From Halostella pelagica (GTDB taxonomy: Archaea; Halobacteriota; Halobacteria; Halobacteriales; Natronoarchaeaceae), in the NCBI GenBank assembly GCA_005954745.1, contig CP040678.1:1240001-1304000 (forward strand): a DNA stretch of 64,000 nucleotides, given 5' to 3'. Of the stretch, positions 1 to 64,000 are shown piece after piece. The number at the start of each line of letters is the position of its first letter. Within the stretch, counting starts at the first letter, position 1. The position numbers were made by a program, and so were the translations under genes. The notes below the pieces were generated by a model that saw nothing but the letters and a program-made list of their open reading frames with translations, did not search any database and was not told the DNA's origin.

Positions 1-95
1 TGGCATCCTCATTTAATTTATCAATTGACAGCGGAACAGATGGAGAAGATAAATCGTTTTCAATAAACCTTGCACAAGAAACTTAATTAAGCAGT

Positions 96-1250
96 TTATT
101 CCTCGTTCTCCGGACTACTCGGGTGATAGTCCGTATCGTACTCGCCGGGCCGGTCGTCGACTCGGTCGGGGTTCATGCGGCCACCGAGAAGCATGAAATC
201 GACGAGCGTCAGCGCGAGCATCGCCTCCACCACGGGGACGCCCCGCGGCGGGAGGACGGGGTCGTGGCGGCCGATGACTTTCTCCTCTTTCTCCTCGCCG
301 GTCTCCCAGTCGACGGTCTGCTGTGACTTCGGGATAGACGTCGGCGCGTGCAGGGTCACCTCGCCGTAGATGGGTTCGCCACTGGTGATACCACCCTGTA
401 GGCCGCCGTGGTCGTTCTCGGCCGGGACGGGGTCACCGTCGTCATTAAATTCCCAGTGGTCGTTGCGCTCGTACCCGGTGTACTCACGCGCGTCTTTGCC
501 GAGGCCGAACTCGAAGGCAGTCGTCGCGGGCACGGACATCATCGCCTGACCGAGTCGTGACTCGACGGAGTCGAACCGCGGTGCACCGAGGCCGCGCGGG
601 ACGCCGCGGGCCTCGAAGTAGATGCTGCCACCGATGGAGTCTCCTTCTTCCTGATATTGCTCGATCAGTTCCTGCATCTCCACGGCTGTCTCGGGGTGGG
701 CACAGCGGACATCGTTCTCCTCGGAGTGTGCTTTGATCTGTTCGAAGGATAGTTCGGGCGCTTCGACGTCGCCGATCTGATTGACGTGGGCTTTGAGTTC
801 GACCCCTTCCTGTGCGAGGAGTTTCTTCGCAATGGCACCCGCCGCGACCCAGTTGACCGTCTCGCGGGCAGAGGAGCGACCGCCGCCGCCCCAGTTTCGG
901 GTGCCGAACTTGGCGGAGTAGGTGAAGTCGCCGTGGCTTGGCCGCGGCGCGGTGATAAACGGTTCGTACTTACCGGAGCGGGCGTCCTTGTTCTGGATGA
1001 CCATCCCGATCGGGGTGCCCGTAGTGTAGCCGTCCTGTACGCCGCTTTTGATCGAGACGTCGTCGGGTTCACCGCGGCTCGTCGAGATCATCGACTGGCC
1101 GGGTTTGCGTCGGTCCAGGTCAGCCTGAATGTCCTCCTCGGAGAGCTCGATACCGGCGGGACAGCCGCTGACCGTCACGCCCATCGCCTCGCCGTGGCTC
1201 TCGCCGAAAGTGGTCACCTGAAAGAGGTGACCGAAGCTGTTGCCGTTCAT
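96..1250 (-). CDS. aroC: Chorismate synthase
   Basis: The product converts 5-enolpyruvylshikimate-3-phosphate to chorismate with reduced FMN, the last shikimate step, in the cytoplasm. The first family signature, GESHG, lies at residues 16-20. The second, with GRSSARET, is in the middle, and the C-terminal RHDPVLPPRGVPVVEA block is also typical. The 384-aa length is normal. I place the start at the ATG just before NGNSFGHLFQ, because the longer frame would add 16 basic residues foreign to the family. It lies on the same strand as aroA with one phosphatase gene between them, so the three may be co-transcribed. Confidence 0.96.
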   Translation of the reverse strand: MNGNSFGHLFQVTTFGESHGEAMGVTVSGCPAGIELSEEDIQADLDRRKPGQSMISTSRGEPDDVSIKSGVQDGYTTGTPIGMVIQNKDARSGKYEPFITAPRPSHGDFTYSAKFGTRNWGGGGRSSARETVNWVAAGAIAKKLLAQEGVELKAHVNQIGDVEAPELSFEQIKAHSEENDVRCAHPETAVEMQELIEQYQEEGDSIGGSIYFEARGVPRGLGAPRFDSVESRLGQAMMSVPATTAFEFGLGKDAREYTGYERNDHWEFNDDGDPVPAENDHGGLQGGITSGEPIYGEVTLHAPTSIPKSQQTVDWETGEEKEEKVIGRHDPVLPPRGVPVVEAMLALTLVDFMLLGGRMNPDRVDDRPGEYDTDYHPSSPENEE

Positions 1251-1336
1251 TACGCATCCGTGGGGCCGCCTGGCATTTAGATGTTGTAGTACGCGCAAGA
1301 AGCGGCGTAGCAGGGCCCGTCGAGAACACTGTCGAG

Positions 1337-2593
1337 TTACTCCCGCACGTCCGACAGCCGAGCGGCGGCGAACGGAACGAGCATCTCGTGGGGATGCAGG
1401 CCGCCGTGCATTCCGACCAGATCGAGTTCTTCGGGTTCAGCGTCGCCGAACCAGGTGCCGAGGTTCCGGTGGGTGAGCACGATATCGCCCAGTCGTCTGC
1501 GGAACGTCTCGGACGGGTCGATGTCGCCGAACAGGTCGCTGTCGAGGACTTCCTCTCGGCGGAAGACGCGAGCGTCGAGTTCGTCAATCAGGCGTTCGCG
1601 GAGCGGTTCGACGCGGTCCGGCCGGAGCTGCAGATGGACGTTTCGCGGGCTTCCGCAGAACCGGATCGGCGTGCCATCGGCGCGCTGGCGGAGGCTCTCA
1701 GTCAGACCGTCGACCCCGGACAGTTCGACGTTTCGCTCGGGGTCGGTGTCGACGTGGCCGTGGTCCGCAGTGACCACGACCAGTGTGTCCTCTGCCGCCG
1801 CGTCGGCGACTCCGTCGAGCGCGTTCGCGACCGTTTCGTCGACGGCCGACAGCGCCTCTTGGTACTCGTCGGATTCGGTCCCGGATCCGTGGGACGCGTG
1901 GTCGACATGCGGGAAGTAGGCGAACACGTACGACGGCGGTTCCGCGGCGTCGACGGCGTCCCGGAGCGTCGATTCCGTGTCAGCAGCGTCCCCGTACTCG
2001 TACGTGTGTGGTATCGTTCCGGCGTAGGCTTTGTCGAGCGGGTCGACGTGGTGCGATTCGACGCCGCGTTCGCCGAGTGCAGGATAGAGTGCTTCGGCAT
2101 CGAACACGTCCTCGCGAGTCAGTCCCGCGGGCGCTTCGCCGTCTTTCGTCCGAAACGGTAACGCCTCGAACTCCGCGTCGACGGTCGGTTCGTACACGTT
2201 CCATCCGATGACTCCGTGTTGCGCCGGGAGAACGCCGGTGTGAAAGGTGGTGATGGCGGCGGCCGTCTCTGAGGGGTAGATCGACGTCAGCGGCGTCACG
2301 GTGCCGCGTTCGGTAACGCGACTGAGGAACTCGTGGTTCCCGTGGTCTCGTTTCCACTGTTCGAGGCCGAACCCGTCGATCAGGACGACGATAACGGTGT
2401 CGATGCCGTCAGTGTCGACGCCCTCGAAAACGTCGTCGGGGAGCGTTCGTCCGGTGTCCGCGCCGAGCAGCGAGGTGACCGTGTGAGGAACGTTGGCGAA
2501 GCAGTAGTCCTCGTAGGCCGGAAAAACGTAGCCGTCGTCCCCGTGGTCGTCGCGCAGGCGGCGTTCGACGGACTCGCGGATCATGGCTGACAT
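1337..2593 (-). CDS. Alkaline phosphatase-superfamily nucleotide pyrophosphatase/phosphodiesterase
   Basis: The protein is a cytoplasmic metal-dependent hydrolase of phosphate esters or diesters. An N-terminal VLIDGFG motif supplies a metal aspartate. TSIYPSET carries the Thr/Ser nucleophile region, DADHGH-like residues (VTADHGHVDT) supply further metal ligands, and HVDHASHG is a second ligand site. No signal peptide is visible. The length of about 418 aa fits the family. Start choice is uncertain: MSAMIRES at 2593, MIRES at 2584, or a longer one at 2611. The substrate is unknown. It sits between aroC and aroA on the same strand with gaps under 90 bp, which may reflect co-transcription rather than shared function. 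Confidence 0.82.
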   Translation of the reverse strand: MSAMIRESVERRLRDDHGDDGYVFPAYEDYCFANVPHTVTSLLGADTGRTLPDDVFEGVDTDGIDTVIVVLIDGFGLEQWKRDHGNHEFLSRVTERGTVTPLTSIYPSETAAAITTFHTGVLPAQHGVIGWNVYEPTVDAEFEALPFRTKDGEAPAGLTREDVFDAEALYPALGERGVESHHVDPLDKAYAGTIPHTYEYGDAADTESTLRDAVDAAEPPSYVFAYFPHVDHASHGSGTESDEYQEALSAVDETVANALDGVADAAAEDTLVVVTADHGHVDTDPERNVELSGVDGLTESLRQRADGTPIRFCGSPRNVHLQLRPDRVEPLRERLIDELDARVFRREEVLDSDLFGDIDPSETFRRRLGDIVLTHRNLGTWFGDAEPEELDLVGMHGGLHPHEMLVPFAAARLSDVRE

Positions 2594-2650
2594 CTCCGGT
2601 GGGCTGAGCAAAAAGTTACCGGGCGTGTGTGTGCTATTAGCGAACGTTTC

Positions 2651-3943
2651 TCACTCCTTCTCGCGGTGTACGTCAGCCCCGAGGTCGTACAGCACGTCGA
2701 AGAAGTCGGGGAAGGAAACGTCGACGTGTTCGCCGCCTTCGATGGTCGTCTCACCGTCAGCGACGAGACCGGCGACGGCCAGCGACATGACGACGCGGTG
2801 GTCGGCCCGGCCGTCGACGCGGGCACCGGTGAGTGTGGAGTCGCCGCCGTGGATAGTCAGGGTGTCCGCCTCTTCGCTCACGTCCGCGCCCATCTTCTCC
2901 AGTTCCTCGGCCATCGCGCTGACGCGGTCGGTCTCCTTGTAGCGGACGTGTTCGCAGTTGACGATCTCGGTGACGCCGTCCGCGGCGGCACCGACGGCGG
3001 CCACCGTCGGCAGTAGGTCGGGCGTATCGCCCACGTCGACTGTCGTTCCGACGAGCGAGGACTCTTCGACCGTGATGACGCCGGCGTCGCGGTCCCAGTC
3101 GATCGTCGTGCCCATGTCTTCGAGGATGTCGACGATGGCGCTGTCGCCCTGTGCGCTGGGGTAAGCGCCTTCGACGCGGAGTTCGTCGGCGGCGGCGACC
3201 GCCCCGGCGGCGAGGAGATACGACATCGACGAGAAGTCCCCGGGAACGTGGTACTCGCCGGATTCCGCCGCGTAGGACTGTCCACCGTCGACGCTGAATC
3301 CGTCATCTGTCTTCCGGGCATCGACACCGAAGTCGTCGAGAACTTCGAGCGTGATATCGACGTACGGCGCGGACTTGAGTTCCGTCTCTAGTTCCACGTC
3401 GACCCCGCCGTCCGTGACCGCACCGGCCATCAGCAGTGCGGTGATGTACTGCGACGATACGTCGCCGGGGATCGAGACGTCGCCGCCCGAGACGGCCCCG
3501 CCGACGACGAGCGGCGCTTGCCCGTTCGACCGGGTGCTCTCGGCGCGACCGCCGAGTTGCTCGACGGCGTCGAGAAGCGCCCCTTGCGGGCGCGACCGGA
3601 GCGAGCCGTCGCCGGTGAGGACGCTAAGTCCGTCTCCGAGGGCGGCCGCGGCGGTGACGAGACGCATCGTCGTACCGCTGTTCGCGCAGTCGATGACGTC
3701 GTCGGGGACGAACGGTCGGCCGCCGAACCCGGTGACCGCCAGCCCTTCGTCGGTGTTTTCGACCGTGCCGCCGAACGCCTCGACGGCGCGCATCGTCGCG
3801 CGGGTGTCGGCGCTCCGAAGCGGGTCGGTGACCACTGCGCCGTCCGCGTACCCCGCGGCGAGGATAGCGCGGTGCGTGTAACTCTTCGACGGCGGAGCGC
3901 GCGCGTTGCCCCTGACCGTCGACTTTGAGACGGTGACGTTCAT
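2651..3943 (-). CDS. aroA: 3-phosphoshikimate 1-carboxyvinyltransferase (EPSP synthase)
   Basis: The enzyme joins shikimate-3-phosphate and phosphoenolpyruvate to make EPSP, the substrate of the nearby aroC product. Diagnostic motifs are [11 protein letters not shown] near the N-terminus (Lys, Ser and Arg contacts), NSGTTMRL (PEP loop), [12 protein letters not shown], and the late KETDR and DHRVVM motifs. The 430-aa length is standard. The ATG at 3943 starts the protein at [11 protein letters not shown]; a longer open frame upstream is basic and reads through the promoter of the divergent peptidase gene, so I reject it. The gene is divergent from the Xaa-Pro peptidase with about 145 bp between starts. 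Confidence 0.96.
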
Positions 3944-4088
3944 GCCTGACTCCTGTCGTTGCACCGCAATCAGACTACCGGAACCCGTCGTGTTCCGTCC
4001 GGTCCGCAGATGCCCGACGTGGGCATTGCGTGGCCACTGTCGGCGTAGATCCGCACGTATTTTGGTGGCACCCGACGGAGCAAACCCC

Positions 4089-5264
4089 ATGGAGCCAGAC
4101 TTCTCCCAACTGGACGCCCACCTCTCGAACGTCGACGCCGACGGATACATGATACACGCCGACGACACCGACTCCGACCAGTTGTATCTCGCCGAGTTCG
4201 GCGCACCCGACCCGTTTACGTCGCTGTACACTCCCGACGGGATCCACCTGCTCGTCTCCGGGTTGGAGTACGGGCGAGCGAAATCGGAGAGCCGTGCGGA
4301 CACGGTCAGTCGGCCCGCCGACTACGACGGACGGGCGAAAGTAGAAGAGTACGGCTCCCACGAGGGGAACTGCCGCACGTTCAAGGCGTTTCTCGACGAC
4401 TACGACGTGGACACCATTGCCGTGCCGGGGGATTTCCCCGTCGCCCTCGCCGACACCCTGCGGGACCTGGGCGTCGAAGTCCTGCCGGAGACGGACGACG
4501 TGATAACGGAGATCCGTTCGGTCAAAACCGACGCGGAGATCGACCACGTTCGCGCGGCCCAACGCGCGAACGAGGCGGCGATGGACGCTGCGGAGTCGCT
4601 GATCGCGGCGGCAGATATCGAGGACGGAACCCTCGTCTACGAAGGCGAGCCGTTGACGAGCGAACGGGTCACGGAGGAGATAGAGGTGACGTTGCTCCGA
4701 AACGGATGCGCGCTGGACGAAACGATCGTCGCTTGCGGGTCTTCGGCCGCCGACCCGCACGACCGCGGGAGCGGACCGCTCGCCGCGGGCGAAAGTATCG
4801 TCATCGACATCTTCCCCCGGGACAAGACGACGAACTACCACGCTGACATGACCCGGACGTTCGTCAAGGGAGAGGCGTCCGACGCCGTACGCGAGTACTA
4901 CGACGTGACCCAGAAGGCGAAACGGGCCGCCTTCGACGCTATCGAACCCGGGGAGACCGGGGAATCGGTCCACGACGCCGTGTGTGACGTGTACGAGGAG
5001 GCCGGCTATCCGACGTTGCGTAGCGACGAGGCGGCGGAGACGGGATTCATTCACGGCACCGGCCACGGCGTCGGACTGGACGTCCACGAACTCCCCCACG
5101 TCAGTCCACGGGGAGAGGAACTCGAACCGGGTCACGTCATCACGATCGAGCCCGGGCTATACGACCCCGAGGTCGGTGGCGTTCGGCTCGAAGACCTCGT
5201 GGTCGTCACCCAGGACGGCTACGAAAACCTCACGCAGTACGAAGAACAGTTAGAAATCGAGTGA
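4089..5264 (+). CDS. M24-family Xaa-Pro aminopeptidase/dipeptidase
   Basis: The protein is a cytoplasmic metallopeptidase that would release N-terminal residues next to proline. An N-terminal creatinase-like half (about residues 1-150) precedes the pita-bread catalytic half. Metal ligands are visible as Asp in VIDIFPRD, Asp in HADMTRTF, His in [10 protein letters not shown], Glu in IEPGLY and Glu in VRLEDLV, so the site looks complete. The 391-aa length is typical. The start is the ATG after CAAACCCC, before [11 protein letters not shown]; an upstream extension would be basic and out of character. Confidence 0.9.
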
Positions 5265-5289
5265 GCGACAGGGCAGTCGTAAAAGCCGA

Positions 5290-6090
5290 TCAGGCGTCGT
5301 CGACCCACGACGGCCGTTCGACCGTCACGTCACCGACCTGCGTCACCTCGAACTCGATGGCGGAGGAGAGTTCAGTCCCTCCGCTGGTGCCCTCGATGGA
5401 CACCTGTGCCTCGTAGACGACGCCGGTCTCGCTAACGAGGATGTAGCCCTCGGCGTTCGAGACGTTCAGATCGCTTCCTGCAGTCCCGTTGAACTCGTTC
5501 AGCTCGTACCGGACGAGCGTGGTGCCGTTACGCTGGACTGCTTCGGTCGCGGAGTAGTTACCGGCCGCGATCAGGTTCTGAACCAGATTAGCGTTCGTCT
5601 GGGACTCGTGTGACGCCGCGAAGGGAGTTCGTGACTCCCGAACGGACACCTGTGGAGACCCACCGTTTCTCGTCACGTTCCTGTGCTGGTGAGTGTCATT
5701 TTCGTACAGGACGCTCCGGATCTCGAAGGGGTCGTTCGAACCCTCCATCTCCTGAACGGAGGTGGTCGAGCCGACCATCCTCTTGCTCTCGTTGTTACTC
5801 CGGACTGTGTAGTCGTACTGCTGGGACTGATTGCCCTCGGCGGACTCCTGACTTAGCTCCAGCGCATAAGACGCGTTCGAGAGCGCCGACCGATGCGTGT
5901 CTGCCACCGCTGTCGCGTTGTTGAACCCGTCTTCCGCCGCCCCGTCAGGATACGTGACGTCGTCGAGGCCCACCGTCTTCTGGTTCGTTTCGTCGTCGCC
6001 GTCGTCGTCGTCGGAACCGAGAACCCCCGCACAGCCTGCCGTACTGACGAGGACAACAACTGCCAGTATTCCGAGTATGCGTTTATTCAC
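5290..6090 (-). CDS. Secreted lipoprotein, haloarchaeal
   Basis: The product has an N-terminal signal of about 20 residues ending in the lipobox STAGC, followed by an Asp-rich tether (SDDDDGDDE). It should therefore be exported and lipid-anchored on the outside of the cell membrane. The remaining 230 residues are acidic and rich in N-x-S/T sequons, with alternating strands. This resembles haloarchaeal lipoproteins of unknown role, and no catalytic motif is seen. The start is uncertain: a GTG at 6090 (before NKRILG) gives a clean signal peptide, and a TTG at 6105 would add five residues. It is convergent with the upstream peptidase gene and divergent from tyrA. Confidence 0.75.
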   Translation of the reverse strand: MNKRILGILAVVVLVSTAGCAGVLGSDDDDGDDETNQKTVGLDDVTYPDGAAEDGFNNATAVADTHRSALSNASYALELSQESAEGNQSQQYDYTVRSNNESKRMVGSTTSVQEMEGSNDPFEIRSVLYENDTHQHRNVTRNGGSPQVSVRESRTPFAASHESQTNANLVQNLIAAGNYSATEAVQRNGTTLVRYELNEFNGTAGSDLNVSNAEGYILVSETGVVYEAQVSIEGTSGGTELSSAIEFEVTQVGDVTVERPSWVDDA

Positions 6091-6187
6091 ACGTATCCGA
6101 ACCAAGCACGGACGGATAAAACTGACGAGAGTCCCGAGAATCCCCTGATCGAACTCCTTTAGGAACGTGCAGGAGAATCACTCTCCA

Positions 6188-6943
6188 ATGGAGATCCTGG
6201 TCGTTGGAGCCGGCGCGATGGGGCGCTGGTTCGCCGGAGCAGTCAACGCCGCGGTGGCCTTTACCGACGCCGACCCCGAGACGGCCGTCGAAGCAGCGGA
6301 CGATCTCGGCGGCCGCGCAGTTCCGCTGGACGCCGACGAAACGTTCGACGCCGTCTGTATCGCGGTCCCTATCTCGGCGGCCGAGGCAGCTATCGCTGAC
6401 CACGCCGAGCGGGCGGAACGGGCGATACTCGACGTGACGGGCGTCATGTCCGACCCCGTCGCGGCCATGGAAAAGAACGCCCCCGACGTTGAGCGGGCGA
6501 GCCTTCACCCCCTGTTCGCCCCGGGGAACGCGCCCGGGAACGTCGCAGTCGTCCTCGACGTCGACGGTCCCGTGATGGCCGCGATACTGGACGACATCGC
6601 GGCCGCCGGCAACGAACTGGTCGAAACGACGCCCGAGGAACACGACGATGCAATGGAGACCGTTCAGGCCGGGACGCACGCTGCTGTCCTCGCATTCGCG
6701 CTGGCGACGGACGACGTTCCGGACGGTCTCCGGACGCCTGTGTACGATGGCCTCGACCGCCTCGTCGACCAGGTGACGGGGGACGACCCGCGAGTGTACG
6801 CCGAGATACAGGAGCGGTTCGACGGCGCGGACGCGGTGGCCGACGCTGCGAGACGCCTCGCCGACGCGAACCTACCGGAAACCGAAGCACTGTACCGAGA
6901 GGCGAGCGAGCGACGGTCGTCCAACGGGGTGGACGACCAGTGA
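6188..6943 (+). CDS. tyrA: Prephenate dehydrogenase
   Basis: The enzyme oxidatively decarboxylates prephenate to 4-hydroxyphenylpyruvate for tyrosine synthesis, using NAD(P). A Rossmann motif GAGAMG lies at residues 7-12. The conserved SLHPLFAPG segment near residue 105 carries the substrate histidine, and the C-terminal half is helical. At 251 aa it is a compact version without chorismate mutase or ACT domains. The ATG at 6188 places the protein directly on the Rossmann strand. Its stop overlaps the GTG of the next gene by 4 bp, so the two are translationally coupled. With aroC and aroA nearby, this is an aromatic-amino-acid neighbourhood. Confidence 0.9.
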   Translation: MEILVVGAGAMGRWFAGAVNAAVAFTDADPETAVEAADDLGGRAVPLDADETFDAVCIAVPISAAEAAIADHAERAERAILDVTGVMSDPVAAMEKNAPDVERASLHPLFAPGNAPGNVAVVLDVDGPVMAAILDDIAAAGNELVETTPEEHDDAMETVQAGTHAAVLAFALATDDVPDGLRTPVYDGLDRLVDQVTGDDPRVYAEIQERFDGADAVADAARRLADANLPETEALYREASERRSSNGVDDQ

Positions 6944-8346
6944 CGGATCAGCGAGAGGCGATCCGGTCGAACGCGAAGTACCTCCGCAACGTCAGACCCG
7001 TCGACCCGGAGGAGATCTGCGAGTACGTCGAAAGCCAACCACATCCGGCGGTCGTCGCCCGTGTCCTTCGCGAGGAAGCGGTCGACCTTGGCCTGATAGA
7101 GCGCGAAGACGGGACGTTCGTTCCCGTCGACGAGGAGCCGCTCCAACCGACGTTCCGCGGCGTGACCGAGTTTCCGGATGCGTACGCCCGCGCGCTCGAA
7201 GACTTGCTGGTCGAACAGTTCGGTCCGGGCTGGCCCGACGGCGAGAGCGGCGACGAACTCAGGGAAACGATCCGGCGCCTGAAAGACGCCTACTACCGTC
7301 AAAACCCCGTCGAGTACGACGAGACGGCGGCGCTCGGCTACGCGGTGTATCATCTGCCGGACTACTACGCCGTTTTCCAGTACGTGCTCGCGGAACTGGC
7401 GGATGAGGGCCTGCTCCCGCGGTCGCTTCGCGTTCTCGACGTCGGTGCGGGCGTCGGCGGCCCGGCGCTCGGACTGTGCGATTTCCTCCCCGACGACGCG
7501 CTGGTGGAGTACCACGCCCTCGAACCCAGCGCCTCGGCCGACGTGTTAGAGCGCATGCTTGTGGAGACGGGACGGAACTTCCACGCGACGGTCCACCGCG
7601 AGCGGGCGGAGGCGTTCTCCCCCGAGAGCGAGTACGACCTCGTCCTCTTCGCAAACGTCCTCAACGAACTCGACGAACCCGAAGCGACCGCGCGGCGGTA
7701 TCTCGACTCGCTCGCCGACGACGGGTCGTTCGTTGCCCTTGCGCCGGCCGACCGGAACACGAGCATCGGACTGCGCCAGGTAGAGCGCTCGCTCACCGAC
7801 GTGGCGACGGTGTTCTCGCCGACGGGTCGGCTCTGGCCGTCCGAAGAGCCGTCCGACACCGGGTGGTCGTTCACGGTCAGGCCGGACCTCGACGTCCCGC
7901 CGTTCCAGCGCCGCCTCGACGACGCCGCCACCGACCCCGACCACTCCCCGGGCGAGTTCGTCAACGTCGACGTCCAGTACTCCTACGCGATCCTGCGGAC
8001 CGACGGCGAGCGTCGGATCGACTTCACGGCCGACCCGAACCGCTGGGCGAAGATGGCCGAGATGGACGAACACGTCCCCGACCGCATCGACCTGGTGGCA
8101 CTCAAGTTGAGCCACGACCTGAGCGAGGGTGAGTCGAACCCGCTGTTCAAGGTGAGCGACGGTAGCGAACGGACCGACCATTACGCCGTCGTGACTCGCG
8201 AGACGTCGCTGAACGCCGACCTTCTCGGCGCGGACTACGGCGACCTACTCGCGTTCGAGGGCGTTCTCGCCCTCTGGAACGACGACGAGGAAGCGTACAA
8301 TCTGGTCGTCGACGAGGAAACCGTCGTCGACCGCGTCCCCGCGTAA
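6940..8346 (+). CDS. Rsm22-like S-adenosylmethionine methyltransferase
   Basis: This 468-aa protein has a helical N-terminal region (about 1-150), then a class I methyltransferase core with the SAM-binding glycine motif VLDVGAGVGGPAL at roughly residues 165-177 and a LVLFANVLNELDEP acid strand near residue 235. A C-terminal beta-rich extension follows. Haloarchaeal proteins of this layout are usually grouped with the mitochondrial small-subunit Rsm22 family, so an RNA or ribosome substrate is likely but unproven. It starts with a GTG inside the tyrA stop (GTGA overlap). The link to tyrA looks like transcript sharing rather than common biochemistry. Confidence 0.68.
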   Translation: MTDQREAIRSNAKYLRNVRPVDPEEICEYVESQPHPAVVARVLREEAVDLGLIEREDGTFVPVDEEPLQPTFRGVTEFPDAYARALEDLLVEQFGPGWPDGESGDELRETIRRLKDAYYRQNPVEYDETAALGYAVYHLPDYYAVFQYVLAELADEGLLPRSLRVLDVGAGVGGPALGLCDFLPDDALVEYHALEPSASADVLERMLVETGRNFHATVHRERAEAFSPESEYDLVLFANVLNELDEPEATARRYLDSLADDGSFVALAPADRNTSIGLRQVERSLTDVATVFSPTGRLWPSEEPSDTGWSFTVRPDLDVPPFQRRLDDAATDPDHSPGEFVNVDVQYSYAILRTDGERRIDFTADPNRWAKMAEMDEHVPDRIDLVALKLSHDLSEGESNPLFKVSDGSERTDHYAVVTRETSLNADLLGADYGDLLAFEGVLALWNDDEEAYNLVVDEETVVDRVPA

Positions 8347-8439
8347 CGTCGCGTCGGGGCCGCTCTCGCGGCACGCCGAAAGACGTTGAGCGCATCGGCA
8401 AGCGGTGGGCTTTTCGCTACAGCATCCCATGCGAATACC

Positions 8440-9231
8440 ATGAACGAGCGGCCCGAAATCCTTCTGACGAACGACGACGGTATCGAGAGTCCGGGCTTTC
8501 GCGCGCTGTACGACGGCCTCTCCGAGATCGGTAACGTCACCGGGGTCGCCCCCGCTGACGACCAGAGCGCGGTCGGGCGCGCGATGTCTCAGGACGTCGC
8601 AGTGAACGAACACGAACTCGGGTACGCCGTCGAGGGGACACCGGCCGACTGCGTCGTCGCCGGTCTTCAGGCGCTCGGCCCCTATCCGGACCTCGTCGTT
8701 TCTGGTTGTAACACTGGCGCGAACCTCGGCGCGTACGTTCTGGGTCGCTCGGGCACCGTCAGCGCCGCCGTCGAAGCGGCGTTTTTCGGCGTGCCCGCCA
8801 TCGCGGTGTCGCTGTACGTCCCCGTCGGCGATATCGCCTACGCAGACTTCGACGCTACCCCCGACGATTACCAGGAGGCGGTTCGAGCGTCCCAGTATCT
8901 CGCAGACGGGGCGCTCGACAACGGCCTGTTCGACACCGCGGACTACCTGAACGTGAACGTCCCGATGCCAGAGGAATCGCCGGCACCGATGGAGATCACC
9001 TCGCCGTCACACGTGTACGACATGGACGCTACCCAGGACGGCGACATCGTCACGCTTCACGACCGCATCTGGGACAGGATGGCGGACGGAGAGATCCCGG
9101 ATCCCGAGGGGACGGACCGTCGGGCCGTCGCCGAGGGCCGCGTCAGCGTGTCGCCGCTCACCGCGCCACATACCGTCGAACACCACGAGCGACTCGACTC
9201 GCTCGTCGCGGAGTATCCCGGGAACGCGTGA
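8440..9231 (+). CDS. surE: 5'/3'-nucleotidase SurE
   Basis: SurE is a metal-dependent phosphatase acting on nucleoside monophosphates. The invariant LLTNDDGIESPG motif sits right at the N-terminus (paired Asp metal ligands), followed by GVAPADDQSAVG and SGCNTGANLG, which complete the site. The 263-aa length is normal. I start at the ATG before NERPEILL; the longer frame (from 8386) only adds a low-complexity leader. A compact intergenic gap separates it from the methyltransferase gene upstream. Confidence 0.95.
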   Translation: MNERPEILLTNDDGIESPGFRALYDGLSEIGNVTGVAPADDQSAVGRAMSQDVAVNEHELGYAVEGTPADCVVAGLQALGPYPDLVVSGCNTGANLGAYVLGRSGTVSAAVEAAFFGVPAIAVSLYVPVGDIAYADFDATPDDYQEAVRASQYLADGALDNGLFDTADYLNVNVPMPEESPAPMEITSPSHVYDMDATQDGDIVTLHDRIWDRMADGEIPDPEGTDRRAVAEGRVSVSPLTAPHTVEHHERLDSLVAEYPGNA

Positions 9232-9311
9232 GGTGTCGAACCCGCCCCGGTGACGCGGTCGGACAGGAAGCCGACCCGTAACTTTAGACCTTCTAGTCCG
9301 TACGCACGCAC

Positions 9312-9542
9312 ATGTCACACGTAGAGATCGAGTACTGCGTCCCCTGTGGGTTCCTCGACCGCGCGGAAGACGTCCAGCACGCGTTGCTGTCGTCACTCGG
9401 AAACGATCTGGAGGCCGTAACGCTCCGGACCGGCGACCACGGCGTGTTTCGCGTCGACGTCGACGGCGATGTCGTGTTCGACAAAGCGGAAGACGAGTTC
9501 GATGTCGACGGTATCGTTCGGTCGGTCAGAGAGCGGATCTGA
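9312..9542 (+). CDS. SelW/SelT-like (Rdx family) redox protein
   Basis: This 76-aa thioredoxin-like protein has a CVPC redox motif at residues 9-12 after a first beta strand, as in SelW/SelT/Rdx proteins but with Cys instead of Sec. The rest (LEAVTLRTGDHGVFRVDVDGDVVFD) fits the beta-alpha-beta-beta-beta layout, and the length is typical. Its partner protein is unknown. The gene stands alone, with an AT-containing stretch (ACTTTAGA) about 25-30 bp before the ATG that could act as TATA box for a leaderless transcript. Confidence 0.85.
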   Translation: MSHVEIEYCVPCGFLDRAEDVQHALLSSLGNDLEAVTLRTGDHGVFRVDVDGDVVFDKAEDEFDVDGIVRSVRERI

Positions 9543-9752
9543 GTGCCCTGCCGTTCGCATGCCAAATCCGCGTGAATTCCGGACGGAGACAGGGTGGAGA
9601 CGGTCTCGTCTCCAAGCGTGCACAGACACCGCAACCGACTCCGTCGCGACTGCCCGGACTGAGACACTGTATCGTCCCCTCCCGACCGTGAACTGATCCG
9701 AGGCAGATCGTTACTTGCGTCGCTGTCGACCGCGTTTCCGGCCGAATGCGAC

Positions 9753-9986
9753 TCAGTGTTTGTGCGTGAACAGCAACACGTCGTCCTCGTGGGTCGTCAC
9801 GCAGATGTCGAGCAACATGCTGAGTTCCAGGCTGTTCAGTTCGTCCTCGCAGATGACTAGGTCGTCGAACGGTTCGTCGCAGGCGGGACAGGTGATGCTG
9901 ACCGTGTTCCGGTACGTCGTGACGCCGTCCGCGGACTCGTGAGGCGTCAGCGACGACACCATCTCGTCGAATTCGGATTCGTCCAT
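9753..9986 (-). CDS. Small haloarchaeal zinc-binding protein
   Basis: This 77-aa acidic protein contains CPAC near residue 33 and further Cys residues at ICEDE and DICVTTH, with a terminal HKH. This pattern suggests a single zinc knuckle. Conserved small proteins of this type (SLTPHE... TYRNTVSITCPAC... LLFTHK) are common in haloarchaea, with no known function. It stands alone, convergent with the SelW-like gene. Confidence 0.75.
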   Translation of the reverse strand: MDESEFDEMVSSLTPHESADGVTTYRNTVSITCPACDEPFDDLVICEDELNSLELSMLLDICVTTHEDDVLLFTHKH

Positions 9987-10639
9987 CGTCGGTGCGACGT
10001 TCGAACCCGTCCATCATAATTCTACACCTTCGACAGTCGCACAGACCGGTCGTCGGAGCGCTGGTGACACCGAAGCGATCCAATGCGGACAGAAGCACAA
10101 AACTCTGAAACGGTCGGGTCCGATGAAGATGGGGGAGGTAGCGCCGCTTCCGCTGGTAAACGTATCGCAGCGCATCACTCAGCCCGCTTCACCGATGCCC
10201 CGGCAGCAGTGACTGCAGTTTCGACCGAACGTGAACGGGTTCCGGGCCTGCGGGGCAGTTTCGACCTGAGCAGCAGTATCCGACTCGACTGGTCGTTCGA
10301 CGGATCGCAGTTCGAACCTCGTTCGTCACCTCCGTTGCGTATAGACCGCTCTACACGGCACCACATAGTGTTTTCTTAGCACTTGTTAGTATTCCCTCCA
10401 TTATACAATATCTTCCCAACAATGAATTAATTCCAAAACAATCGTCTGGTTTACCTCTCTTGATACTGGCCGATCGTTTGTTTCCTCTCTCGCCCCTATC
10501 CGTACACCCACTCGTATTATCGCAGACAGCCGACCGCCAAGCACTGCATTCTACAGCCACTCTCGGGGTAGCCCGTCAGGACGGAATCGATAGCCGCCAC
10601 ACTGGAATACGGGGAGGGCGTATCCGACTGTGAACCGTG
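9987..10639. other. Gene-free stretch
   Basis: I find no convincing gene in these about 650 bases on either strand; the open frames are basic or Ser/Arg-rich, unlike haloarchaeal proteins. About 10,370-10,460 is clearly AT-rich against the GC-rich surroundings, with TATA-like runs (CATTATACAATATC). It may hold promoter elements or be remnant DNA. Confidence 0.5.
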
Positions 10640-10828
10640 ATGGACCAGTACGCGACGACGACCCGCCAGTTCGACCGCGACACTGCTCTCGACCGACGGA
10701 CCGTCGAGCGCGACGGCGAAGAGATGACCGCCGTACGGAGCAGTATCGACGGAACGAGGACAGTTGCGATGAACCTCACCACGTTCGACGGCGATGTCGC
10801 GAGCAACGCGATGGAGACCGAACCGTGA
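10640..10828 (+). CDS. Small hypothetical protein coupled to the next gene
   Basis: This 62-aa acidic ORF (MDQYATTTRQFDRD...) has haloarchaeal codon use, and its TGA overlaps the GTG of the following gene in a GTGA. That arrangement is the main reason to believe it is translated. A GTG three bases upstream is an alternative start. No known domain is recognised. The pattern of a small partner plus a 181-aa helical protein could be an antitoxin-like or regulatory pair, but nothing in the sequence proves this. Confidence 0.5.
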   Translation: MDQYATTTRQFDRDTALDRRTVERDGEEMTAVRSSIDGTRTVAMNLTTFDGDVASNAMETEP

Positions 10829-11370
10829 CGGATCCGCTCGAACAGCAGATGGCGCGTCAGTTCGTCCAGTCCGACCAGTTCGATAGAGTTCTCTCCATCT
10901 TCACCGAGATAGAGTCCGAGACGGTCGAAGCCGTCCAAGACCTCGCTGCTGTCACTGACGGTGTGGACGGGGTCAGTGAGTTACCCTCTCCAGAGGACCG
11001 CCGAGATATGCTCCGCGAACTATCGCTGGCGGTCATCTCCGGCGAATTCCCCTCCTGGTACGTCGAACGGCTTGCACCGGTCGAGAACAGCGAAGAAGCG
11101 GCCAAGTTCATCGGTGCAGACCCGGATATCCTCGCCGAGCGGTGGGCCGACCGCCTCCGCGACCGAGGTATCGAGGGCGACGACCGAGAGCTGGCGACCG
11201 CCTACGCTCGCACGCGCTACGGTGTCGCGGAGTTCGTCGAGTTCCGCGACATCGTCATCGAGTGGGACGAAGACCGGATCGAAAACGAGATAGAGGCCGT
11301 CGTCGCCGAGAACTTCGATACGGCACAGGAGACGGCTACGGCGGCCGCCGACGCTATCGACGACGGGTAG
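10825..11370 (+). CDS. Helical acidic protein of unknown function
   Basis: This 181-aa, almost all-helical, acidic protein starts at a GTG overlapping the previous stop. Residues about 50-110 contain SPEDRRDMLRELSLAVISGEFPSWY and GADPDILAERWADRLRDRG. The C-terminal third, rich in Glu and Ala, could form a coiled coil. There are no transmembrane segments, metal motifs or recognised domains. It lies immediately left of the provirus attachment repeat, so it is the last chromosomal gene before the element, assuming the repeat marks the true boundary. Confidence 0.65.
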   Translation: MTDPLEQQMARQFVQSDQFDRVLSIFTEIESETVEAVQDLAAVTDGVDGVSELPSPEDRRDMLRELSLAVISGEFPSWYVERLAPVENSEEAAKFIGADPDILAERWADRLRDRGIEGDDRELATAYARTRYGVAEFVEFRDIVIEWDEDRIENEIEAVVAENFDTAQETATAAADAIDDG

Positions 11371-11474
11371 CGGCGTTCGCCGAAAAACGAGTGGGCTCGG
11401 CGGGACTGAGAAATCCCTCCGGGATTGCGAAGGTGGCCGAGTCGACGACTGAACGAACGAAGTGAATGAAGAAG

Positions 11475-11496
11475 TGGACTCGGCGGGATTTGAACC
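11475..11496. repeat. attL: displaced tRNA-Ala 3' end
   Basis: This 22-bp sequence is identical to 27355-27376, which is the 3' part (acceptor and T arm, read on the minus strand) of tRNA-Ala. It marks the distal end of the provirus. Weaker core-like copies lie nearby at 11392 (13 of 14 matching) and 11635 (first 13 bases matching), as if several integration or duplication events have occurred at this site. Confidence 0.8.
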
Positions 11497-11555
11497 ACGC
11501 CCAGACGGTCGCCTCGTTTCACTCGGCGCTGCGTCTGGTCTATTTCGAATCCCGC
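11483..11555. repeat. tRNA-derived foldback element next to attL
   Basis: GCGGGATTTGAA (11483-11494) is mirrored by TTCGAATCCCGC (11544-11555), with 11 of 12 paired, and inside it CCAGACG (11501-11507) pairs perfectly with CGTCTGG (11532-11538). The arms are the tRNA T-arm sequence facing its own inverse. Similar foldbacks occur by the tRNA-Arg and the tRNA-like locus in this window. A smaller relative, AATCCC/GGGATT, is at 11412-11426. Confidence 0.75.
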
Positions 11556-11722
11556 CTCACGTTACGAATGTGCGGCTCACAGGCGGCCAGCACACGCTAC
11601 GCGGTGCTGGTCGCGTTGTTCGCCGCAAAATTAGTGGACTCGGCGGGGATTCGCCGTATTGACAGATGCGCGATCTGGTACTTGATAAGCTATGCTTGCG
11701 CCGTGTGGGATTGGGAAACAGG

Positions 11723-12730
11723 TCATGCGTCGTTGATGAACTCGCGTCTGAGCTCCATTTTCTCGCGGTCAGTGCGCTGGTCATAATGCTGGTCGAGAAC
11801 ATCGCCGGAGACGTTCATCCGATCGGAGACGATTTCTTCGGGGGTACCGTCGCGGAGATGCTTCGTTATGGCGCCGCGACGGATGCCGTGGGGCGACCGC
11901 GAAGACGGGCACTCGCTGGCGTGGTCCGGGTCCATCGCCTCGCAGGTGTCCGGGTTCCGGTCATGCGGGCACTCGCGGACCATACACGGCCGCGTGACGC
12001 GGTAAATCGTGTTCCGAACGGCCGTTGAGGACAGCCGCCCCTGCGTGCTCGAAATAAGCGGTCGGCGGTTGTGGGCATCCGTGACAGCCTCGCGATTAAT
12101 CTCGATATAGTCCTTGATGACCGTGCAGTACGTCGGGCCGACCGCCATCGACCGCTCGGCAGCCTGGCCGTTCTTCAGCGGCGTCCCCTGGTCGGGACGG
12201 TGACGCAGATCGAGACAACCAGCGCCGGCGTCGAAGTCCTCAACGTCGAGGGCGCGGAGCGCCCCCAAGCGGATGCCAGTATGCCAGAGAATCGCCGTGA
12301 TGACGTGGTTCCGGCTAGCGTACTCGAACTGGTCGAGATGGTCGAGAACAGCGGTCGCTCGTTTGCCGTTCAACTTCTCGTCTCGGGACGCCTCCTCGGG
12401 ATCGAGTTCGGGCAGTAAAACGCGCTCTCGCATACCCTGCTCGACGGCGTCAATGTTGGCGCAGAACTCCAGAAACACGCGGAGCGTCGCCAACTGGCCA
12501 CGCAGAGTCACCTTGTTGATGCCCTGCTCCCTCCGCCAGTTCCGAAACCGATGGAGATCTCGACCGGTCAGGTCGTTCATGTTCGTGATGCCGCGCTCCT
12601 GGCACCATTCGACGAACGAGTTGAGGCGATAGCGATGGTTCGAGAGCGTCTTTTCGCTGAGTTCCGGCTTCCGGTGGTCCATGTAGAGCTCCACCGCCTC
12701 AGACGGCGCGAGTGGATCGAGATCGGTCAC
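11723..12730 (-). CDS. Tyrosine recombinase/integrase of the provirus
   Basis: This 335-aa site-specific recombinase probably catalyses integration at the tRNA-Ala 3' end. An N-terminal SAM-like core-binding domain (about 1-100, YMDHRKPELSEKTLSNHRYR) precedes the catalytic domain. Arg I is in TGIRLGALRAL, the HxxR box is SPHGIRRGAI, and the nucleophile Tyr is in VLDQHYDQRT, so the active site looks complete. A Cys/His-rich insertion (CMVRECPHDRNPDTCEAM) before the HxxR box could bind zinc. It starts at a GTG overlapping the stop of a 37-aa gene (GTGA), in an operon of five genes reading toward the left end of the element. Confidence 0.92.
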   Translation of the reverse strand: MTDLDPLAPSEAVELYMDHRKPELSEKTLSNHRYRLNSFVEWCQERGITNMNDLTGRDLHRFRNWRREQGINKVTLRGQLATLRVFLEFCANIDAVEQGMRERVLLPELDPEEASRDEKLNGKRATAVLDHLDQFEYASRNHVITAILWHTGIRLGALRALDVEDFDAGAGCLDLRHRPDQGTPLKNGQAAERSMAVGPTYCTVIKDYIEINREAVTDAHNRRPLISSTQGRLSSTAVRNTIYRVTRPCMVRECPHDRNPDTCEAMDPDHASECPSSRSPHGIRRGAITKHLRDGTPEEIVSDRMNVSGDVLDQHYDQRTDREKMELRREFINDA

Positions 12731-12840
12731 TGAAGACCACCGTCCTTATCGACCTTACTTCGAGCTCGGGACAGTAGGTTAGATACAGTTCCTTGAGAGC
12801 GTTCAGCGTCGGTGAGGGCGGCCAGGACATCGGCGCTCAT
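12727..12840 (-). CDS. 37-aa protein upstream of integrase
   Basis: This tiny ORF (MSADVLAALTDAERSQGTV...) has an ATG lying in the stop of the 77-aa gene (ATGA) and a TGA overlapping the integrase GTG (GTGA). Double coupling at both ends is good evidence of translation. It is helical with a basic middle (LSRARSKVDK). Function is unknown; an excisionase-like or integrase-accessory peptide is possible but unproven. Confidence 0.6.
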   Translation of the reverse strand: MSADVLAALTDAERSQGTVSNLLSRARSKVDKDGGLQ

Positions 12841-13070
12841 GGCGTCACCTCGGTAAGATCACGCTGGTCATCATCGCGGTCGCGACGTTGCTCGGGCTGG
12901 ATGTTTCGCACGTCCTCCGCCCATTGCTCCAACTGCTTGCGGACACGGCTCATCTTGTCGTCGAGTTCGTCGACGTTCTCGGCGGAGACTTCGACCGTGA
13001 TCTTCTCCTTATCGTCGGAGGAGGTCCCCCGCGTCATCTGCGTTTTGACGGTCAGTCCGTCTTCGCTCAT
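12837..13070 (-). CDS. 77-aa charged coiled-coil protein
   Basis: The protein is acidic with a predicted coiled coil in the middle (VSAENVDELDDKMSRVRKQLEQWAEDV), preceded by a short beta segment (KEKITVEVSAE). It is coupled to its neighbours by ATGA overlaps on both sides. No domain is recognised. The operon position suggests a role in integration, excision or control of the integrase. Confidence 0.65.
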   Translation of the reverse strand: MSEDGLTVKTQMTRGTSSDDKEKITVEVSAENVDELDDKMSRVRKQLEQWAEDVRNIQPEQRRDRDDDQRDLTEVTP

Positions 13071-13150
13071 GGACCGTTGCCTGCCTGGTCGTCACTCTTT
13101 TCGTCGCCGGTCCCGTCGTCTCCCTCGGGGGCTGCGCGGGCACTGGACAT
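13067..13150 (-). CDS. 27-aa acidic peptide gene
   Basis: A 27-residue frame (MSSARAAPEGDDGTGDEK...) starts one base after the stop of the RHH gene, and its TGA overlaps the next ATG. It is disordered, and its composition alone would not convince; the tight coupling is the evidence. It may simply be a translational relay between the RHH gene and the 77-aa gene. Confidence 0.4.
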   Translation of the reverse strand: MSSARAAPEGDDGTGDEKSDDQAGNGP

Positions 13151-13151
13151 G

Positions 13152-13358
13152 TTAGGCGGCCCCCGTTTTCGGTTCCTCAGTACTGCCGTTCTCGTCCCGA
13201 CACAGCACCGTATCGGGCTCGTCAAACGGAGAGTCGTGAGCCTGCCGAATGAGGTGACGAATGTACTCGGCGCGGCTCATGTCGTGTTTCTCGGCCTCGT
13301 TCTCTACTTCGACGAGCATGGTCGGTTCCATGCCCACAGTCACATTGGCATGTGGCAT
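13152..13358 (-). CDS. Ribbon-helix-helix regulator
   Basis: This 68-aa protein matches the Arc/CopG/MetJ fold: strand NVTVGMEPTMLVEVE, helix NEAEKHD, then MSRAEYIRHLIRQAH as the second helix. It would act as a DNA-binding dimer. It is the first gene of the integrase operon, so autoregulation of that operon is likely. A start at 13370 would add MIHA. It faces the repressor pair across a roughly 110-bp intergenic region with a palindrome. Confidence 0.8.
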   Translation of the reverse strand: MPHANVTVGMEPTMLVEVENEAEKHDMSRAEYIRHLIRQAHDSPFDEPDTVLCRDENGSTEEPKTGAA

Positions 13359-13372
13359 TGCATGAATCACGT

Positions 13373-13395
13373 ACTATTCCTATAGGCATAATAGT
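13373..13395. promoter_or_regulatory. Operator-like palindrome in the lysogeny control region
   Basis: The perfect octamer CCTATAGG (13379-13386) is flanked by ACTATT (13373-13378) and AATAGT (13390-13395). The arms are inverse to each other but spaced by 0 and 3 bases. It lies between the divergent RHH/integrase operon and the winged-helix pair in an AT-rich island, and a second small inverted repeat (AGGC/GCCT) follows near 13415. It is a likely repressor site; which protein binds is unknown. Confidence 0.45.
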
Positions 13396-13470
13396 TTCCC
13401 AAAGAAGTAGGAAAGGCCTAAAAGCCTAATTCGCCATGGTATTGATTAAGTAATCATTGAATAATGCAAT

Positions 13471-13788
13471 ATGCGATACTCTGGGGATTGGATGGTACTG
13501 GCCGATGACCGTATTCTCGAATATCTGCGCGAAAACGAGACTGCAGGCGCGACTAAGATGGCTGAAAGTGGTGATGTCAGGTATTCACAGTCCTACATTT
13601 CAAAGCGAGCAAAGAAGCTCGCGGAGCATGGACTGGCAAAACATCTCGGAAACGGCGTCTATACCATCACTGAACGCGGCGAAAAGTATCTCGAAGGGGA
13701 GATCGACACCTCAGAAGACGCCCCGGATGAAGTGCCCTCGACGGATGAAAACGGCCCGACAGCGGGCAACAACCACGAGAAGGCCTGA
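13471..13788 (+). CDS. PhiH1-repressor-like winged-helix protein 1
   Basis: This 105-aa protein has a winged-helix domain at about residues 8-70. Its motif W-M-x-L-x-D-x-R-I-L-E-x-L, recognition region YSQSYISKRAKKLAEHGL and wing GVYTITERGEKYLEGE are those of the haloarchaeal PhiH1 repressor family. The tail is acidic and disordered. It probably represses lytic genes or the opposing integrase operon. The ATG at 13471 follows an AT-rich promoter region. A close paralogue follows directly. Confidence 0.85.
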   Translation: MRYSGDWMVLADDRILEYLRENETAGATKMAESGDVRYSQSYISKRAKKLAEHGLAKHLGNGVYTITERGEKYLEGEIDTSEDAPDEVPSTDENGPTAGNNHEKA

Positions 13789-13790
13789 AC

Positions 13791-14126
13791 ATGCCAGATC
13801 GACAGTCGGCAAGCTGGATGATTCTGCTGGACGAGCGGATCTTAGAGCAAATCGACGAACACGGCTGGTCAACCCCGAAGATGATGGCCCGGCACCGTAC
13901 GTTTCCAGAGTATACAGGGGTCATTAGCGACCGATGCAAGCGCCTCCACTATGCCGGACTTGTCGAGCCATTCCACGGAGAAATGTACGATCTGACCGTC
14001 GAAGGCCGGATGTACCTGAAAGGCGACCTCGATGCCCGTCATCAACCGATACCGACAGCTGCGGCGGTTCACAAGCGGTGGTCGTTTCCGCCGACGTGGC
14101 ACACCCGCCCAATTAGGTTTGGATGA
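13791..14126 (+). CDS. PhiH1-repressor-like winged-helix protein 2
   Basis: This 111-aa paralogue of the preceding protein has SWMILLDERILEQIDEHGWSTP, YTGVISDRCKRLHYAGLV and wing MYDLTVEGRMYLKGDLD. It starts two bases after the previous stop, so the two are co-expressed. Paired PhiH1-type regulators are common in haloarchaeal mobile elements. Whether they form heterodimers or act antagonistically cannot be told from sequence. Confidence 0.83.
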   Translation: MPDRQSASWMILLDERILEQIDEHGWSTPKMMARHRTFPEYTGVISDRCKRLHYAGLVEPFHGEMYDLTVEGRMYLKGDLDARHQPIPTAAAVHKRWSFPPTWHTRPIRFG

Positions 14127-14195
14127 TGAGGGGCTGTCTTTTATCGTGGGAAGAATGTGTATGGGTACAAAGATAAAACAGCGATACTTAATAAA

Positions 14196-14624
14196 ATGAG
14201 TAGCGAAGATAAAGATACAGAGTCTATAACAACTGCGATAGTAGATAGCATAAGAAATCTGAAAACGGCTGCCGATATAACTCTGGAAAGAATTTGGGGT
14301 TGGTTTTCTAGTCTATCCAAGACTAAGACCGCAATTATCAGTGCAGTTGGTGCAGTCATGATTGAACGGATATTTGGGGCATTCATAGGAGAGGTTACAT
14401 TTATGATTGCACAAACAGATATATCGTTTCGGCTGGTCCCAAAAGAAAACCCACTGGGGCTCAGTCTAAGGCCATTATTGTGGTTGTTGTTTCTTCTAAT
14501 ATCTTTCAATTATTTATATTTTCAACTGAATTATAACCAATCCAGTAAGACAAACTCAGAGTTGCTTGACCGTGTAAACAAACTGGAAGACGAGATAGAG
14601 GTTGATAAGCAAGAAGAGAAATAG
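14196..14624 (+). CDS. AT-rich membrane protein (probable cargo gene)
   Basis: This 142-aa protein has two likely membrane segments (about KTAIISAVGAVMIERIFGAF and LRPLLWLLFLLISFNYLYF) and a C-terminal coiled coil (SELLDRVNKLEDEIEVDKQ). Codon use is strikingly AT-rich (many ATA, AAA, TTA-type codons), unlike every neighbour, so it looks recently acquired. It could be a superinfection-exclusion or defence-type cargo protein, but no recognised domain supports a specific function. An in-frame GTG at 14157 is a possible longer start. Confidence 0.65.
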   Translation: MSSEDKDTESITTAIVDSIRNLKTAADITLERIWGWFSSLSKTKTAIISAVGAVMIERIFGAFIGEVTFMIAQTDISFRLVPKENPLGLSLRPLLWLLFLLISFNYLYFQLNYNQSSKTNSELLDRVNKLEDEIEVDKQEEK

Positions 14625-14685
14625 CTAAACTAGGGACCTTATCTTTATCTCGAATCAAATTGGCAAATAAGACCCTATACCTTCA

Positions 14686-14706
14686 ATCAATGATTAATTC
14701 ATTGAT
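14686..14706. promoter_or_regulatory. 21-bp inverted repeat upstream of small RHH gene
   Basis: ATCAATGA and TCATTGAT form perfect 8-bp arms around TTAAT, ending 34 bp before the ATG of a 50-aa ribbon-helix-helix-like gene. The size and symmetry fit an RHH dimer operator. Autoregulation is inferred. Confidence 0.5.
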
Positions 14707-14740
14707 AATAATGATATAGACACAACTCGATCGGGCTGAT

Positions 14741-14893
14741 ATGGCGACGAACGGCATTAGCGCCCCGACCGAACTCTTCGAAGAGGTCGACGAGAAGAAG
14801 ATGCTAGCGGGCTGTACGAATCGATCCCAGTTTTTCAGAGTCGCGGCGCGCGAGAAACTTGACGAGATCGACAGTACGGATAGCAAACTGTAG
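14741..14893 (+). CDS. 50-aa ribbon-helix-helix-like protein
   Basis: The frame begins MATNGISAPTELFEEVDEKK (strand then helix) and continues TNRSQFFRVAAREKLDEID, the classic second helix of RHH regulators. The length is minimal for the fold. It ends just before the virion operon, so it could control the promoter there. GC content returns to haloarchaeal levels within this gene, unlike the AT-rich segment upstream. Confidence 0.62.
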   Translation: MATNGISAPTELFEEVDEKKMLAGCTNRSQFFRVAAREKLDEIDSTDSKL

Positions 14894-14904
14894 CGAGCAC
14901 TCTG

Positions 14905-14916
14905 TTTTGTCAAGTT
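14905..14916 (+). promoter_or_regulatory. Shared provirus promoter-type motif, copy 1
   Basis: TTTTGTCAAGTT lies 39 bases before the ATG of the first virion-operon gene. An 11-of-12 match lies 37 bases before the nuclease-like gene at 24100. The equal spacing from start codons suggests a common activator or promoter element. Confidence 0.4.
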
Positions 14917-14955
14917 GCGAGGTAATACCCACCAGCGCGCTCTATCAGCGAGCGG

Positions 14956-16086
14956 ATGGTATCTTTACCAACGACGCCGGAGGGGCTGACCGACCTCCGG
15001 TACAGCGACCTTCAGTCGCTCGCCGCCGATCACGGCTACGGCCGGATCGTCGGCGAGCAGCGCGAGGACCTCGTCGAGTATCTCGCCAGCGAGGCATACC
15101 CGCGCCGCGACGGTAGCGACGATCGCGCCGTCGACGGAGAAGACCAGGGCGTCGACGACAGCGCGGACAGCGTAGAGACGGACAGCGACCGTCAGCCCGA
15201 ACAGCGCGCGGACGGCGGGAGCGCTGTCGAGCAGACGGACAGCATCGATGTCGGCCACGACGGCAAAGAGAAGCTGTCTCCGGAGGGAGCGCCGAACAAC
15301 GACAAAGCGGCCGTCGAGGCACCGGAGAACGTCGACCTCGGAGATGCCGGGATGGACGATATAGAGCCGGACCCCGAGATAGCCGGGCGCGCAACCAACG
15401 ACAGGAGCGAAACCACATCCGTCGACGACGGCCAGGAAGATATCGACGACGACGACGGCGGTGGTCCGCTGTCCAAACTCCGCGGCGGTAGCGAGAAGTC
15501 GAGCAAGGAGATCGTCGAGGAGGCCGACGACCCGGAGGAGCGCGACCGCCGCGACGATCTGCGCGAGAGGGTGAAGAACGCGATGTCTGGCGGGAGTTCG
15601 TCGAGCGCGGACAGTGGCACCGATAGCGTCGACGGAGAGAGTACGGCCAGCGCGCCCGCCGGAACGCAGAGAGCGAACGGCGTCGTGATGGACGAAAGCG
15701 TAGTCGGCGCGCTGATGGAATTGCCGTTCAACACCGCCAGTGCAGCGACCGGGTGGGACGGCTGGGAACTCTCCGAAAGCGAACGAGAGGCCAACGCCGA
15801 GTTGTTCATCGCGATGTGCGACGAGCACGATGTCGAACTCTCGGCGGCGACGATGTTCGCGCTGTCCATCGGCGGACAACTGTCTGGCCGGTTCATGCGC
15901 TACAAGCGAGAGACTGCTAGCGAGGACGAACCGGTAGAGAGTAGCAATGACCCGGCGCAGACAGACGGCGAGAGCGCTACAAGCGACGGACAGAGCGAAC
16001 AGCAAGCACAGACCGAGAGCGAACCAGAGGTAACGGACGAATCAAACAGTGACGAATTCGATTTCAGCGATTCTAGTACGTGGTAA
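14956..16086 (+). CDS. Acidic virion-operon protein with N-terminal HeH/SAP-like motif
   Basis: This 376-aa protein has three parts. Residues about 10-45 (LTDLRYSDLQSLAADHGYG... REDLVEYLAS) look like a helix-extension-helix/SAP DNA-binding motif. Residues 50-245 are low-complexity, Asp/Ser/Glu-rich and probably disordered. A helical domain at about 250-320 contains PFNTASAATGWDGWELS and AMCDEHDVELSAATMFALS, and a second acidic tail follows. It opens the virion operon. A DNA-binding or genome-associated structural role is a reasonable guess, not shown. Confidence 0.7.
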   Translation: MVSLPTTPEGLTDLRYSDLQSLAADHGYGRIVGEQREDLVEYLASEAYPRRDGSDDRAVDGEDQGVDDSADSVETDSDRQPEQRADGGSAVEQTDSIDVGHDGKEKLSPEGAPNNDKAAVEAPENVDLGDAGMDDIEPDPEIAGRATNDRSETTSVDDGQEDIDDDDGGGPLSKLRGGSEKSSKEIVEEADDPEERDRRDDLRERVKNAMSGGSSSSADSGTDSVDGESTASAPAGTQRANGVVMDESVVGALMELPFNTASAATGWDGWELSESEREANAELFIAMCDEHDVELSAATMFALSIGGQLSGRFMRYKRETASEDEPVESSNDPAQTDGESATSDGQSEQQAQTESEPEVTDESNSDEFDFSDSSTW

Positions 16087-16089
16087 CTC

Positions 16090-16530
16090 ATGCAACAACT
16101 TATTGAGAAAATCACCAGTATCGCAGAGGAAGCGAACGAAACCGATGACCAGCGCGCAGATCGTCTCACTGACGCCGCAGCCGCGGCCAACGTTGACCCA
16201 GTGACGTTGATGGACGTCGAAGAGGATATTCGCGGAGTCGGCCGTCTCGCCGCCGAGCGCAACAGCGAGAAGGTAGCGCAGGCCGAACAGCAACTAACAG
16301 CATTCGCGCCAATGCTCGGGGTAGACCCAGAGGCGACAGAAGACCTTAGCGCGGAGACGTTCATCAAACTGATCGGCCAGTTCGCCGTCGAGCGACCCGG
16401 AGCGGCCGCGTTAACAGTGCGAACGCTACACGAATCGTTCAGCAGGCACGGTCTCTATCAAGAACTCAATACAGAGACGCCGTCGCCGGGAGCGCTGAAG
16501 GAACCTGTCGATGTTGGAGGGGGTGAGTAG
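16090..16530 (+). CDS. Helical provirus protein of unknown function
   Basis: This 146-aa, fully helical, acidic protein (QQLIEKITSIAEEANETDDQ...) begins three bases after the previous stop. No membrane segment or metal site is visible. It is in the same operon as the packaging ATPase. A role as scaffold or internal virion component is possible only by position. Confidence 0.65.
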   Translation: MQQLIEKITSIAEEANETDDQRADRLTDAAAAANVDPVTLMDVEEDIRGVGRLAAERNSEKVAQAEQQLTAFAPMLGVDPEATEDLSAETFIKLIGQFAVERPGAAALTVRTLHESFSRHGLYQELNTETPSPGALKEPVDVGGGE

Positions 16531-16531
16531 C

Positions 16532-16618
16532 GTGGAATACCCATGCCAACGGTGCGGCGACCGACCCCGAACCCGTGGCTCTCTCTGCGAGAAGTGTGAA
16601 CGCGAGGTGAGCGAATAA
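16532..16618 (+). CDS. 28-aa zinc-ribbon peptide
   Basis: This short frame starts at GTG one base after the preceding stop. It contains CQRCGD and CEKC, two CxxC pairs 11 residues apart, and its TAA shares its final base with the next ATG (TAATG). The four cysteines in a minimal frame and the tight coupling support a real gene. Minimal zinc ribbons like this recur in this provirus. Confidence 0.6.
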   Translation: MEYPCQRCGDRPRTRGSLCEKCEREVSE

Positions 16619-16920
16619 TGGAGTCGTGGCGCGCCGGTGAGAACGTAGTGTTCAGCCCTGGCGACGACGACGACACCAAGCACGTCGAAGCAATCGCAGA
16701 GAGTGCCGAGGCCAGCGAGAACGTCGAGGTACGCCGTGGCGGACTGAAAGGCGAACTCGTAGCTATTCGACCGATCTCCGACCGCTCGCCGTGCAACGGA
16801 TGTGGAGGATGCGGGGCAGAGGCGGACATCGATGGGGAACTATCTCTCGTCGAGATAGCGGTTGTCGGACTTCTCGCAGGGATCGGCGTCGGAGTGGTTG
16901 TGGATGTACTCACCAGATAG
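16618..16920 (+). CDS. Membrane protein with Cys-rich motif
   Basis: This 100-aa protein has an N-terminal soluble beta part (ENVEVRRGGLKGELVAIRPI), a CNGCGGCG cluster near residue 60, and a C-terminal membrane helix (LVEIAVVGLLAGIGVGVVV). The Cys cluster could hold zinc or form disulfides. It lies directly ahead of the packaging ATPase, so a role at the membrane vertex or packaging site is conceivable. Confidence 0.65.
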   Translation: MESWRAGENVVFSPGDDDDTKHVEAIAESAEASENVEVRRGGLKGELVAIRPISDRSPCNGCGGCGAEADIDGELSLVEIAVVGLLAGIGVGVVVDVLTR

Positions 16921-16923
16921 AGC

Positions 16924-17544
16924 ATGGATATAGATTTGACCGAGATATCTGTCCTTCTCGGGCAGAAAAACAGCGGCAAGAGCGTTCTGTTCGAGCACTT
17001 GTTGACCCAGACAGAGCGATACGTCTGTCTCGATCCGAATGGAGAACACGGCCCGCCGGGCGCTGTCTTCGCCGAGAGTCCGACCGAAGTTCTGTTCAAC
17101 TGGATGGAAGGTGAGACGCAGATAATCGTCCGAGATATGCCGCTGACAGAGGACAAGCTTGTTCAGTACCTCCGCGCTTTCGGCCAATTACAGCGTGCGT
17201 ACCTCTACATCGATGAGGTTCACAACTGGATGTCGTCGCACTACATTCCGGACGTGCTGAAGGACCTGATAAAGTGGCACGTGACTCACAACAACTGCGG
17301 GATCGTCGTCGCCGCGCACAAAGCGAAAGAGATCCATGATCAGATATGGACGCAGACGGACAACTTCTTTATTTTTAGCTACGGCGAGCACGAGGACGCG
17401 AAAATGTCCGAGGTAAGCATCCCGGACAAGGGAAGAGTCCACGACTTGGACCCTGAGAGCTACCAGTTCTTGTACTACAAGGATGTTGCTGGAGCATCAA
17501 GTCAGATCCGCGGTCCGGTCCCAATCCCTCGGCATCTCAAGTAG
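16924..17544 (+). CDS. Genome-packaging ATPase (HerA/FtsK type)
   Basis: This 206-aa P-loop ATPase has Walker A GQKNSGKS at residues 13-20, Walker B YLYIDEVHN near residues 92-100, and a sensor segment GIVVAAHKAKE. The size and layout match the A32/FtsK-HerA packaging ATPases of membrane-containing icosahedral viruses such as SH1 and P23-77, which pump DNA into a preformed capsid. It is immediately upstream of small membrane proteins and the capsid pair, as in those viruses. The ATP site appears intact. Confidence 0.85.
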   Translation: MDIDLTEISVLLGQKNSGKSVLFEHLLTQTERYVCLDPNGEHGPPGAVFAESPTEVLFNWMEGETQIIVRDMPLTEDKLVQYLRAFGQLQRAYLYIDEVHNWMSSHYIPDVLKDLIKWHVTHNNCGIVVAAHKAKEIHDQIWTQTDNFFIFSYGEHEDAKMSEVSIPDKGRVHDLDPESYQFLYYKDVAGASSQIRGPVPIPRHLK

Positions 17545-17553
17545 CGAGCGCTG

Positions 17554-17620
17554 GTAGCGACCGCTACGCTGTCTCCGTGTTTCCGTGCAACCCTGTCAAC
17601 AAACAAACGCATTCTTAAAT
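17554..17620 (+). promoter_or_regulatory. Intergenic hairpin and putative capsid promoter
   Basis: GTAGCG-AC-CGCTAC (17554-17567) is a perfect 6-bp inverted repeat just after the ATPase stop. A TATA-like TTCTTAAAT (about 17612-17620) ends about 21 bases before the ATG of the first small membrane gene. This is the largest gap in the virion operon and may start a separate late capsid transcript. Confidence 0.45.
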
Positions 17621-17641
17621 GGGGGATAAACTCAGATGTGC

Positions 17642-17791
17642 ATGGCATCGACAGACGACGACAGTACAAACGACACGAGCGGCTCGGAGGGCGGTGTGAG
17701 CCGCGCCCTGAGCTTCCTGACGGAACCGCTCGGTATGGGCCTCGTGGCCGGTATCGCAATCAGTCTCGGACTCAGTTACTACATCCTTTAA
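17642..17791 (+). CDS. 49-aa single-pass membrane protein
   Basis: An Asp/Ser/Thr-rich N-terminus (ASTDDDSTNDTSG) precedes one membrane helix (MGLVAGIAISLGLSYYIL) at the very C-terminus. An ATG two codons upstream (17636) is an alternative start. It follows the ATPase and precedes the 100-aa membrane protein by two bases, a position where SH1-type viruses encode small internal-membrane proteins. Confidence 0.65.
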   Translation: MASTDDDSTNDTSGSEGGVSRALSFLTEPLGMGLVAGIAISLGLSYYIL

Positions 17792-17793
17792 AC

Positions 17794-18096
17794 ATGACAT
17801 TCAACGTCGAAGAAAAACACGCAGTTGTCGGCGCAGGGGCCGCTATGGCGGTCCCGACAATCGCGGACGCCGCCGGAGTTGACCAGCTAATCGTATCCCT
17901 CGCCGACGCCGCGTTTGAAGGGGATAGAGGCTCAGCCTCTTTCGTCAGCGGCATCGGTTTCAGCGTCATCGGTATGGCGATGATCCTCGGCGCGATCCTC
18001 GCCGACATTGACGACTACCTTGGAGTGATGCTAGTCGGCCTCGGGACCGGATTCGTCGGCCTCGGGATCGAGAGTCTCGCGGAGGGAGGCAACTAA
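17794..18096 (+). CDS. Internal-membrane protein (SH1 VP12-like by size and position)
   Basis: This 100-aa protein has three hydrophobic stretches (HAVVGAGAAMAVPTIADA, FVSGIGFSVIGMAMILGAIL, YLGVMLVGLGTGFVGLG). SH1 VP12, a virion membrane protein, is of similar size and sits in the same place, directly before the two capsid genes. The ATG at 17794 gives the compact form; an upstream open frame has no haloarchaeal character. Confidence 0.7.
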   Translation: MTFNVEEKHAVVGAGAAMAVPTIADAAGVDQLIVSLADAAFEGDRGSASFVSGIGFSVIGMAMILGAILADIDDYLGVMLVGLGTGFVGLGIESLAEGGN

Positions 18097-18097
18097 C

Positions 18098-18559
18098 ATG
18101 ACCGACGAGACGCTTTCCACTGAACTCAGCTACGCAACTGTCGAGTCGAACACGGCAGGGGAGCCGACCCCCGTCACCACATGGAACGTCCCTGAGGGGA
18201 CGGCCATCAAAATCGCACAGGGATACGCGGCGATCCTAGACGCCGAGAAGGCCGACGGGAGCAACCCGGCCCGGAACACGAAGCTCGGCCTCGCCTACCG
18301 CGAACCGAACGACCCGCTCGATGCGTGGACCGTTATCTCAGACTTCAGCATCTCACCGTTCAACACGCTCTCGCTGAAGCAACAGCAGAGCGGAGAGAAC
18401 GCACAGCGCCGCCGGGTTCGCTTCGACCCCGAGCGGGTTCCGAAGGGCCGTATCACGCTGGAGGACGCCGACGAGCTCGCTCTCGTCGTGAACTCTCCCG
18501 ACCAGATCGACCCGGCAACGCTGTTCTTCAACTACCCCATGCAGGTGTCTCAGCGATAA
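18098..18559 (+). CDS. Small major capsid protein (VP7-like)
   Basis: This 153-aa, beta-rich, soluble protein lacks membrane segments and reads like a single jelly roll (TPVTTWNVPEGTAIKIAQ, LGLAYREPND, WTVISDFSISPFNTLSL, ATLFFNYPMQVSQR). Haloviruses of the SH1 type build their shell from two single-jelly-roll proteins encoded side by side, the smaller first. Identity rests on length, fold impression and synteny; direct similarity to SH1 VP7 needs a structure-level comparison. Confidence 0.68.
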   Translation: MTDETLSTELSYATVESNTAGEPTPVTTWNVPEGTAIKIAQGYAAILDAEKADGSNPARNTKLGLAYREPNDPLDAWTVISDFSISPFNTLSLKQQQSGENAQRRRVRFDPERVPKGRITLEDADELALVVNSPDQIDPATLFFNYPMQVSQR

Positions 18560-18561
18560 CC

Positions 18562-19371
18562 ATGAGCGCCAGCAACGGAGCACGACCGAGCAAAACGGTT
18601 TACCTCGGGCCTGAGGACTTCGATTTCAAGAAGTACTCTCCCGGCACAGAGGGAATCGTGGCGAGTGCCAAGGTGCCGAGCACTCAGGTGTGGAAAGCAC
18701 CTGTCGGCCTCCCCCTCGTGGTCGCTCTCACAGGCAAGCAGACGGGGACTGTCACCTCTGGAGCGACGGACGAGACTATCAACCTCTCGCCGGAGGCTCC
18801 TCTCGTGGACTACATGGACGATGTGACGCAGGGCCAGCACACTACCGACGCCTCTCTCGTGGGGTTCTTCGACTCCGACGACGACGGAGAGCCGGACACT
18901 CTCATCACCGACGCCACTCAGGTATCGTACAGCGGCACCTACGGCACGGACAACGATTTCATCACGTCGGTGGATCTAGACGAGTCTGACGGCGCTGGAG
19001 ACGTGGACGTTGCTTTCCACGCCATCATGCGGCACGGCCTCACCGAGATCCGGAAACGGAACTCGGGGAAGGGGAACACCTCTCAGATGCTCCAGAGCGA
19101 GGACAGCATCACGTGGGCCTTCTCGAACCCCGACGCGCCGGACACCGACCGACAGGTTACGTGGGACGGCAGGAACAACGGCCAGCGCGGGGTTCTCCCG
19201 CCGAAATTCCACATGGACCTCGTTTTCTACGACGAGAATTTCGGCACGGCCGTCGAGGAGGCCAACGCCAAGAACGTGGAAATCAGTATCCCGGTGTCTC
19301 AGCGGCCTCTCGGTCAGGACGAGAGCGCCGCCGAACTCCGGCGAAAGATCACGGCTCAGATGGTGGCCTAG
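18562..19371 (+). CDS. Large major capsid protein (VP4-like)
   Basis: This 269-aa, beta-rich protein follows the small capsid gene after two bases. It shares with it a closing segment ISIPVSQRPLGQD (compare FFNYPMQVSQR), consistent with a related fold. Motifs include YLGPEDFDFKKYSPGTEG and DDGEPDTLITDATQ. SH1 VP4 and HHIV-2 VP4 occupy this position. The ATG at 18562 is chosen because an open frame reaching back to 18325 is Arg-rich and lies inside the previous gene. Confidence 0.72.
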   Translation: MSASNGARPSKTVYLGPEDFDFKKYSPGTEGIVASAKVPSTQVWKAPVGLPLVVALTGKQTGTVTSGATDETINLSPEAPLVDYMDDVTQGQHTTDASLVGFFDSDDDGEPDTLITDATQVSYSGTYGTDNDFITSVDLDESDGAGDVDVAFHAIMRHGLTEIRKRNSGKGNTSQMLQSEDSITWAFSNPDAPDTDRQVTWDGRNNGQRGVLPPKFHMDLVFYDENFGTAVEEANAKNVEISIPVSQRPLGQDESAAELRRKITAQMVA

Positions 19372-19387
19372 CGGCCACAGCCCCATC

Positions 19388-19606
19388 ATGGCTATTTTAG
19401 ACGGGACCACCGACGAGACGGGAAGCGACAGCACCACAGACACCACGACCGAGGAGACGAGCACGACCGATGACGATGACCCCGGCCTCGTGGCCCGGCT
19501 CGCAGAGAAAGCGAGAACTCTGAGCGACCTCGTGGAGCCTTTCGCTACGCTCCTCACGGCCGTCGTGCAGGCCGCCACCGTCGCCACTCTCGTGAGGCAA
19601 GCATGA
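19388..19606 (+). CDS. 72-aa virion-operon protein, acidic with amphipathic C-terminus
   Basis: The N-terminal half is Thr/Asp/Ser-rich and disordered (TDETGSDSTTDTTTEE). The C-terminal half is hydrophobic-amphipathic (LVEPFATLLTAVVQAATVATL), probably membrane-associated. SH1 encodes a small protein (VP13) after its large capsid gene, so this may be the equivalent. Its TGA overlaps the next ATG. Confidence 0.65.
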   Translation: MAILDGTTDETGSDSTTDTTTEETSTTDDDDPGLVARLAEKARTLSDLVEPFATLLTAVVQAATVATLVRQA

Positions 19607-20064
19607 CCGGACTCATCGGCACGGACACGCCGATAGACGACCTGCTTGAGCAGTATTTCCCCGGAGCGCCGAGGAATCTGCTGTATGAGGCCTTCGAGGA
19701 CGAAACGAACGCACTCCTCGCGGCTCTCCTCATGGAGATGCGCGGGGACGACGTGGACCAAGACGTAAGCGGAGAAACAGAGGCCGTTTACCACAGTAAC
19801 GCGGGGATCCCCGTCACCTCGACCAGCGAGGAGACAGAGGAATGGGATTTCATGGCTGACACGGTGGTCGTGTACGGTTTCGACGCGCCGCTCACCGTCG
19901 CGTTCAAGAGCCCGAACAAGACCGACCGAGATATCCCGCTGACATCAACTGAAGCGCCGTTTAGCCTCTCCCCTCCGGGTGGGGTATCGACATCCAAACT
20001 GTGGTACCGGAAGACGACCGAGAGTGCCGCTGACACCACTCTGAACGTGTTAGCACTCAGATAG
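19603..20064 (+). CDS. Virion-operon protein, beta-rich
   Basis: This 153-aa protein has a short helical head (PIDDLLEQYFPGAPRNLLYEAF) followed by a beta domain with VVVYGFDAPLTVAFKSPNKTDRDIPL. The latter resembles small beta-barrel or capsid-decoration domains. It starts in an ATGA overlap and has no transmembrane segment. A minor capsid or vertex protein is plausible by position. Confidence 0.62.
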   Translation: MTGLIGTDTPIDDLLEQYFPGAPRNLLYEAFEDETNALLAALLMEMRGDDVDQDVSGETEAVYHSNAGIPVTSTSEETEEWDFMADTVVVYGFDAPLTVAFKSPNKTDRDIPLTSTEAPFSLSPPGGVSTSKLWYRKTTESAADTTLNVLALR

Positions 20065-20068
20065 ACAC

Positions 20069-20920
20069 ATGACATTCGACGCCGCAGTAAACACCGATTT
20101 CGGGACGATGCTAGCCGACCTCCGCGACAAAGTGAGCGGAATGACCAACTGGAGTCTCTACGAGGACAACACGGCCGGAGGTGCCAGCGCCTACGACACC
20201 TCTTTCGTGTTCGAGACGCCGACCGGCGAGTACATCAAAGTCGGAGACAACGCTGGCGCACTCTCGATGGAGTACGGGTCGGCCTACGACACCGGAACGA
20301 GCTCGTGGACCACGCAGTACAACAACCCGTCACACAAGGGAATGATGCCGGCTGAGCACATGAGCCCCGGAAATTACGTCGAGACGGACGCCACGAAGTA
20401 CTGGCTAGAGTACGTCGCTGACAAAGGGTTCATGCTCTACTACACCCGGGAAGAGGGCGACGGAAACGACGGGGCGGTGTACGGCGGGTTCGCCAAGCTG
20501 ACCAAGCTGTGGGACTACGACGCCGCGACCGCCGAGGAGGGAGATTACGTCTCGTCATGGGCCGGCTACCGACAAGGCGAGGAATACACCACTGAGGCGT
20601 GGAACACCCCGGCAAACGGCCTGACAAACAATGGCTCCGACAACGAGCACACGATCCACGCGAAAGGGTGCGTGAACCCGGACGCAAATTACGCGAACTA
20701 CCCGGTAGCCGAAACGAACGTTCTGGCCTCGACGACGTTCGAGAACGCGAGCGGTCGGGAAGCGTTCATAGGCACCCACGACCTGTGGGCGATAGACCGG
20801 AGTGGGAACGACTCTAGCCATCTCGATACCATCACCATCGGCGGGGTGGACACCTACACAGTCCTCAAGGAATACAGCGCGAGCGGCCCCGGTGTGCCGT
20901 TCGCGATGAGGATGGACTAA
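20069..20920 (+). CDS. Putative minor virion/spike protein
   Basis: This 283-aa, aromatic- and Gly/Asn-rich protein is without membrane segments (MTNWSLYEDNTAGGASAYDT, SHKGMMPAEHMSPGNYVETD, GYRQGEEYTTEAW). The N-terminal piece, with repeated Trp/Tyr and 'FETPTGEYIKVGDN', suggests a beta-sandwich exposed domain. It could be a receptor-binding or vertex protein. I recognise no catalytic motif. Confidence 0.6.
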   Translation: MTFDAAVNTDFGTMLADLRDKVSGMTNWSLYEDNTAGGASAYDTSFVFETPTGEYIKVGDNAGALSMEYGSAYDTGTSSWTTQYNNPSHKGMMPAEHMSPGNYVETDATKYWLEYVADKGFMLYYTREEGDGNDGAVYGGFAKLTKLWDYDAATAEEGDYVSSWAGYRQGEEYTTEAWNTPANGLTNNGSDNEHTIHAKGCVNPDANYANYPVAETNVLASTTFENASGREAFIGTHDLWAIDRSGNDSSHLDTITIGGVDTYTVLKEYSASGPGVPFAMRMD

Positions 20921-20924
20921 GCCG

Positions 20925-21488
20925 ATGGCGACTTATCCCGCAGTCCAGGCCACGCAGACCGAAGCAGACGGAACGCGCCCGTCGCCGTCGCGAGCGGCGG
21001 CCGCGGCAACGCAGACGCAGACCGCCGCGGCACGACCCGCGCCGACCAGGACGGGAGCCGCGACGGTGCAGTCGGAGGCCGACGCCGCGCGCCCCCGGCC
21101 CGTTAGGACGGCAGACGGTGTTCTGGTTACGACGTCTTCCGGTGTCGTCGTCCCTGGAGATTTCCGCGGAGTAGAGGTAACTGTGGTGACCCCGGACGGC
21201 GAGCGGCTAACCGAGGTGAATCAACTGCTGGCGCTGGACCCGTTCGCCGTCAGCACGCCAATCGACAAGGACGGCCGCGGCACCCTCTCGCTACTTCAGA
21301 CGACCTATACCGATTTCCGGGCCATCGCGAAGCGGCCAGGGTCGGATACGGTACAATATGCGTGGTTTGAGGGGATGGCGAACAGCATCGGCATCAACCA
21401 GAGAGAAGCCGAGATCGTCGTTCAGCCGGTCGAAATAAAGGGCCTTCACGCTGGTGGCGGCGCAGACTTCGGAGGTATGCTAGGATAA
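20925..21488 (+). CDS. Virion-operon protein with triplicated Ala/Pro/Arg-rich N-terminus
   Basis: Residues about 5-65 contain three imperfect copies of a roughly 20-residue Ala/Gln/Thr/Arg/Pro unit (for example ATQTEADGTRPSPSRAA, ATQTQTAAARPAPTRTG, TVQSEADAARPRPVRTA). The remaining 120 residues form a beta-rich domain (VVVPGDFRGVEVTVVTPDGERL, QREAEIVVQPVEIKGLH). The basic, proline-rich repeats are unusual in an acidic proteome and may be a flexible linker or a DNA/capsid contact. The stop shares a base with the next ATG (TAATG). Confidence 0.62.
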   Translation: MATYPAVQATQTEADGTRPSPSRAAAAATQTQTAAARPAPTRTGAATVQSEADAARPRPVRTADGVLVTTSSGVVVPGDFRGVEVTVVTPDGERLTEVNQLLALDPFAVSTPIDKDGRGTLSLLQTTYTDFRAIAKRPGSDTVQYAWFEGMANSIGINQREAEIVVQPVEIKGLHAGGGADFGGMLG

Positions 21489-22009
21489 TGGCACGCTCAG
21501 ATCCGACGCTCGTCAACGCGAGCATCCCGACAGAGGCACAGCCAAACAACCGATTCACGTTCTCCGTGCAAGTGCGGCAAGGGGGCCCTGACCCGATAGC
21601 GAGCGACAATAGTTGCGTTTCGCAGGCACTCAATGTCGCAGGGTGGGAAACGCCGATTAAGCTGTTCGTAGACGGCGAGGAGGTGGATTCTACGGAGTTG
21701 TGTATGGGTAGTGGCCACTCAAAAACGGGCAACCTCGGCACCTCGTTATCCTCCGGCACTCACGAGCTAAAAGTGACCGTATACGAAGTCGGTGGCAACG
21801 CTTACGACCTCTCGAACGACCCGATGGAACCGAACGACTCCGTGACGCAAACCGTCACCGTCGAGGAGGGAGCACGAGATCCGAGCGAGCCGAGCGCGAC
21901 CGACCGAGTGACCGATTTCGTCGGCTCAATCGCCGACGCGCTCGGCGGAACGACCCAACAAGTGGCGTTCGGCGCGGCGCTCGCTATGCTCCTCTTGGTG
22001 GTGGTCTGA
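21488..22009 (+). CDS. Tail-anchored surface protein 1 (Ig-like)
   Basis: This 173-aa protein has a CARDB/Ig-like beta domain (about 1-125: NRFTFSVQVRQGG, IKLFVDGEEVDST, GTHELKVTVYEVGG) with two cysteines that could pair. A linker follows, then one membrane helix at the extreme C-terminus (VAFGAALAMLLLVVV). No N-terminal signal is seen, so it is probably inserted in the viral or host membrane by its tail. It is first of three similarly built neighbours. Confidence 0.65.
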   Translation: MARSDPTLVNASIPTEAQPNNRFTFSVQVRQGGPDPIASDNSCVSQALNVAGWETPIKLFVDGEEVDSTELCMGSGHSKTGNLGTSLSSGTHELKVTVYEVGGNAYDLSNDPMEPNDSVTQTVTVEEGARDPSEPSATDRVTDFVGSIADALGGTTQQVAFGAALAMLLLVVV

Positions 22010-22010
22010 C

Positions 22011-22631
22011 GTGGCGGAACTAGCTCCCCCTGACAGCGGAGGAGGGTCGGACAGCATGATGACCTTAGACAGCGTTGGGACTAGCAGCGGCCACATCCGG
22101 CACCCGGCGGACGCCGACCGCCGCTCGGCCTACGAACCTCAGCTATCCGCGGAAGTGACGACCGGCGACGAGTCCCGGTCGGCCACGATAGTCTGGTATT
22201 TCGGAGAGACACAGGTAGCGGACGCCTCGGAGGTGGTTTCGCGGAACACGCATGAGACTTTGACCAGTCGAGTCGCATGGTCCGAGGTGGAGGCCGACGG
22301 CCTCGTTCCCGGTGAATACGAACTGACCGCCGAGCTCACTCAGACGGGAACCATCCAGACGTGGGGGACCGTGACGGTCCACGACCAGCAAGCCCCCGAC
22401 GACGGAGGGACCGGAGAGGACCCATGCAGAGACGGATACCAGTTGGACCCCGACACCGGGGCGTGCCTAGCCATCCCCGACGACGGCACCAACGGCGACG
22501 ACAGCGACGACAGCGACGACAGCGAAGCGCCTGAGGGACTGCCCATGCTCCCTCCAATGGGCGGCCTGAGCGCCGCGCAAACGACTCTCGCGGCTATCGG
22601 TGGCCTCGTGCTACTCGTGGTGATAATCTAA
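22011..22631 (+). CDS. Tail-anchored surface protein 2 (Ig-like)
   Basis: This 206-aa protein starts at GTG. An Ig-like domain (SATIVWYFGETQVADASEV, GLVPGEYELTAELTQTG) is followed by a Cys-containing linker (EDPCRDGYQLDPDTGACLAI), an acidic Asp/Ser spacer and a C-terminal membrane helix (AAIGGLVLLVVII). It has the same architecture as its neighbours, with no signal peptide. Confidence 0.65.
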   Translation: MAELAPPDSGGGSDSMMTLDSVGTSSGHIRHPADADRRSAYEPQLSAEVTTGDESRSATIVWYFGETQVADASEVVSRNTHETLTSRVAWSEVEADGLVPGEYELTAELTQTGTIQTWGTVTVHDQQAPDDGGTGEDPCRDGYQLDPDTGACLAIPDDGTNGDDSDDSDDSEAPEGLPMLPPMGGLSAAQTTLAAIGGLVLLVVII

Positions 22632-22632
22632 T

Positions 22633-23505
22633 ATGAGTCCATCCATCAAAATCGACCCTGAGACGATTCTACCCGGCGATACCGTAGAGTACGAAATCGA
22701 ATTCTTCAACAAACGGACCTTTGTTGACGAGGACGTGCCCGAGGATCGGTTTGTCTCCGAGGATCTCACGCTCGACAACAAGGCGGTTGACACGGAACCT
22801 CACATAGTTGACCACATCGAGGTCATGGTTCGAGGCGGAGAGAACCGCACCGTAACCGGCTCTTTCGTCGTACCCTCCGACGTGCAGAGGGACCTAAACG
22901 ACCACAACGCCGTTATCAGCATCGGCGATGGCGGGACAATTGCCCTCATCCCCGGCACTGGTAGGCACTCTACCGGCGGCACCGACGACAGCACCGACTC
23001 TGGCACCGACAGCGGCGACAGCGGCACCGACTCTGGCACCGACAGCGGCACGACGCCAGCAAATTACGAGTGGACGACCGCCGACACACACCGCGGCTGG
23101 CGGCTAGAGTACGCCAAGGACGGAGACATATGGAGAGTGACCGACCGGAGTATGTTCCTGTCGAGTGACGGGAGTCCCACCTACGACCACGAGACTGTTG
23201 GAGACTCCCCTGAGGATGCGTCTGACGCACTCTCGCAACTCTTAGGTTGGGAGTCGGTTGTTCCCGTCCCTGACGGCCCGACGGACTCGACCGACTCTGG
23301 CACCGACAGCGGCACCGACAGCGGCGACAGCGGCACCGACAGCGGCGACAGCGGCACCGACAGCGGCACCGACACCGGAGGGAGCACCGACAGCGGCACA
23401 CAGTGGGACTTCCCGATGACTGACCTCGGACTTCCGACGCTCTGGGGAGTGCCGGGGATCCTTGTTATTCCGGGGTTCATCGCTGTCCTGGCGGTGGTTC
23501 TGTGA
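22633..23505 (+). CDS. Tail-anchored surface protein 3 with Asp-Ser-Gly-Thr repeats
   Basis: This 290-aa protein has an Ig-like N-terminus (IKIDPETILPGDTVEYEIEFF), a first DSGTD-type spacer, then a small domain with ANYEWTTADTHRGWRLEYAKDG (a halophilic W/Y-rich module), and a second longer spacer of repeated GTDSGDS units. A C-terminal membrane helix (ILVIPGFIAVLAVVL) ends it. The spacers probably form extended stalks. This may be a host-binding spike. Confidence 0.65.
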   Translation: MSPSIKIDPETILPGDTVEYEIEFFNKRTFVDEDVPEDRFVSEDLTLDNKAVDTEPHIVDHIEVMVRGGENRTVTGSFVVPSDVQRDLNDHNAVISIGDGGTIALIPGTGRHSTGGTDDSTDSGTDSGDSGTDSGTDSGTTPANYEWTTADTHRGWRLEYAKDGDIWRVTDRSMFLSSDGSPTYDHETVGDSPEDASDALSQLLGWESVVPVPDGPTDSTDSGTDSGTDSGDSGTDSGDSGTDSGTDTGGSTDSGTQWDFPMTDLGLPTLWGVPGILVIPGFIAVLAVVL

Positions 23506-23600
23506 GCCTGAGTCTAACCGACCTCGTTGGCGCGAGCATACCCGGAACGCTCGCCTCGCTCGCCGTGATAGTGCTTATTGTGGCCGCCTGGAGGATCTGA
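23502..23600 (+). CDS. 32-aa membrane peptide
   Basis: A GTG within the previous stop (GTGA) opens a 32-residue frame that is mostly one membrane helix (TLASLAVIVLIVAAWRI). The coupling and hydrophobic composition support translation. It could be a small internal-membrane or lysis-related peptide. Confidence 0.5.
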   Translation: MSLSLTDLVGASIPGTLASLAVIVLIVAAWRI

Positions 23601-23601
23601 T

Positions 23602-23868
23602 ATGGCTGTCGAACCCTACACGGTGGCCGCGTTCGTGGTGAGCACGTCCGCCATTGTGACGGCCTCGGCGACGGTCGGCGCGGCGAAGTGGATACGCGAC
23701 GTGCGCCAGGAGGTTTCGCGGAACTCCCGTGTTCTGCACGGCGAGGAGGAGGTCGAGGAGTGGGGTGGCCTTGTGCAGATGGTTCACGACCACCGCACGG
23801 CACTCCGAGAGGCCGACGAGATAGACCGCGTGAGAACGGACGGAGGGAGGCGTGACCGTGACGATTGA
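23602..23868 (+). CDS. 88-aa membrane protein with charged C-terminus
   Basis: The protein has an N-terminal membrane helix (YTVAAFVVSTSAIVTASATVG) followed by a charged helical tail (RDVRQEVSRNSRVLHGEEEVEEW, VHDHRTALREADEIDRV). Size and topology resemble small holin- or spanin-like proteins, but the similarity is only general. Confidence 0.6.
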   Translation: MAVEPYTVAAFVVSTSAIVTASATVGAAKWIRDVRQEVSRNSRVLHGEEEVEEWGGLVQMVHDHRTALREADEIDRVRTDGGRRDRDD

Positions 23869-24046
23869 ACTCACGCTCTATCAGTTGAGCGCGGTCGTGA
23901 TCTCGGCGGTCGTGCTCGCCGTGACAGACGGCGCTGCAATTTCCCGTCTCGGAGTAGCGTGGACAGCAAAAAAGGTCGGACTCAAACCTGCCGAAATCAT
24001 GCGCTATGAGCGTGCTACGGACGGCGACGGCGATAAGCCCGAGTAG
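23852..24046 (+). CDS. 64-aa membrane protein
   Basis: This frame overlaps the end of the preceding gene by 17 bases; starts at GTG 23852 or 23858 are possible. One membrane helix (YQLSAVVISAVVLAVTDG) is followed by a second hydrophobic, partly basic segment (SRLGVAWTAKKVGL) and an acidic tail. It is the last gene of the continuous virion operon. Confidence 0.58.
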   Translation: MTVTIELTLYQLSAVVISAVVLAVTDGAAISRLGVAWTAKKVGLKPAEIMRYERATDGDGDKPE

Positions 24047-24050
24047 ATCC

Positions 24051-24062
24051 TTTTGACAAGTT
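24051..24062 (+). promoter_or_regulatory. Shared provirus promoter-type motif, copy 2
   Basis: TTTTGACAAGTT, differing in one base from the copy at 14905-14916, is placed 37 bases before the ATG at 24100. It would start a separate transcript for the nuclease-like gene pair. Confidence 0.4.
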
Positions 24063-24099
24063 CCGGACTATCTTGCTAACCGATCACGTAGCCGCGGCC

Positions 24100-24513
24100 A
24101 TGGGTCAACGAAGCAACGAGGCGCAAGGCGAATTCGCAACCGAACACGTCGCGGATGTCTTCAATCTCGTCGTCGAGAACGAGATAGAAGACTGGTACGA
24201 CGCGATAAATGAACGGACGGGAACGAAGCACGAGTGCAAGTCAACTCGGCGCGAACTGAGCAACGGAAGGCCGGGGCGGTTCCGTCTGTGGGAGGACCAG
24301 ATCGCTTCTCTCGAAGCGTCCGACCGGACGGCGACCGCGTGGGTGACGTTCGTGCTGCTCGACCAGGGCGGCGATGTCGTCGCTGTCCAACGCCGCAAGC
24401 CGACGACAGTCCGGAAGATCGTCGAAAAGCGCGGCGGTTGGAACCGGGCGGGTCATGATCAACGGTCAGGCCGTCAGCATAAACTACCGTGGCCGGAGGT
24501 CGTGGACGAATGA
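24100..24513 (+). CDS. PD-(D/E)XK-like nuclease or resolvase
   Basis: This 137-aa protein has an N-terminal helix with ATEHVADVFNLVVENEIEDW, then HECKST (an E-x-K motif), RPGRFRLWEDQIASLEAS, and a beta strand TAWVTFVLLD. The order resembles archaeal Holliday-junction-resolvase/PD-(D/E)XK folds, with the acid-x-Lys and a downstream Gln-containing helix. The upstream catalytic Asp is not clearly placed. An earlier TTG (24073) is possible, but the ATG at 24100 fits the promoter-like motif better. A role in viral DNA processing is likely. Confidence 0.55.
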   Translation: MGQRSNEAQGEFATEHVADVFNLVVENEIEDWYDAINERTGTKHECKSTRRELSNGRPGRFRLWEDQIASLEASDRTATAWVTFVLLDQGGDVVAVQRRKPTTVRKIVEKRGGWNRAGHDQRSGRQHKLPWPEVVDE

Positions 24514-24701
24514 AATCGAAAGTGTTCCCGAACACGGCGCGCATCGTTGCGTATCCCAACACCGAACACGATACGGAGGTTCTCATGTTTCTCCAGAACC
24601 TCGTCGACGAGGCGACCGGACTCCGGGCGTGGTGGACGCACGATCACGACCTCGAAAACTCCGACGGTCTCAACGACCGTGCGCTGGTTCTACAGCGATA
24701 A
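24510..24701 (+). CDS. 63-aa hypothetical protein
   Basis: The protein is coupled to the nuclease-like gene by an ATGA overlap. The sequence (MKSKVFPNTARIVAYPNTEH, LRAWWTHDHDLENSDG) predicts a small alpha/beta protein. No motif is recognised. Operon position suggests an accessory to the nuclease. Confidence 0.6.
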   Translation: MKSKVFPNTARIVAYPNTEHDTEVLMFLQNLVDEATGLRAWWTHDHDLENSDGLNDRALVLQR

Positions 24702-24703
24702 CG

Positions 24704-24826
24704 CTAATCGTTGTCGCTGTAGCCTCTCGCGTCGTTATAACCCTGAAGAAACGAGGTGAATAGATACATCAGGACAAGAATGATCGCCGCGATTATACCG
24801 AAAACGATGATCTCAGGCGGAACCAT
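24704..24826 (-). CDS. 40-aa single-pass membrane peptide, opposite strand
   Basis: This minus-strand frame begins MVPPEIIVFGIIAAIILV, continues LMYLFTSFLQ and ends GYSDND. It is one clear membrane helix with an acidic tail. It lies in an otherwise gene-free gap between two plus-strand operons and is convergent with the 63-aa gene. The typical topology supports it; no conservation evidence is available here. Confidence 0.5.
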   Translation of the reverse strand: MVPPEIIVFGIIAAIILVLMYLFTSFLQGYNDARGYSDND

Positions 24827-25008
24827 ACTGAACTATACTGTCGTCATACCGATGGAACTCTCAAAAGTATTCCGCCGGGGCCGAACCTGTCCGGTTCTCA
24901 AGTTATACTCGGACATCCTTGTCGGAGAACACCGGAGTCTCCGACACGATCGCCCCTGTCAGCACCGAAAAAACTAGGATCCACCCCGGTCTATAACGAA
25001 CTGTTGGC

Positions 25009-25593
25009 ATGAAGATGGAAAACTACGACAGCAAGGACGGAAAGAAAGTGTGGCTCACCGAGCGGCAGGTCGAGCACTTCTTGAGCGATGCCGACGGGAC
25101 CCAGCAGCGGATCGCGCTCGGCCTCGGAGCGCGGTGCGGGCTGCGCGTCGGAGAGATCGTTGACGTCACGCCCGCCGACGTTGTCGAGACGCCGGCAGGT
25201 CCCCGCGTCCGGGTGTGGGAGGGGAAGGGCGACAAGTACCGCGAGACGCCGGTCCCGCAGTCGCTCGCTTCGACGATCGAGGCCTACGCCGACGTCCGCG
25301 ATGCAGCTCCGGACGTGCCGCTCGTCGACAAGTCGACCAGGACCGTCGAGCGGTGGGTGTCGCGGACGGCCGAGCGCCGGTACGCGGCGACCTCAGACGT
25401 GGGATGGAACCACCTCGGACCGCACGACCTCCGACGGACCTGGGGGACGCTCCTCGTCGAGCATGACGTCGAGCCGGGCTTAGTGATGGACTGGGGCGGC
25501 TGGTCCGACTGGGACACGTTCCGCGAGCACTATCTGGGGGCGTACTCGCTGGATGCGGAGCGGCGGCAGATGAAAAAAGTTCCCTGGTTGTAG
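25009..25593 (+). CDS. Second tyrosine recombinase, catalytic domain only
   Basis: This 194-aa protein lacks the N-terminal core-binding domain. The catalytic residues are present: Arg in RCGLRVGEI, HxxR in GPHDLRRTWG, a Trp-rich GGWSDWDTF helix (position of the second His/Trp), and Tyr in FREHYLGAYS. Haloviral elements often carry such a short recombinase near one end. It could resolve multimers, assist excision, or invert DNA. It reads toward the right end of the provirus, while the full-length integrase reads toward the left end. Confidence 0.85.
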   Translation: MKMENYDSKDGKKVWLTERQVEHFLSDADGTQQRIALGLGARCGLRVGEIVDVTPADVVETPAGPRVRVWEGKGDKYRETPVPQSLASTIEAYADVRDAAPDVPLVDKSTRTVERWVSRTAERRYAATSDVGWNHLGPHDLRRTWGTLLVEHDVEPGLVMDWGGWSDWDTFREHYLGAYSLDAERRQMKKVPWL

Positions 25594-25596
25594 CTG

Positions 25597-25782
25597 CTAC
25601 TGTTCAGTTTCCGCACGTACCCAACGGACCAGATCGGCGCGACAGTCGTCACAGAGTACCAATTCCTCACCTACGAGAGCCCTGTAATCCGCCAGTGGAA
25701 GGGCGTTCTCGGGTGGGGCGTCACCTCCACATCGGTGGCACTCGTCGCGGTCAGTACCGCTCAAGGACTGCTCACTCGGCAT
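25597..25782 (-). CDS. 61-aa zinc-binding protein
   Basis: Two Cys pairs (CHRCGG near residue 15, CDDC near residue 44) suggest a zinc ribbon in this small acidic protein. Its start overlaps the end of the upstream RHH-winged-helix gene by 11 bp, so they are co-translated. It is the last gene of the right-end minus-strand operon, convergent with the second recombinase (3-bp gap). Confidence 0.65.
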   Translation of the reverse strand: MPSEQSLSGTDRDECHRCGGDAPPENALPLADYRALVGEELVLCDDCRADLVRWVRAETEQ

Positions 25783-26227
25783 CGGTATCCTCCAGGATTT
25801 CGCCGCGCCGGGTGAGCGGGTGGATGCCGACCTTCCCGTACTGTACGGTGATCAGTCCGGTCTCTCTCAGCGGGTCAAGGACTTCCGACCGGATCAGTTC
25901 CTTCGGTGTGTTCGGGTGAGACTCCCGACAGAGGATGTCTTCGGCCACATCAACCGTCACTGTCCGTGACTCGTCACCAGCGAGCGCGCGGTAGGCGTCT
26001 GCCAAGTCGGGATCACTCGGTAGCACGTACTGCGAGTGCTCGGACGCTGGAAGGAAATCGTCGAGAGCTTCCCGGACCACTTCGCTCTTCGACTCGGCGT
26101 GAGCGTCGACGTAGTCGGTGAACCGGTCGGCCAGGTCGCCCGAGAGACGGGCTTCAGCGCGCTCCTCGCTCCGGTGACGGTCGTTCTGCTCGGAGTCGCC
26201 GGGGAGACGGCTGCCTGACGAACTCAT
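25772..26227 (-). CDS. RHH plus winged-helix regulator
   Basis: This 151-aa protein has a ribbon-helix-helix segment near residues 25-60 (AEARLSGDLADRFTDYVDAHAESKSEVVREALDDFL). A C-terminal winged helix follows at about 90-145 (NTPKELIRSEVLDPLRETGLITVQYGKVGIHPLTRRGE). Having two DNA-binding folds in one short protein is notable. The ATG at 26227 is chosen because upstream coding is basic and overlaps the intergenic region. It probably controls this operon or the recombinase. Confidence 0.72.
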   Translation of the reverse strand: MSSSGSRLPGDSEQNDRHRSEERAEARLSGDLADRFTDYVDAHAESKSEVVREALDDFLPASEHSQYVLPSDPDLADAYRALAGDESRTVTVDVAEDILCRESHPNTPKELIRSEVLDPLRETGLITVQYGKVGIHPLTRRGEILEDTDAE

Positions 26228-26396
26228 GCTGCCCTCCTGTCCGCAGATCGGTCGACCGTTGCGGACACAGATGAAACGGGGGTTCGGTGGCCCCGCATCC
26301 GGGTGCGACTGACCCTTGGGTTCGTTTCGACTGCGAGGTATGGTGGCGGACACCCCCCCGCACCTTTGCGAGAGAGTGGGGTAGGCCCCTCCCCGA

Positions 26397-26960
26397 TCAT
26401 CGTTGCTCACCTACCGTCTTCTCCCGTGCCCTCTCCAAGAGGTTCCCGACGGTACCCGGCGCTCGCCCGGTGTACCGAGCAAACTCACGGACACCTACGT
26501 CGCCGAGGTCGCAGGTGAGGTAGGCATCCAGTTCGGCAGGAGTAAGATCGTCGGTCGGCAGGTCGGTGCAATCGTTGAGAGAGAGCCAGCATGGTGGCGC
26601 TGGGTACTCTCGGCCGGTGTCGAGGTGATGGACGACGATCTCACAGGTGACCCACTGCCACCACAGGCTGGCGACGTGAGAGCACCAGTCGTTGAACTGG
26701 TGTGCCCGGCAGTCGCACTTAGCGAGCAGGTCCGCGCCGTCGAGCGCGAAGGTGACTCGGTGCGGGCTATCACTGCCGCTCAGGAACACCATGCGCTCCG
26801 CGTGGTTGATGGGTCCGCCTTTGTCGGCTTCCTCCTGAGCGCGCCGCCAGGGAGTCGAGAGCGTCCAGTCATCGGGCATCGAGAGTGTCGGGGTCCCGCC
26901 GAGGCGGTTCGGCAGGTCATCGCTCGGCCCCCATGACTGGGGGTGTAGCTGACTGCTCAT
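26397..26960 (-). CDS. SWIM zinc-finger protein
   Basis: This 187-aa protein has a SWIM motif in the middle, CDCRAHQFNDWCSH (C-x-C...C-x-H), a zinc-binding fold found in recombination-associated Sws1/Shu2 partners and transposases. The C-terminal 40 residues (VGVREFARYTGRAPGTVGNLLERAREK) look like a sigma-region-4-type helix-turn-helix. The start lies in an ATGA overlap with a zinc-ribbon peptide upstream. SWIM proteins are frequent in haloarchaeal mobile elements, but their role there is not established. Confidence 0.75.
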   Translation of the reverse strand: MSSQLHPQSWGPSDDLPNRLGGTPTLSMPDDWTLSTPWRRAQEEADKGGPINHAERMVFLSGSDSPHRVTFALDGADLLAKCDCRAHQFNDWCSHVASLWWQWVTCEIVVHHLDTGREYPAPPCWLSLNDCTDLPTDDLTPAELDAYLTCDLGDVGVREFARYTGRAPGTVGNLLERAREKTVGEQR

Positions 26961-27079
26961 GGTCCGGAAGTCACCTCCGCAACCTCGTGAGGGCCGTTCT
27001 CGCACACTCTGCGCGGGATACCTCCGGCAGTCGTCTCGGTCCGCATCCGGCCGCCGCACTCGGGACAGAACCGGCTCAC
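26957..27079 (-). CDS. 40-aa zinc-ribbon peptide
   Basis: A GTG-initiated frame (VSRFCPECGGRMRTETTAGG...) has a clear CPEC knuckle and a second Cys (RVCENGPH). Its GTG overlaps the stop of a 34-aa frame, and its TGA overlaps the SWIM ATG. Coupling at both ends and the Cys motif support it. It may contact nucleic acid. Confidence 0.58.
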   Translation of the reverse strand: MSRFCPECGGRMRTETTAGGIPRRVCENGPHEVAEVTSGP

Positions 27080-27180
27080 GGGCGACACACCCCCACATCA
27101 AGCGCAGGACACGATGTCTCGGGGGTTTCGATGGCACATCCGCAGAAGATACAGACGGGAGTGAACTGATCGACACTCAC
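27076..27180 (-). CDS. 34-aa cysteine-rich peptide
   Basis: A GTG-initiated frame (VSVDQFTPVCIFCGCAIETP...) has CIFCGC followed by two further Cys residues, and is coupled to the next frame by GTGA. It is the first gene of the right-end operon, about 175 bp from the attachment repeat. As a very short frame it needs expression evidence. Confidence 0.45.
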   Translation of the reverse strand: MSVDQFTPVCIFCGCAIETPETSCPALDVGVCRP

Positions 27181-27354
27181 CGGGACTCACCTCGGTTCCC
27201 TCGATATCGACGCCGACGTGGTCGACCCGCACCAGGTTGGCTTGCGGACTGTCTCTCGGAAGGGAAGATTTGAGAAACCGAATATGCCGGTATGGTAGAG
27301 TAGAGGCTGCCTACTGATAGTTTAGCAACCCTAAGAAAACCACGGGAATGGGGA

Positions 27355-27376
27355 TGGACTCGGCGGGATTTGAACC
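27355..27376. repeat. attR: tRNA-Ala 3' end
   Basis: Right copy of the 22-bp direct repeat bounding the provirus, lying within the intact tRNA gene. It is identical to 11475-11496 over all 22 positions, and the flanks diverge on both sides. Confidence 0.8.
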
Positions 27377-27426
27377 CGCGGCCTTCCCCGTGCCAGGGGG
27401 ATGATCTACCGCTGATCTACGAGCCC
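27355..27426 (-). tRNA. tRNA-Ala (anticodon GGC); provirus attachment site
   Basis: A 72-nt cloverleaf fits fully. The 7-bp acceptor includes the G3:U70 pair that is the alanine identity element. The D stem is GATC/GATC, the anticodon stem TCCCC/GGGGA with loop CTGGCAC (anticodon GGC), and the T stem GCGGG/CCCGC. The last 22 nt (27355-27376) are duplicated at 11475, so the provirus integrated into the 3' part of this gene and restored it. Confidence 0.95.
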
Positions 27427-27690
27427 TCGAGCGTAACCTATCGTAGCGTGGGACGTATTGATAAAACCGTCGGATCGGCCGCCCTACGGCAGACCGTCGC
27501 AGGACCCAGTATCGAGTAGAAACCCTTTAGTCCGCGTCCCCGGAAAGACCGGTGGGAACAGCACGACCGCAAATCTGACTTGTCGCGCGGCTCCTTGCGC
27601 ATGTTTGCGCTCGCGCGACTCGGGATTGCGGTAGTGCAGGCGTTTACGCGCTGATACTACAGCGGTCTGTGCGGTTCCTATCCTCAAACT

Positions 27691-28155
27691 ATGGCACGAA
27701 TGCACACCCGACGCCGCGGCTCGTCCGGTTCGGACAAGCCGACGGCTGACGAACCGCCGGAGTGGAGCGACGTCGACGCCGAAGCGATCGAAGAGCGCGT
27801 CGTCGAACTAGCAGAACAGGGGCACGACCCGAGTCAGATCGGTCTCAAGCTCCGTGACGAGGGCGTGAAAGGCACGCCGATCCCGGACGTCAAACTGGCG
27901 ACCGACAAGAAGGTCACGGAGATCTTAGAGGAGAACGACGCCACCCCCGACCTGCCCGAGGACCTGCGGAACCTCATGGAGCGCGCGCTTCGTCTGCGCG
28001 AGCACATGGAGGAGAACGCGCAGGACCACCAGAACAAGCGCGCGCTGCAAAACACCGAGTCGAAGGTTCGCCGTCTCGCCGACTACTACCGCGGCGACAA
28101 GCTCGACGAGGACTTCACGTACTCGTACGAGAACGCACAGGAACTCCTCGAATAG
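27691..28155 (+). CDS. rps15: Small ribosomal subunit protein uS15
   Basis: The 154-aa archaeal/eukaryal-type S15 begins ARMHTRRRGSSGSDKP and ends in the conserved helical hairpin RLREHMEENAQDHQNKRALQNTESKVRRLADYY (residues about 108-140), which binds 16S rRNA. Its length and N-terminal extension are typical of archaea. It heads a tight cluster with a RecJ-like gene, pcc1 and rps3ae, all joined by overlaps or zero spacing. Confidence 0.96.
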   Translation: MARMHTRRRGSSGSDKPTADEPPEWSDVDAEAIEERVVELAEQGHDPSQIGLKLRDEGVKGTPIPDVKLATDKKVTEILEENDATPDLPEDLRNLMERALRLREHMEENAQDHQNKRALQNTESKVRRLADYYRGDKLDEDFTYSYENAQELLE

Positions 28156-29331
28156 ATGTCCACCACGGGTCGAACCGCAACCGCCGCGCCGGACGATCTC
28201 GCCGCGAGGCTCCGCGAAGCGCCGTTCGTCCGGATCCTTACGGCCGCCGACGGCGACAGCGTCGCCGCGAGCGGCGTCGTCGCCCGCGCGCTCGACTGTC
28301 CGTTCCAGGTGAGCGTCACCCGGACGGACGCAGCGCGCGAACGGCGCGCGGAGCAGTTCGCAGACGACCACGCGGACGAGGCCGTCGTGCTTTCGGTCGG
28401 TAACGACGACGACGGACTCGCGATATCCGGTTCGGACCGCCCGGCGAGCGTTACCGCCGTCGACGTGGCCAGCGGACTTGGCGCGTCGTCCGACCCGGTA
28501 CTCGCGCTGTCCGGCGTTGCCGCTACCGGGACGACTCCCGGTGCCGGCGAGAGCGAACGTGTTCTCGCGAGCGCGACGGACCAGGGTCTCGTCGCCCGAC
28601 GGCCGGGCGTCGCCGTCCCGACGGAAGACCTCGTGGACGGTCTCGCCCACTCGACGCTACTGCACGCGGACTTCTCGGGCGACCCCACGACGACCGGGGC
28701 CGCGCTCGCGGAGCTCGACCTGCCGGCCGAGATGGACGGCGACGCCCGCCGCGCGGTCGCGTCGCTGGTCGCGATATCGGCGACCGGCGGCGAGCACACG
28801 CCTCGGCGCGCCGCCGAAGCGGTCGAACGCGCGCTCCGACCCTACGCAACGGTCGACGCGCCGTTTGCCACTGTCGGCGGCTACGCCGACGTGCTCGAAG
28901 TGACCGCCGAGACCGCCCCCGGAACCGCCGTGGCGCTCGCGCTCGGTCACGAAGCGCGCGACGTCGCACTCGACGCGTGGCGGGACGCGAGCGAACGCGC
29001 CCACCGCGCGCTCCGCGAGGGGACGACCGGCCGGTACGACGGCCTGTTCGTCGCGCGACACGACGCCGCACCGGTGGCGACGACCGCGCGAATGCTGCGG
29101 GATTTCCGGTCGCCGGAGCCCGTGGCGCTCGTCGTCGGCGATGGCGAGGCAGCGGCCGCGGCGACGACCGACTGCGGGATAGGCGAGGCGGTCCGTGCGG
29201 CCGCCGCAACCGTCGGTGGCAGGTCCAGCGGCACCGGCCGCCGCGGCTACGCACAGTTCGACCCGGACGAGGACGGGACATCCGGTCCCGATACCAAGGA
29301 GTTCATCGCGGCGTTCAGGGAGGCACTATGA
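28156..29331 (+). CDS. RecJ-like protein, catalytically degenerate
   Basis: This 391-aa, alanine-rich protein has an N-terminal region (PFVRILTAADGDSVAASGVVARAL) that matches the first strand-helix of DHH-family RecJ/GAN proteins, and later segments (ADFSGDPTTTGAALAELDLP, ARHDAAPVATTARMLRDFRS) that follow the DHHA1 pattern. I cannot find the DHH motif or the full set of metal Asp residues, so nuclease activity is doubtful. In haloarchaea it sits between rps15 and pcc1 and may be a structural cofactor. It starts directly after the rps15 stop; its TGA overlaps the pcc1 ATG. Confidence 0.65.
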   Translation: MSTTGRTATAAPDDLAARLREAPFVRILTAADGDSVAASGVVARALDCPFQVSVTRTDAARERRAEQFADDHADEAVVLSVGNDDDGLAISGSDRPASVTAVDVASGLGASSDPVLALSGVAATGTTPGAGESERVLASATDQGLVARRPGVAVPTEDLVDGLAHSTLLHADFSGDPTTTGAALAELDLPAEMDGDARRAVASLVAISATGGEHTPRRAAEAVERALRPYATVDAPFATVGGYADVLEVTAETAPGTAVALALGHEARDVALDAWRDASERAHRALREGTTGRYDGLFVARHDAAPVATTARMLRDFRSPEPVALVVGDGEAAAAATTDCGIGEAVRAAAATVGGRSSGTGRRGYAQFDPDEDGTSGPDTKEFIAAFREAL

Positions 29332-29609
29332 AGCGCGCGGAGATCCGAACCGAACTCGACCAGGCCGCCCTCGTCGCGGCGGCAGTGGCTCCCGACAACA
29401 CGTCGGAGATGACCACGACCGTCGAGCGGAGTTCGGACAGCAATCAGTCGGAAACCGACGACTCCGGCGAGCGCGACACGGTCGTCACGCGGATCGAACG
29501 CGAGACGACCGGCGGCCTCCAGTCGACGGTCGACGATTACGTCGTCAACGTAGACGTCGCAACCAAGGTAGTACGACACGCAAACGACTTCACCAACACA
29601 CAATCATGA
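29328..29609 (+). CDS. pcc1: KEOPS complex subunit Pcc1
   Basis: This 93-aa protein has the Pcc1 pattern: an N-terminal helix/strand (AEIRTELDQAALVAAAVAPD), an acidic variable loop, then VVTRIERETTGGLQSTVDDY and a C-terminal helix. Pcc1 dimerises the KEOPS complex that makes t6A37 on tRNAs. It is coupled by ATGA at both ends to the RecJ-like gene and rps3ae. The location beside rps3ae is conserved in haloarchaea. Confidence 0.88.
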   Translation: MKRAEIRTELDQAALVAAAVAPDNTSEMTTTVERSSDSNQSETDDSGERDTVVTRIERETTGGLQSTVDDYVVNVDVATKVVRHANDFTNTQS

Positions 29610-30250
29610 GCGAACGATCAGTTTCCAAGCAGAAACAGGAGAAGCGGTGGTACACCGTCCACGCCCCGGAGCAGTTCGACCGGGAGGAACTCGGTGACAC
29701 CCCCGCTGACGAACCCGAGAAAGTACAGGGCAGAACGATCGAAACGACGCTGGGTGACCTCACGTCGGACGCCGGCGAGAACAACACCAAGCTGACATTC
29801 AAGATCACGGACGTCGGCAGTGACGCGGCGTACACCGAGTTCATCAAACACGAACTCACCCGCGATTACCTGCGCAGTCTGGTCCGCCGCGGTGCCTCGA
29901 AGATCGAGGTCAACGTCACGGTGCTGACGACCGACGATTACCGAGTGCAGGTTCAGCCGGTCGCGTTCACCACGAAGAAAGCGGACGCCAGTCAGGAGAA
30001 GGCTATCCGCCGAACGATGATCGACCTCGTCAACGAGGCCGCTGACGAGCGCACCTTCGAACAGCTGATCGACAGCATCGTCGAAGGCCGTCTCTCCAGC
30101 GCGATCTACGGCGAGGCGAAGACGATCTACCCGCTGCGCCGCGTCGAGATTCAGAAGGCGACGCTCGAAGCGCGTCCCGAAGAAGTCGCTGCAGAGGAAG
30201 AGACTGCCGTCGACGTCGACGAATCTGACGTCGCTACGTCCGACTCCTGA
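29606..30250 (+). CDS. rps3ae: Small ribosomal subunit protein eS1 (S3Ae)
   Basis: This 214-aa protein has the archaeal S3Ae signature: KQKEKRWYTVHAPEQFD-like N-terminus, GRTIETTLGDLT, YLRSLVRRGASKIEV and KTIYPLRRVEIQKATL. It lies at the mRNA exit of the 30S subunit. The tail is Asp/Glu-rich, as expected in halophiles. Last gene of the rps15 cluster. Confidence 0.96.
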   Translation: MSERSVSKQKQEKRWYTVHAPEQFDREELGDTPADEPEKVQGRTIETTLGDLTSDAGENNTKLTFKITDVGSDAAYTEFIKHELTRDYLRSLVRRGASKIEVNVTVLTTDDYRVQVQPVAFTTKKADASQEKAIRRTMIDLVNEAADERTFEQLIDSIVEGRLSSAIYGEAKTIYPLRRVEIQKATLEARPEEVAAEEETAVDVDESDVATSDS

Positions 30251-30384
30251 TACCGTCGGACGGAGAGACAACCGGCACACGAAGCGGTCCGGTGACGACG
30301 AAGCGGTAGACGACTGACGCAGTTTTTTCGAGCGGCTCGTTCTGTGCCGACGACGCGAACCCTCCCGAGCAGTGTGTCCGGACC

Positions 30385-31140
30385 TCAATTGATGAACGTG
30401 ATGTCTATCCGCGTTTCCCGGACGTAGAGGTCGATCTGGCCGCTGCTCGGTTCACATTTAGCTGTGATACTACTTCCGGACGCGCTCACGTCCCAGCCGT
30501 TCTCGTTGAAGTACTCCTCCCAGGCCTCCGTGCTGCTCGAGTCCACGGTAACTCTGACGTTGTCGACCGACGTGGAGTTCGTGCCGGTCCTGTTTTGCGG
30601 GTAGTGAAGATATCGTTTTTCGAGCTTCCCGATCACTTGGACGGTTCCGTCGGAACTGAGTCCGGCGCTGTTCGGTGCGTCTAGCGTGAGGACCGAAACC
30701 GTCGCGTGCGAGTCCGTACACTGGTACTCCGGTTCCGAGAGCATCACTCGTCGGTTGTCTCCGTCCCGGCGGAAGACAGCGCCGTTCTCGTACTCGATAC
30801 GGGTATCTTCGAACTCGTACGTCAGCGCTCCCGCCGTCCGTGTCGGCATGCTCCAGGACGGCGCTTCCACCGTTATTTCTGTGTCTTTCTCGACCGAAAT
30901 CGTACCGCCCGCGAGGCGGAGTTCACCGGACCGTCCCTCGATGTGTCTCCCTTCCATGTCGCCGATGTTGTTGGAGAGGGCCACGAACGCGCGTTCTGCG
31001 TTACGTTTCTGTTCGTCCTCCTGATAATCGGTGAGCGTCGAATAGCCGTACGTGTATGTGATCCCGACGCTCGTGATGATGAGCGAGAAGACGATGACGA
31101 AGGCTATCATGTCGCTGACGGCGCGGTCTGACTCTCTCAT
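30385..31140 (-). CDS. Pilin-like protein 5 of the pilus operon
   Basis: This 251-aa protein has a short charged N-terminus (RESDRAVSD) followed by a hydrophobic helix (MIAFVIVFSLIITSVGITYTYG), the class III signal/pilin pattern of archaeal type IV pilins. The ectodomain is beta-rich (GELRLAGGTISVEKDTEITVEA) with N-glycosylation sequons and two cysteines. Last gene of the operon, starting in an ATGA overlap. Confidence 0.75.
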   Translation of the reverse strand: MRESDRAVSDMIAFVIVFSLIITSVGITYTYGYSTLTDYQEDEQKRNAERAFVALSNNIGDMEGRHIEGRSGELRLAGGTISVEKDTEITVEAPSWSMPTRTAGALTYEFEDTRIEYENGAVFRRDGDNRRVMLSEPEYQCTDSHATVSVLTLDAPNSAGLSSDGTVQVIGKLEKRYLHYPQNRTGTNSTSVDNVRVTVDSSSTEAWEEYFNENGWDVSASGSSITAKCEPSSGQIDLYVRETRIDITFIN

Positions 31141-31655
31141 GTGGCACTCTCTATGGTTATCGTGGGATCGTTCCCAGGTTCGTTTTCGTACACGATTCGA
31201 ACGTCGCCGCCGTTGACTGCACCTGGATCGACGGTATCTTCGTGGACGTTGACCGGAACGACTACGTCATCGTTTAGCTCGGCGGTCGACATAATGAGGC
31301 AGGCGGACGCGTTATCCAGGCGGTTAACGTCACAGGCAGATCCTGTGCTCTTAGATTCGAGCCGGACGGTGTATCCCGCGCCACTCACCCTCGACGGGTG
31401 TTCGGTTTCGAGTTCGATACGCTCGTCCGCGTCGGGCGTCGCCGTCCGGTCAATACTCTCCATCTCCGCGCTGAGTCGGTCGCCGATCGTCTTCAGTTCG
31501 CTTCTGGCAGCCTGTTCTCGCTCGCTATCGAGGACTCCGCCGGCACCGATGAGCAGCCCCGTCAGGAGTATCGTCGTGATACCGATAGTGAGGACGTGTG
31601 TGACGGCGATAGAGACGGCACGGTCGTCCGGCCCGAACCGACGCGGACCGGTCAT
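31137..31655 (-). CDS. Pilin-like protein 4 of the pilus operon
   Basis: This 172-aa protein has a basic N-terminus (TGPRRFGPDDRAVSIAVTH), then a hydrophobic helix (VLTIGITTILLTGLLIGAGG), a helical neck (ARSELKTIGDRLSAEMES), and a beta ectodomain with two cysteines (GSACDVNR, SACLIM). Haloarchaeal pilus operons contain a set of such proteins (DUF72xx families). ATGA overlaps on both sides. Confidence 0.75.
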   Translation of the reverse strand: MTGPRRFGPDDRAVSIAVTHVLTIGITTILLTGLLIGAGGVLDSEREQAARSELKTIGDRLSAEMESIDRTATPDADERIELETEHPSRVSGAGYTVRLESKSTGSACDVNRLDNASACLIMSTAELNDDVVVPVNVHEDTVDPGAVNGGDVRIVYENEPGNDPTITIESAT

Positions 31656-32593
31656 TGCGGAACCTCCCTGACCGTGATGGTCTGGTTGCTCACGTAGGTT
31701 ACCGTGCGGGACTGGTAGTAGAGGTCGACGCCAGCCTCGAGGAGGACATGGTTGACGTATGGAGATGATCCGTTACGGCCGTTGTAGTTGGTGCCGGAGC
31801 TGATCGTTCCATTGGAGAGGAACGTGTATTGCCCACCGGCTTGGTCCCCGTTGGTGAACTCAACGGTGTACGGTGCGGAGAGGTTATCTAACGAGTCGAA
31901 CGTGCAGGTTCCCTCGCTACTCCCGTCTGATACGTTAATGACGACAGCGCCGTCTGCTCCGGGCGGAATTGAACACGTTGGGTCGTTCGTGTCGTCTGTC
32001 TGGTTTATCGCAAGTTCGCTACCGTCGTACCACATCTCCAATTCGACGTTCGATCCACTGTCGCCTGTGAGCATCATCTCGAAGTCAGTCCCTGAGTTGC
32101 TGACTTCTGCAACCGACACGTTCATCGTGAATTCGCTGACATTCCTGTCAGTCACCGGATCCCAATTACCATTGTTACCGTTGTTCACAAACTCCCCACC
32201 GTCCTGCACCACCCGCGTCCCGAACGTACTACTCGACTCGTTGAACGTCACGTTAACGTACGTCGGACTTCCGTCGGCGTACGTCTCCGCGAGTAGCCGA
32301 TTGTACGTCGTCGATACGTTCCCGTCGACATTCCCGCTGAAAGCCGGGTTACTGTCCGTCCCGTTCTCTACGTGACGGACCAGTTCGGGCATGTCACGTT
32401 CGACCTGCTGCTGGAACTCCTGTGCGTTTTCTATCTCTCCGACAGAGCCCTGGGCGGCGAGGTTGTCCGTGAAAAGCACCGTGTTGAACACCACCACCAG
32501 GCCGATGATGATGAACGCGAGGGCGATGCTTCCGACGAGTATCAACTGGGCTCGGTCGCGGGTACTATCGCAGTCCTGTAGCTTCCTCACCAT
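31652..32593 (-). CDS. Pilin-like protein 3 of the pilus operon
   Basis: This 313-aa protein has an N-terminal RDRAQLILVGSIALAFIIIGL, typical for a class III signal or membrane anchor, then a large beta-rich, Asn/Ser/Thr-rich ectodomain with many N-x-T/S sequons and one cysteine pair (DPTCSIPP... GTCTFD). It is the largest exposed minor pilin here, possibly at the tip. It overlaps pilin-like gene 2 by 7 bp. Confidence 0.75.
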   Translation of the reverse strand: MVRKLQDCDSTRDRAQLILVGSIALAFIIIGLVVVFNTVLFTDNLAAQGSVGEIENAQEFQQQVERDMPELVRHVENGTDSNPAFSGNVDGNVSTTYNRLLAETYADGSPTYVNVTFNESSSTFGTRVVQDGGEFVNNGNNGNWDPVTDRNVSEFTMNVSVAEVSNSGTDFEMMLTGDSGSNVELEMWYDGSELAINQTDDTNDPTCSIPPGADGAVVINVSDGSSEGTCTFDSLDNLSAPYTVEFTNGDQAGGQYTFLSNGTISSGTNYNGRNGSSPYVNHVLLEAGVDLYYQSRTVTYVSNQTITVREVPQ

Positions 32594-33201
32594 ACGATGA
32601 GATACACCTCCACGACGGTGAACACGGGACTGTTCGGTGCGGTGTCGCTGACTGGGAATTCACCCGCCTCCGCCGCTTCAGCGACGGTTCGAGCAGAGTT
32701 CGGCATGGGGTCATCGTCGTACACCGTCACCGTTTCCGTCGCGACGACGGCGGTGTCCGAGGGGACGCCACGGTACACCATGTTTTTCGACCGGACCGTG
32801 ACATTGGTACTGTTGACCGACGTCTCTACGTCGCGGTACTCGACGATGATGTTGTACACTTTCCCTCGCTGATTGAACGTCGCGTTCAGCGTCTGCCCGA
32901 ACTCAGTCGGTGGGGGGCTTGCACCGTATCCGATATCGGAGCGCAAGGTCCCGTCGTACACTTCGTTCCCCTGGGAGCGGTTGAGATTCAGTACGAGGTA
33001 TTTCAGTGATTCGTTGTTTTTCGCCTGCTGGAGGATGTCGTTCGCCTCCGACTGGTGCTGGGCCTGCACGTCGCGGTCGACCGTCCCCGCCGTCGTCGGC
33101 GTGATAATGACCGACTGGAGTGCGAACAGTACTGCCGTCAGGATAAGCATCGACCCGATGAACCCTTCGAGCGTGAACGCCTGCCCTCTGTCGTCACGCA
33201 T
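32587..33201 (-). CDS. Pilin-like protein 2 of the pilus operon
   Basis: The ATG at 33201 gives a 204-aa protein beginning MRDDRGQAFTLEGFIGSMLI, the typical G-x-x-F-x-x-E-G pilin-like junction, then LTAVLFALQSVII. A GTG at 33210 would overlap the upstream stop. The ectodomain has beta strands (VYNIIVEYRDVETSV). The role is as a minor pilin or assembly scaffold. Confidence 0.75.
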   Translation of the reverse strand: MRDDRGQAFTLEGFIGSMLILTAVLFALQSVIITPTTAGTVDRDVQAQHQSEANDILQQAKNNESLKYLVLNLNRSQGNEVYDGTLRSDIGYGASPPPTEFGQTLNATFNQRGKVYNIIVEYRDVETSVNSTNVTVRSKNMVYRGVPSDTAVVATETVTVYDDDPMPNSARTVAEAAEAGEFPVSDTAPNSPVFTVVEVYLIVW

Positions 33202-33203
33202 GA

Positions 33204-33677
33204 TTACCACACCCTCACGACGAGTCGACAGGACGGGTCACAAACGCTCCCGTCGTCGAACGTCACCACTCGACTGGTACTCGCTGCCGGTTGGCCGCTG
33301 TAATCGTCGCCGCGAGCCAAGGTGACACCGCCGCTCTGATGCGTCACTGACCCGTTCGGCGTCCGGACCGTGACGTTGACCTGCGACGTGACTGGCAGGT
33401 CATAGCGGTCCCGGAGTTCGTCGCCATCACCACCGTTGCCGAAGAACTCCTCAGCCCGGTCGACATCTAGCGTCCCCGGTTTGTCGGCGACGGAGTAGTT
33501 GTCGAGAAACGCCGATGCGACTCTGTCGGCCTGTGTCACCTGGCTGTCTTCCACCTCTGAGTTAAACGGCGTGAAGATGCTCGGAATGAACGCGAACACG
33601 AACGCGGTCGTCAGCAGGAAGATACTCACACCGACTGCGAAGTCCTGGTTCGTCTGTCCGCGGTCGTCGCCGATCAT
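33204..33677 (-). CDS. Pilin-like protein 1 of the pilus operon
   Basis: This 157-aa protein begins MIGDDRGQTNQDFAVGVSIF with a hydrophobic helix (LLTTAFVFAFIPSIFTPF). The ectodomain includes a short Cys pair (VCDPSC). The start at 33677 is fixed by an ATGA overlap with the PilC stop, which makes the longer frame unlikely. Confidence 0.75.
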   Translation of the reverse strand: MIGDDRGQTNQDFAVGVSIFLLTTAFVFAFIPSIFTPFNSEVEDSQVTQADRVASAFLDNYSVADKPGTLDVDRAEEFFGNGGDGDELRDRYDLPVTSQVNVTVRTPNGSVTHQSGGVTLARGDDYSGQPAASTSRVVTFDDGSVCDPSCRLVVRVW

Positions 33678-35716
33678 CCGACCACCGTCCACACTGCGAG
33701 CGCTATCGTCTGCAGGATGATGACGAACTTGAGACCTCCCATCAGGTCTGCCTCTCGCATGTATCCGCTGATCATCCCCGAGAGGATCGCCTGCATAGTC
33801 ACCGCATGGAAGAACAGTAGCGATAGCATCTGGGTGTCGACGCCGCCGCTGAGCCCCTGCGACGTGCCTCCCCCTCCGCCGCCGCTCGCCTGGCCACTCA
33901 GGCCGGACATCACGTCGAGGAACTGCGTCTTCAGAATGGCCATGACTGCGAGCAGGGTCAGGTACGTCATGATGATGATGACCATCTGCATCCGCGTCCG
34001 GGACTTGCGCTCGCGTTCGATGTCGTCCTGGTTCTCGCTCGCCTGTGCTGCGGTGCTTAGCACGTCCGTAATCTGGCTGGACGCCTCCTGTGATTTGGTG
34101 ATGAGTTTGACGGTCCGAGCGAGTCGCGGCAAGTGGTAGTTGTTGTTGAACTCGACGAGGGCTTCCCGGAGGTTCATTCCGTAGTTGACCTTGGCGTGGA
34201 TCTGGTCGAACTCGTGAGCCAGTTTGCCGGACGTGGTGTTGGCGACGGTTTCGAACGACTCCAGCAGCGTCAGGCCCGTCGCGTTCGCACTCGCCAGTTT
34301 CCGCAGGTTATCGGAGATGTCCGAGACGATGGCGTTCCGGGACCGGATGTTCCACTCCCGGAAGATAGCAAGCGGCGTGAGACAGAGGTAAGTCGGCATG
34401 TACACGTAGATGAACGTGCCCCACACCGGTTGCTCGACGAATCCGTCGATAGATGTCGGCGCGGACCCGGAGGCGATAGCAGTGACGAGTATGACGAGCG
34501 CCGCGGGCACTGTCAGTGCCAGCGTCAACAGTGGATTGTCCCGAAAGAAGATGTGCGGTCGTTTCAGAACCTTCTTCGTCTCGAACGTCCCCTCACGGCT
34601 TTTGATGCGGTCGAAGACGCTGTGCTCGCCCGTGAACGACTCGATGAGGCCAAGGTCGAGGATGCTCTCGTTGGAGGCGTTTTTCAGGCGGTCGCTGCTG
34701 TTGGCTGGGTTGAGGTAGCCGTCCCCGACCTCGTCCTGTTTCACGGTCGAAACCATCACGAGGAACCCGACGCCGAGGATAGGGATGAGGCCGTACACCG
34801 TCCCGTACAGCATCGTCTCTCTCGCCTGTCCCATCATCCCCATGATGACGATGATGATGAGGAGAAGCAGCGGGAACAGAGAAAGCGTCATATACATCTC
34901 GCCGAACAGTTCGAGCGTTTCCAGAGTCAGTTCCTGCTCCTGCTTGGCGGTCCGCATGTGCTTGTCCTTTTTGTCGTCGAGGAACGACTCCATGTCTCCG
35001 CCGCTGTTCACGATCGAGAGCATGTCCGTCAGGAACTGACTCAACTCGTCGCTCGGCGTTTCCATCGCCTGCGTCCGCAGTGCGCTCCGGTAGTCCGTAT
35101 CGAAGTACTCTGTCTCCTGGACGATGTTCCTGAACTCGTAGGCGACCTCCCCGTACGTGTCCTCTGCCTGTGCCATCGCTTCCAGGATCTCTAACTGGTT
35201 CAGCCCTCCGACGGACAGGGCGTACATGAACGACACGGCGTCCGGGAGTAACATGTTGATCTCGCGTTCGCGACTCGACGCCCGCGAGTACGGAACGGCG
35301 ACCAACGCGCCGAATCCCATCCCGAATCCGATAGTTCCGAGCACCAGCCCCGTCGTCAGCACGAGCGCCGGAATCTTCGCCGCCTGAATGAACTCGAGTA
35401 GCGTTTGGTTGGGGATCTGCGCGCCGAGGATCAGACCCACCTCGACGACGCCGGTAACGAACAGGACGTAGCCGAGAAGGGTGCCGATCAACCAGAGAAA
35501 TCCACCTGAGAGAACGCCGATACCCATCGCCCGGGAGAGGTACATCTCGACGGGGTCCGACATCCGGGCCTGTGCGAGTTTGGTTTCGACTCCGTTGACG
35601 AAGTCACTGTTCTCGTCGAACAGCATGTCGAACAGCGGGTAGAACATATCGCCGAGCGGGTCGTCGCTAGACCCGATCCCACTACTCTCGGGCCCTGACC
35701 GTGTATCCAGGCTCAT
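33674..35716 (-). CDS. pilC: Archaeal type IV pilus membrane platform protein
   Basis: This 680-aa polytopic membrane protein has two GspF/TadC-type domains, each with helical soluble arms and membrane segments (for example FLWLIGTLLGYVLFVTGVVE, LSLFPLLLLIIIVIMGMMG, PHIFFRDNPLLTLALTVPAAL, MQMVIIIMTYLTLLAVMAIL). It is the inner platform that couples the PilB ATPase to pilin movement. It is coupled to pilB by an ATGA overlap. The double-domain length is usual for haloarchaeal PilC. Confidence 0.93.
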   Translation of the reverse strand: MSLDTRSGPESSGIGSSDDPLGDMFYPLFDMLFDENSDFVNGVETKLAQARMSDPVEMYLSRAMGIGVLSGGFLWLIGTLLGYVLFVTGVVEVGLILGAQIPNQTLLEFIQAAKIPALVLTTGLVLGTIGFGMGFGALVAVPYSRASSREREINMLLPDAVSFMYALSVGGLNQLEILEAMAQAEDTYGEVAYEFRNIVQETEYFDTDYRSALRTQAMETPSDELSQFLTDMLSIVNSGGDMESFLDDKKDKHMRTAKQEQELTLETLELFGEMYMTLSLFPLLLLIIIVIMGMMGQARETMLYGTVYGLIPILGVGFLVMVSTVKQDEVGDGYLNPANSSDRLKNASNESILDLGLIESFTGEHSVFDRIKSREGTFETKKVLKRPHIFFRDNPLLTLALTVPAALVILVTAIASGSAPTSIDGFVEQPVWGTFIYVYMPTYLCLTPLAIFREWNIRSRNAIVSDISDNLRKLASANATGLTLLESFETVANTTSGKLAHEFDQIHAKVNYGMNLREALVEFNNNYHLPRLARTVKLITKSQEASSQITDVLSTAAQASENQDDIERERKSRTRMQMVIIIMTYLTLLAVMAILKTQFLDVMSGLSGQASGGGGGGTSQGLSGGVDTQMLSLLFFHAVTMQAILSGMISGYMREADLMGGLKFVIILQTIALAVWTVVG

Positions 35717-38700
35717 TGTTCGTCCTCGTCGTCACTGTCACTGAAGATCGATCCGTCTCCGTCGTCGAAGACCGATCCGGCGTCCGTTTCCGCTTCGTCG
35801 CCGGCGTTTTCGTCGGATTCGCTGAAGATCGAATCGCCGTCGGTTTCCCCGAAGATCGACTCCCCGTCGTCTTCGAAGATCGCGTCCTCCCCATCAGTGT
35901 CGCTGTCCGCGTCCTCGCTGTCACCGAACGGGGACTCGCTACTGCCGCTGTCGGAGAAGATGGACTCGTCGCTCCCGCTTTCGTCCGAACTGTCTTCGTC
36001 CCCGAAGAAGGAACTGTCACCCGAGAACACCTCATCCTCGGCTTCGTCCTCGGCGTCGTCGACAGCGGCCGAACCGGCTTCCTCCGTCGGTTCGTCGTCT
36101 ACTGTCCCGTTAGCGGGGTCATCTGTCCCCTCGGTCGGGTCGGGCGTCTTTGTCCCCTCGGCCTCGTCGGCGTTCGGTTTTCCGAACACCGTGCCGTCTG
36201 AAGCGGGGTCGTCTTCCGGTCCGGAGCTAAACACCGCGTCGTCGCTCTCGACCGGGACGTCGTCTGTCTCCGTCGCCTCGGTGTTCGTTTCAGCCCCGAC
36301 GTCCGCGGTTTCGACAGCGGCGTCTCCACCGGTCGGGTCGCTGAAGACGGCCTCGTCGGTATCGTCCGCCCCGTCCTCGCGAGTCCCGTCCGCAGAGGAG
36401 GCGGTAGCCGTCTCTTCGACGGAACCGGCCTCCGTCTCATCCGGCGGCGAGTCGTCCGTTTCCGCGGCGTCCGCCTCGGCCCCGGAAGCGGCGAGGGCGG
36501 CCGTTTCTTCCGCTTCGTCGAGTTCCGGCGTATCAGTCCCGTCTCCGGCGTCTCCTTCTGCGGTTTCGGGGGCCCCCGTCTCGCCGTCGGACTCCGTTCC
36601 ACCGAACTCGTCCTCGTCGTCGCTGAGCCACCCCGGTCCGTCCTCGGCGACCGCTTCGTCGCCCTCGGCCGTACTGCCGAAGGTGAAGTCGTCGTCGTCG
36701 CCGAGTCCGAGTTCATCCTCTGAGACGGAGTCGTCCAGACCACCGCCGCCGAAGTCGAAGTCGTCGCTGTCGGTTTCCTCCGGCGTGATAGTCGGTTCTT
36801 CCTCTCCGGAGACGCTGGAAAGTGCGCTTCCGAGACCGCTCGGCACCTTGCCGCGGTACTGTTCGAACACGCGCTCTTCGGCGCGTTCGAGGATGTCCGT
36901 TGCCTCGTTGTAAATCTCCTCGCCGGCGTCCGGCCGCGGGACCAGCGCCTCCTTTTCCGGGTCGACATCGATCAGGACGGACTCCATTTCGCGCAGGTCT
37001 TCGAGACTGTCTTCCAGTTGGTCGTTCGCGATCAACGTCAGGATCGTTTCGGGGTCGTTGATGTAGGCCTGAACCGTCGCCGCGACTTTCGTGTACTCGT
37101 TCAGTCCGTTCTTGATGAGATACGCCAGGATGACGCGGCGCTCGAACAGTTCCTCTTCGAGTCGGTCCCTGTTCCACCCACGGTCGAACTGGATCTCTTC
37201 GAGCGTGTTCGAATCCCCCATCTTGAGGAACTCGTCTGTCTCGGCCTGCCACTGGTAGACGTCTTGAACGTTGATTTCGTCGTTCTCCGCGTCGTAGTGG
37301 TTGATCTCGGTTAGGGACTTGTTCCGGCGAACCTTGTTGCCCTGCACCCGCGTCTGCGTCTGGATCGAAACCAGGTCCAGCGCCGTGAACATGGTCTTCG
37401 AGACGTTGATCGGGTCCGTCGTGAACCGCTTGAGAACCTCACCGACGGAGTCGGCGTGGAACGTCGTGTAGGTCGTGTGCCCCGTTGACATGACCTGGAA
37501 CAGCGTCCGGCCCTCTTCACCGCGGATCTCGCCCATGACGATGTAGTCGGGTCGCTGGCGCAGTGCGGCCTCCAGCAGGTCGAACTCGTCGACGTCGCCC
37601 TGACTGTCGTCGGAGAACGACGGTCGCGTGACGCTCGCGATCCAGTTACGCTGGGGGAGTTCGACCTCGCGGGTGTCCTCGATGGAGACGATCTTGGCGC
37701 TACTCGGAATGAACAGCGAGATGGCGTTCAGGCTCGTCGTCTTCCCGGACGCCGTACCTCCGGCGAAGATGAGCGACTTGTGGTTCTCGATGCTGAGCCA
37801 GAGGAAGGCCATCTCGTCGAGCGAGAACGTGTTCCAGTTGATCAGGTCTATCGGCGTGAACGGGACGTCTTTGAACTGTCGGATAGTGTAGTTCGTCCCG
37901 TGGTCGGACACCTCGGGTCCGAGAGTCAACTGCGACCGCGAGCCGTCCGGTAGGGTCGCGTCGACCTGCGGTCGGCGCTTGCTGATACCCTTGCCGGAGC
38001 GCTGCGCGAGTTTGACGACGAAGTCGTCGAGTTCCTCCTCGGCGTGATAGATGTTCGAGATGATCTGCTCGTGGTCGGTGTGATAGACGAACACCGGCGA
38101 GTTGTACCCGTTACAGGAGATGTCCTCGACGTTGATGTCGTGTTTGATCGGGTCGATCCGCTCGTACCCGATGAAGTCCCGCTTCAGCAGGTACAGAAGC
38201 TTCTCGACCTGGTACTCGTTCAAGTGGTCCGGATCGTCCGCCAGGATCGCCGGCTCCGGCCGGAGCGAAATACCGTCCAGTCCGCCGTCTTCCTCCTCTA
38301 TGGCGACCTCGTCGGGCTCTCCGAACAGACCCTTTATCTGGTTGATGATCGAGCCGTCGCCGCCGCCACCGGTCGGTTGCTGGAAGATATCGTACCGTTT
38401 GAGCAGGCGTTTCGTCTCGCGTTCGATAACGTCTTTCCGCTCGTCTTCACCGCCTTCGATGGTAATGTCCTCGTCGGTGTACTTGATCGCTGTTCGTAGC
38501 TTGCCGGTGAGAAACTCCTGTAAGTCCTTCTCTATCTCGTTTAGGTTGGGCTCGATCGCGTAGTATTTCTTCTCGTTTTCTTTCTCGGAGTGAAACAGGA
38601 TGACGAAGGCGTACGGTTTGTTGACCCAGTACCGGTCCTCCTCGCGGAAGTGCGTCTTTTTCTCCTGCGGGACGGCCTTCTCCAGGTCGTACCGATTGAC

Positions 38701-39417
38701 GACGGTCGTGTGCCCCTCCTGCGTACTGAAGAACTCGTCTTCCTTCTCGTGTCGGACGTTGACCGTGCGCTCCTCGACGACGTCGTGAAGTTCGTCCGCG
38801 AACGCCTGGCCCTGACTCAGTAGGCCCTCTGTGTCTTCGGGGTCGAAGCCGAGGTGACTCTCCGGGTCGAACGGAACCGTCTCACCCTCGCTGTCGAGCG
38901 GGAGGTCGCCTTCGTCCTTGTAGTAGTACTCCCACTTGAAATGCTCCCAGCCGTACTCGTCTTTGACGACCGGGGTCGAGAATACGTCCTCCTTGAAAGC
39001 CTCCCAGAGATATTTCGCCGGAGGTGCCGCATCTTCCGTGATTCGACCGGTGAGGTCGTCCGGGTGGAAACCGAGATACTCCTCGGGTGCGAACTCGACG
39101 CCGTTCCAGTCATCGCCGGAGGGTGGCCCCACGTCTTCGGAACTTCCGAGTCCGAGCGACCCCCCACTCCCGCTCGTCGTACTCGACGGGTACACCCGGT
39201 TGACCTCGTCTTCGTACCCGAACTCCTCCATGAACTCTGCCCACGTGTACTCCCCCACCGAGACCGTCGGGCCCTGGTTGGCGGTCCCTGATCCCCCGTC
39301 CGTGGGATCTGGGCCGTCACCCCCCTGATCAGTATTGCCCTCAGGCTCGGCTGCCGACTCGTCCACCTCCCCCTCTAACTGTTTGGAGTCCGACTGGTCG
39401 GCGTCGTCAATAGCCAT
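35713..39417 (-). CDS. pilB: Archaeal type IV pilus assembly ATPase with long acidic tail
   Basis: This 1234-aa secretion ATPase has an acidic low-complexity head (about 1-60), a PilB N-domain, then the RecA-like core with Walker A GGTASGKTT (Lys about 559), the Asp box SIEDTREVELPQ, Walker B DYIVMGEIRGEE and the His box GHTTYTTFHAD. Residues about 860-1234 are an unusual tail of Asp/Glu/Ser/Ala repeats with recurring 'SIF' units (for example DSIFGE, GSIFSDSD). The core resembles other haloarchaeal PilB proteins; the tail is much longer than expected. It powers pilus assembly and heads the operon. Confidence 0.93.
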   Translation of the reverse strand: MAIDDADQSDSKQLEGEVDESAAEPEGNTDQGGDGPDPTDGGSGTANQGPTVSVGEYTWAEFMEEFGYEDEVNRVYPSSTTSGSGGSLGLGSSEDVGPPSGDDWNGVEFAPEEYLGFHPDDLTGRITEDAAPPAKYLWEAFKEDVFSTPVVKDEYGWEHFKWEYYYKDEGDLPLDSEGETVPFDPESHLGFDPEDTEGLLSQGQAFADELHDVVEERTVNVRHEKEDEFFSTQEGHTTVVNRYDLEKAVPQEKKTHFREEDRYWVNKPYAFVILFHSEKENEKKYYAIEPNLNEIEKDLQEFLTGKLRTAIKYTDEDITIEGGEDERKDVIERETKRLLKRYDIFQQPTGGGGDGSIINQIKGLFGEPDEVAIEEEDGGLDGISLRPEPAILADDPDHLNEYQVEKLLYLLKRDFIGYERIDPIKHDINVEDISCNGYNSPVFVYHTDHEQIISNIYHAEEELDDFVVKLAQRSGKGISKRRPQVDATLPDGSRSQLTLGPEVSDHGTNYTIRQFKDVPFTPIDLINWNTFSLDEMAFLWLSIENHKSLIFAGGTASGKTTSLNAISLFIPSSAKIVSIEDTREVELPQRNWIASVTRPSFSDDSQGDVDEFDLLEAALRQRPDYIVMGEIRGEEGRTLFQVMSTGHTTYTTFHADSVGEVLKRFTTDPINVSKTMFTALDLVSIQTQTRVQGNKVRRNKSLTEINHYDAENDEINVQDVYQWQAETDEFLKMGDSNTLEEIQFDRGWNRDRLEEELFERRVILAYLIKNGLNEYTKVAATVQAYINDPETILTLIANDQLEDSLEDLREMESVLIDVDPEKEALVPRPDAGEEIYNEATDILERAEERVFEQYRGKVPSGLGSALSSVSGEEEPTITPEETDSDDFDFGGGGLDDSVSEDELGLGDDDDFTFGSTAEGDEAVAEDGPGWLSDDEDEFGGTESDGETGAPETAEGDAGDGTDTPELDEAEETAALAASGAEADAAETDDSPPDETEAGSVEETATASSADGTREDGADDTDEAVFSDPTGGDAAVETADVGAETNTEATETDDVPVESDDAVFSSGPEDDPASDGTVFGKPNADEAEGTKTPDPTEGTDDPANGTVDDEPTEEAGSAAVDDAEDEAEDEVFSGDSSFFGDEDSSDESGSDESIFSDSGSSESPFGDSEDADSDTDGEDAIFEDDGESIFGETDGDSIFSESDENAGDEAETDAGSVFDDGDGSIFSDSDDEDEQ

Positions 39418-39434
39418 TGGCTACTCCCACTGGC

Positions 39435-39459
39435 TGACTAGTCAAAAAACCTTTTATAG
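39435..39459 (-). promoter_or_regulatory. Pilus operon promoter
   Basis: Read on the minus strand, CTATAAAAG (39451-39459) is a strong TATA box about 34-42 bases before the pilB ATG. Between it and the start lies a perfect 10-bp palindrome TGACTAGTCA (39435-39444), placed where a repressor would block the transcription start. Confidence 0.6.
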
Positions 39460-39760
39460 AGTATCAGTGTTGATAACTTCGGCGCACTACCCGCTTTGAA
39501 TTGGGTTTTCTAGAGATCACTCCATAGATTATCATTATCTGGGAATGTATTCGTAAGAGGAATTTTACTTTCGAGAGTAATTTCACCTACTAACACGGAG
39601 ATGAGATCTCAATTCCGCTCGGGACGGTGCTATTACACGTCTCCGCTGGGTTCGGACTGGACCGAATTGACTCTGAACGATCATTCTGACCGGGGAAAAC
39701 GGGAGTGTTCACGGTTTATCCGTGCCCATGGTCACGTTCTGTCTGCGGTTTACAGCTCCC
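39460..39760. other. Gene-free stretch upstream of the pilus operon
   Basis: No gene is seen. The first 120 bases are AT-rich (TATCATTATCTGGGAATG and similar), and the rest returns to normal composition without a credible frame. It may hold upstream control sites for pilB. Confidence 0.4.
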
Positions 39761-39935
39761 TGCTCCTCACGTCCGTTCGTCGCATAACGGACGTGGCGGG
39801 ATTCGAACCGGAGTCAGACGGTCCTGCTCGTTCGCTTCGCGAACTGCGCAGGCTGCGACTGACAGGATTCGAACTCCGGGTCCCTCTGCTCCTCACGTCC
39901 GTTCGTCGCATGACGGACGTGGCGGGATTCGAACC
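39761..39935. repeat. 49-bp tandem duplication of the tRNA-Arg 3' end with foldback between
   Basis: 39761-39809 and 39887-39935 are direct repeats offset by 126 bp with a single mismatch (39786/39912). The copy covers the T arm and acceptor of tRNA-Arg plus 26 bp downstream. Each copy contains ACGTCCGT...ACGGACGT, which forms a hairpin. Between them are CCGGAGT/ACTCCGG and GTTCGC/GCGAAC inverted repeats and another T-arm-like GGATTCGAAC. It is comparable to the foldback near attL. Confidence 0.75.
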
Positions 39936-39987
39936 CACGCTCTGGAGGTTAGGAACCTCCCGCCCTGATCCACTAGGCCACACGTCC
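39914..39987 (-). tRNA. tRNA-Arg (anticodon CCT)
   Basis: The 74-nt gene has acceptor GGACGTG/CACGTCC, anticodon stem GGAGG/CCTCC with loop TTCCTAA (anticodon CCT), T stem GTGGG/CCCGC with one G:U pair, and discriminator G. It reads AGG codons. Its 3' half is duplicated just downstream. Confidence 0.92.
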
Positions 39988-40006
39988 GCAATAAGAAGAA
40001 AGCGCG

Positions 40007-40330
40007 TTACTGCGCGGAGTCGCTCTCGGTGTTCGTCTCCGTGTCTTCGCTGGTAACGGGGTCGGTGTCGACGAAGTCGTCTTCGGGCTCCGCCAGGTCG
40101 GCGTCGGTTGCGGTCGAGCCGTCAGAATCGGGGCCTTCGCGCATCTCTTCGAGTTCCTGTTCGACTTCCTCTCGTCCCTTCTGGAACTCGCCCATCGCCT
40201 CCCCGGTCGACCGTGCCAGTTTCGGGATCTTGTTCGCCCCGAAAAGGAGCACGGCGATCAGGAGGATAACGACGAGTTCGGTTCCGCCGGGAAGTCCCCC
40301 GACGAACGCCGGTGCGGTTTCAAGTGCCAT
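40007..40330 (-). CDS. tatA: Twin-arginine translocase subunit TatA/E
   Basis: This 107-aa protein has a short N-terminal membrane helix (TELVVILLIAVLLFGANKIPKLARS) with the typical FG-x-x-K-x-P hinge, an amphipathic helix, then an acidic tail. It forms the pore of the Tat pathway, which exports folded proteins and dominates secretion in haloarchaea. On the minus strand CTATAATTG (40355-40363) is a TATA box about 25-33 bases before the ATG, implying a leaderless transcript. Confidence 0.93.
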   Translation of the reverse strand: MALETAPAFVGGLPGGTELVVILLIAVLLFGANKIPKLARSTGEAMGEFQKGREEVEQELEEMREGPDSDGSTATDADLAEPEDDFVDTDPVTSEDTETNTESDSAQ

Positions 40331-40450
40331 CTCTACCTCAGCTTAACCGGGAAGCAATTATAGTCTTTTTGCTCGGGAACCCCCAATAGCGGGCTGATAG
40401 GTCAGGAAAACGCAATTGTCTTCTTTCCGCCGTGACTACGCGCAGACGAT

Positions 40451-40927
40451 ATGGCCGAAGCTAACGGCGACGCTCCGGATTTCACTGCACCGCTTGCAAA
40501 CGGCGACATAGATGAGTTCACACTCGCCGACGAACTAGCCGACGGCCCGGTCGTACTCGCGTTTTTCCCTGGGGCGTTCACGAGCGTCTGCACCACCGAG
40601 ATGTGTACGTTCGACGACCGGCTATCGAAGTTCGATGACATCGGTGCCGATGTCTACGGGATCAGCGTCGACTCACCGTTCGCGCTAAACGAGTTCCGCG
40701 ACCAGAACGACCTGTCGTTCGGCCTCATTAGCGACATCGACAAGGAGATCATCGACGCCTACGACGTGCAGATGGACTTCGCCGACCTGGGCGTCCACGG
40801 CGTCGCGAAGCGTGCGGTGTTCGTCGTCGGAGCGGACGGCGAGATAACCTACGAGTGGGTGAGTGACGACCCCGGCGTGGAACCGGAGTACGACGAAATC
40901 GCGGCCGCTGTCGACGACACCGCGTAA
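40451..40927 (+). CDS. Peroxiredoxin, PrxQ/BCP-like
   Basis: This 158-aa thiol peroxidase has the peroxidatic Cys in FTSVCTTEMC (Cys47) and a second Cys five residues later (Cys52), the BCP/PrxQ arrangement that forms an intramolecular disulfide. The core FFPGAFTS and VYGISVDSPFALNEF are typical. It reduces hydrogen peroxide and organic peroxides. Divergent from tatA. Confidence 0.9.
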   Translation: MAEANGDAPDFTAPLANGDIDEFTLADELADGPVVLAFFPGAFTSVCTTEMCTFDDRLSKFDDIGADVYGISVDSPFALNEFRDQNDLSFGLISDIDKEIIDAYDVQMDFADLGVHGVAKRAVFVVGADGEITYEWVSDDPGVEPEYDEIAAAVDDTA

Positions 40928-40985
40928 CGTCCCCTTTTCCCGGCGGCCCGGTGCCCTTTTTCACCTCGGCGACGAAACCCCGGGC

Positions 40986-41822
40986 ATGGCCGATTCACCA
41001 AGCGCCGACACCGACGACTCACTCAGCGACGGCAACGGCCGGACGTACGCACCCGAGGCCGACCACGCGTTCCCGGACGAACGGCTCAACGAGGTACTGG
41101 CGTTTCTCGACGACGACGAGGAAGTCCAGACCTACCTCGAAGCGCAGAACGTCAATCCGGTGAAACGCAAGGGGTACAACGACCACGGCGCGAAACACAT
41201 CAGCATCGTCCGCAATCGGGCGCTGTGTCTGTACGACCTTCTGAAGGAGGCCGGCGTCGAGTTCAACGGCGCGGCTGACCAGGGACTCGACGAAGCCGAC
41301 GAGAGCATCATCGTCGCGCTCGCGGCGACGATTCACGACATCGGTCACGTCGTCCATCGCGACAGTCACGCCTACTACTCGATACCGCTCGCCGCGGACA
41401 TCCTCGACCGGATCCTCCCGGAGTTCTACGATGTCGCAGACGCAGTGCGGATGAAAGGCGAGGTTCTCCACGCCATCCTCTGTCACCACACGTCGGAGGA
41501 CCCGCTGACGACGGAGGCGGGTGTCATCCGCGTGGCCGACGCCCTCGACATGGAACGCGGCCGGTCGCGCATGCCGTACGAGATGGGCGGGCGCGGCATC
41601 AACACTATCTCCAGTCGGGCCATCCGCAACGTCTCGCTGCGCCCCGGCGATGACCGTCCCGTCCTCGTCGAGATAGAGATGACAAACGCTGCCGGCGTCT
41701 ATCAGGTCGACAACTTACTCAAGGCGAAACTCCGCGGGTCAGGCCTGGAAGACGACGTGCGCATCGTCGCGGTGAACATAAACGAGGAGACGGACCAGTT
41801 AGTCGAGCGGATCGAACTCTGA
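40986..41822 (+). CDS. HD-domain phosphohydrolase
   Basis: This 278-aa protein has an HD metal site: an upstream His in DHGAKHISIVRNRAL, then HDIGHVVHRDSH as the HD pair, and a later DALDMERG. It is probably a metal-dependent phosphohydrolase on nucleotides. The ATG at 40986 is chosen since the earlier frame overlaps the peroxiredoxin gene and is basic. The C-terminal 90 residues form a beta domain (PVLVEIEMTNAAGVYQVDNLL). Confidence 0.88.
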   Translation: MADSPSADTDDSLSDGNGRTYAPEADHAFPDERLNEVLAFLDDDEEVQTYLEAQNVNPVKRKGYNDHGAKHISIVRNRALCLYDLLKEAGVEFNGAADQGLDEADESIIVALAATIHDIGHVVHRDSHAYYSIPLAADILDRILPEFYDVADAVRMKGEVLHAILCHHTSEDPLTTEAGVIRVADALDMERGRSRMPYEMGGRGINTISSRAIRNVSLRPGDDRPVLVEIEMTNAAGVYQVDNLLKAKLRGSGLEDDVRIVAVNINEETDQLVERIEL

Positions 41823-41871
41823 GCGGTTGTAAGGACTTACACGCGTTCGCTCACTGTTTCGATTCGTAACT

Positions 41872-42486
41872 ATGCCGGGGAGCGGCGGGGTTCGTCATCT
41901 GTTTAGCGACCGCGAGTTCATCGCACTGGCCAGTACCGCGTTCGCCCGGAGTCAGACGTATTCGACCATCCTCATCGCGATGGCGCTGTACGCCGGCCTA
42001 TTCCAGACGAGCGGCACCGTAGAGGGGATGTTCGGCACGGGCTTCGCCCTCGCTCAACTGGGTATCGTGTTACCGCTGGGCCGCCTGATAGACATCGGAA
42101 ACGCGAAGCGGTATCTCGTCGCCGGACTCGTTCTGAACGTCGGCGTCTTCGTCGGGTTCTCGCTGGTCGGGCGCGTTGAGCACGTCATCGCCATGCGCAC
42201 GGTCCAGGGCGTCGCGGACAGCCCCCGGCGTCCCGCGCGCATGACGCTGTTCGTCGAAGAGGGCGAGCAGTTCGACGCCGTCGCCGGGAGCATGTCGCTG
42301 CGCTCGATCGGCTGGAATATCTGACAGGTGTCCGGACCGGTTGCCGTCGGCGCGCTCTGGGATGCGACGTCAGTGTTCGTCGCTTTCTGGACTGCCGCGG
42401 GCTTTATTCTGGTCTCCGCTGCTATCTTCGCCGCCCTCTACGAACGCGTACCGGCCGTTGGCTCGGCGGCGTCGCCGACTGCCTGA
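41872..42486 (+). pseudogene. Broken MFS transporter gene
   Basis: The frame begins like a major facilitator protein (FARSQTYSTILIAMALYAG, LGIVLPLGRLIDIGNAKRYLVAGL). It ends at an in-frame TGA (42322-42324), after which the same frame continues with VSGPVAVGALWDATSVFVAFW and a final hydrophobic helix to a TGA at 42484-42486. Only about 200 codons remain of the 380-400 expected. The middle is therefore deleted and the frame also holds a stop. No insertion sequence is seen. Confidence 0.75.
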
Positions 42487-42871
42487 CACAGCTATAGTAG
42501 CGCTTACAACTGTTTACACGTCCGGTCGCACGCAGTCGTGCGAGCGAGTGTGTGAGGATCTGCAAGCGCGACTGTAATCGAAGTCCACTGTCCGGCTCAA
42601 ACCGAAAACCGCGGGCCGAAAGGCGACCGCGGTACGGGTATGCCGCCCGCTACGGCACAGAAATGGGGTGGGGAACGCAACAGCCTCAAACACCGGCTGC
42701 GACGGCACCCGTACGTTTGGCTGTGAATGTAGCCGATAAACGTGTTGTGATCTGACGGGATGTTCTGTCACCGGTCCGAACTATGGTCGTTTCTGAAACG
42801 GCTCACAGCTGATCGCATCACTGTCGTGTGACTGAGTGTGCATTGACCCTCAGTACCGACTGATAGGCCCG
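42487..42871. other. Gene-free stretch
   Basis: I find no credible gene here in either strand; frames are short and basic. It lies between the MFS pseudogene and the small winged-helix gene and may be decaying DNA. Confidence 0.4.
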
Positions 42872-43093
42872 CTACGCTGGCCTGTACGCGTCCGAACTCC
42901 TTCGAACGAGGCCGCGCTTGTCGAGGGTCTTCAGGATGCTAAACAGCGTTATCTTATCGATGTCCAGCGCGTCCTGTAACGCCTCGACTGTCACCTCGCC
43001 GCGTACCGAGATATACATATACACTAGTTTCGCGCGCGGTGACTCCAACTCTTCCGGCAACGAATCGTGTTCGTCCTGCGTTCGCATAACCAT
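42872..43093 (-). CDS. Small winged-helix (TrmB/MarR-like) regulator
   Basis: This 73-aa protein has a winged-helix core: LESPRAKLVYMYISVRGEVTVEALQDAL, the recognition helix region DKITLFSILKTLDKRGLVRRSSDAY. It lacks a ligand domain. ATG starts at 43093 and 43087 are both possible. Target unknown; it stands alone between two remnant regions. Confidence 0.75.
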   Translation of the reverse strand: MVMRTQDEHDSLPEELESPRAKLVYMYISVRGEVTVEALQDALDIDKITLFSILKTLDKRGLVRRSSDAYRPA

Positions 43094-43308
43094 TGTAACT
43101 GACACGATCAGTTCGACGATAATAAAACCCCTCTACGACGATCGTCGAACAATTCCGAATGGCTGATGGTATCGCTTGGTATCCGTGTGTAGAGCGTTCG
43201 ACTACCGGTTTTCAGGATCACGCCTACGACTCGTTTCATTCAAATCCCGAGTGCACCTTCCCACTGAGCAGTCGCTCGACGATGAAACGTCTCGCGGGAA
43301 ACGGTGTA

Positions 43309-43469
43309 AAGTGGAAGGGGCGGGATTTGAACTCGGTCGTTCCCGTTCGCTTCGCTCACCTCTTTCCCTGCTCAAATCCCTCTGTAACCGCTTCAGAACG
43401 CTGCAGTCGCTCGGCGATAAAACGCCTCCCTAAGTAAGCGTTCTGAAGTGGAAGGGGCGGGATTTGAAC
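43309..43469. repeat. Duplicated T-arm segment with foldback by tRNA-like locus
   Basis: A 24-bp direct repeat (43309-43332 and 43446-43469, offset 137) copies the 3' end of the tRNA-like gene. Following the distal copy, GGGATTTGA (43322-43330) is mirrored by TCAAATCCC (43372-43380), a perfect 9-bp foldback. A second perfect 12-bp inverted repeat, CTTCAGAACGCT (43391-43402) with AGCGTTCTGAAG (43437-43448), ends exactly at the tRNA-like 3' end. Confidence 0.75.
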
Positions 43470-43547
43470 CACGCGAAGCCTTTGAAAATCCACGTCCACG
43501 GGCAGGATCCGTCGACGCGGCGCGCTCTACCACTGAGCCACCCTTCC
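43449..43547 (-). tRNA. tRNA-like gene, identity unresolved
   Basis: Acceptor GGAAGGG/CCCTTCC (7 bp) with discriminator A, and D arm GCTC/GAGC, are perfect. The T loop TTCAAAT with CCCGC pairs to GCG-GG only if one U bulges. The middle is 49 nt instead of the usual 23 and holds a hairpin (CGTC, ACGG, loop ATCCTGC, CCGT, GACG) rather than a clear anticodon arm. It could be an intron-containing tRNA, a degraded tRNA, or a conserved tRNA-like RNA. I do not assign an amino acid. Confidence 0.45.
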
Positions 43548-43597
43548 CTACGTATCAGTACTCGCCGGGGCGACTAAGGAATACCGATGAACCGGGG

Positions 43598-45433
43598 TCA
43601 GTAACTCCGGACCGTCGGCTCGTACGTCTTGTTCTCGCCTTCGAGGATGACGGGCTTGTAGAACAGTTCGGGGGTCCCGTCGTTCCAGCGAAGCAGCGTA
43701 TGTTTCAGCCACTCGTCGTCGCGGCGCTCCTGGTACTCCTGACGCCAGTGCGCGCCGCGGAACTCCTCGCGGGCGAGCGCGCCGAGGGTGATGGCCTCCG
43801 CGAGGTCGATGAGGTTTCGCGTCTCCATGGTGTGGAGGAGGTCGGTGTTGAACGTCCGCGAGGGGTCGTCCACGTACACGTCCTGGTAGCGCTCGCGAGC
43901 CTCTCGGATGTCTTCGAGCGCCGTCTTCAGACCCTCTTCGTTGCGGAACACGTTGACGTTCGCCGTCATCGAATCCTGCAGGTCCTCGCGGATCGCGGCG
44001 TGCTGGACGCCTTCGTCCTTGTCGAGGAACGTCTGGACCCGGTCGCGTTCGTGTTCGACGGTCCGTTCGACCACTGCCTGCGGATCGGTCAACTCTCCGC
44101 TACCGTCTGCGGCCACGTCACCGCTTTTCGTGTCGACGGCCCCGGGTTCGACCGGGGAGTCGACGTCGCCGGGTTCGCACTCGTCCGTGTAGCCCGTCGT
44201 GATTTCGGCCTCCTTCATGTCCTTTCCAGCGGCGTGATGACCGGCGCGCTTGCCGAACACGATGAGTTCCGGCAGGGCGTTGCCGCCGAGGCGGTTCGAG
44301 CCGTGAACGGAGACGCAGGCGCACTCGCCGGCCGCGTACAGGCCCTCGATACAGGTTTCGCCGTTCTCGTCCGTTTCGATGCCGCCCATCTCGTAGTGCT
44401 GACCGGGCTTGACCGGCATCGGTTCGACGAGGCCGTCGACACCCTCGAAGTCCTCCGCGAGGTGGAGAATGTTCTCCAGACGGTCGAGGATGCGCTCCTC
44501 GCCGAGGTGACGCATGTCGAGGTGGACGTACTCGTCTTCGACTCCACGGCCCTGGTTGACCTCGGTAAGCTCCGCGCGGGCGACGACGTCGCGGGAGGCG
44601 AGTTCGCCCTCGTTGTTCGCGTAGCCGTGTTCGAACATGAACCGCTCCCCCTTCTCGTTGTAGAGGATCCCGCCCTCGCCGCGGACGCCCTCGCTGATGA
44701 GGACGCCCGTGGATGGAAGCGTCGTCGGGTGGAACTGGACGAACTCCATGTCCTCCAGCGGAACGCCGGCCCGATAGGCCATCGCGTAGCCGTCGCCGGT
44801 GTTCGAGACGGCGTTCGTCGTGTGTTCGTACACTTGGCCCGGACCGCCGGTCGCCAGGATGACGCCGCGGTTGGCCTTGAATCCCTCGACGGTGCCGGTT
44901 TTGACGTCGTACGCGACGATGCCGTGGCATCTGCGGTCCGAGGGGTCCTCGTGGTCCGTCACCGCCAGTTCGGAGACGTGCCACTCGTCGTACACCTGAA
45001 TGCCGTGTTTCATCGCCTGCTGATACATCGTGTGGAGCAGGTGATGGCCGGTTTCAGCGCCGGCGTACGTCGTCCGTGGGAAAGAGAGGCCGCCGAACGG
45101 TCGCTGGGAGACGCGGCCGTCGTCCTCGCGGGAGAACGGCATGCCCCAGTGTTCGAGGTTGATGACCTCCTCCGGTGCGTCTTTCACCAGCGTTTCTATC
45201 GCCGGCGCGTCGCCGAGGAAGTCAGACCCCTTCATCGTGTCGTACGCGTGGTCCTGCCAGGAGTCGCCCTCGCGCAGTGCGGCGTTGATGCCGCCCTCCG
45301 CCGCGCCGGTGTGGCTCCGGACCGGATGTAGTTTCGAGACGATGGCTGTGTCCGCTCCTTCCTCGCTCGCTGCGATCGCTGCGCGGAGACCCGCACCGCC
45401 GCCCCCGACCACGATCACGTCGTGTTCGTGCAT
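43598..45433 (-). CDS. sdhA: Succinate dehydrogenase flavoprotein subunit
   Basis: This 611-aa FAD enzyme subunit oxidises succinate in the TCA cycle. The FAD P-loop is VVGGGGAGLRAAIA near residue 10, the covalent FAD His lies in RSHTGAAEGG, and later active-site segments are HPTTLPSTGVLISEGVRGEGG and SNRLGGNALPELIVFG. Last gene of the sdhCDBA operon, transcribed leftward. Confidence 0.97.
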   Translation of the reverse strand: MHEHDVIVVGGGGAGLRAAIAASEEGADTAIVSKLHPVRSHTGAAEGGINAALREGDSWQDHAYDTMKGSDFLGDAPAIETLVKDAPEEVINLEHWGMPFSREDDGRVSQRPFGGLSFPRTTYAGAETGHHLLHTMYQQAMKHGIQVYDEWHVSELAVTDHEDPSDRRCHGIVAYDVKTGTVEGFKANRGVILATGGPGQVYEHTTNAVSNTGDGYAMAYRAGVPLEDMEFVQFHPTTLPSTGVLISEGVRGEGGILYNEKGERFMFEHGYANNEGELASRDVVARAELTEVNQGRGVEDEYVHLDMRHLGEERILDRLENILHLAEDFEGVDGLVEPMPVKPGQHYEMGGIETDENGETCIEGLYAAGECACVSVHGSNRLGGNALPELIVFGKRAGHHAAGKDMKEAEITTGYTDECEPGDVDSPVEPGAVDTKSGDVAADGSGELTDPQAVVERTVEHERDRVQTFLDKDEGVQHAAIREDLQDSMTANVNVFRNEEGLKTALEDIREARERYQDVYVDDPSRTFNTDLLHTMETRNLIDLAEAITLGALAREEFRGAHWRQEYQERRDDEWLKHTLLRWNDGTPELFYKPVILEGENKTYEPTVRSY

Positions 45434-45470
45434 AGTTTGTGTGTAATGTCGGTGTTGCTTGTCGCGTCGT

Positions 45471-46346
45471 TCACCAGAACTTCAGGTTGCTCTTGACCGC
45501 TTCGCGTTTGAGCTCCTGAATGTGTTCCGTCAGCGGAATATCCTTCGGGCACACCTCGGTACAGGAGAACTGGGTCTGACAGCGCCAGACGCCGTGTTCC
45601 TGTTCGAGGATGCGCATCCGGTGTTCCTGCATGTCTTCGCCCTCCCGTTCGTCCATGTAGAACTGGTAGGCCTTGTTGATGGCCGCGGGGCCGAGATACT
45701 GGTTGTCCCCGGCGGCGATGTTACACGAGGACATGCAAGCCCCGCACCAGATACACCGCGTCGACATCTTGATCTTTTCGCGGTTCTCCCGGCTCTGGCG
45801 TTGCTCCTCCAGTTCGCCGTCCGGTGTCTCGTTCGTCTGGAAGTACGGCTCCACGGACTCCATCTGGTCGTAGAAGTGTTGCATGTCCACGACCAGGTCC
45901 TTCACGACCTCCTGATGGGGGAGCGGTTCGACGCGAACCGGTTCCTCCAGGTCGACCATCTGAGTCTTGCAACAGAGGCGCTGGGAGCCGTTGACGAACA
46001 TCGCGTCGCTCCCGCAGATCGCCTGCCGGCAAGAGTGTCGGAAGGTGAGCGAGGAGTCGTAGTGGTCGCGCGCGTACATCAGCGCGTCGAGCACCGTCAT
46101 CCCCTTCTTGAAGGGGACGTGGAAGTCGTCGAACCGCGGTTCCTGTTTGCCTTCGACTTCGGGATCGTAGCGGAACACTTTCAGGTGGACCGAGTCGTCG
46201 GCGGCCTCTATCTCCTCGCGGGCCACGCGTTCGCGGTCGGCGGCCTCGCGCCGCTCTTCTTTCTCCGCTAGCCGGCGCTCTTGATGCGGTTTGCCCTCGG
46301 TCTCCGCTTCGGCTTCCGTCTCGGTTTCTGGAACTTGCGTACTCAT
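45471..46346 (-). CDS. sdhB: Succinate dehydrogenase iron-sulfur subunit
   Basis: This 291-aa subunit has an acidic N-terminal extension (about 1-60), then a 2Fe-2S domain with CRQAICGSD and LCCKT, and a C-terminal domain with CIWCGACMSSC and CTEVCPKDIPL for the 4Fe-4S and 3Fe-4S clusters. It passes electrons from SdhA to the membrane quinone site. It starts one base after the SdhD stop. Confidence 0.97.
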   Translation of the reverse strand: MSTQVPETETEAEAETEGKPHQERRLAEKEERREAADRERVAREEIEAADDSVHLKVFRYDPEVEGKQEPRFDDFHVPFKKGMTVLDALMYARDHYDSSLTFRHSCRQAICGSDAMFVNGSQRLCCKTQMVDLEEPVRVEPLPHQEVVKDLVVDMQHFYDQMESVEPYFQTNETPDGELEEQRQSRENREKIKMSTRCIWCGACMSSCNIAAGDNQYLGPAAINKAYQFYMDEREGEDMQEHRMRILEQEHGVWRCQTQFSCTEVCPKDIPLTEHIQELKREAVKSNLKFW

Positions 46347-46347
46347 A

Positions 46348-46710
46348 TTAGAATCCTGCCATGACTATGGCGACTCTGACGCCCTGTGCGACCAGCGCGA
46401 GGCTGGCGACGACCAGCACCCACTTGACGACCGTCTTCTGCGACCCGTCCAGTCCTTGATTGATAAGCGCGTTGTACACTCCGTTGACGCCGTGGAACGT
46501 CCCCGTCACGAGGAACGCGACCATCGTGATGAAGTATCCGATATTCTCCATTCGCGCTTGCGTGCCTGCGAACTCGATCTCGTACGCGTGGTGGACGAAG
46601 TGGAGTAGGAAGAAGTGGAACGCGAGTACGACCACGAGAAAGGCCGCCGTGACGCGCTGGAGGAGCCAGCGCGTGCTCGCAGGTTCGAACGAGGAGTAGC
46701 GTTCGGCCAT
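46348..46710 (-). CDS. sdhD: Succinate dehydrogenase membrane anchor SdhD
   Basis: This 120-aa protein has three membrane helices (LLQRVTAAFLVVVLAFHFFLLHF, NIGYFITMVAFLVTGTFHGVNGVY, VVKWVLVVASLALVAQGVRVAIV). His residues in the first two helices may bind heme or quinone. Its start overlaps the SdhC stop (TGATG). Confidence 0.9.
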   Translation of the reverse strand: MAERYSSFEPASTRWLLQRVTAAFLVVVLAFHFFLLHFVHHAYEIEFAGTQARMENIGYFITMVAFLVTGTFHGVNGVYNALINQGLDGSQKTVVKWVLVVASLALVAQGVRVAIVMAGF

Positions 46711-47105
46711 CAGATGCCCACCTCCGAGAGGAAGGTCGGAACGCTCGCCACGACGATAATACCGGTAAGAACCATCGAAGCGTAGAAGCTCTTGTCCTGG
46801 GCCTCTAGTCCGACGTTGAGGTCGACCATCAGCAGGCGGATCCCGTTCAGGATGTGGAAGACAGCGACGGCAAGCAGCCCGATCTCCATGAGTCGGACGA
46901 TGAACAGACTTTCCAGCCCCTGAAGCGTCGTGGTGTACGCCTCGGCTCCCTGCGTCGCGCTACTCAACACCGCAATGTGTGTGAACAGGTAGCCGATGAG
47001 TACCCACCCGGTGAACTTGTGGAATATCCAGGCCCACATTCCGGCCGAGAACTCCCGCCAACGACCGAAGTCCTCGACGCTACCTCGATTATAAGACTGA
47101 CTCAT
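46710..47105 (-). CDS. sdhC: Succinate dehydrogenase cytochrome b subunit SdhC
   Basis: This 131-aa protein has three membrane helices. [20 protein letters not shown] and [16 protein letters not shown] contain the conserved His residues expected for heme b ligation. It heads the sdh operon. Together with SdhD it anchors the SdhBA head. Confidence 0.93.
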
Positions 47106-47218
47106 GCTCTAGCGTGAGGCTTGGACCGCGGCGGTATAGAAGTTACTACCTTTCGGCGTTACGGGTAGTCCAGCCCTGAAATCATGACCGAACTCGTTCG
47201 GGGATCCGTCCCACGCTC

Positions 47219-48232
47219 CTACGGTCGCTGTTCGCGTTCGATCACGCGACGGGTCCCCGCATCCAGTTCGACGAGGTGACAGATAGGGTTCCCGGGGAAC
47301 ACGAGCGGGTTCTGGAGGATACCGACCAGCAGGCCGGTAAACGGGGCAGTCACCTCGTTCGCTGTCGTCTCGAACGGGTTCGTGATAGTGCAGATCGTCT
47401 CGTCTTCCCGGACGAACGACCCTCGTGAGAAATGCATCTCGACTATCCCCCCGGAGTCCGCCCGGAGCCACGTTTTGTCGGAGGAGCCGTCGACGACCGT
47501 TCGCCAGCCCGGCCACTTGACGGCGCTCGTCGTTCGCAGGCCGAACTCGGAGAAGACGCTTTTGACGCCGTCCAGAGCCCGGTCGATGAAGTCCCGCTGG
47601 AACTCGTGGGCCTTGCCCATCTCGATCGTGATCGTGGGAACGCCGCGTTCCGTCGCTTCCTTCCTGAGCGCGCCGTCCGGGCCTTCGCTTGAGATTATCA
47701 CGTTCGAGCCGAACGCGCGCGCGAGTCGGTCGACGCGGTCGTCGCCCGTATCGGCCCGGACGTGAAGCATGTTCGTCCGCCCGCGCGTCGACGTGTGAAA
47801 GTCGAGACCGTAGTCGCAGGGCTCGATGAAGTTCCGAAAGATCCGGTGTGCGATCCGCTTCGAACTCGTGCTGTTTGCGGAGCCGGGAAACGCCCGGTTC
47901 AGGTCGCGGTCGTAGATCGGGAGATACCGCTGTTGAGCCAGGAACCCGGGGACGTTCAACACCGGGAGACAGACGACGGTCCCCCGGAGTTCGGTGTGGT
48001 CCCACTCGTTGGCCACCTCGCGAACGACCTCGATGCCGTTGAGTTCGTCGCCGTGGATCGCCGCGCTGAGAAACACCGTCGGACCGGGACGCTCACCGTT
48101 GACGATAGTGACGGGGATCCGCACGGGGTCGCCGAGATACGTCTCGCTGACGCCGTACCGGATGTTCGCCGCTTCTCCGGGAGCGACGCTCCCGCCATTG
48201 TAGGTGAACGTTTCGGCCTCGCTGTCGCTCAT
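47219..48232 (-). CDS. M14-family succinylglutamate desuccinylase/aspartoacylase-like protein
   Basis: This 337-aa zinc hydrolase has a His-x-x-Glu site in AAIHGDELNG, a third ligand in LDFHTST, and a catalytic Glu in TITIEMGK. A C-terminal beta domain ends the protein. The length fits the AstE/AspA-like family of carboxypeptidase-type amidases. It stands divergent from a RimK-type ligase fused to a retropepsin; M14 family members commonly partner with such ligases and proteases. It may remove residues added by the ligase. Confidence 0.85.
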   Translation of the reverse strand: MSDSEAETFTYNGGSVAPGEAANIRYGVSETYLGDPVRIPVTIVNGERPGPTVFLSAAIHGDELNGIEVVREVANEWDHTELRGTVVCLPVLNVPGFLAQQRYLPIYDRDLNRAFPGSANSTSSKRIAHRIFRNFIEPCDYGLDFHTSTRGRTNMLHVRADTGDDRVDRLARAFGSNVIISSEGPDGALRKEATERGVPTITIEMGKAHEFQRDFIDRALDGVKSVFSEFGLRTTSAVKWPGWRTVVDGSSDKTWLRADSGGIVEMHFSRGSFVREDETICTITNPFETTANEVTAPFTGLLVGILQNPLVFPGNPICHLVELDAGTRRVIEREQRP

Positions 48233-48384
48233 GCGTTTGCCTCCGAATCCGGCACGTAAAAACCTGCCACGTCACGCTGCTGAGGGGTGTCACCGTTCGA
48301 TGAGCGAACTCCCACCGAGTTCCGGACGAACTGTCCCGTTCGTCGACGGGCAACGGTTTTTGGTATCGGCAGTGAACAGTAACT

Positions 48385-49710
48385 ATGTCTTCGAGCGGGA
48401 GGACCGTGACGATAGGGGTTCTCAGCCTACACAACAGCAAGGAAACGAAAGCGATACTCAACGCCGTCGAGGAACTGGGTCATCGCCCGGAGTGGATGAG
48501 AGAGGAAAACACCGCCGTCGAAATAGAGGACGGGCGGGTCAGCATCGAACCCGACATCGACCTGGTCGCGAACCGACTGTTGCTCTCGAACACCGAACAG
48601 CCGTCGGAGGAGATGGGTCTGGCGACCACGTTCGCCCATCTGGTTCCGATGCTCAACGAACCCCAGGCCGTGCTGACCGCGATGCACAAGTTCGCTGCGG
48701 CGTCGGCGCTTGCGGACGCGGGCATCCAGGTCCCCGACGCGTTGCTCGCGCTTAACAACGCGCGGCTCAACCGCGACCGGTTCAAGTTCGGCGACGAGGC
48801 GGTGTACAAGACGGCCATCGGAACCCACGGCGGCGGCACCTGGAAGATCGGGCCTGACGAAGAGGTGAACCCTCGCGTCGGCAACCGACAGGCGTTCCTC
48901 CAGAGCCTCATCGAGCGGTCGGGAGAACGCCACAGGGACCTCCGCGTGTACGTCGTCGGCGAGGAAGTCATCGGAGCGATGAACCGCTACGCGCCGGAAA
49001 ACGACTGGCGAACCAACGTCGCGCTCGGCGGCGACGTCGAGAACGCCTCAGAGGAACTCCCGCAGGAAGTCGTCGACATCGCGTTGGCGAGTACCGACGT
49101 CGTCGGGCTAGACTACGCGGGCGTCGACCTCGTCGAGGGCGAGCAAGGGTGGTACGTCCTCGAAGTCAATCCGACCGCCGGGTTCAAAGGAATGTTCGAA
49201 GCGACCGGAACGAGCCCCGCGCCCTACATCGCCCGCCTCGCTATCGAGGAGGCGGGTGGGACGGTCGACGATGAGCGCGTCGAGGAACTCTCGCACGTGC
49301 TCGACGATTCCGTCCCCGACTGCAAGCCGCAACCGATCCTGAGAGACGACGACGAGACGCTGGTCGTCGGGTACACCGAGGAGGTCGTCGTCAGCGGCAC
49401 CAGCGGGTCGGAGTCCGTCATCGCCAAATCCGACACCGGCGCGACCCGGACGAGCATCGACACGCGACTGGCCGCCGAGATCGGAGCCGGACCGATCAAG
49501 AGCCTCACGAAGGTCCGGTCAAGCAGTTCGAAGAAGGGCCGGACGCGACCCGTCGTCGACATCGTCGTCGGCATCGGCGGCCAGCGCCACACGGTCACGG
49601 CGAGCATCGAAGACCGAAGCCACATGTCCTACGAGATGATCCTCGGACGGGACATCCTCGAGAACTACCAGGTCGACGTTCGACGGCGGATCGACGCTGA
49701 CGAGGAATAA
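48385..49710 (+). CDS. RimK-like ATP-grasp ligase fused to retropepsin-like domain
   Basis: This 441-aa fusion has residues about 1-290 forming an ATP-grasp ligase of the RimK/LysX type (VGLDYAGVDLVEGEQG near the metal site, VLEVNPTAGFKGMFE, GTHGGGTWKIGP for nucleotide binding), likely adding glutamate or another amino acid to a protein or small molecule. Residues about 325-441 form a retropepsin-like domain with active-site DTGATRTS (Asp about 350) and SSSKKGRTRPVVDIVV. In bacteria the separate RimK and RimB genes modify ribosomal protein S6; the fusion and target here are unproven. Confidence 0.8.
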   Translation: MSSSGRTVTIGVLSLHNSKETKAILNAVEELGHRPEWMREENTAVEIEDGRVSIEPDIDLVANRLLLSNTEQPSEEMGLATTFAHLVPMLNEPQAVLTAMHKFAAASALADAGIQVPDALLALNNARLNRDRFKFGDEAVYKTAIGTHGGGTWKIGPDEEVNPRVGNRQAFLQSLIERSGERHRDLRVYVVGEEVIGAMNRYAPENDWRTNVALGGDVENASEELPQEVVDIALASTDVVGLDYAGVDLVEGEQGWYVLEVNPTAGFKGMFEATGTSPAPYIARLAIEEAGGTVDDERVEELSHVLDDSVPDCKPQPILRDDDETLVVGYTEEVVVSGTSGSESVIAKSDTGATRTSIDTRLAAEIGAGPIKSLTKVRSSSSKKGRTRPVVDIVVGIGGQRHTVTASIEDRSHMSYEMILGRDILENYQVDVRRRIDADEE

Positions 49711-50052
49711 GCGGGTCTCTGGGCAATCGCCCTACTTTCACTCCGGCGAATATCCATCGACCTCCCGGAGTTCCGACCGATGATCCGTACAGGTCCGAGC
49801 GGTGACCGTTATGATTTCAGTACCGTTATCGGTTCACTGTCTACGGCGAGTTTCTGAGAAGTCAGTTCTCTGCTCTATCTCCGAGAGAGCGGGCAAGGCC
49901 CGGTAATACGCTGTTACCGACGGTCAGTAGTCTTGCGGACGCTGGTATCAGGGCGGTAAAACGGGAATAAAAGCCAGAATCGGTGGTAACGCACGTTACG
50001 TCCGGTTTCACTGCTGAATTACAATATCCCGCTACGTGTTCTGACGAGTGGT
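49711..50052 (+). promoter_or_regulatory. Leader of the FG-GAP/Gln-rich gene
   Basis: No gene is seen in these about 340 bases. A TATA-like AATAAAAG lies near 49966, and GTAACG-CA-CGTTAC (49986-49999) is an inverted repeat between it and the ATG at 50053. The same GTAACG hexamer recurs upstream of the neighbouring repeat gene, so a shared regulator is possible. Confidence 0.4.
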
Positions 50053-53000
50053 ATGACACGATATTGGAGGGTAAGTTCCTCTGCAGGAGAGAAGTGGCAA
50101 GAGAGAACGACATCTCTCTTGACACTCCTCGTGGTCGCAGCCGTCGTTGTCAGTGCGACCGCGGCGGGCGTCGGAGCGGCAGCGGGGATGAACGAAACGG
50201 ATGATTACTCGACTGCGACTGAAGCTGACCGGGCCGGTGCTACTGCCGCTGACAACTCACCCCCGAAGGGGCTGGTGAACGGCTCTTCGGCGGACACCGA
50301 GTTCATGTCGTCGGAATCGGACGACCGAGCGGGCTGGTCCGTATCGACGGCCGGCGATGTCGACGGTGACGGTGTCACAGATCTACTGGTCGGGGCACCG
50401 ACTCGGCAGGACGGAGGGGCGGTGTATCTCTTCTACGGACCGGTCGAGGCCTCGAACGTTACTCTCGAAGATGCTGACGCGGTTTTCGTCGGTACCGAAC
50501 CGGGGAGTGAGGTCGGCAGAGCCGTCGACAGTGGCGACGTGAACGGAAACGGACAAGCGGATATCGTGATCGGAGCGCCCGGCGACGAAACGCGCGGAGC
50601 GGAAGCGGGCGCAGCGTACGTGATCGACGCCAGCGATTCACCGAACGGGCGGTACACCCTCGGACCGAACGAGACGAAGATCGTCGGCGATTCCCACGAC
50701 CGGTTAGGGACCTCCGTCGACGTTCGTTCTGTCGACGACCCCGCCGTATCGAGCATCGCGGTCGGGGCTCCGGGCGATGACCGGAATCGGCGCGGGGCAG
50801 CGGTCATCGTCGCGCGGAACACGATCAACGGTACGCTGACGGTCGAGAACGCCGATTCGAGGTTAGTCGGGGAGTCGTCGGGCGACCGATCCGGTGAAGC
50901 GGTTGCCTGGGCTACCGACAGCGGCGATAACGGTTCCGAGGGCATACTGGTCGGCGCTCCCGGGCACGACGGCGGCGGATCGGATGCAGGTGCCGTCCAC
51001 GTCGTCGAAGCAACGGTTTCGGGCGAACGCTCGCTCGCGGACGCCACCGCCACACTCGAAGGTCCGCAACCGAGAGCGGAGGCGGGGACGGCAGTCACGG
51101 ACGCCGGGGACGTCGACGGGGACGGTAGCTCTGATATCCTCGTCGGTGCGCCGGGTCACGACCGGCGCGGGGACGACGCCGGTGCCGCCTACGTCGTCCA
51201 CGGTGGCGACGTGGTAGACGGAGAGACACCGCTCGCAGAGGTGGCGGCTGCGACGATCCACGGGGAGGTCCGAGGCGACCGCCTCGGACAGTCAGTCGCC
51301 GGCGGCGGAGACGTCGACTGTGACGGGTTAGCCGATGTACTGGTCGGCGCTCCGAACCACGAAGTAGCCGACGGGTCGTCTGGTGTCGCGTACCTCCTGT
51401 ACGGGCGGTCGTACGCGGGCGGGTTCGAAATCGCGAAGATCGCCGGCGGGGAGAACGCGAACCTGACCGGGACGGGCCTGGCGGTCGGGAACGTGTCGGG
51501 CGATATCGCCGACGACGTAGTTGTCGGGTCGCCCGGGATAGCTGACTCCCCGAGACAGGCGGCCGTACTCTTCGAGGGCGGCTGTGACACGGAGACACAT
51601 GACGCGGACCGACAGCAGACGGACGCCGGCGAATCTACCGATACGGACGCGTCCGAGACGTCCCGCGACGGGAGACGCGGGACGCAGGACGGCGGAACCG
51701 GCTCGGGAGACTCCGCTGGGGAGCAGGACTCCCACGGTGACGGCCAGGCCGATGACGACTCCCCGCCGACGGACGATAGCCGCTCTGACGACGAGACCGA
51801 CGACAGCGAGGATGAAACGTCCGGTGACGGCGATGATTCGCCCGGTGACGGCGATGGGGCGCCCGGTGACGGCGGAGGTGAAACTCCCGGCGACGGTGAT
51901 GAGACTCCAGGAGACGGCGATGGGACGCCCGGTGACGGCGGAGGTGAAACCCCAGGCGACGGTGACGAGACGCCCGGTGACGGTGACGACTCTCCTGGAA
52001 ACGGAGATGACTCTCCAGGAGACGGTGGGGAAACACCCGGTGACGGAGACGAGGGTGCCTCTGACCGCGGACAGACACAGGGACAAGCGGTTACCGTTAC
52101 GCAGACGCAGTGCCAGAGCCAAAGCGGCGGCGACCAGCACCAGACCCAGGACCAATCCGTCTCGCTCGCACAGGACGGACAGCAGATCAGCGGGAACGGA
52201 AGCGTTCAGGCGAACGTACAAAGCGTCAACGTCGAGCAACAGCAGTGTCAACGACAGGGTGACGGTGTCGATAACCGCCAGGCGCAGCGGCAGTTTTTAC
52301 TGATCACGTTCGCCAGCCAGAGCCAGCAACAGGGCTCCGGCGAGAACGGTGAACAGACCCAGATCCAGACGTCGACGGGCACGCAACAGCAGGCCCAGAA
52401 CCAGACGGGAAGCAATCAGAACCAGACGCAGATTCAGGTGTTCGAAGTGACGTTCTTCGGCGCACAGATCCAGCCCGCCGCGGACGGCGCGCATCGACAA
52501 CAGCAGTCCCAGTCGGTCCAGGTCGACCAGAACCAGTCCCAGGACCAGGGGACCGGCGTCGAGCAACGACAACAGCAGTACCAGCGAGTGAGCGTCGTTT
52601 ACCAGGGCCAAGAGCAAGTACAGGAGGAAGGCGGTCAGTCCCAGACCCAACAGCAGTCGGCGAACGCGAGTCAGGAACAGCAACAGGTCCAGACCGAGCG
52701 CGCGCAAAACCAATCGCAGACCGAAGAGATAGAGACGGAACAGCGACAACAACAGCGTCAGAACGCGACGAACGAGACGACGCGACAGGGCCAAAATCAG
52801 TCCATCGGTGTTTCCCAGGAGCAGGAACAGGCTCAGAGCGACGACCAGCGCCAGCGCCAGGAACAGTCAGTGAACGGAACTCAGCGCGAACAGCAGAACG
52901 GAACCGAGGGCGAACAGACCCAGAACCAGACCCAGAACGTCTCAGCCGAACAGTCACAGCAGCAGAACCAGACGGTAAACGATAGTTCGCAGTCACAAAA

Positions 53001-53685
53001 CGGAACGGTCGACGTCGGTCAGACGCAGAACCAGACACAGACAGGTAACGACAGCGAGCAGGGACAGGACGAGTCAGTCGCTGTCGACCAGGACGCGGAG
53101 CAGAACCAGTCCGAGATGACAGACAGGACTGAATCGGCTGGGAACGCGACGAATACGACGGCCGAGACGGACCGGACTGATACTGCTGAACCGACGGAAA
53201 ACGAGTCAACTGCGTCCGGCGAAGGTGGCGAGAATGGGACAACCGATTCCGCCCCGGCCGATAACGAGAACGGAACCGAGAGCGGGACAACTGATTCCGA
53301 CCCGTCCGATAACGAGAACGGATCGGCGGACTCGACCGTCGGAAACGAGAGCGTGGAAACTGAACAGCCAGTGGCGAGCGGTTCGGAACCGGACAACGGT
53401 TCTGCCGAAACCGAAACGAGTAGCGAAAACGTGTCGGAAGCGGATGAACACTTAGAGACGACGACTGAACCGAAGAATCAGTCAGACGACCGTACCCCAG
53501 CGGAGGACGGCACAGGGGACTCGCCGAACACGTCCGAATCTCTCGATACTCCGTCGGACGAGAGGACACACAACGCTTCGGGCGACGGTAACAAAACGAC
53601 CCCTAGCACCGCCGTTAACCCGAGCAGTCTCGGGTCCACGGACGTACTAACCGTGACGAAGCGGGTGAAGGAGGTCCCGGCATAG
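50053..53685 (+). CDS. Secreted FG-GAP beta-propeller protein with Gln-rich repeat array
   Basis: This 1210-aa protein has a signal peptide (LLTLLVVAAVVVSATAAGVGAA, ending about residue 45). Residues about 85-505 are seven FG-GAP/integrin-alpha-like blades (repeated DVDGDG... DILVGAP motifs with Ca-binding Asp), forming a beta-propeller adhesion head. Residues about 515-670 are a Gly/Asp/Glu/Pro linker with TPGDGDE repeats. Residues about 670-1020 are Gln-rich, with short hydrophobic strands (VSL, ITF, VTF, VSV) spaced 48, 48 and 47 codons. A Glu/Thr/Ser/Asn tail with many sequons follows. It lacks a PGF-type or membrane anchor. Probably a surface adhesin. Confidence 0.78.
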   Translation: MTRYWRVSSSAGEKWQERTTSLLTLLVVAAVVVSATAAGVGAAAGMNETDDYSTATEADRAGATAADNSPPKGLVNGSSADTEFMSSESDDRAGWSVSTAGDVDGDGVTDLLVGAPTRQDGGAVYLFYGPVEASNVTLEDADAVFVGTEPGSEVGRAVDSGDVNGNGQADIVIGAPGDETRGAEAGAAYVIDASDSPNGRYTLGPNETKIVGDSHDRLGTSVDVRSVDDPAVSSIAVGAPGDDRNRRGAAVIVARNTINGTLTVENADSRLVGESSGDRSGEAVAWATDSGDNGSEGILVGAPGHDGGGSDAGAVHVVEATVSGERSLADATATLEGPQPRAEAGTAVTDAGDVDGDGSSDILVGAPGHDRRGDDAGAAYVVHGGDVVDGETPLAEVAAATIHGEVRGDRLGQSVAGGGDVDCDGLADVLVGAPNHEVADGSSGVAYLLYGRSYAGGFEIAKIAGGENANLTGTGLAVGNVSGDIADDVVVGSPGIADSPRQAAVLFEGGCDTETHDADRQQTDAGESTDTDASETSRDGRRGTQDGGTGSGDSAGEQDSHGDGQADDDSPPTDDSRSDDETDDSEDETSGDGDDSPGDGDGAPGDGGGETPGDGDETPGDGDGTPGDGGGETPGDGDETPGDGDDSPGNGDDSPGDGGETPGDGDEGASDRGQTQGQAVTVTQTQCQSQSGGDQHQTQDQSVSLAQDGQQISGNGSVQANVQSVNVEQQQCQRQGDGVDNRQAQRQFLLITFASQSQQQGSGENGEQTQIQTSTGTQQQAQNQTGSNQNQTQIQVFEVTFFGAQIQPAADGAHRQQQSQSVQVDQNQSQDQGTGVEQRQQQYQRVSVVYQGQEQVQEEGGQSQTQQQSANASQEQQQVQTERAQNQSQTEEIETEQRQQQRQNATNETTRQGQNQSIGVSQEQEQAQSDDQRQRQEQSVNGTQREQQNGTEGEQTQNQTQNVSAEQSQQQNQTVNDSSQSQNGTVDVGQTQNQTQTGNDSEQGQDESVAVDQDAEQNQSEMTDRTESAGNATNTTAETDRTDTAEPTENESTASGEGGENGTTDSAPADNENGTESGTTDSDPSDNENGSADSTVGNESVETEQPVASGSEPDNGSAETETSSENVSEADEHLETTTEPKNQSDDRTPAEDGTGDSPNTSESLDTPSDERTHNASGDGNKTTPSTAVNPSSLGSTDVLTVTKRVKEVPA

Positions 53686-53724
53686 AGCCCCGTCCAAAAT
53701 GACCGCTTAATTCGCGGTGACGAC

Positions 53725-53852
53725 CGTTACTAACCCAGGTAACGCCTATTGGTTTTCTTAGTAACGATTGTTGTACGTATATTTAAAACTCATAACAAAG
53801 TGGGATTCTCTGAACGTTGTTCTCGGTGGAGTCTACCACCAACTGATCAAAT
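53725..53852 (+). promoter_or_regulatory. Promoter region of the 904-aa repeat protein
   Basis: CGTTAC (53725-53730) and GTAACG (53739-53744) form an inverted repeat, and GTAACG occurs again at 53761. TATATTTAAAA near 53777-53787 is a strong TATA box about 65 bases before the ATG. The region is AT-rich against its surroundings. The hexamer is shared with the leader of the upstream gene. Confidence 0.5.
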
Positions 53853-56567
53853 ATGAGAGAGAGAATACCAGCATATCGTCTCGTAGCAGCCCTATTCGCC
53901 GTTCTAGTCGGAGCGGGAATGTTGCTATCGGGCACGGGCGTCGTGGCTGCGAACAGTGCACAGGACGACTGTCAAGACAAAGTACAGATCGTCGACGGGT
54001 CGCAGACGGCGGAACAGAACGCTCAGGGCGTCGATAACGACCAACAACAATCTGCCAACGTCGACGGCGACCTGATGCAAACCCAGGGTTCTAGCGGAGA
54101 CGACAACTGTCAGGAGGAATCGCAAACGCTCTACTACCAACAGAGCCAGGAACAGTGGGTCATCCAGGGCGACGATAACGAGCAGATCAGCGGTCAGGGC
54201 GCTCTCGTCTTCTACACGCAGGACCAGGGCGCGAGCGGCGACGATAACGACCAGAGCGCCAGTCAAAGCGGTAGCGTTTCGGAAGATCAGGTCCAGTACG
54301 TCGTCCTCGGTACGGGCAATGAACAGCTATCTGATCAGGGGGCTGCTCAGGCTCTAGAGCAATCTCAGGCAGCGGCCGGTGACGACAACGACCAGAGCGC
54401 CGAGCAGAACAACAACGAGGTCGGTCAGTTCCAGGTCCAGCTAGCGATCGGCGGCAATAACAACGATCAGGGTGCCGGTCAAAGCGGCGTTCAGGTCCTC
54501 CAGCAGGACCAGAGCGCAAGCGGCGACGACAACGACCAGACCGCCGAGCAGAACAACAACGGGATCAACCAACAGCAGGTCCAGCTGGTCATCTTCGGCA
54601 ACAACAACGACCAGGACGCTACGCAGGACGCTGAACAGATCTTCGGCCAGTCACAGAGCGCAAGCGGCGACGGCAACGACCAGACCGCCGAACAGAACGA
54701 CAACGATGTCGACCAACAGCAGGTCCAGTTAGTCGTCTTCGGCGACGACAACGACCAGAGTGCCGGCCAGAGCGCGAGCCAGTCGCTCAGCCAGTCCCAG
54801 AGCGCTGACGGCGACGGCAACGACCAGACCGCCGAACAGAACAACAACGACATCGAGCAACAGCAGGCACAGCTGGTCCTCTTCGGCGACAACAACGAGC
54901 AGTCGTCCGGCCAGACCGGTGCACAGAGCGGCAGCCAGGCTCAGAACGTCGATAACGGCGACGACAACGACCAGGACGCCGATAGCGAGCAAAACATCGA
55001 CCAGGGAAGCGACCAGCAGGCTGGCGGCGATTCCAACCTGCAGGACAGCGACCAAACCGCTGGCCAGGCAAGCGGTCAGGGTCAGGGAGTGACCGACGGT
55101 GACGACAACGACCAGGACGCTGCGAATGATCAGGACGCTAACCAGGACATCGAACAAGACACTGCCGGCGTCAGAAACGACCAGGACAGCTACCAGGACA
55201 GCAACCAGGGTAGCGGCCAGGGTCAAGGAGTCACGAACGGCGACGATAACAGCCAGAGCAACGACGCCGATCAGGACTCAGAGCAGGGCAGCGACCAGGA
55301 CAGCGGAGGAATCTCTAACGATCAGCACAGCAAACAGCACAGCAACCAGGGCAGCGGCCAGGGTCAAGGAGTCACGAACGGCGACGACAACAGCCAGAGC
55401 AACGACGCCAAACAGCACAACGACCAGAACAACGAACAAGACAGCGACAGTGTGATAGACGATCAGGAAAGCAAACAGGACAACGACCAGAGCAACAGCC
55501 AGGGTCAAGGTATCGCTGACGGCGACGACAACAGCCAGAGCAACGACGCCAAACAGCACAACGACCAGAACAGCGACCAAGAAAGCAGCGGCGGACTGAA
55601 CAACCAGGAGAACCACCAGAATAACGGTCAGAACAGTAACCAGGGTCAAGGTGTCGCTGACGGCGACGACAACAGTCAGAGCAACGACGCCAAACAGACC
55701 AACGACCAGACCAACGACCAGGACACCGACGGCGAACTGAACAATCAGGAAAGCGATCAAGACAGCGAGCAGTACAACGACCAGGGTCAAGGTGTCGCTG
55801 ACGGCGACGACAACAGCCAGAGCAACGAAGACGACCAGCACGGTAATCAAAACAGCGACCAAGACAGCGACGGCGAACTGAACTACCAGGACAACAACCA
55901 GAGCGTCGATCAGAGCAGCGGCCAGAGTCAAGGCGTCTCCGACGGCGACGATAACAGTCAGAGCAACGACGCCACTCAGAAAGCGGATCAGAATAGCGAA
56001 CAAGACAACGACGGCGAACTGAACAACCAGGACAACGACCAAGACAGCACCCAGACCACCGGACAGAACCAAGGAGTCTCCGACGGCGACGGCAACGACC
56101 AGGACGCTGATAGCGATCTGGACTCCAACCAGAACAGCAACCAAGACAGCGACGGCGTACTGAACAACCAGGAGAGCGACCAGACCGCCGGACAGGACGC
56201 CAACCAGGACCAGAACGTCGTGAACGGGGACGACAACGACCAGACCGCCGACCAGACCAGCGACATCGACCAGAACTCCGATCAGGAGGCTGACGTCGCG
56301 CTGAACAACCAGGAGTCCGAACAGACCGCCGAGACGAACCAGGATCAGGATCAGGTCGTTCAGAACGGAGACAACAACGAGCAGACTGCCGAACAGACCG
56401 CCGAGATAGACCAGGAGCAAGAACAGGACGCCGACGGTGACGAGGACCAGAGCCAGTCGAGCAACGCGCAGATAGATCAGGACCAGAACCAACAGACCAG
56501 CGGAGACGACAACGAGCAGGAACAGGAGCAGTCGTCTTCGGTCAGTACCAGCCAGACTCAGGATTAG
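53853..56567 (+). CDS. Secreted 47/48-residue Asn/Gln/Asp repeat protein (amyloid-like candidate)
   Basis: This 904-aa protein has a signal peptide (residues 1-33: RLVAALFAVLVGAGMLLSGTG, then VVAANSA). Two Cys residues (40 and 86) occur only at the N-terminus. Everything from about residue 80 is repeat: a recurring G-D-x-x-N-x-Q cluster, followed by Gln/Asn runs and, in the first half, a hydrophobic strand (VQLVIFGNNNDQ type). The G anchors lie at exact codon spacing: 47, 47, 48, 48, 48, 49, then ten intervals of 47, then 45. Regular Q/N ladders resemble curlin (CsgA/CsgB) beta-solenoid repeats, so an extracellular amyloid is a reasonable guess. No membrane anchor is visible. Confidence 0.75.
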   Translation: MRERIPAYRLVAALFAVLVGAGMLLSGTGVVAANSAQDDCQDKVQIVDGSQTAEQNAQGVDNDQQQSANVDGDLMQTQGSSGDDNCQEESQTLYYQQSQEQWVIQGDDNEQISGQGALVFYTQDQGASGDDNDQSASQSGSVSEDQVQYVVLGTGNEQLSDQGAAQALEQSQAAAGDDNDQSAEQNNNEVGQFQVQLAIGGNNNDQGAGQSGVQVLQQDQSASGDDNDQTAEQNNNGINQQQVQLVIFGNNNDQDATQDAEQIFGQSQSASGDGNDQTAEQNDNDVDQQQVQLVVFGDDNDQSAGQSASQSLSQSQSADGDGNDQTAEQNNNDIEQQQAQLVLFGDNNEQSSGQTGAQSGSQAQNVDNGDDNDQDADSEQNIDQGSDQQAGGDSNLQDSDQTAGQASGQGQGVTDGDDNDQDAANDQDANQDIEQDTAGVRNDQDSYQDSNQGSGQGQGVTNGDDNSQSNDADQDSEQGSDQDSGGISNDQHSKQHSNQGSGQGQGVTNGDDNSQSNDAKQHNDQNNEQDSDSVIDDQESKQDNDQSNSQGQGIADGDDNSQSNDAKQHNDQNSDQESSGGLNNQENHQNNGQNSNQGQGVADGDDNSQSNDAKQTNDQTNDQDTDGELNNQESDQDSEQYNDQGQGVADGDDNSQSNEDDQHGNQNSDQDSDGELNYQDNNQSVDQSSGQSQGVSDGDDNSQSNDATQKADQNSEQDNDGELNNQDNDQDSTQTTGQNQGVSDGDGNDQDADSDLDSNQNSNQDSDGVLNNQESDQTAGQDANQDQNVVNGDDNDQTADQTSDIDQNSDQEADVALNNQESEQTAETNQDQDQVVQNGDNNEQTAEQTAEIDQEQEQDADGDEDQSQSSNAQIDQDQNQQTSGDDNEQEQEQSSSVSTSQTQD
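54096..56516 (+). repeat. 18-unit protein-coding repeat array, 141/144-bp period
   Basis: I aligned the G codon of each G-D cluster by position: 54096, 54237, 54378, 54522, 54666, 54810, 54957, 55098, then every 141 bases through 55239, 55380, 55521, 55662, 55803, 55944, 56085, 56226 and 56367, and finally 56502. Ten successive spacings are exactly 141 bp. First-half units differ from second-half units (hydrophobic strand lost), suggesting two waves of duplication. Confidence 0.9.
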
Positions 56568-56811
56568 CGGGAACAGTTCCTCGTCCTCTCTTTTTCGGAA
56601 GCAACCGGATACTAGCTGTTTGAAATGAATTATCCGGGCTGGAGGCGATTATTCCGGAGTCTCCCGGCACAGACTCTTTGTTTGCGGAGGGAGAAAGGCG
56701 AGTAAAGTATTCGGTTACGTCGCCGAACAGGACCGAAATTATCTTATTCTTTGCTGAAACTCACGCAACGATACCTCTCTTATAATCCACTGGTCTTTCA
56801 CGTTAGCAATT

Positions 56812-57375
56812 ATGGGGGCCGAACTGGAAGATATGGATGTTTCAATGGATCGTGTGAAAAAGGAACTGAGGAACTCTCGCCGTAGATACACCCTTTTCTA
56901 CGTCAAAAAGAACGACGGGAGCGCGTCGCTGGACGACGTAGTCGACAAGATAACAGCCTGGGAGAACAACGGTGAAGTCCCCGAAAGCAAGACCTCACAT
57001 CGGAAATCCGTGTATAGCTCCCTCTATCAACGACATCTACCCAGGCTGGTAGAGTTAGGTATTCTCTCGTATAACCGAGAGAACCGAACGCTTTCGCTCA
57101 CTGATGTGGGGAAGCAGATCTCCCTCAAAGTCGCAACGCACGATCACGACTGTCGGTCTTTCTCTAAGCTGTTTTTCGCGCTGGGTATTCTCAACGCGGT
57201 CATTCTACTACTGGGCGGGTTGAAGGTAGTGTCCCCGCTCGCAGTTTTTACCTGGGGCTCTATCATCATCACCGTCTTCCTGATCTTGGCCCTCTTGCAG
57301 TTCTACGATTACCGATCCTGGAAACGGGCGTTCGAAAACAAAGGTCCGGATTACGTCGTCGAGATCGACAGGTGA
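56812..57375 (+). CDS. Winged-helix protein with two membrane helices (DUF7344-type)
   Basis: This 187-aa protein has an N-terminal winged helix (about 10-105: KKELRNSRRRYTLFYV, SLYQRHLPRLVELGILSYNRE, TLSLTDVGKQI). Two membrane helices follow (FALGILNAVILLLGGLKVV, FTWGSIIITVFLILALLQFYDY). Haloarchaea encode many such membrane-tethered regulators. It lies about 245 bp downstream of the repeat gene on the same strand and may regulate the adhesin locus; this is inference from position. Confidence 0.78.
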   Translation: MGAELEDMDVSMDRVKKELRNSRRRYTLFYVKKNDGSASLDDVVDKITAWENNGEVPESKTSHRKSVYSSLYQRHLPRLVELGILSYNRENRTLSLTDVGKQISLKVATHDHDCRSFSKLFFALGILNAVILLLGGLKVVSPLAVFTWGSIIITVFLILALLQFYDYRSWKRAFENKGPDYVVEIDR

Positions 57376-57430
57376 CGAAGTAGCCTACGAACGCACTGGC
57401 ACGTACGTGGGTTGCTCACCGGGTGAGAAA

Positions 57431-58033
57431 TCACTTCTCGGCCTCGTACTCGGCCCAGATGTATCGGACTGCGTGGCTCCGATAGGGACGCCATCGCTCC
57501 GCTATCTCGCGCATCTCGGCTCGCGACATCTCTCCGCTACCGTCTCCGTACAGTTGTTCGATCCCCCGCCGAACGGCTAGATCGCCGAGCGGAAGCACGT
57601 CTCCCCGTTCTAATACGAACAGCAGGTACATTCGCGCAGTCCACGCTCCGATACCCGTGATCTCCGTGAGTCGTTCGACCACCTCCTCGTCAGAGTACTC
57701 TCGCATGGCGTCCCGAGAGTAGTCGTGTTCCTCGAACGCCACGGCGGTGTTTCTGATGTACTCTACTTTCGTGCCGCTGAGTCCGGCATCACGGAGGGCG
57801 TCTACGTCCGCGTTCAACACCGTTTCGGGAGTGATCTCGTACTCGAGGAGGTCAAAAACCCGTTCCCGGACAGCGGTGGCACTGGCCGTAGAGAGTTGTT
57901 GGTTGATGATTGCGACGACGAGTCGCTCGAACTCCTCCCAGTCCCGTTCGGAATACGGGTCGTGTTCGTCGAGCAGTTCCGCCATTACGGGGTCGTTCCG
58001 GAGTCTCTCTCTCACTTCGTCGTCTATCGTCAT
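57431..58033 (-). CDS. DNA-3-methyladenine glycosylase (AlkA-type HhH-GPD)
   Basis: This 200-aa base-excision glycosylase has the helix-hairpin-helix LTEITGIGAWTARMYLLFVL near residues 118-138, with the catalytic Asp in LPLGDLAVRRG. Early segments (ERLVVAIINQQLSTASA) match the family. It removes alkylated bases such as 3-methyladenine. Convergent with the winged-helix gene. Confidence 0.88.
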   Translation of the reverse strand: MTIDDEVRERLRNDPVMAELLDEHDPYSERDWEEFERLVVAIINQQLSTASATAVRERVFDLLEYEITPETVLNADVDALRDAGLSGTKVEYIRNTAVAFEEHDYSRDAMREYSDEEVVERLTEITGIGAWTARMYLLFVLERGDVLPLGDLAVRRGIEQLYGDGSGEMSRAEMREIAERWRPYRSHAVRYIWAEYEAEK

Positions 58034-58298
58034 CGTTCGGGCTCTGGTGTGTCGTTGTCATACGAACCGTTCGGGACGGGCGCGTCGGCCGTCCGGTCAT
58101 CGCTCCCGTGGATCTCGGTCACGTCGTCCCGTAGCTATCGAACGGAAATATGCGTTCCGGGCAGGAAGCGGTGAGGAGACGCGACGAACCGAGCGGTCCA
58201 TCGGAAGACGCGATCCGTCGCCCGAGTCCGCAGGAGCGATGCTCTTGCGGGTTCCGAAAGAGCGTGAACTGTCCTTTCGAACGGCGGCAAACGGTCGT

Positions 58299-59453
58299 TT
58301 AGTAGCCTTTGCCGAGCAGTTCTCGCGCGATGATGTTTTTCTGTATCTCCGTCGTGCCCTCGTAGATCTGGGTGATCTTCGCGTCGCGGTAGAGGCGTTC
58401 GACGTCGAAGTCGTTCACGTAGCCGGCCCCGCCGTGGATCTGGACGGCTTCGTCGGCCACGTCGACCGCGACGCGCGAGGCGAACTCCTTGGCCATCGAG
58501 GCCAAGGCGGTAAGTTGGTCGTCCGCATTGTCGATGCTCCAGGCGGACTTGTACGTGAGGAGGCGGGCCGCCTCGGTCCGGGTGTGCATGTCGGCGAGTT
58601 TGTGCTGGATCGCCTGGAACTCCGAGATCGGTCGGTCGAACTGTTCGCGCTCCTCGGCGTAGTCAAGGGCGCGCTCGCAGGCACCCTTGGCGATGCCGAC
58701 GCCCTGGGCGGCGACCATGGTGCGCGTCTCGTCGAAGAACTGCATCAACTGGAGGAACCCCGCACCGCGAGTTCCCACGAGATTCTCCTCGGGCACGCGC
58801 ACGTCGTCGAAGATCAATTCGGCGGTGTCGCTGGCCCGAATGCCGAGTTTCCCGGTGATCTTGTCCGCCTCGAACCCGTCGCGGTCGGATTCGACCACGA
58901 TCTGGGAGAACCCGGAGTACCGGTCGTCGGCCTCGGGGTCAGTCTGACAGAGGACGACGAAGTAATCGCCGACGCTCCCGTTCGTGATCCACATCTTGTT
59001 GCCGTTGATCACCCACTCGTCGCCGTCTTTCTCGGCGCTCGTCGAGACCGACGAAACGTCGCTCCCGACGTCAGGTTCGCTGATCGCGGCACCCATGATC
59101 GACTCGCCCGTCGCGACGGGTTCGAGGAACCGCTCTTTCTGGTCGTCCGTTCCGAACTCCTTGATCGCGTCCGCGCCGAACGAGGCGCTCGTGATCGAAA
59201 GGCCGATACCCGGGTCGACTGCGAACAGTTCCTCGATGATGAGTGCCGTCTCCAGCGGCGAGTAGCCCGCGCCGCCGTACTCGATCGGAATGTTCGCACC
59301 GGTCAATCCCATCTCCGCCGCCTTCTTGACGACCTCATGCGGGAATTTCTCCGCTTCGTCGTGTTCCGTGGCGACCGCAGCCACCTCGTTTTCGGCGAAC
59401 CGTCGTACTTCGTCGCGGATAGCCCGCTGTTCGTCGGTCAGTTCGAAGTCCAT
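58299..59453 (-). CDS. Acyl-CoA dehydrogenase
   Basis: This 384-aa FAD enzyme carries out the first step of fatty acid beta-oxidation. Family blocks include [30 protein letters not shown] (FAD and substrate contacts), [25 protein letters not shown]-type helix, [29 protein letters not shown] (catalytic Glu region) and a GKGY end. ATG at 59453 (before [14 protein letters not shown]) is preferred; 59468 and 59474 add a few residues. Divergent from the bifunctional beta-oxidation gene. Confidence 0.93.
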
Positions 59454-59568
59454 GTCATAGACTTCCATGCACAATAATAAAGACCTTTGTAACCCGATGT
59501 AAACTCAAACAGTGTTTATAGTGCTGGTGAGGGAAACGTTGAAACCGATTGCAGGTGAGTGTACGCTC

Positions 59569-61536
59569 ATGGAGATGGACGATATCAACACTATCGCAGT
59601 TCTTGGTGCCGGAAACATGGGCCACGGGATAGCCGAAGTAGCCGCGCTGGCCGGCTACGACGTGAACCTGCGGGACATCAAAGAGGAGTTCGTACAGGAC
59701 GGCTACGAGCAGATAGAGTGGAGCCTGAACAAACTCGCCGAGAACGAACAGATCGGGGAGGACGAGGCGGAGGCTGCGTTAGACCGCGTGACGCCGCTGG
59801 TCGACGTGGAGGAGGCCGTCGGCGATGTCGATTTCGTTATCGAGGCCGTCCCCGAAAAGATGGAGATAAAGCAAGACGTCTACAACGAGGTCGAGGAACA
59901 CGCGCCCGACCGCGCTGTGTTCGCCACGAACACGTCGAGTCTCTCTATCACTGACCTCTCCGAGGTCACCGACCGAGCGGAACGGTTCTGCGGTATGCAC
60001 TTTTTCAACCCGCCCGTTCGGATGCAACTCGTCGAGGTCATCTCCGGCGCTCATACCGACGACGGAACGCTCGAACTCACCGAAGCGCTGGCTGAGGACT
60101 TCGGCAAGACGCCCGTCCGCGTCCGCAAGGACAGCCCGGGTTTCATCGTCAACCGCATCCTCGTCCCGCTGATGAACGAGGCCTGCTGGCTGGTCCACGA
60201 GGATGAAGCGACCATCGAGGAAGTCGACAGCACCACGAAGTACGATATGGGTCTGCCGATGGGCTCGTTCGAACTCGGCGACCAGGTCGGCAACGACGTG
60301 AGCTATCACGTTCTCGACTACATGCACGAGGTGCTCGGCGACGCCTACGAGCCCTGCCCGCTACTGGAGGAGAAAGTCGAGAACGAGGAACTCGGCAAGA
60401 AGACCGGCAAAGGATTCTACGACTACGAGAACGGCGGTGCCGACATCCCGACGGGTGCCGGAAACGAGTCGATAGAGCGCCGTCTGCAGGCCGTCATGGC
60501 GAACGAGGTCGCCCACCTCGTCGGCGACGACGTCGCCGACCCGGACGCGATAGACGAAGCCGTGATGCTCGGTGCCGGCTTCCCCGAGGGACCGGCAAAG
60601 ATGGCCGACCAAGTCGGTCTCGACGAACTGCTGGAGACGCTCGAAACTGCTCACGACGAAACCGGGGCGGCGCGGTATGAACCGGCGGAGTACCTCCGCG
60701 AAGCCGCCGAATCCGGCGGGTTCCGCGGCGGCGACGAGGGCGGCGACACGCTCGATTTCGAGACGGTTTCCATCGAGAAGACCGACGATATGGTCGCCCG
60801 CCTGACCCTCGACCGGCCGCACCGGATGAACACCATCAGCGACGACCTGCTCGACGACCTCTCGGCGGCTATCGACGAACTCGAAGCCGACGACGAGGTG
60901 CGCTCCATTCTGCTCAGCGGGGCGGGCGACAAGGCCTTCTCCGCGGGCGCTGACGTCCAGAGCATGGCAAGCGGCGCGAGTCCCCTCGAAGTGACGGAAC
61001 TGTCCCGTACCGGCCAGCAGACGTTCGGAAAGCTGGAGTCGTGCGATATGCCGGTCGTCGCCGGTATCGACGGCTACTGCCTCGGCGGCGGCATGGAGCT
61101 GGCGGCCTGTGCGGACCTGCGCGTCGCCAGCGAGCGCTCCGAACTGGGTCAGCCCGAACACGACCTCGGACTGATTCCGGGATGGGGCGGAACGCAACGC
61201 CTGCCGAAGATCGTCGGCGAGGGCCGCGCAAAGGAGATCATCTTCACCGCGGACCGCTACGACCCCGAGACGTTGGCCGACTACGGCTTCGTCAACGAGG
61301 TCGTTGCAAACGACGAACTGGACGAGCACGCCTACGATCTCGCTGCGGATCTGGCCGCCGGCCCGCCCATCGCTCACCGGTACACCAAACGCGCGATGCT
61401 TGCCGGCCGGGACGACACGACAGCCGGTCTGGAGTACGAGAATCAAGCGTTCGGTCAGCTGGCGTCCACCGACGACGTGATAGAGGGTATCACCGCGTTT
61501 ATGGGCGACGACGAACCGAACTTCGAGGGCAAGTGA
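59569..61536 (+). CDS. 3-hydroxyacyl-CoA dehydrogenase/enoyl-CoA hydratase fusion
   Basis: This 655-aa bifunctional beta-oxidation enzyme runs hydroxyacyl-CoA dehydrogenase first. A Rossmann motif VLGAGNMGHGIAEVAALAGY is at about residues 9-28, the catalytic His in FCGMHFFNPP, and C-terminal dimer domains extend to about 380. A crotonase domain follows (about 400-650) with the oxyanion segment SAGADVQSM and GYCLGGGMELAACADLRVAS. Domain order is opposite to bacterial FadB. The ATG at 59569 starts directly on the dehydrogenase fold. It works with the divergent acyl-CoA dehydrogenase. Confidence 0.93.
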   Translation: MEMDDINTIAVLGAGNMGHGIAEVAALAGYDVNLRDIKEEFVQDGYEQIEWSLNKLAENEQIGEDEAEAALDRVTPLVDVEEAVGDVDFVIEAVPEKMEIKQDVYNEVEEHAPDRAVFATNTSSLSITDLSEVTDRAERFCGMHFFNPPVRMQLVEVISGAHTDDGTLELTEALAEDFGKTPVRVRKDSPGFIVNRILVPLMNEACWLVHEDEATIEEVDSTTKYDMGLPMGSFELGDQVGNDVSYHVLDYMHEVLGDAYEPCPLLEEKVENEELGKKTGKGFYDYENGGADIPTGAGNESIERRLQAVMANEVAHLVGDDVADPDAIDEAVMLGAGFPEGPAKMADQVGLDELLETLETAHDETGAARYEPAEYLREAAESGGFRGGDEGGDTLDFETVSIEKTDDMVARLTLDRPHRMNTISDDLLDDLSAAIDELEADDEVRSILLSGAGDKAFSAGADVQSMASGASPLEVTELSRTGQQTFGKLESCDMPVVAGIDGYCLGGGMELAACADLRVASERSELGQPEHDLGLIPGWGGTQRLPKIVGEGRAKEIIFTADRYDPETLADYGFVNEVVANDELDEHAYDLAADLAAGPPIAHRYTKRAMLAGRDDTTAGLEYENQAFGQLASTDDVIEGITAFMGDDEPNFEGK

Positions 61537-61576
61537 GCGAAGCGAACGCGTGACGGAGTCGCGGTTCGTCGTCGCA

Positions 61577-61606
61577 GACGCTGAACCGAACTTCGAAGAG
61601 AAGTAG
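61577..61606 (+). repeat. Short duplicate of the preceding gene's 3' end
   Basis: GAC GCT GAA CCG AAC TTC, then codons for EEK and a TAG, closely repeats the last codons of the beta-oxidation fusion (D-D-E-P-N-F-E-G-K and TGA at 61507-61536). It lies 70 bp downstream. This may be the remains of a deleted tandem paralogue of the gene, or a local slippage duplication. Confidence 0.6.
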
Positions 61607-61683
61607 ACGAAGCCGTTAGGACACGCCGCTTTCTCCACTTTTTCACCTATTCCCGCGGAGTGACGGCCGTGACCGACGAGTGA

Positions 61684-62124
61684 TTCTGGGGCGTCGCACT
61701 GTTGCTGGTCGCGAGTCTCGGCTGGGCGGCGTACACAGTCGGCGGCAAGCGCCTCGTCCGGACGTACTCCGCGCTGGAGACGGCGACGTACTCGACGCTG
61801 TTTTCGGTGCCCGTCGTCGCAGTTCTCGTCCCCGTCGAGGTGGCGCTGACGGACGCGTCCATGAGAGGGATACCGCTCTCCGTCGACGTGGTCGGAGCGG
61901 TCCTCTATCTCGGCCTTCTCAGTACCGTCGCGGCGTAGTATCTCTGGTACAAGGGACTGGAGTTCGCGGACGCGGGGACCGTCGCCGTGTTCTTCTTCGC
62001 GCAACCCGCCGTCGGCGCGGTGCTGGGTGCGGCCGTCCTCGGGGAAGCGCTCGGCGCGGGCTATCTCGTCGGCGGTACGGTCATGTCCGTCGGTATCTAC
62101 GCGGTGACGACGGCCCGACGGTGA
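61684..62124 (+). pseudogene. EamA/DMT transporter remnant
   Basis: The frame matches the second half of a 10-helix drug/metabolite transporter (LLLVASLGWAAYTVGGKRLV, LFSVPVVAVLVPVEVAL, VGAVLYLGLLSTVAA, then YLWYKGLEFADAGTVAVFFFAQPAVGAVLG and AGYLVGGTVMSVGIYAV). It carries two in-frame stops: TGA at 61681-61683 and TAG at 61936-61938. The first half is missing. A decayed transporter gene without an insertion element. Confidence 0.8.
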
Positions 62125-62185
62125 CTCCAGGAGTCGTGTTGCTATTCCAACACTATTTTTGTGATCCACGGCCACTCCAGTTGAT

Positions 62186-62935
62186 ATGACAGCGACGATT
62201 CGAGGTACGATTCAGGGAATGGGCGCACGCGCGAACCCGGCGTTCGCAGTCGGCGCAGTCGCGGTCCCCGTCGGAGTACTCGCGTACACAGTGCTGTTCG
62301 CATCAGTCCAACTGCACACCTACGCACACGTGATGGCGGGCGTTCTCTGGACGGGTATCGACCTGTTCATGGCGCTCGTCCTCGGCCCGGTGCTCGGGGG
62401 GCTTGCCGTCGAGGAACGGGCGAACGTCTTCGAGCGGTTCACGCCGAAGATGACGTTCCTGATGCCGTCGCTCGCTCTCGTGACCATCGTCGGCGGTATC
62501 ACGCTCGCGGGGGAACTCGGGTACTTCCCGCACGCCGACCCCTGGCTCGCGCTCTTTACCGCCGCGAGTCTCCTCCCCGCACTTCTCCTGATCGGCTGGC
62601 AGTTCGACGCGTTCCGCGACTGGCGGTGGCTGGCGGCGTTCGGTGTCGCCGCCGTTGTCAGCGCCGCATCTCTCGCCGCGACGATGCCTGACTTCGCGTG
62701 GACACGGCCCGTCATCGTCGTCTCACTCGCCATCGTGACCGTCCTCAGCGTTCTCGGGTTCGGCGTGTTGCTTCCCGGGGAAGTCCGCCTCTATCGCGAG
62801 ATGATATCGAACGACCCCGACCCGGACGTGATCAGTCGTATCGGGATGCGCAACGCGAAACTGAGCGGCGTCCAGGGAGCGTTCCAGTTGGCCGTCGTCG
62901 CGGCGATGGTGTACCTTCGGTGGGGCGGGTTCTGA
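62186..62935 (+). CDS. Polytopic membrane protein of unknown function
   Basis: This 249-aa protein has about seven membrane helices (VGAVAVPVGVLAYTVLFASV, VMAGVLWTGIDLFMALVLGPVLG, MPSLALVTIVGGITLAG, LFTAASLLPALLLIGW, VVSAASLAATM, VIVVSLAIVTVLSVLGFGVL, FQLAVVAAMVYL). A His in YAHVMAGVLW and the W-T-G pattern recall CopD or DUF2269-like heme/copper membrane proteins, but this is only a resemblance. Confidence 0.7.
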   Translation: MTATIRGTIQGMGARANPAFAVGAVAVPVGVLAYTVLFASVQLHTYAHVMAGVLWTGIDLFMALVLGPVLGGLAVEERANVFERFTPKMTFLMPSLALVTIVGGITLAGELGYFPHADPWLALFTAASLLPALLLIGWQFDAFRDWRWLAAFGVAAVVSAASLAATMPDFAWTRPVIVVSLAIVTVLSVLGFGVLLPGEVRLYREMISNDPDPDVISRIGMRNAKLSGVQGAFQLAVVAAMVYLRWGGF

Positions 62936-63035
62936 GCGGCGGAAGGAGAACTGGACCCGCGTTGCGCGATGCTTTTACCGGCCTGACAACGCCGCCAATT
63001 ACTTCTCGCTGGCCTCGAAATCACCCGACGATCGA

Positions 63036-63770
63036 ATGAGCCTGGGGGACGTAATCACGGACGTTGAGAACCGCCGGAAGACGCTGACCGTCTTCAACCC
63101 CGGACCCGACGATACCCTCTATCGCGACCTCGAGGAGTACTTCGACACCCAGAACGTCGAGGTCCGCTCCGAGACGACAGAGTCGGGCCGACCGGAGGGG
63201 ATCGCAGTGCTGAGCCAGGGCGACGCCCATCTCACGTCGACATCGACCGACGTGTTACGCGCCCTGATGGACGAGACGCATCCCGGGGACGGAGGGCTCG
63301 GAATCGACGACGCCGCGCACGCCGACGTGTTGCGGTTTCTGGAGGAAACGACCTTCGCGTCGTACTCTCCCGAGCAGATGCTCGCAGCCTCCCGGGAGAT
63401 AGAGGACCGCGCCTGGCGCGTCGGCGCCGGGTGTCTCCACGCCGGATTCCAGAACGTCTCTACCCTCAACGGCACGGCTAACGTCTACCGCGACCTCGCC
63501 GAACGTCCGCTTGACGTTCACGCTTACGCGACGCCCGACCGCAGGCCGCCGACGTTGCCGGGTGTCACCGTCTATCTGGAGGAGACTGAAGAGATCGAAC
63601 GGTCCTGGTTCGTCGTCTTCGACGGCGCGGGCGAGGACGAACAGAAGTGTGCGCTCTTGGCCGAGGAACGCGAAGAAGGGGCGTTCTACGGCTTCTGGAC
63701 GTACGACCCGGCCGTCGTCGACCGTATTCTGGACAACCTGACGACGCGGTACGGCGGCGGTTCGTCGTAG
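63036..63770 (+). CDS. DICT-domain sensory protein
   Basis: This 244-aa protein matches the haloarchaeal DICT family: SLGDVITDVENRRKTLTVFNPG at the N-terminus, GIAVLSQGDAHLTSTSTDVLRALMDE, FASYSPEQMLAASREIEDRAWRVGAGCLHAGFQ, and ERSWFVVFDGAGEDEQKCALLAEE. DICT domains sense light or redox states in related proteins, but the ligand here is not known. Standalone, not fused to a kinase. Confidence 0.82.
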   Translation: MSLGDVITDVENRRKTLTVFNPGPDDTLYRDLEEYFDTQNVEVRSETTESGRPEGIAVLSQGDAHLTSTSTDVLRALMDETHPGDGGLGIDDAAHADVLRFLEETTFASYSPEQMLAASREIEDRAWRVGAGCLHAGFQNVSTLNGTANVYRDLAERPLDVHAYATPDRRPPTLPGVTVYLEETEEIERSWFVVFDGAGEDEQKCALLAEEREEGAFYGFWTYDPAVVDRILDNLTTRYGGGSS

Positions 63771-63827
63771 CGTCGCACGTCGTTTCTCGCAGAAGGTATA
63801 AAGACAGACACCTGTTTGTCGAGCGTA

Positions 63828-64000
63828 ATGGATTCGCTTTCAGATCCCGGTTCCCTCCGCGAGCGGGCGGACGTTGCGTTCCGCGAGGAGCGGAGTGTCG
63901 ACGAACGAGACGGGTTCGAGTACTTCGCGTCTATCCAGGGTATGGTCGCGGTCGGCATCACGAACGAGGCGGCCGAAGTACTGCTGATGAACAGCCCGCA
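63828..64000 (+). CDS. Probable NUDIX hydrolase, N-terminal part (runs off the window)
   Basis: The frame begins at the ATG at 63828 (DSLSDPGSLRERADVAFREE) and continues FEYFASIQGMVAVGITNEAAEVLLMNS to the window end. The last part matches the entry strand of haloarchaeal NUDIX proteins, just before the NUDIX box. A TATA-like TATAAAG lies near 63797, about 25-30 bases before the ATG. Confidence 0.6.
   Translation, partial: MDSLSDPGSLRERADVAFREERSVDERDGFEYFASIQGMVAVGITNEAAEVLLMNSP

Follow-up and report, generated by a model that had tools for sequence, protein, structure and literature searches.

Results

A Repeat Gene, Its Partner, and a DUF7344 Gene

The window, by which we mean the whole stretch of 64,000 nucleotides that was analyzed, is part of the 3.2-Mb contig in a genome of 3.94 Mb and four contigs. 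Another of these contigs, of 100 kb, contains 1240 bp that are 100% identical to plasmid CP046868.1 of the haloarchaeon Salinibaculum litoreum. The preliminary description of this DNA drew attention to a single gene, that for a long, repetitive protein of 904 residues with a signal peptide, and the features that it counted in this open reading frame hold. Its picture of the locus was incomplete, in that it left unnoticed a partner gene located directly upstream of the repeat gene, a promoter element that the two genes share, and a downstream gene whose product belongs to the DUF7344 family. The features of the locus are collected in Table 1.

Table 1. Genes, protein segments, and upstream elements of the locus; positions are those of the window except where another locus is named
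Feature	Position	Strand	Description
Palindrome, partner gene	49986..49999	+	GTAACGCACGTTAC; 67 bp before the partner ATG; ATAACAA part degenerate in this genome
Partner protein, 1210 aa	50053..53685	+	Signal peptide, FG-GAP β-propeller, D/G/E-rich linker, Gln-ladder domain, S/T/E-rich tail
Partner Gln-ladder domain, residues 656–1031	52018..53145	+	23-residue period; two conserved Cys; N-glycosylation sequons enriched
Composite promoter element, repeat gene	53761..53799	+	GTAACGATTGTTGT at 53761–53774 and ATAACAAA at 53792–53799; 92 and 61 bp before the ATG
Repeat protein, 904 aa	53853..56567	+	ATG start; predicted secreted Gln/Asn-ladder β-solenoid, candidate major subunit; homologues
Signal peptide, residues 1–33	53853..53951	+	Sole hydrophobic stretch of the repeat protein; kept in homologues
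Stretch between the two Cys codons	53970..54110	+	C40 at 53970–53972, C86 at 54108–54110; 46 residues apart
N-terminal coils, residues 59–368	54027..54956	+	23/24- then 23/25-residue units; QVQLVIF strand in alternate coils; AlphaFold2 blocks at pLDDT 70–88
C-terminal coils, residues 369–838	54957..56366	+	Ten exact 47-aa doublets (23+24); low-confidence all-β model
Last coils, residues 839–904	56367..56564	+	Repeat runs to the C-terminus, without cap domain or membrane anchor (sequence reading)
DUF7344 protein	56812..57375	+	Winged helix with C-terminal hydrophobic segments, candidate regulator; Pfam 2.1e-21; locus-specific clade; hydropathy
Alternative ladder partner	L032 11260–12543		

The Repeat Unit Is a Coil of 23–25 Residues

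Five kinds of residue dominate the repeat protein, namely Gln (183), Asp (153), Asn (109), Ser (100), and Gly (91), and there are exactly two cysteines, C40 and C86, a pair that is retained in homologues. We placed the cleavage site of the signal peptide by eye near A33/N34; at the other end of the protein, the terminus SSSVSTSQTQD is kept in close homologues. Eighteen clusters of the GDxxN type begin at residues 82, 129, 176, 224, 272, 320, 369, 416, 463, 510, 557, 604, 651, 698, 745, 792, 839, and 884. The spacings that precede residue 369 are 47, 47, 48, 48, 48, and 49 residues, and the ten between residues 369 and 839 are each exactly 47 residues (141 bp). Analysis with TRF revealed 141-bp arrays in the gene with 0–1% indels and a match of about 76%, and the self-identity of the protein at a lag of 47 residues is 42%.

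The true repeat unit is a coil of 23–25 residues (G-D-D-N-x-Q-x-A-x-Q...Q), of which there are about 36 per protein, and the period of 47 or 48 residues is a doublet of it. An intermediate G..N.Q motif splits nearly every 47/48-residue unit at spacings of 23/24 or 23/25 residues. The starts of this motif (residues 59, 82, 106, 129, 153, 176, 201, 224, and onward) follow one another in steps of 23, 24, 23, 24, 23, 25, 23, 25, and so on in the first half of the protein and of 23 and 24 in the second. The pattern G..N.{5}Q occurs 25 times, as compared with 2.1 ± 1.4 times in shuffled sequences, and homologues from another family (loci L040, L041, and L042) exhibit the plain 23- or 24-residue unit GDDNEQEAEQENEAEQEVEQEAD. 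The preliminary description had reported the same 18 clusters, with ten exact spacings of 141 bp and earlier ones of 141–147 bp, and our recount agrees, as do our counts with the dominance of Asn, Gln, Asp, Gly, and Ser and the two cysteines near the N-terminus that it noted. The 47/48-residue spacing from which it derived the repeat is real, but the unit itself is the shorter coil; the mid-unit motif was overlooked because in the second half of the protein its sequence has diverged, for instance to GELN or GVLN.

The ten 47-mers are identical in length and have a mean identity of 52% at the amino acid level and 67% at the nucleotide level. Diverged yet equal in length, they are not the product of recent slippage; rather, coil length has been held while the sequence drifted. 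A comparison of repeat genes from three related genomes yielded dN values of 0.05–0.09 versus dS values of 0.44–0.57 (about 1000 codons), indicative of purifying selection. Meanwhile, coil copy number varies freely, homologues ranging in length from 814 to 1097 residues.

Alternating Residues Predict a β-Solenoid

Residues of opposite character alternate along the coil. In the 91 units that measure exactly 23 or 24 residues, gathered from all homologues, the even positions from 4 to 22 read, in order, Asn, Gln, Ala, Gln, Ala/Asn, Gln, and so on; acidic residues make up 0–6% at these positions and 55–100% at positions 5, 7 ... 23. The repeat protein of the window displays the same alternation, with acidic residues at 7 of 274 even positions versus 90 of 245 odd positions (Fisher p = 9e-26) and Gln or Asn at 168 of 274 versus 36 of 245 (p = 8e-29). 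Regular coil length, in/out alternation, and turn residues, the features by which the β-solenoid class is recognized, are all present. Given that the alternation is unbroken and that each coil has one G-D-D turn, we infer that the protein is a β-solenoid with an interior of stacked Gln/Asn ladders and an acidic outer face. The hydrophobic strand QVQLVIF recurs at fixed places in alternate coils of the N-terminal half; in the C-terminal half the inward places are filled by Gln, Asn, Ser, and Ala instead. Hydropathy analysis revealed no hydrophobic segment apart from the signal peptide, and the net charge is −189 over 871 residues.

AlphaFold2, supplied with the mature repeat protein and six homologues, produced an all-β model without helices in which the strands are interrupted at the GDD turns. 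The mean pLDDT was 58 and the pTM 0.54, with 219 residues at pLDDT 70–90. The better stretches, mostly at pLDDT 70–88, are N-terminal, and the model is weaker beyond them: half of it has a pLDDT below 60, and 318 residues, including model residues 490–700, are below 50. Two of the five models were comparable; the other three had a mean pLDDT of about 30. The top structure in a VIA-align search was SufB, a β-helix protein (Z 17.6, rmsd 4.8, 252 residues), followed by rows with Z values of 9.5 and lower, and autotransporter passengers were among the weak structural matches. A Foldseek search of the model against the PDB and viral models returned no significant match. We take the model and the SufB alignment as moderate support for a β-solenoid and as none for any particular family.

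A protein made up mostly of Gln, Asn, Asp, Gly, and Ser, half of whose model is of such low confidence, could also be a disordered polyanionic polymer, that is, a secreted hydration or matrix mucin that retains water and cations without a defined fold. We judge this to be improbable. The in/out alternation is strict and the coil length fixed, hydrophobic strands stand at fixed places in an N-terminal half much of which was modeled with some confidence, and the gene exhibits purifying selection and few indels, whereas disordered spacers tolerate indels. The predicted Gln/Asn-ladder β-solenoid, to which the preliminary description pointed by comparison with curli, is thus favored by both the alternation and the all-β model. 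Two further proposals made there are likewise upheld: secretion, for which there is a signal peptide and no further hydrophobic segment, and adaptation to high salt, with which the charge of the exterior fits. The second half of the protein had been described as losing its hydrophobic strand; the strand is indeed gone, but the core appears to be kept, with Gln, Asn, and small residues at those alternating positions.

Comparison with Curli

The published period that comes nearest is that of the curlin repeats, which have a mean length of 23 ± 5 residues and whose defining motifs are QX10Q and N-x-Ψ-x-Ψ-x-Q (PMC10192328). The repeat protein resembles the curli proteins CsgA and CsgB in having a coil of about 23 residues (23, 24, or 25 here), Asn/Gln ladders that flank a small or hydrophobic core, a variable number of coils, and a signal for secretion, and, if it is a major subunit, in standing beside a second ladder protein. 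It differs from them in having one Gly turn per coil rather than two X-G-X-X arcs, a strongly acidic exterior, no outer membrane to cross, and a propeller protein as partner. It also differs in the spacing of its glutamines, which is QX9Q instead of QX10Q. Indeed, QX10Q is depleted in the repeat protein (20 versus 37.6 in shuffles) and QX9Q is enriched (62 versus 37.4), a bias that is found in all tested homologues and is the reverse of that in CsgA and CsgB. Curlin motif a was partly matched by the repeat protein and motif b was unmatched.

Could the protein nonetheless be a true CsgA homologue, taken up from bacteria and since adapted to salt? Its coil length equals that of curlin, and N-x-Ψ-x-Ψ-x-Q fits N4-x-Q6-x-A8-x-Q10 provided that Gln is accepted in the first of the core places. 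Moreover, Dueholm et al. (2012; PMC3521004) mention one protein from archaea in which curli-like repeats recur at regular intervals. Such an origin is largely refuted and in our view very improbable. Apart from the inverted glutamine spacing, the Pfam model Curlin_rpt (PF07012) had no match in the repeat protein and three homologues at E values up to 10 or in the whole genome, while the same search found the CsgA control at 1.4e-27; HMMER filters may drop biased sequences, and this result lowers the chance of membership while being compatible with remote descent. An hhalign comparison with CsgA and CsgB was not significant (probability 0.2%), and the best score for CsgG in the genome was 10.5 bits, below the cut-off of 20.8. 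By these tests of membership the repeat protein, curli-like in outline, is not curli, in agreement with the earlier view that it is no sequence homologue.

A Partner Protein with a Glutamine Ladder of Its Own

The partner matched the Pfam FG-GAP family (PF01839) at 4.9e-29 (100.1 bits versus a cut-off of 22.1), with five FG-GAP stretches above the cut-off and motifs of the DxDxDG type. FG-GAP propellers are an adhesion-type fold with a known role in integrin α chains. What distinguishes the partner from other PF01839 proteins is a fused Gln-ladder domain of about 375 residues with a 23-residue period and dense sequons. Across four families this domain is 44–48% identical, with Gln invariant in dozens of alignment columns and two cysteines likewise invariant, and its Gln/Asn autocorrelation peaks at 23. 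In the second half of the domain strands start every 21–25 residues (pLDDT only 50–63) in a model that was poor overall (mean pLDDT 44) and was used for strand spacing alone. The two cysteines are 45 residues apart, as compared with 46 in the repeat protein. Because a profile-profile comparison of the repeat protein with the partner was not significant (probability 7%), we claim a matching period for the two ladder domains and not homology.

The ladder domain of the partner contains 16–29 N-X-S/T sequons versus 4–8 in shuffles, and the partner is probably N-glycosylated. The repeat protein of the window has a single sequon versus 16 in shuffles, part of which deficit is due to its fixed N-[DES]-Q motif; the deficit is common to most but not all of the homologues.

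Strong matches to the partner domain were found in seven of 392 genomes, all seven of which carry the repeat protein (hypergeometric p = 4e-13, a value that ignores genome relatedness and gene linkage). In other genomes the weak matches to the partner profile were traced to another family, a common one made up of large DUF7282/CARDB proteins. The remaining three genomes with the repeat protein have near the repeat gene a different secreted Gln-ladder protein, with repeats of about 48 residues, which is confined to those three of 382 genomes; one genome (L040) has a second repeat gene adjoined by a second copy of this alternative partner. Thus, the repeat protein is in every case accompanied by a partner with a ladder. 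As judged from sequence, the two proteins constitute a real, conserved, and previously unannotated two-part system.

A Shared Upstream Element and a Candidate Regulator

Repeat genes are preceded by the palindrome GTAAY-N4-RTTAC and, after about 17 bp, by ATAACAA, which is located 55–63 bp ahead of the start codon. In loci L002, L036, L037, L039, and L041 this composite also precedes the FG-GAP partner gene, at 71 bp from its ATG, and four families have it in front of repeat and partner genes. A relaxed form of the composite pattern had 15 matches, ten at repeat genes and five at FG-GAP partner genes, and none elsewhere in about 330 kb (the window and 18 loci, partly overlapping in content); Markov controls of the window predicted 0.05 matches per 64 kb. 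The pattern was derived from these same upstream regions, and its matches there do not count as independent support for the sites. The informative parts are that the element is absent elsewhere and that it is present before two unrelated genes.

The protein encoded downstream of the repeat gene matched PF24035 (DUF7344) at 76.5 bits versus a cut-off of 27.8, and DUF7344 genes adjoin the repeat gene in carriers from three families. The genome of the window has 29 DUF7344 copies, and the chance of one lying within 3 kb is 0.04 per locus. The DUF7344 proteins of these loci, drawn from all three families, group together as a single clade (support 0.89), separate from 20 paralogues of the window's genome.

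A Patchy Accessory Locus

Clear carriers of the repeat protein numbered ten among 392 sampled Halobacteriales genomes, possibly an underestimate in a scan that scored five candidates per genome, and they span four families and five genera, counting the window's genome. An eleventh match, the weakest (G375), was dropped, its neighborhood having no Gln-rich gene, and a phylum-wide sample added one weak partial match. The protein was not found in four other genomes of the window's own genus or in the rest of its family, and in two carrier genera it is present in just three of eight and three of 18 genomes. One copy of the gene (G264, L038) is disrupted by stops or frameshifts. Meanwhile, all three genes of the locus recur in unchanged order in Halobacteria archaeon HArc-gm2, a close relative, within unrelated flanks. 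The repeat locus is a patchy accessory locus. A virus or plasmid origin was considered and rejected: IMG/VR and PLSDB, respectively, contained no relative. The repeat protein had no match in Pfam, NCBIfam, PADLOC, or the sequences of the PDB, and a literature search that lay mostly outside the subscription journals yielded no description of these proteins.

Discussion

Coil length, alternation, conservation, linkage, co-occurrence, and the shared upstream element are established by the sequences, and they suggest the following mechanism. The repeat protein would be secreted, presumably by the Sec route, and its coils would wind into a β-solenoid that turns at the G-D-D of each. The side chains at positions 4, 6, 8, 10 ... 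22 (Asn, Gln, Ala, Gln ...) would point inward and stack as Asn/Gln ladders, and the residues between them, rich in Asp, Glu, and Ser, would point outward and create a polyanionic surface suited to molar salt and dependent for its stability on the molar cations of the habitat. Since the mature solenoid appears to run from end to end with neither a cap domain nor a membrane segment, its open edges could stack as do those of curlin subunits. The partner, whose ladder matches that of the repeat protein in period, may dock on the stack or start it and is likely to be the cell-side anchor or nucleator, its FG-GAP propeller holding the stack to the cell or to other surfaces. The two genes may be switched on together via GTAAY-N4-RTTAC/ATAACAA, perhaps by the adjacent DUF7344 protein, and the assembly could serve in biofilms or in contacts between cells. 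We regard it as an evenly balanced proposition that the repeat protein is the major subunit of an extracellular fiber of haloarchaea, acidic and salt-adapted, that is completed by a glycosylated anchor or nucleator, and we hold the same even view of fiber formation as such.

It is also conceivable, but rather unlikely, that the repeat protein is a β-solenoid of the cell surface that does not polymerize, a rod, spacer, or adhesin that acts as a monomer or in a small complex with the FG-GAP partner. A single fixed solenoid of this size could serve alone, its coils amounting to a length of roughly 17 nm as calculated at 0.48 nm per coil. Many long β-solenoids are monomeric adhesins, as the autotransporter passengers among the weak structural matches call to mind, and the partner's propeller is itself of an adhesion type. 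The sequence shows no cap domain at either end, however, and no anchor of the protein's own; a second, probably co-regulated protein whose ladder has a matching period is more easily explained by end-to-end docking; and coil number varies freely among homologues, as it does in curlin subunits.

Returning to the stacked fiber, we tentatively put forward a more elaborate proposal, to which we give somewhat less credence than to the fiber alone. The locus may represent a two-protein functional-amyloid system of haloarchaea, independent of curli, in which an acidic ladder subunit works with a co-regulated, N-glycosylated ladder protein that has FG-GAP or another domain at its N-terminus and acts as anchor or nucleator. 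A dedicated DUF7344 regulator would act at GTAAY-N4-RTTAC as its operator, and the whole would be an accessory cassette that has moved between families. If it forms fibers, the repeat protein would show that nature has arrived at the Gln/Asn-ladder fiber a second time, here with an acidic exterior and assembly in molar salt, and it would be useful for learning how repulsive surfaces stack and for salt-stable protein materials.

Biofilm material of Haloferax volcanii binds Congo red and thioflavin T, an amyloid-like staining for which the gene is not established, HVO_1403 having merely been suggested (PMC4180959). For anyone looking for such a gene, the locus offers a handful of concrete candidates, a promoter element to scan for, and the lineages that are worth examining. 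Finally, we note that another archaeal extracellular protein, the sheath protein SH of Methanospirillum hungatei, stacks β-arches into a large amyloid-like array (PMC10593813). As described, SH has anti-parallel β-arches, a helical cap domain, and no short tandem repeat, and it builds the rings of a sheath (PMC10593813), a description that sets it apart from the repeat protein with its tandem 23-residue ladder and no cap domain.

Genes and Sequences Associated with the Locus

The repeat gene, the gene for its FG-GAP propeller partner and the adjoining DUF7344 gene are accompanied in one genus by further genes. A small two-domain secreted protein adjoins the locus in all three cases (L037, L039 and L041, from other genomes), as does a CAP-domain protein in two of the three. 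Both are possibly accessory factors of the locus; neither is found beside the locus in the window. The DUF7344 winged-helix proteins, putative regulators, are an unusually expanded family in the genome carrying the window, with 29 genes.

The partner's Gln-ladder domain contains 19 N-glycosylation sequons, as against 4.4 predicted from composition, and an excess was likewise seen in six of six homologues tested. In the window, L002, L032 and L034, the composite element (GTAAY-N4-RTTAC, ~17 bp, ATAACAA) is preceded at a distance of 20-60 bp by additional GTTAC/GTAAC half-sites or full palindromes; L002, for example, has two palindromes, 22 bp apart. Finally, in G264 the partner and DUF7344 genes appear intact despite a broken repeat gene.

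Coordinates of features discussed in the text
Feature	Locus	Position	Strand	Remarks
Partner Gln-ladder domain	window	52018-53145
Small secreted protein	L037	6671-7450		two similar domains in tandem
Same	L039	6571-7332		same
Same	L041	12166-12969		same
Extra GTTAC/GTAAC site(s)	window	53725-53744		upstream of composite element
Disrupted repeat gene	L038 (G264)	10167-11564		stops or frameshifts
QSQ-type surface protein	L161	2608-6570
Same	L162	1170-4775
Same	L119	501-4991
226-aa protein	L121	4986-5666	-	Tat-like signal, then almost solely QSQ-type repeat

Another Gln-Ladder Repeat

A distinct Gln-ladder repeat, QSQxANVxQIQAAAQGAAxGAL (QSQ-type), occurs in common haloarchaeal surface proteins of about 1100-1900 aa. 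A Pfam search with the short L121 protein gave no match. Proteins of the surface type have matches in 122 of 382 genomes, including that carrying the window; the one copy tested contains DUF7282 and CARDB domains, and in three genomes the gene adjoins a BioY-like/ABC transporter operon.
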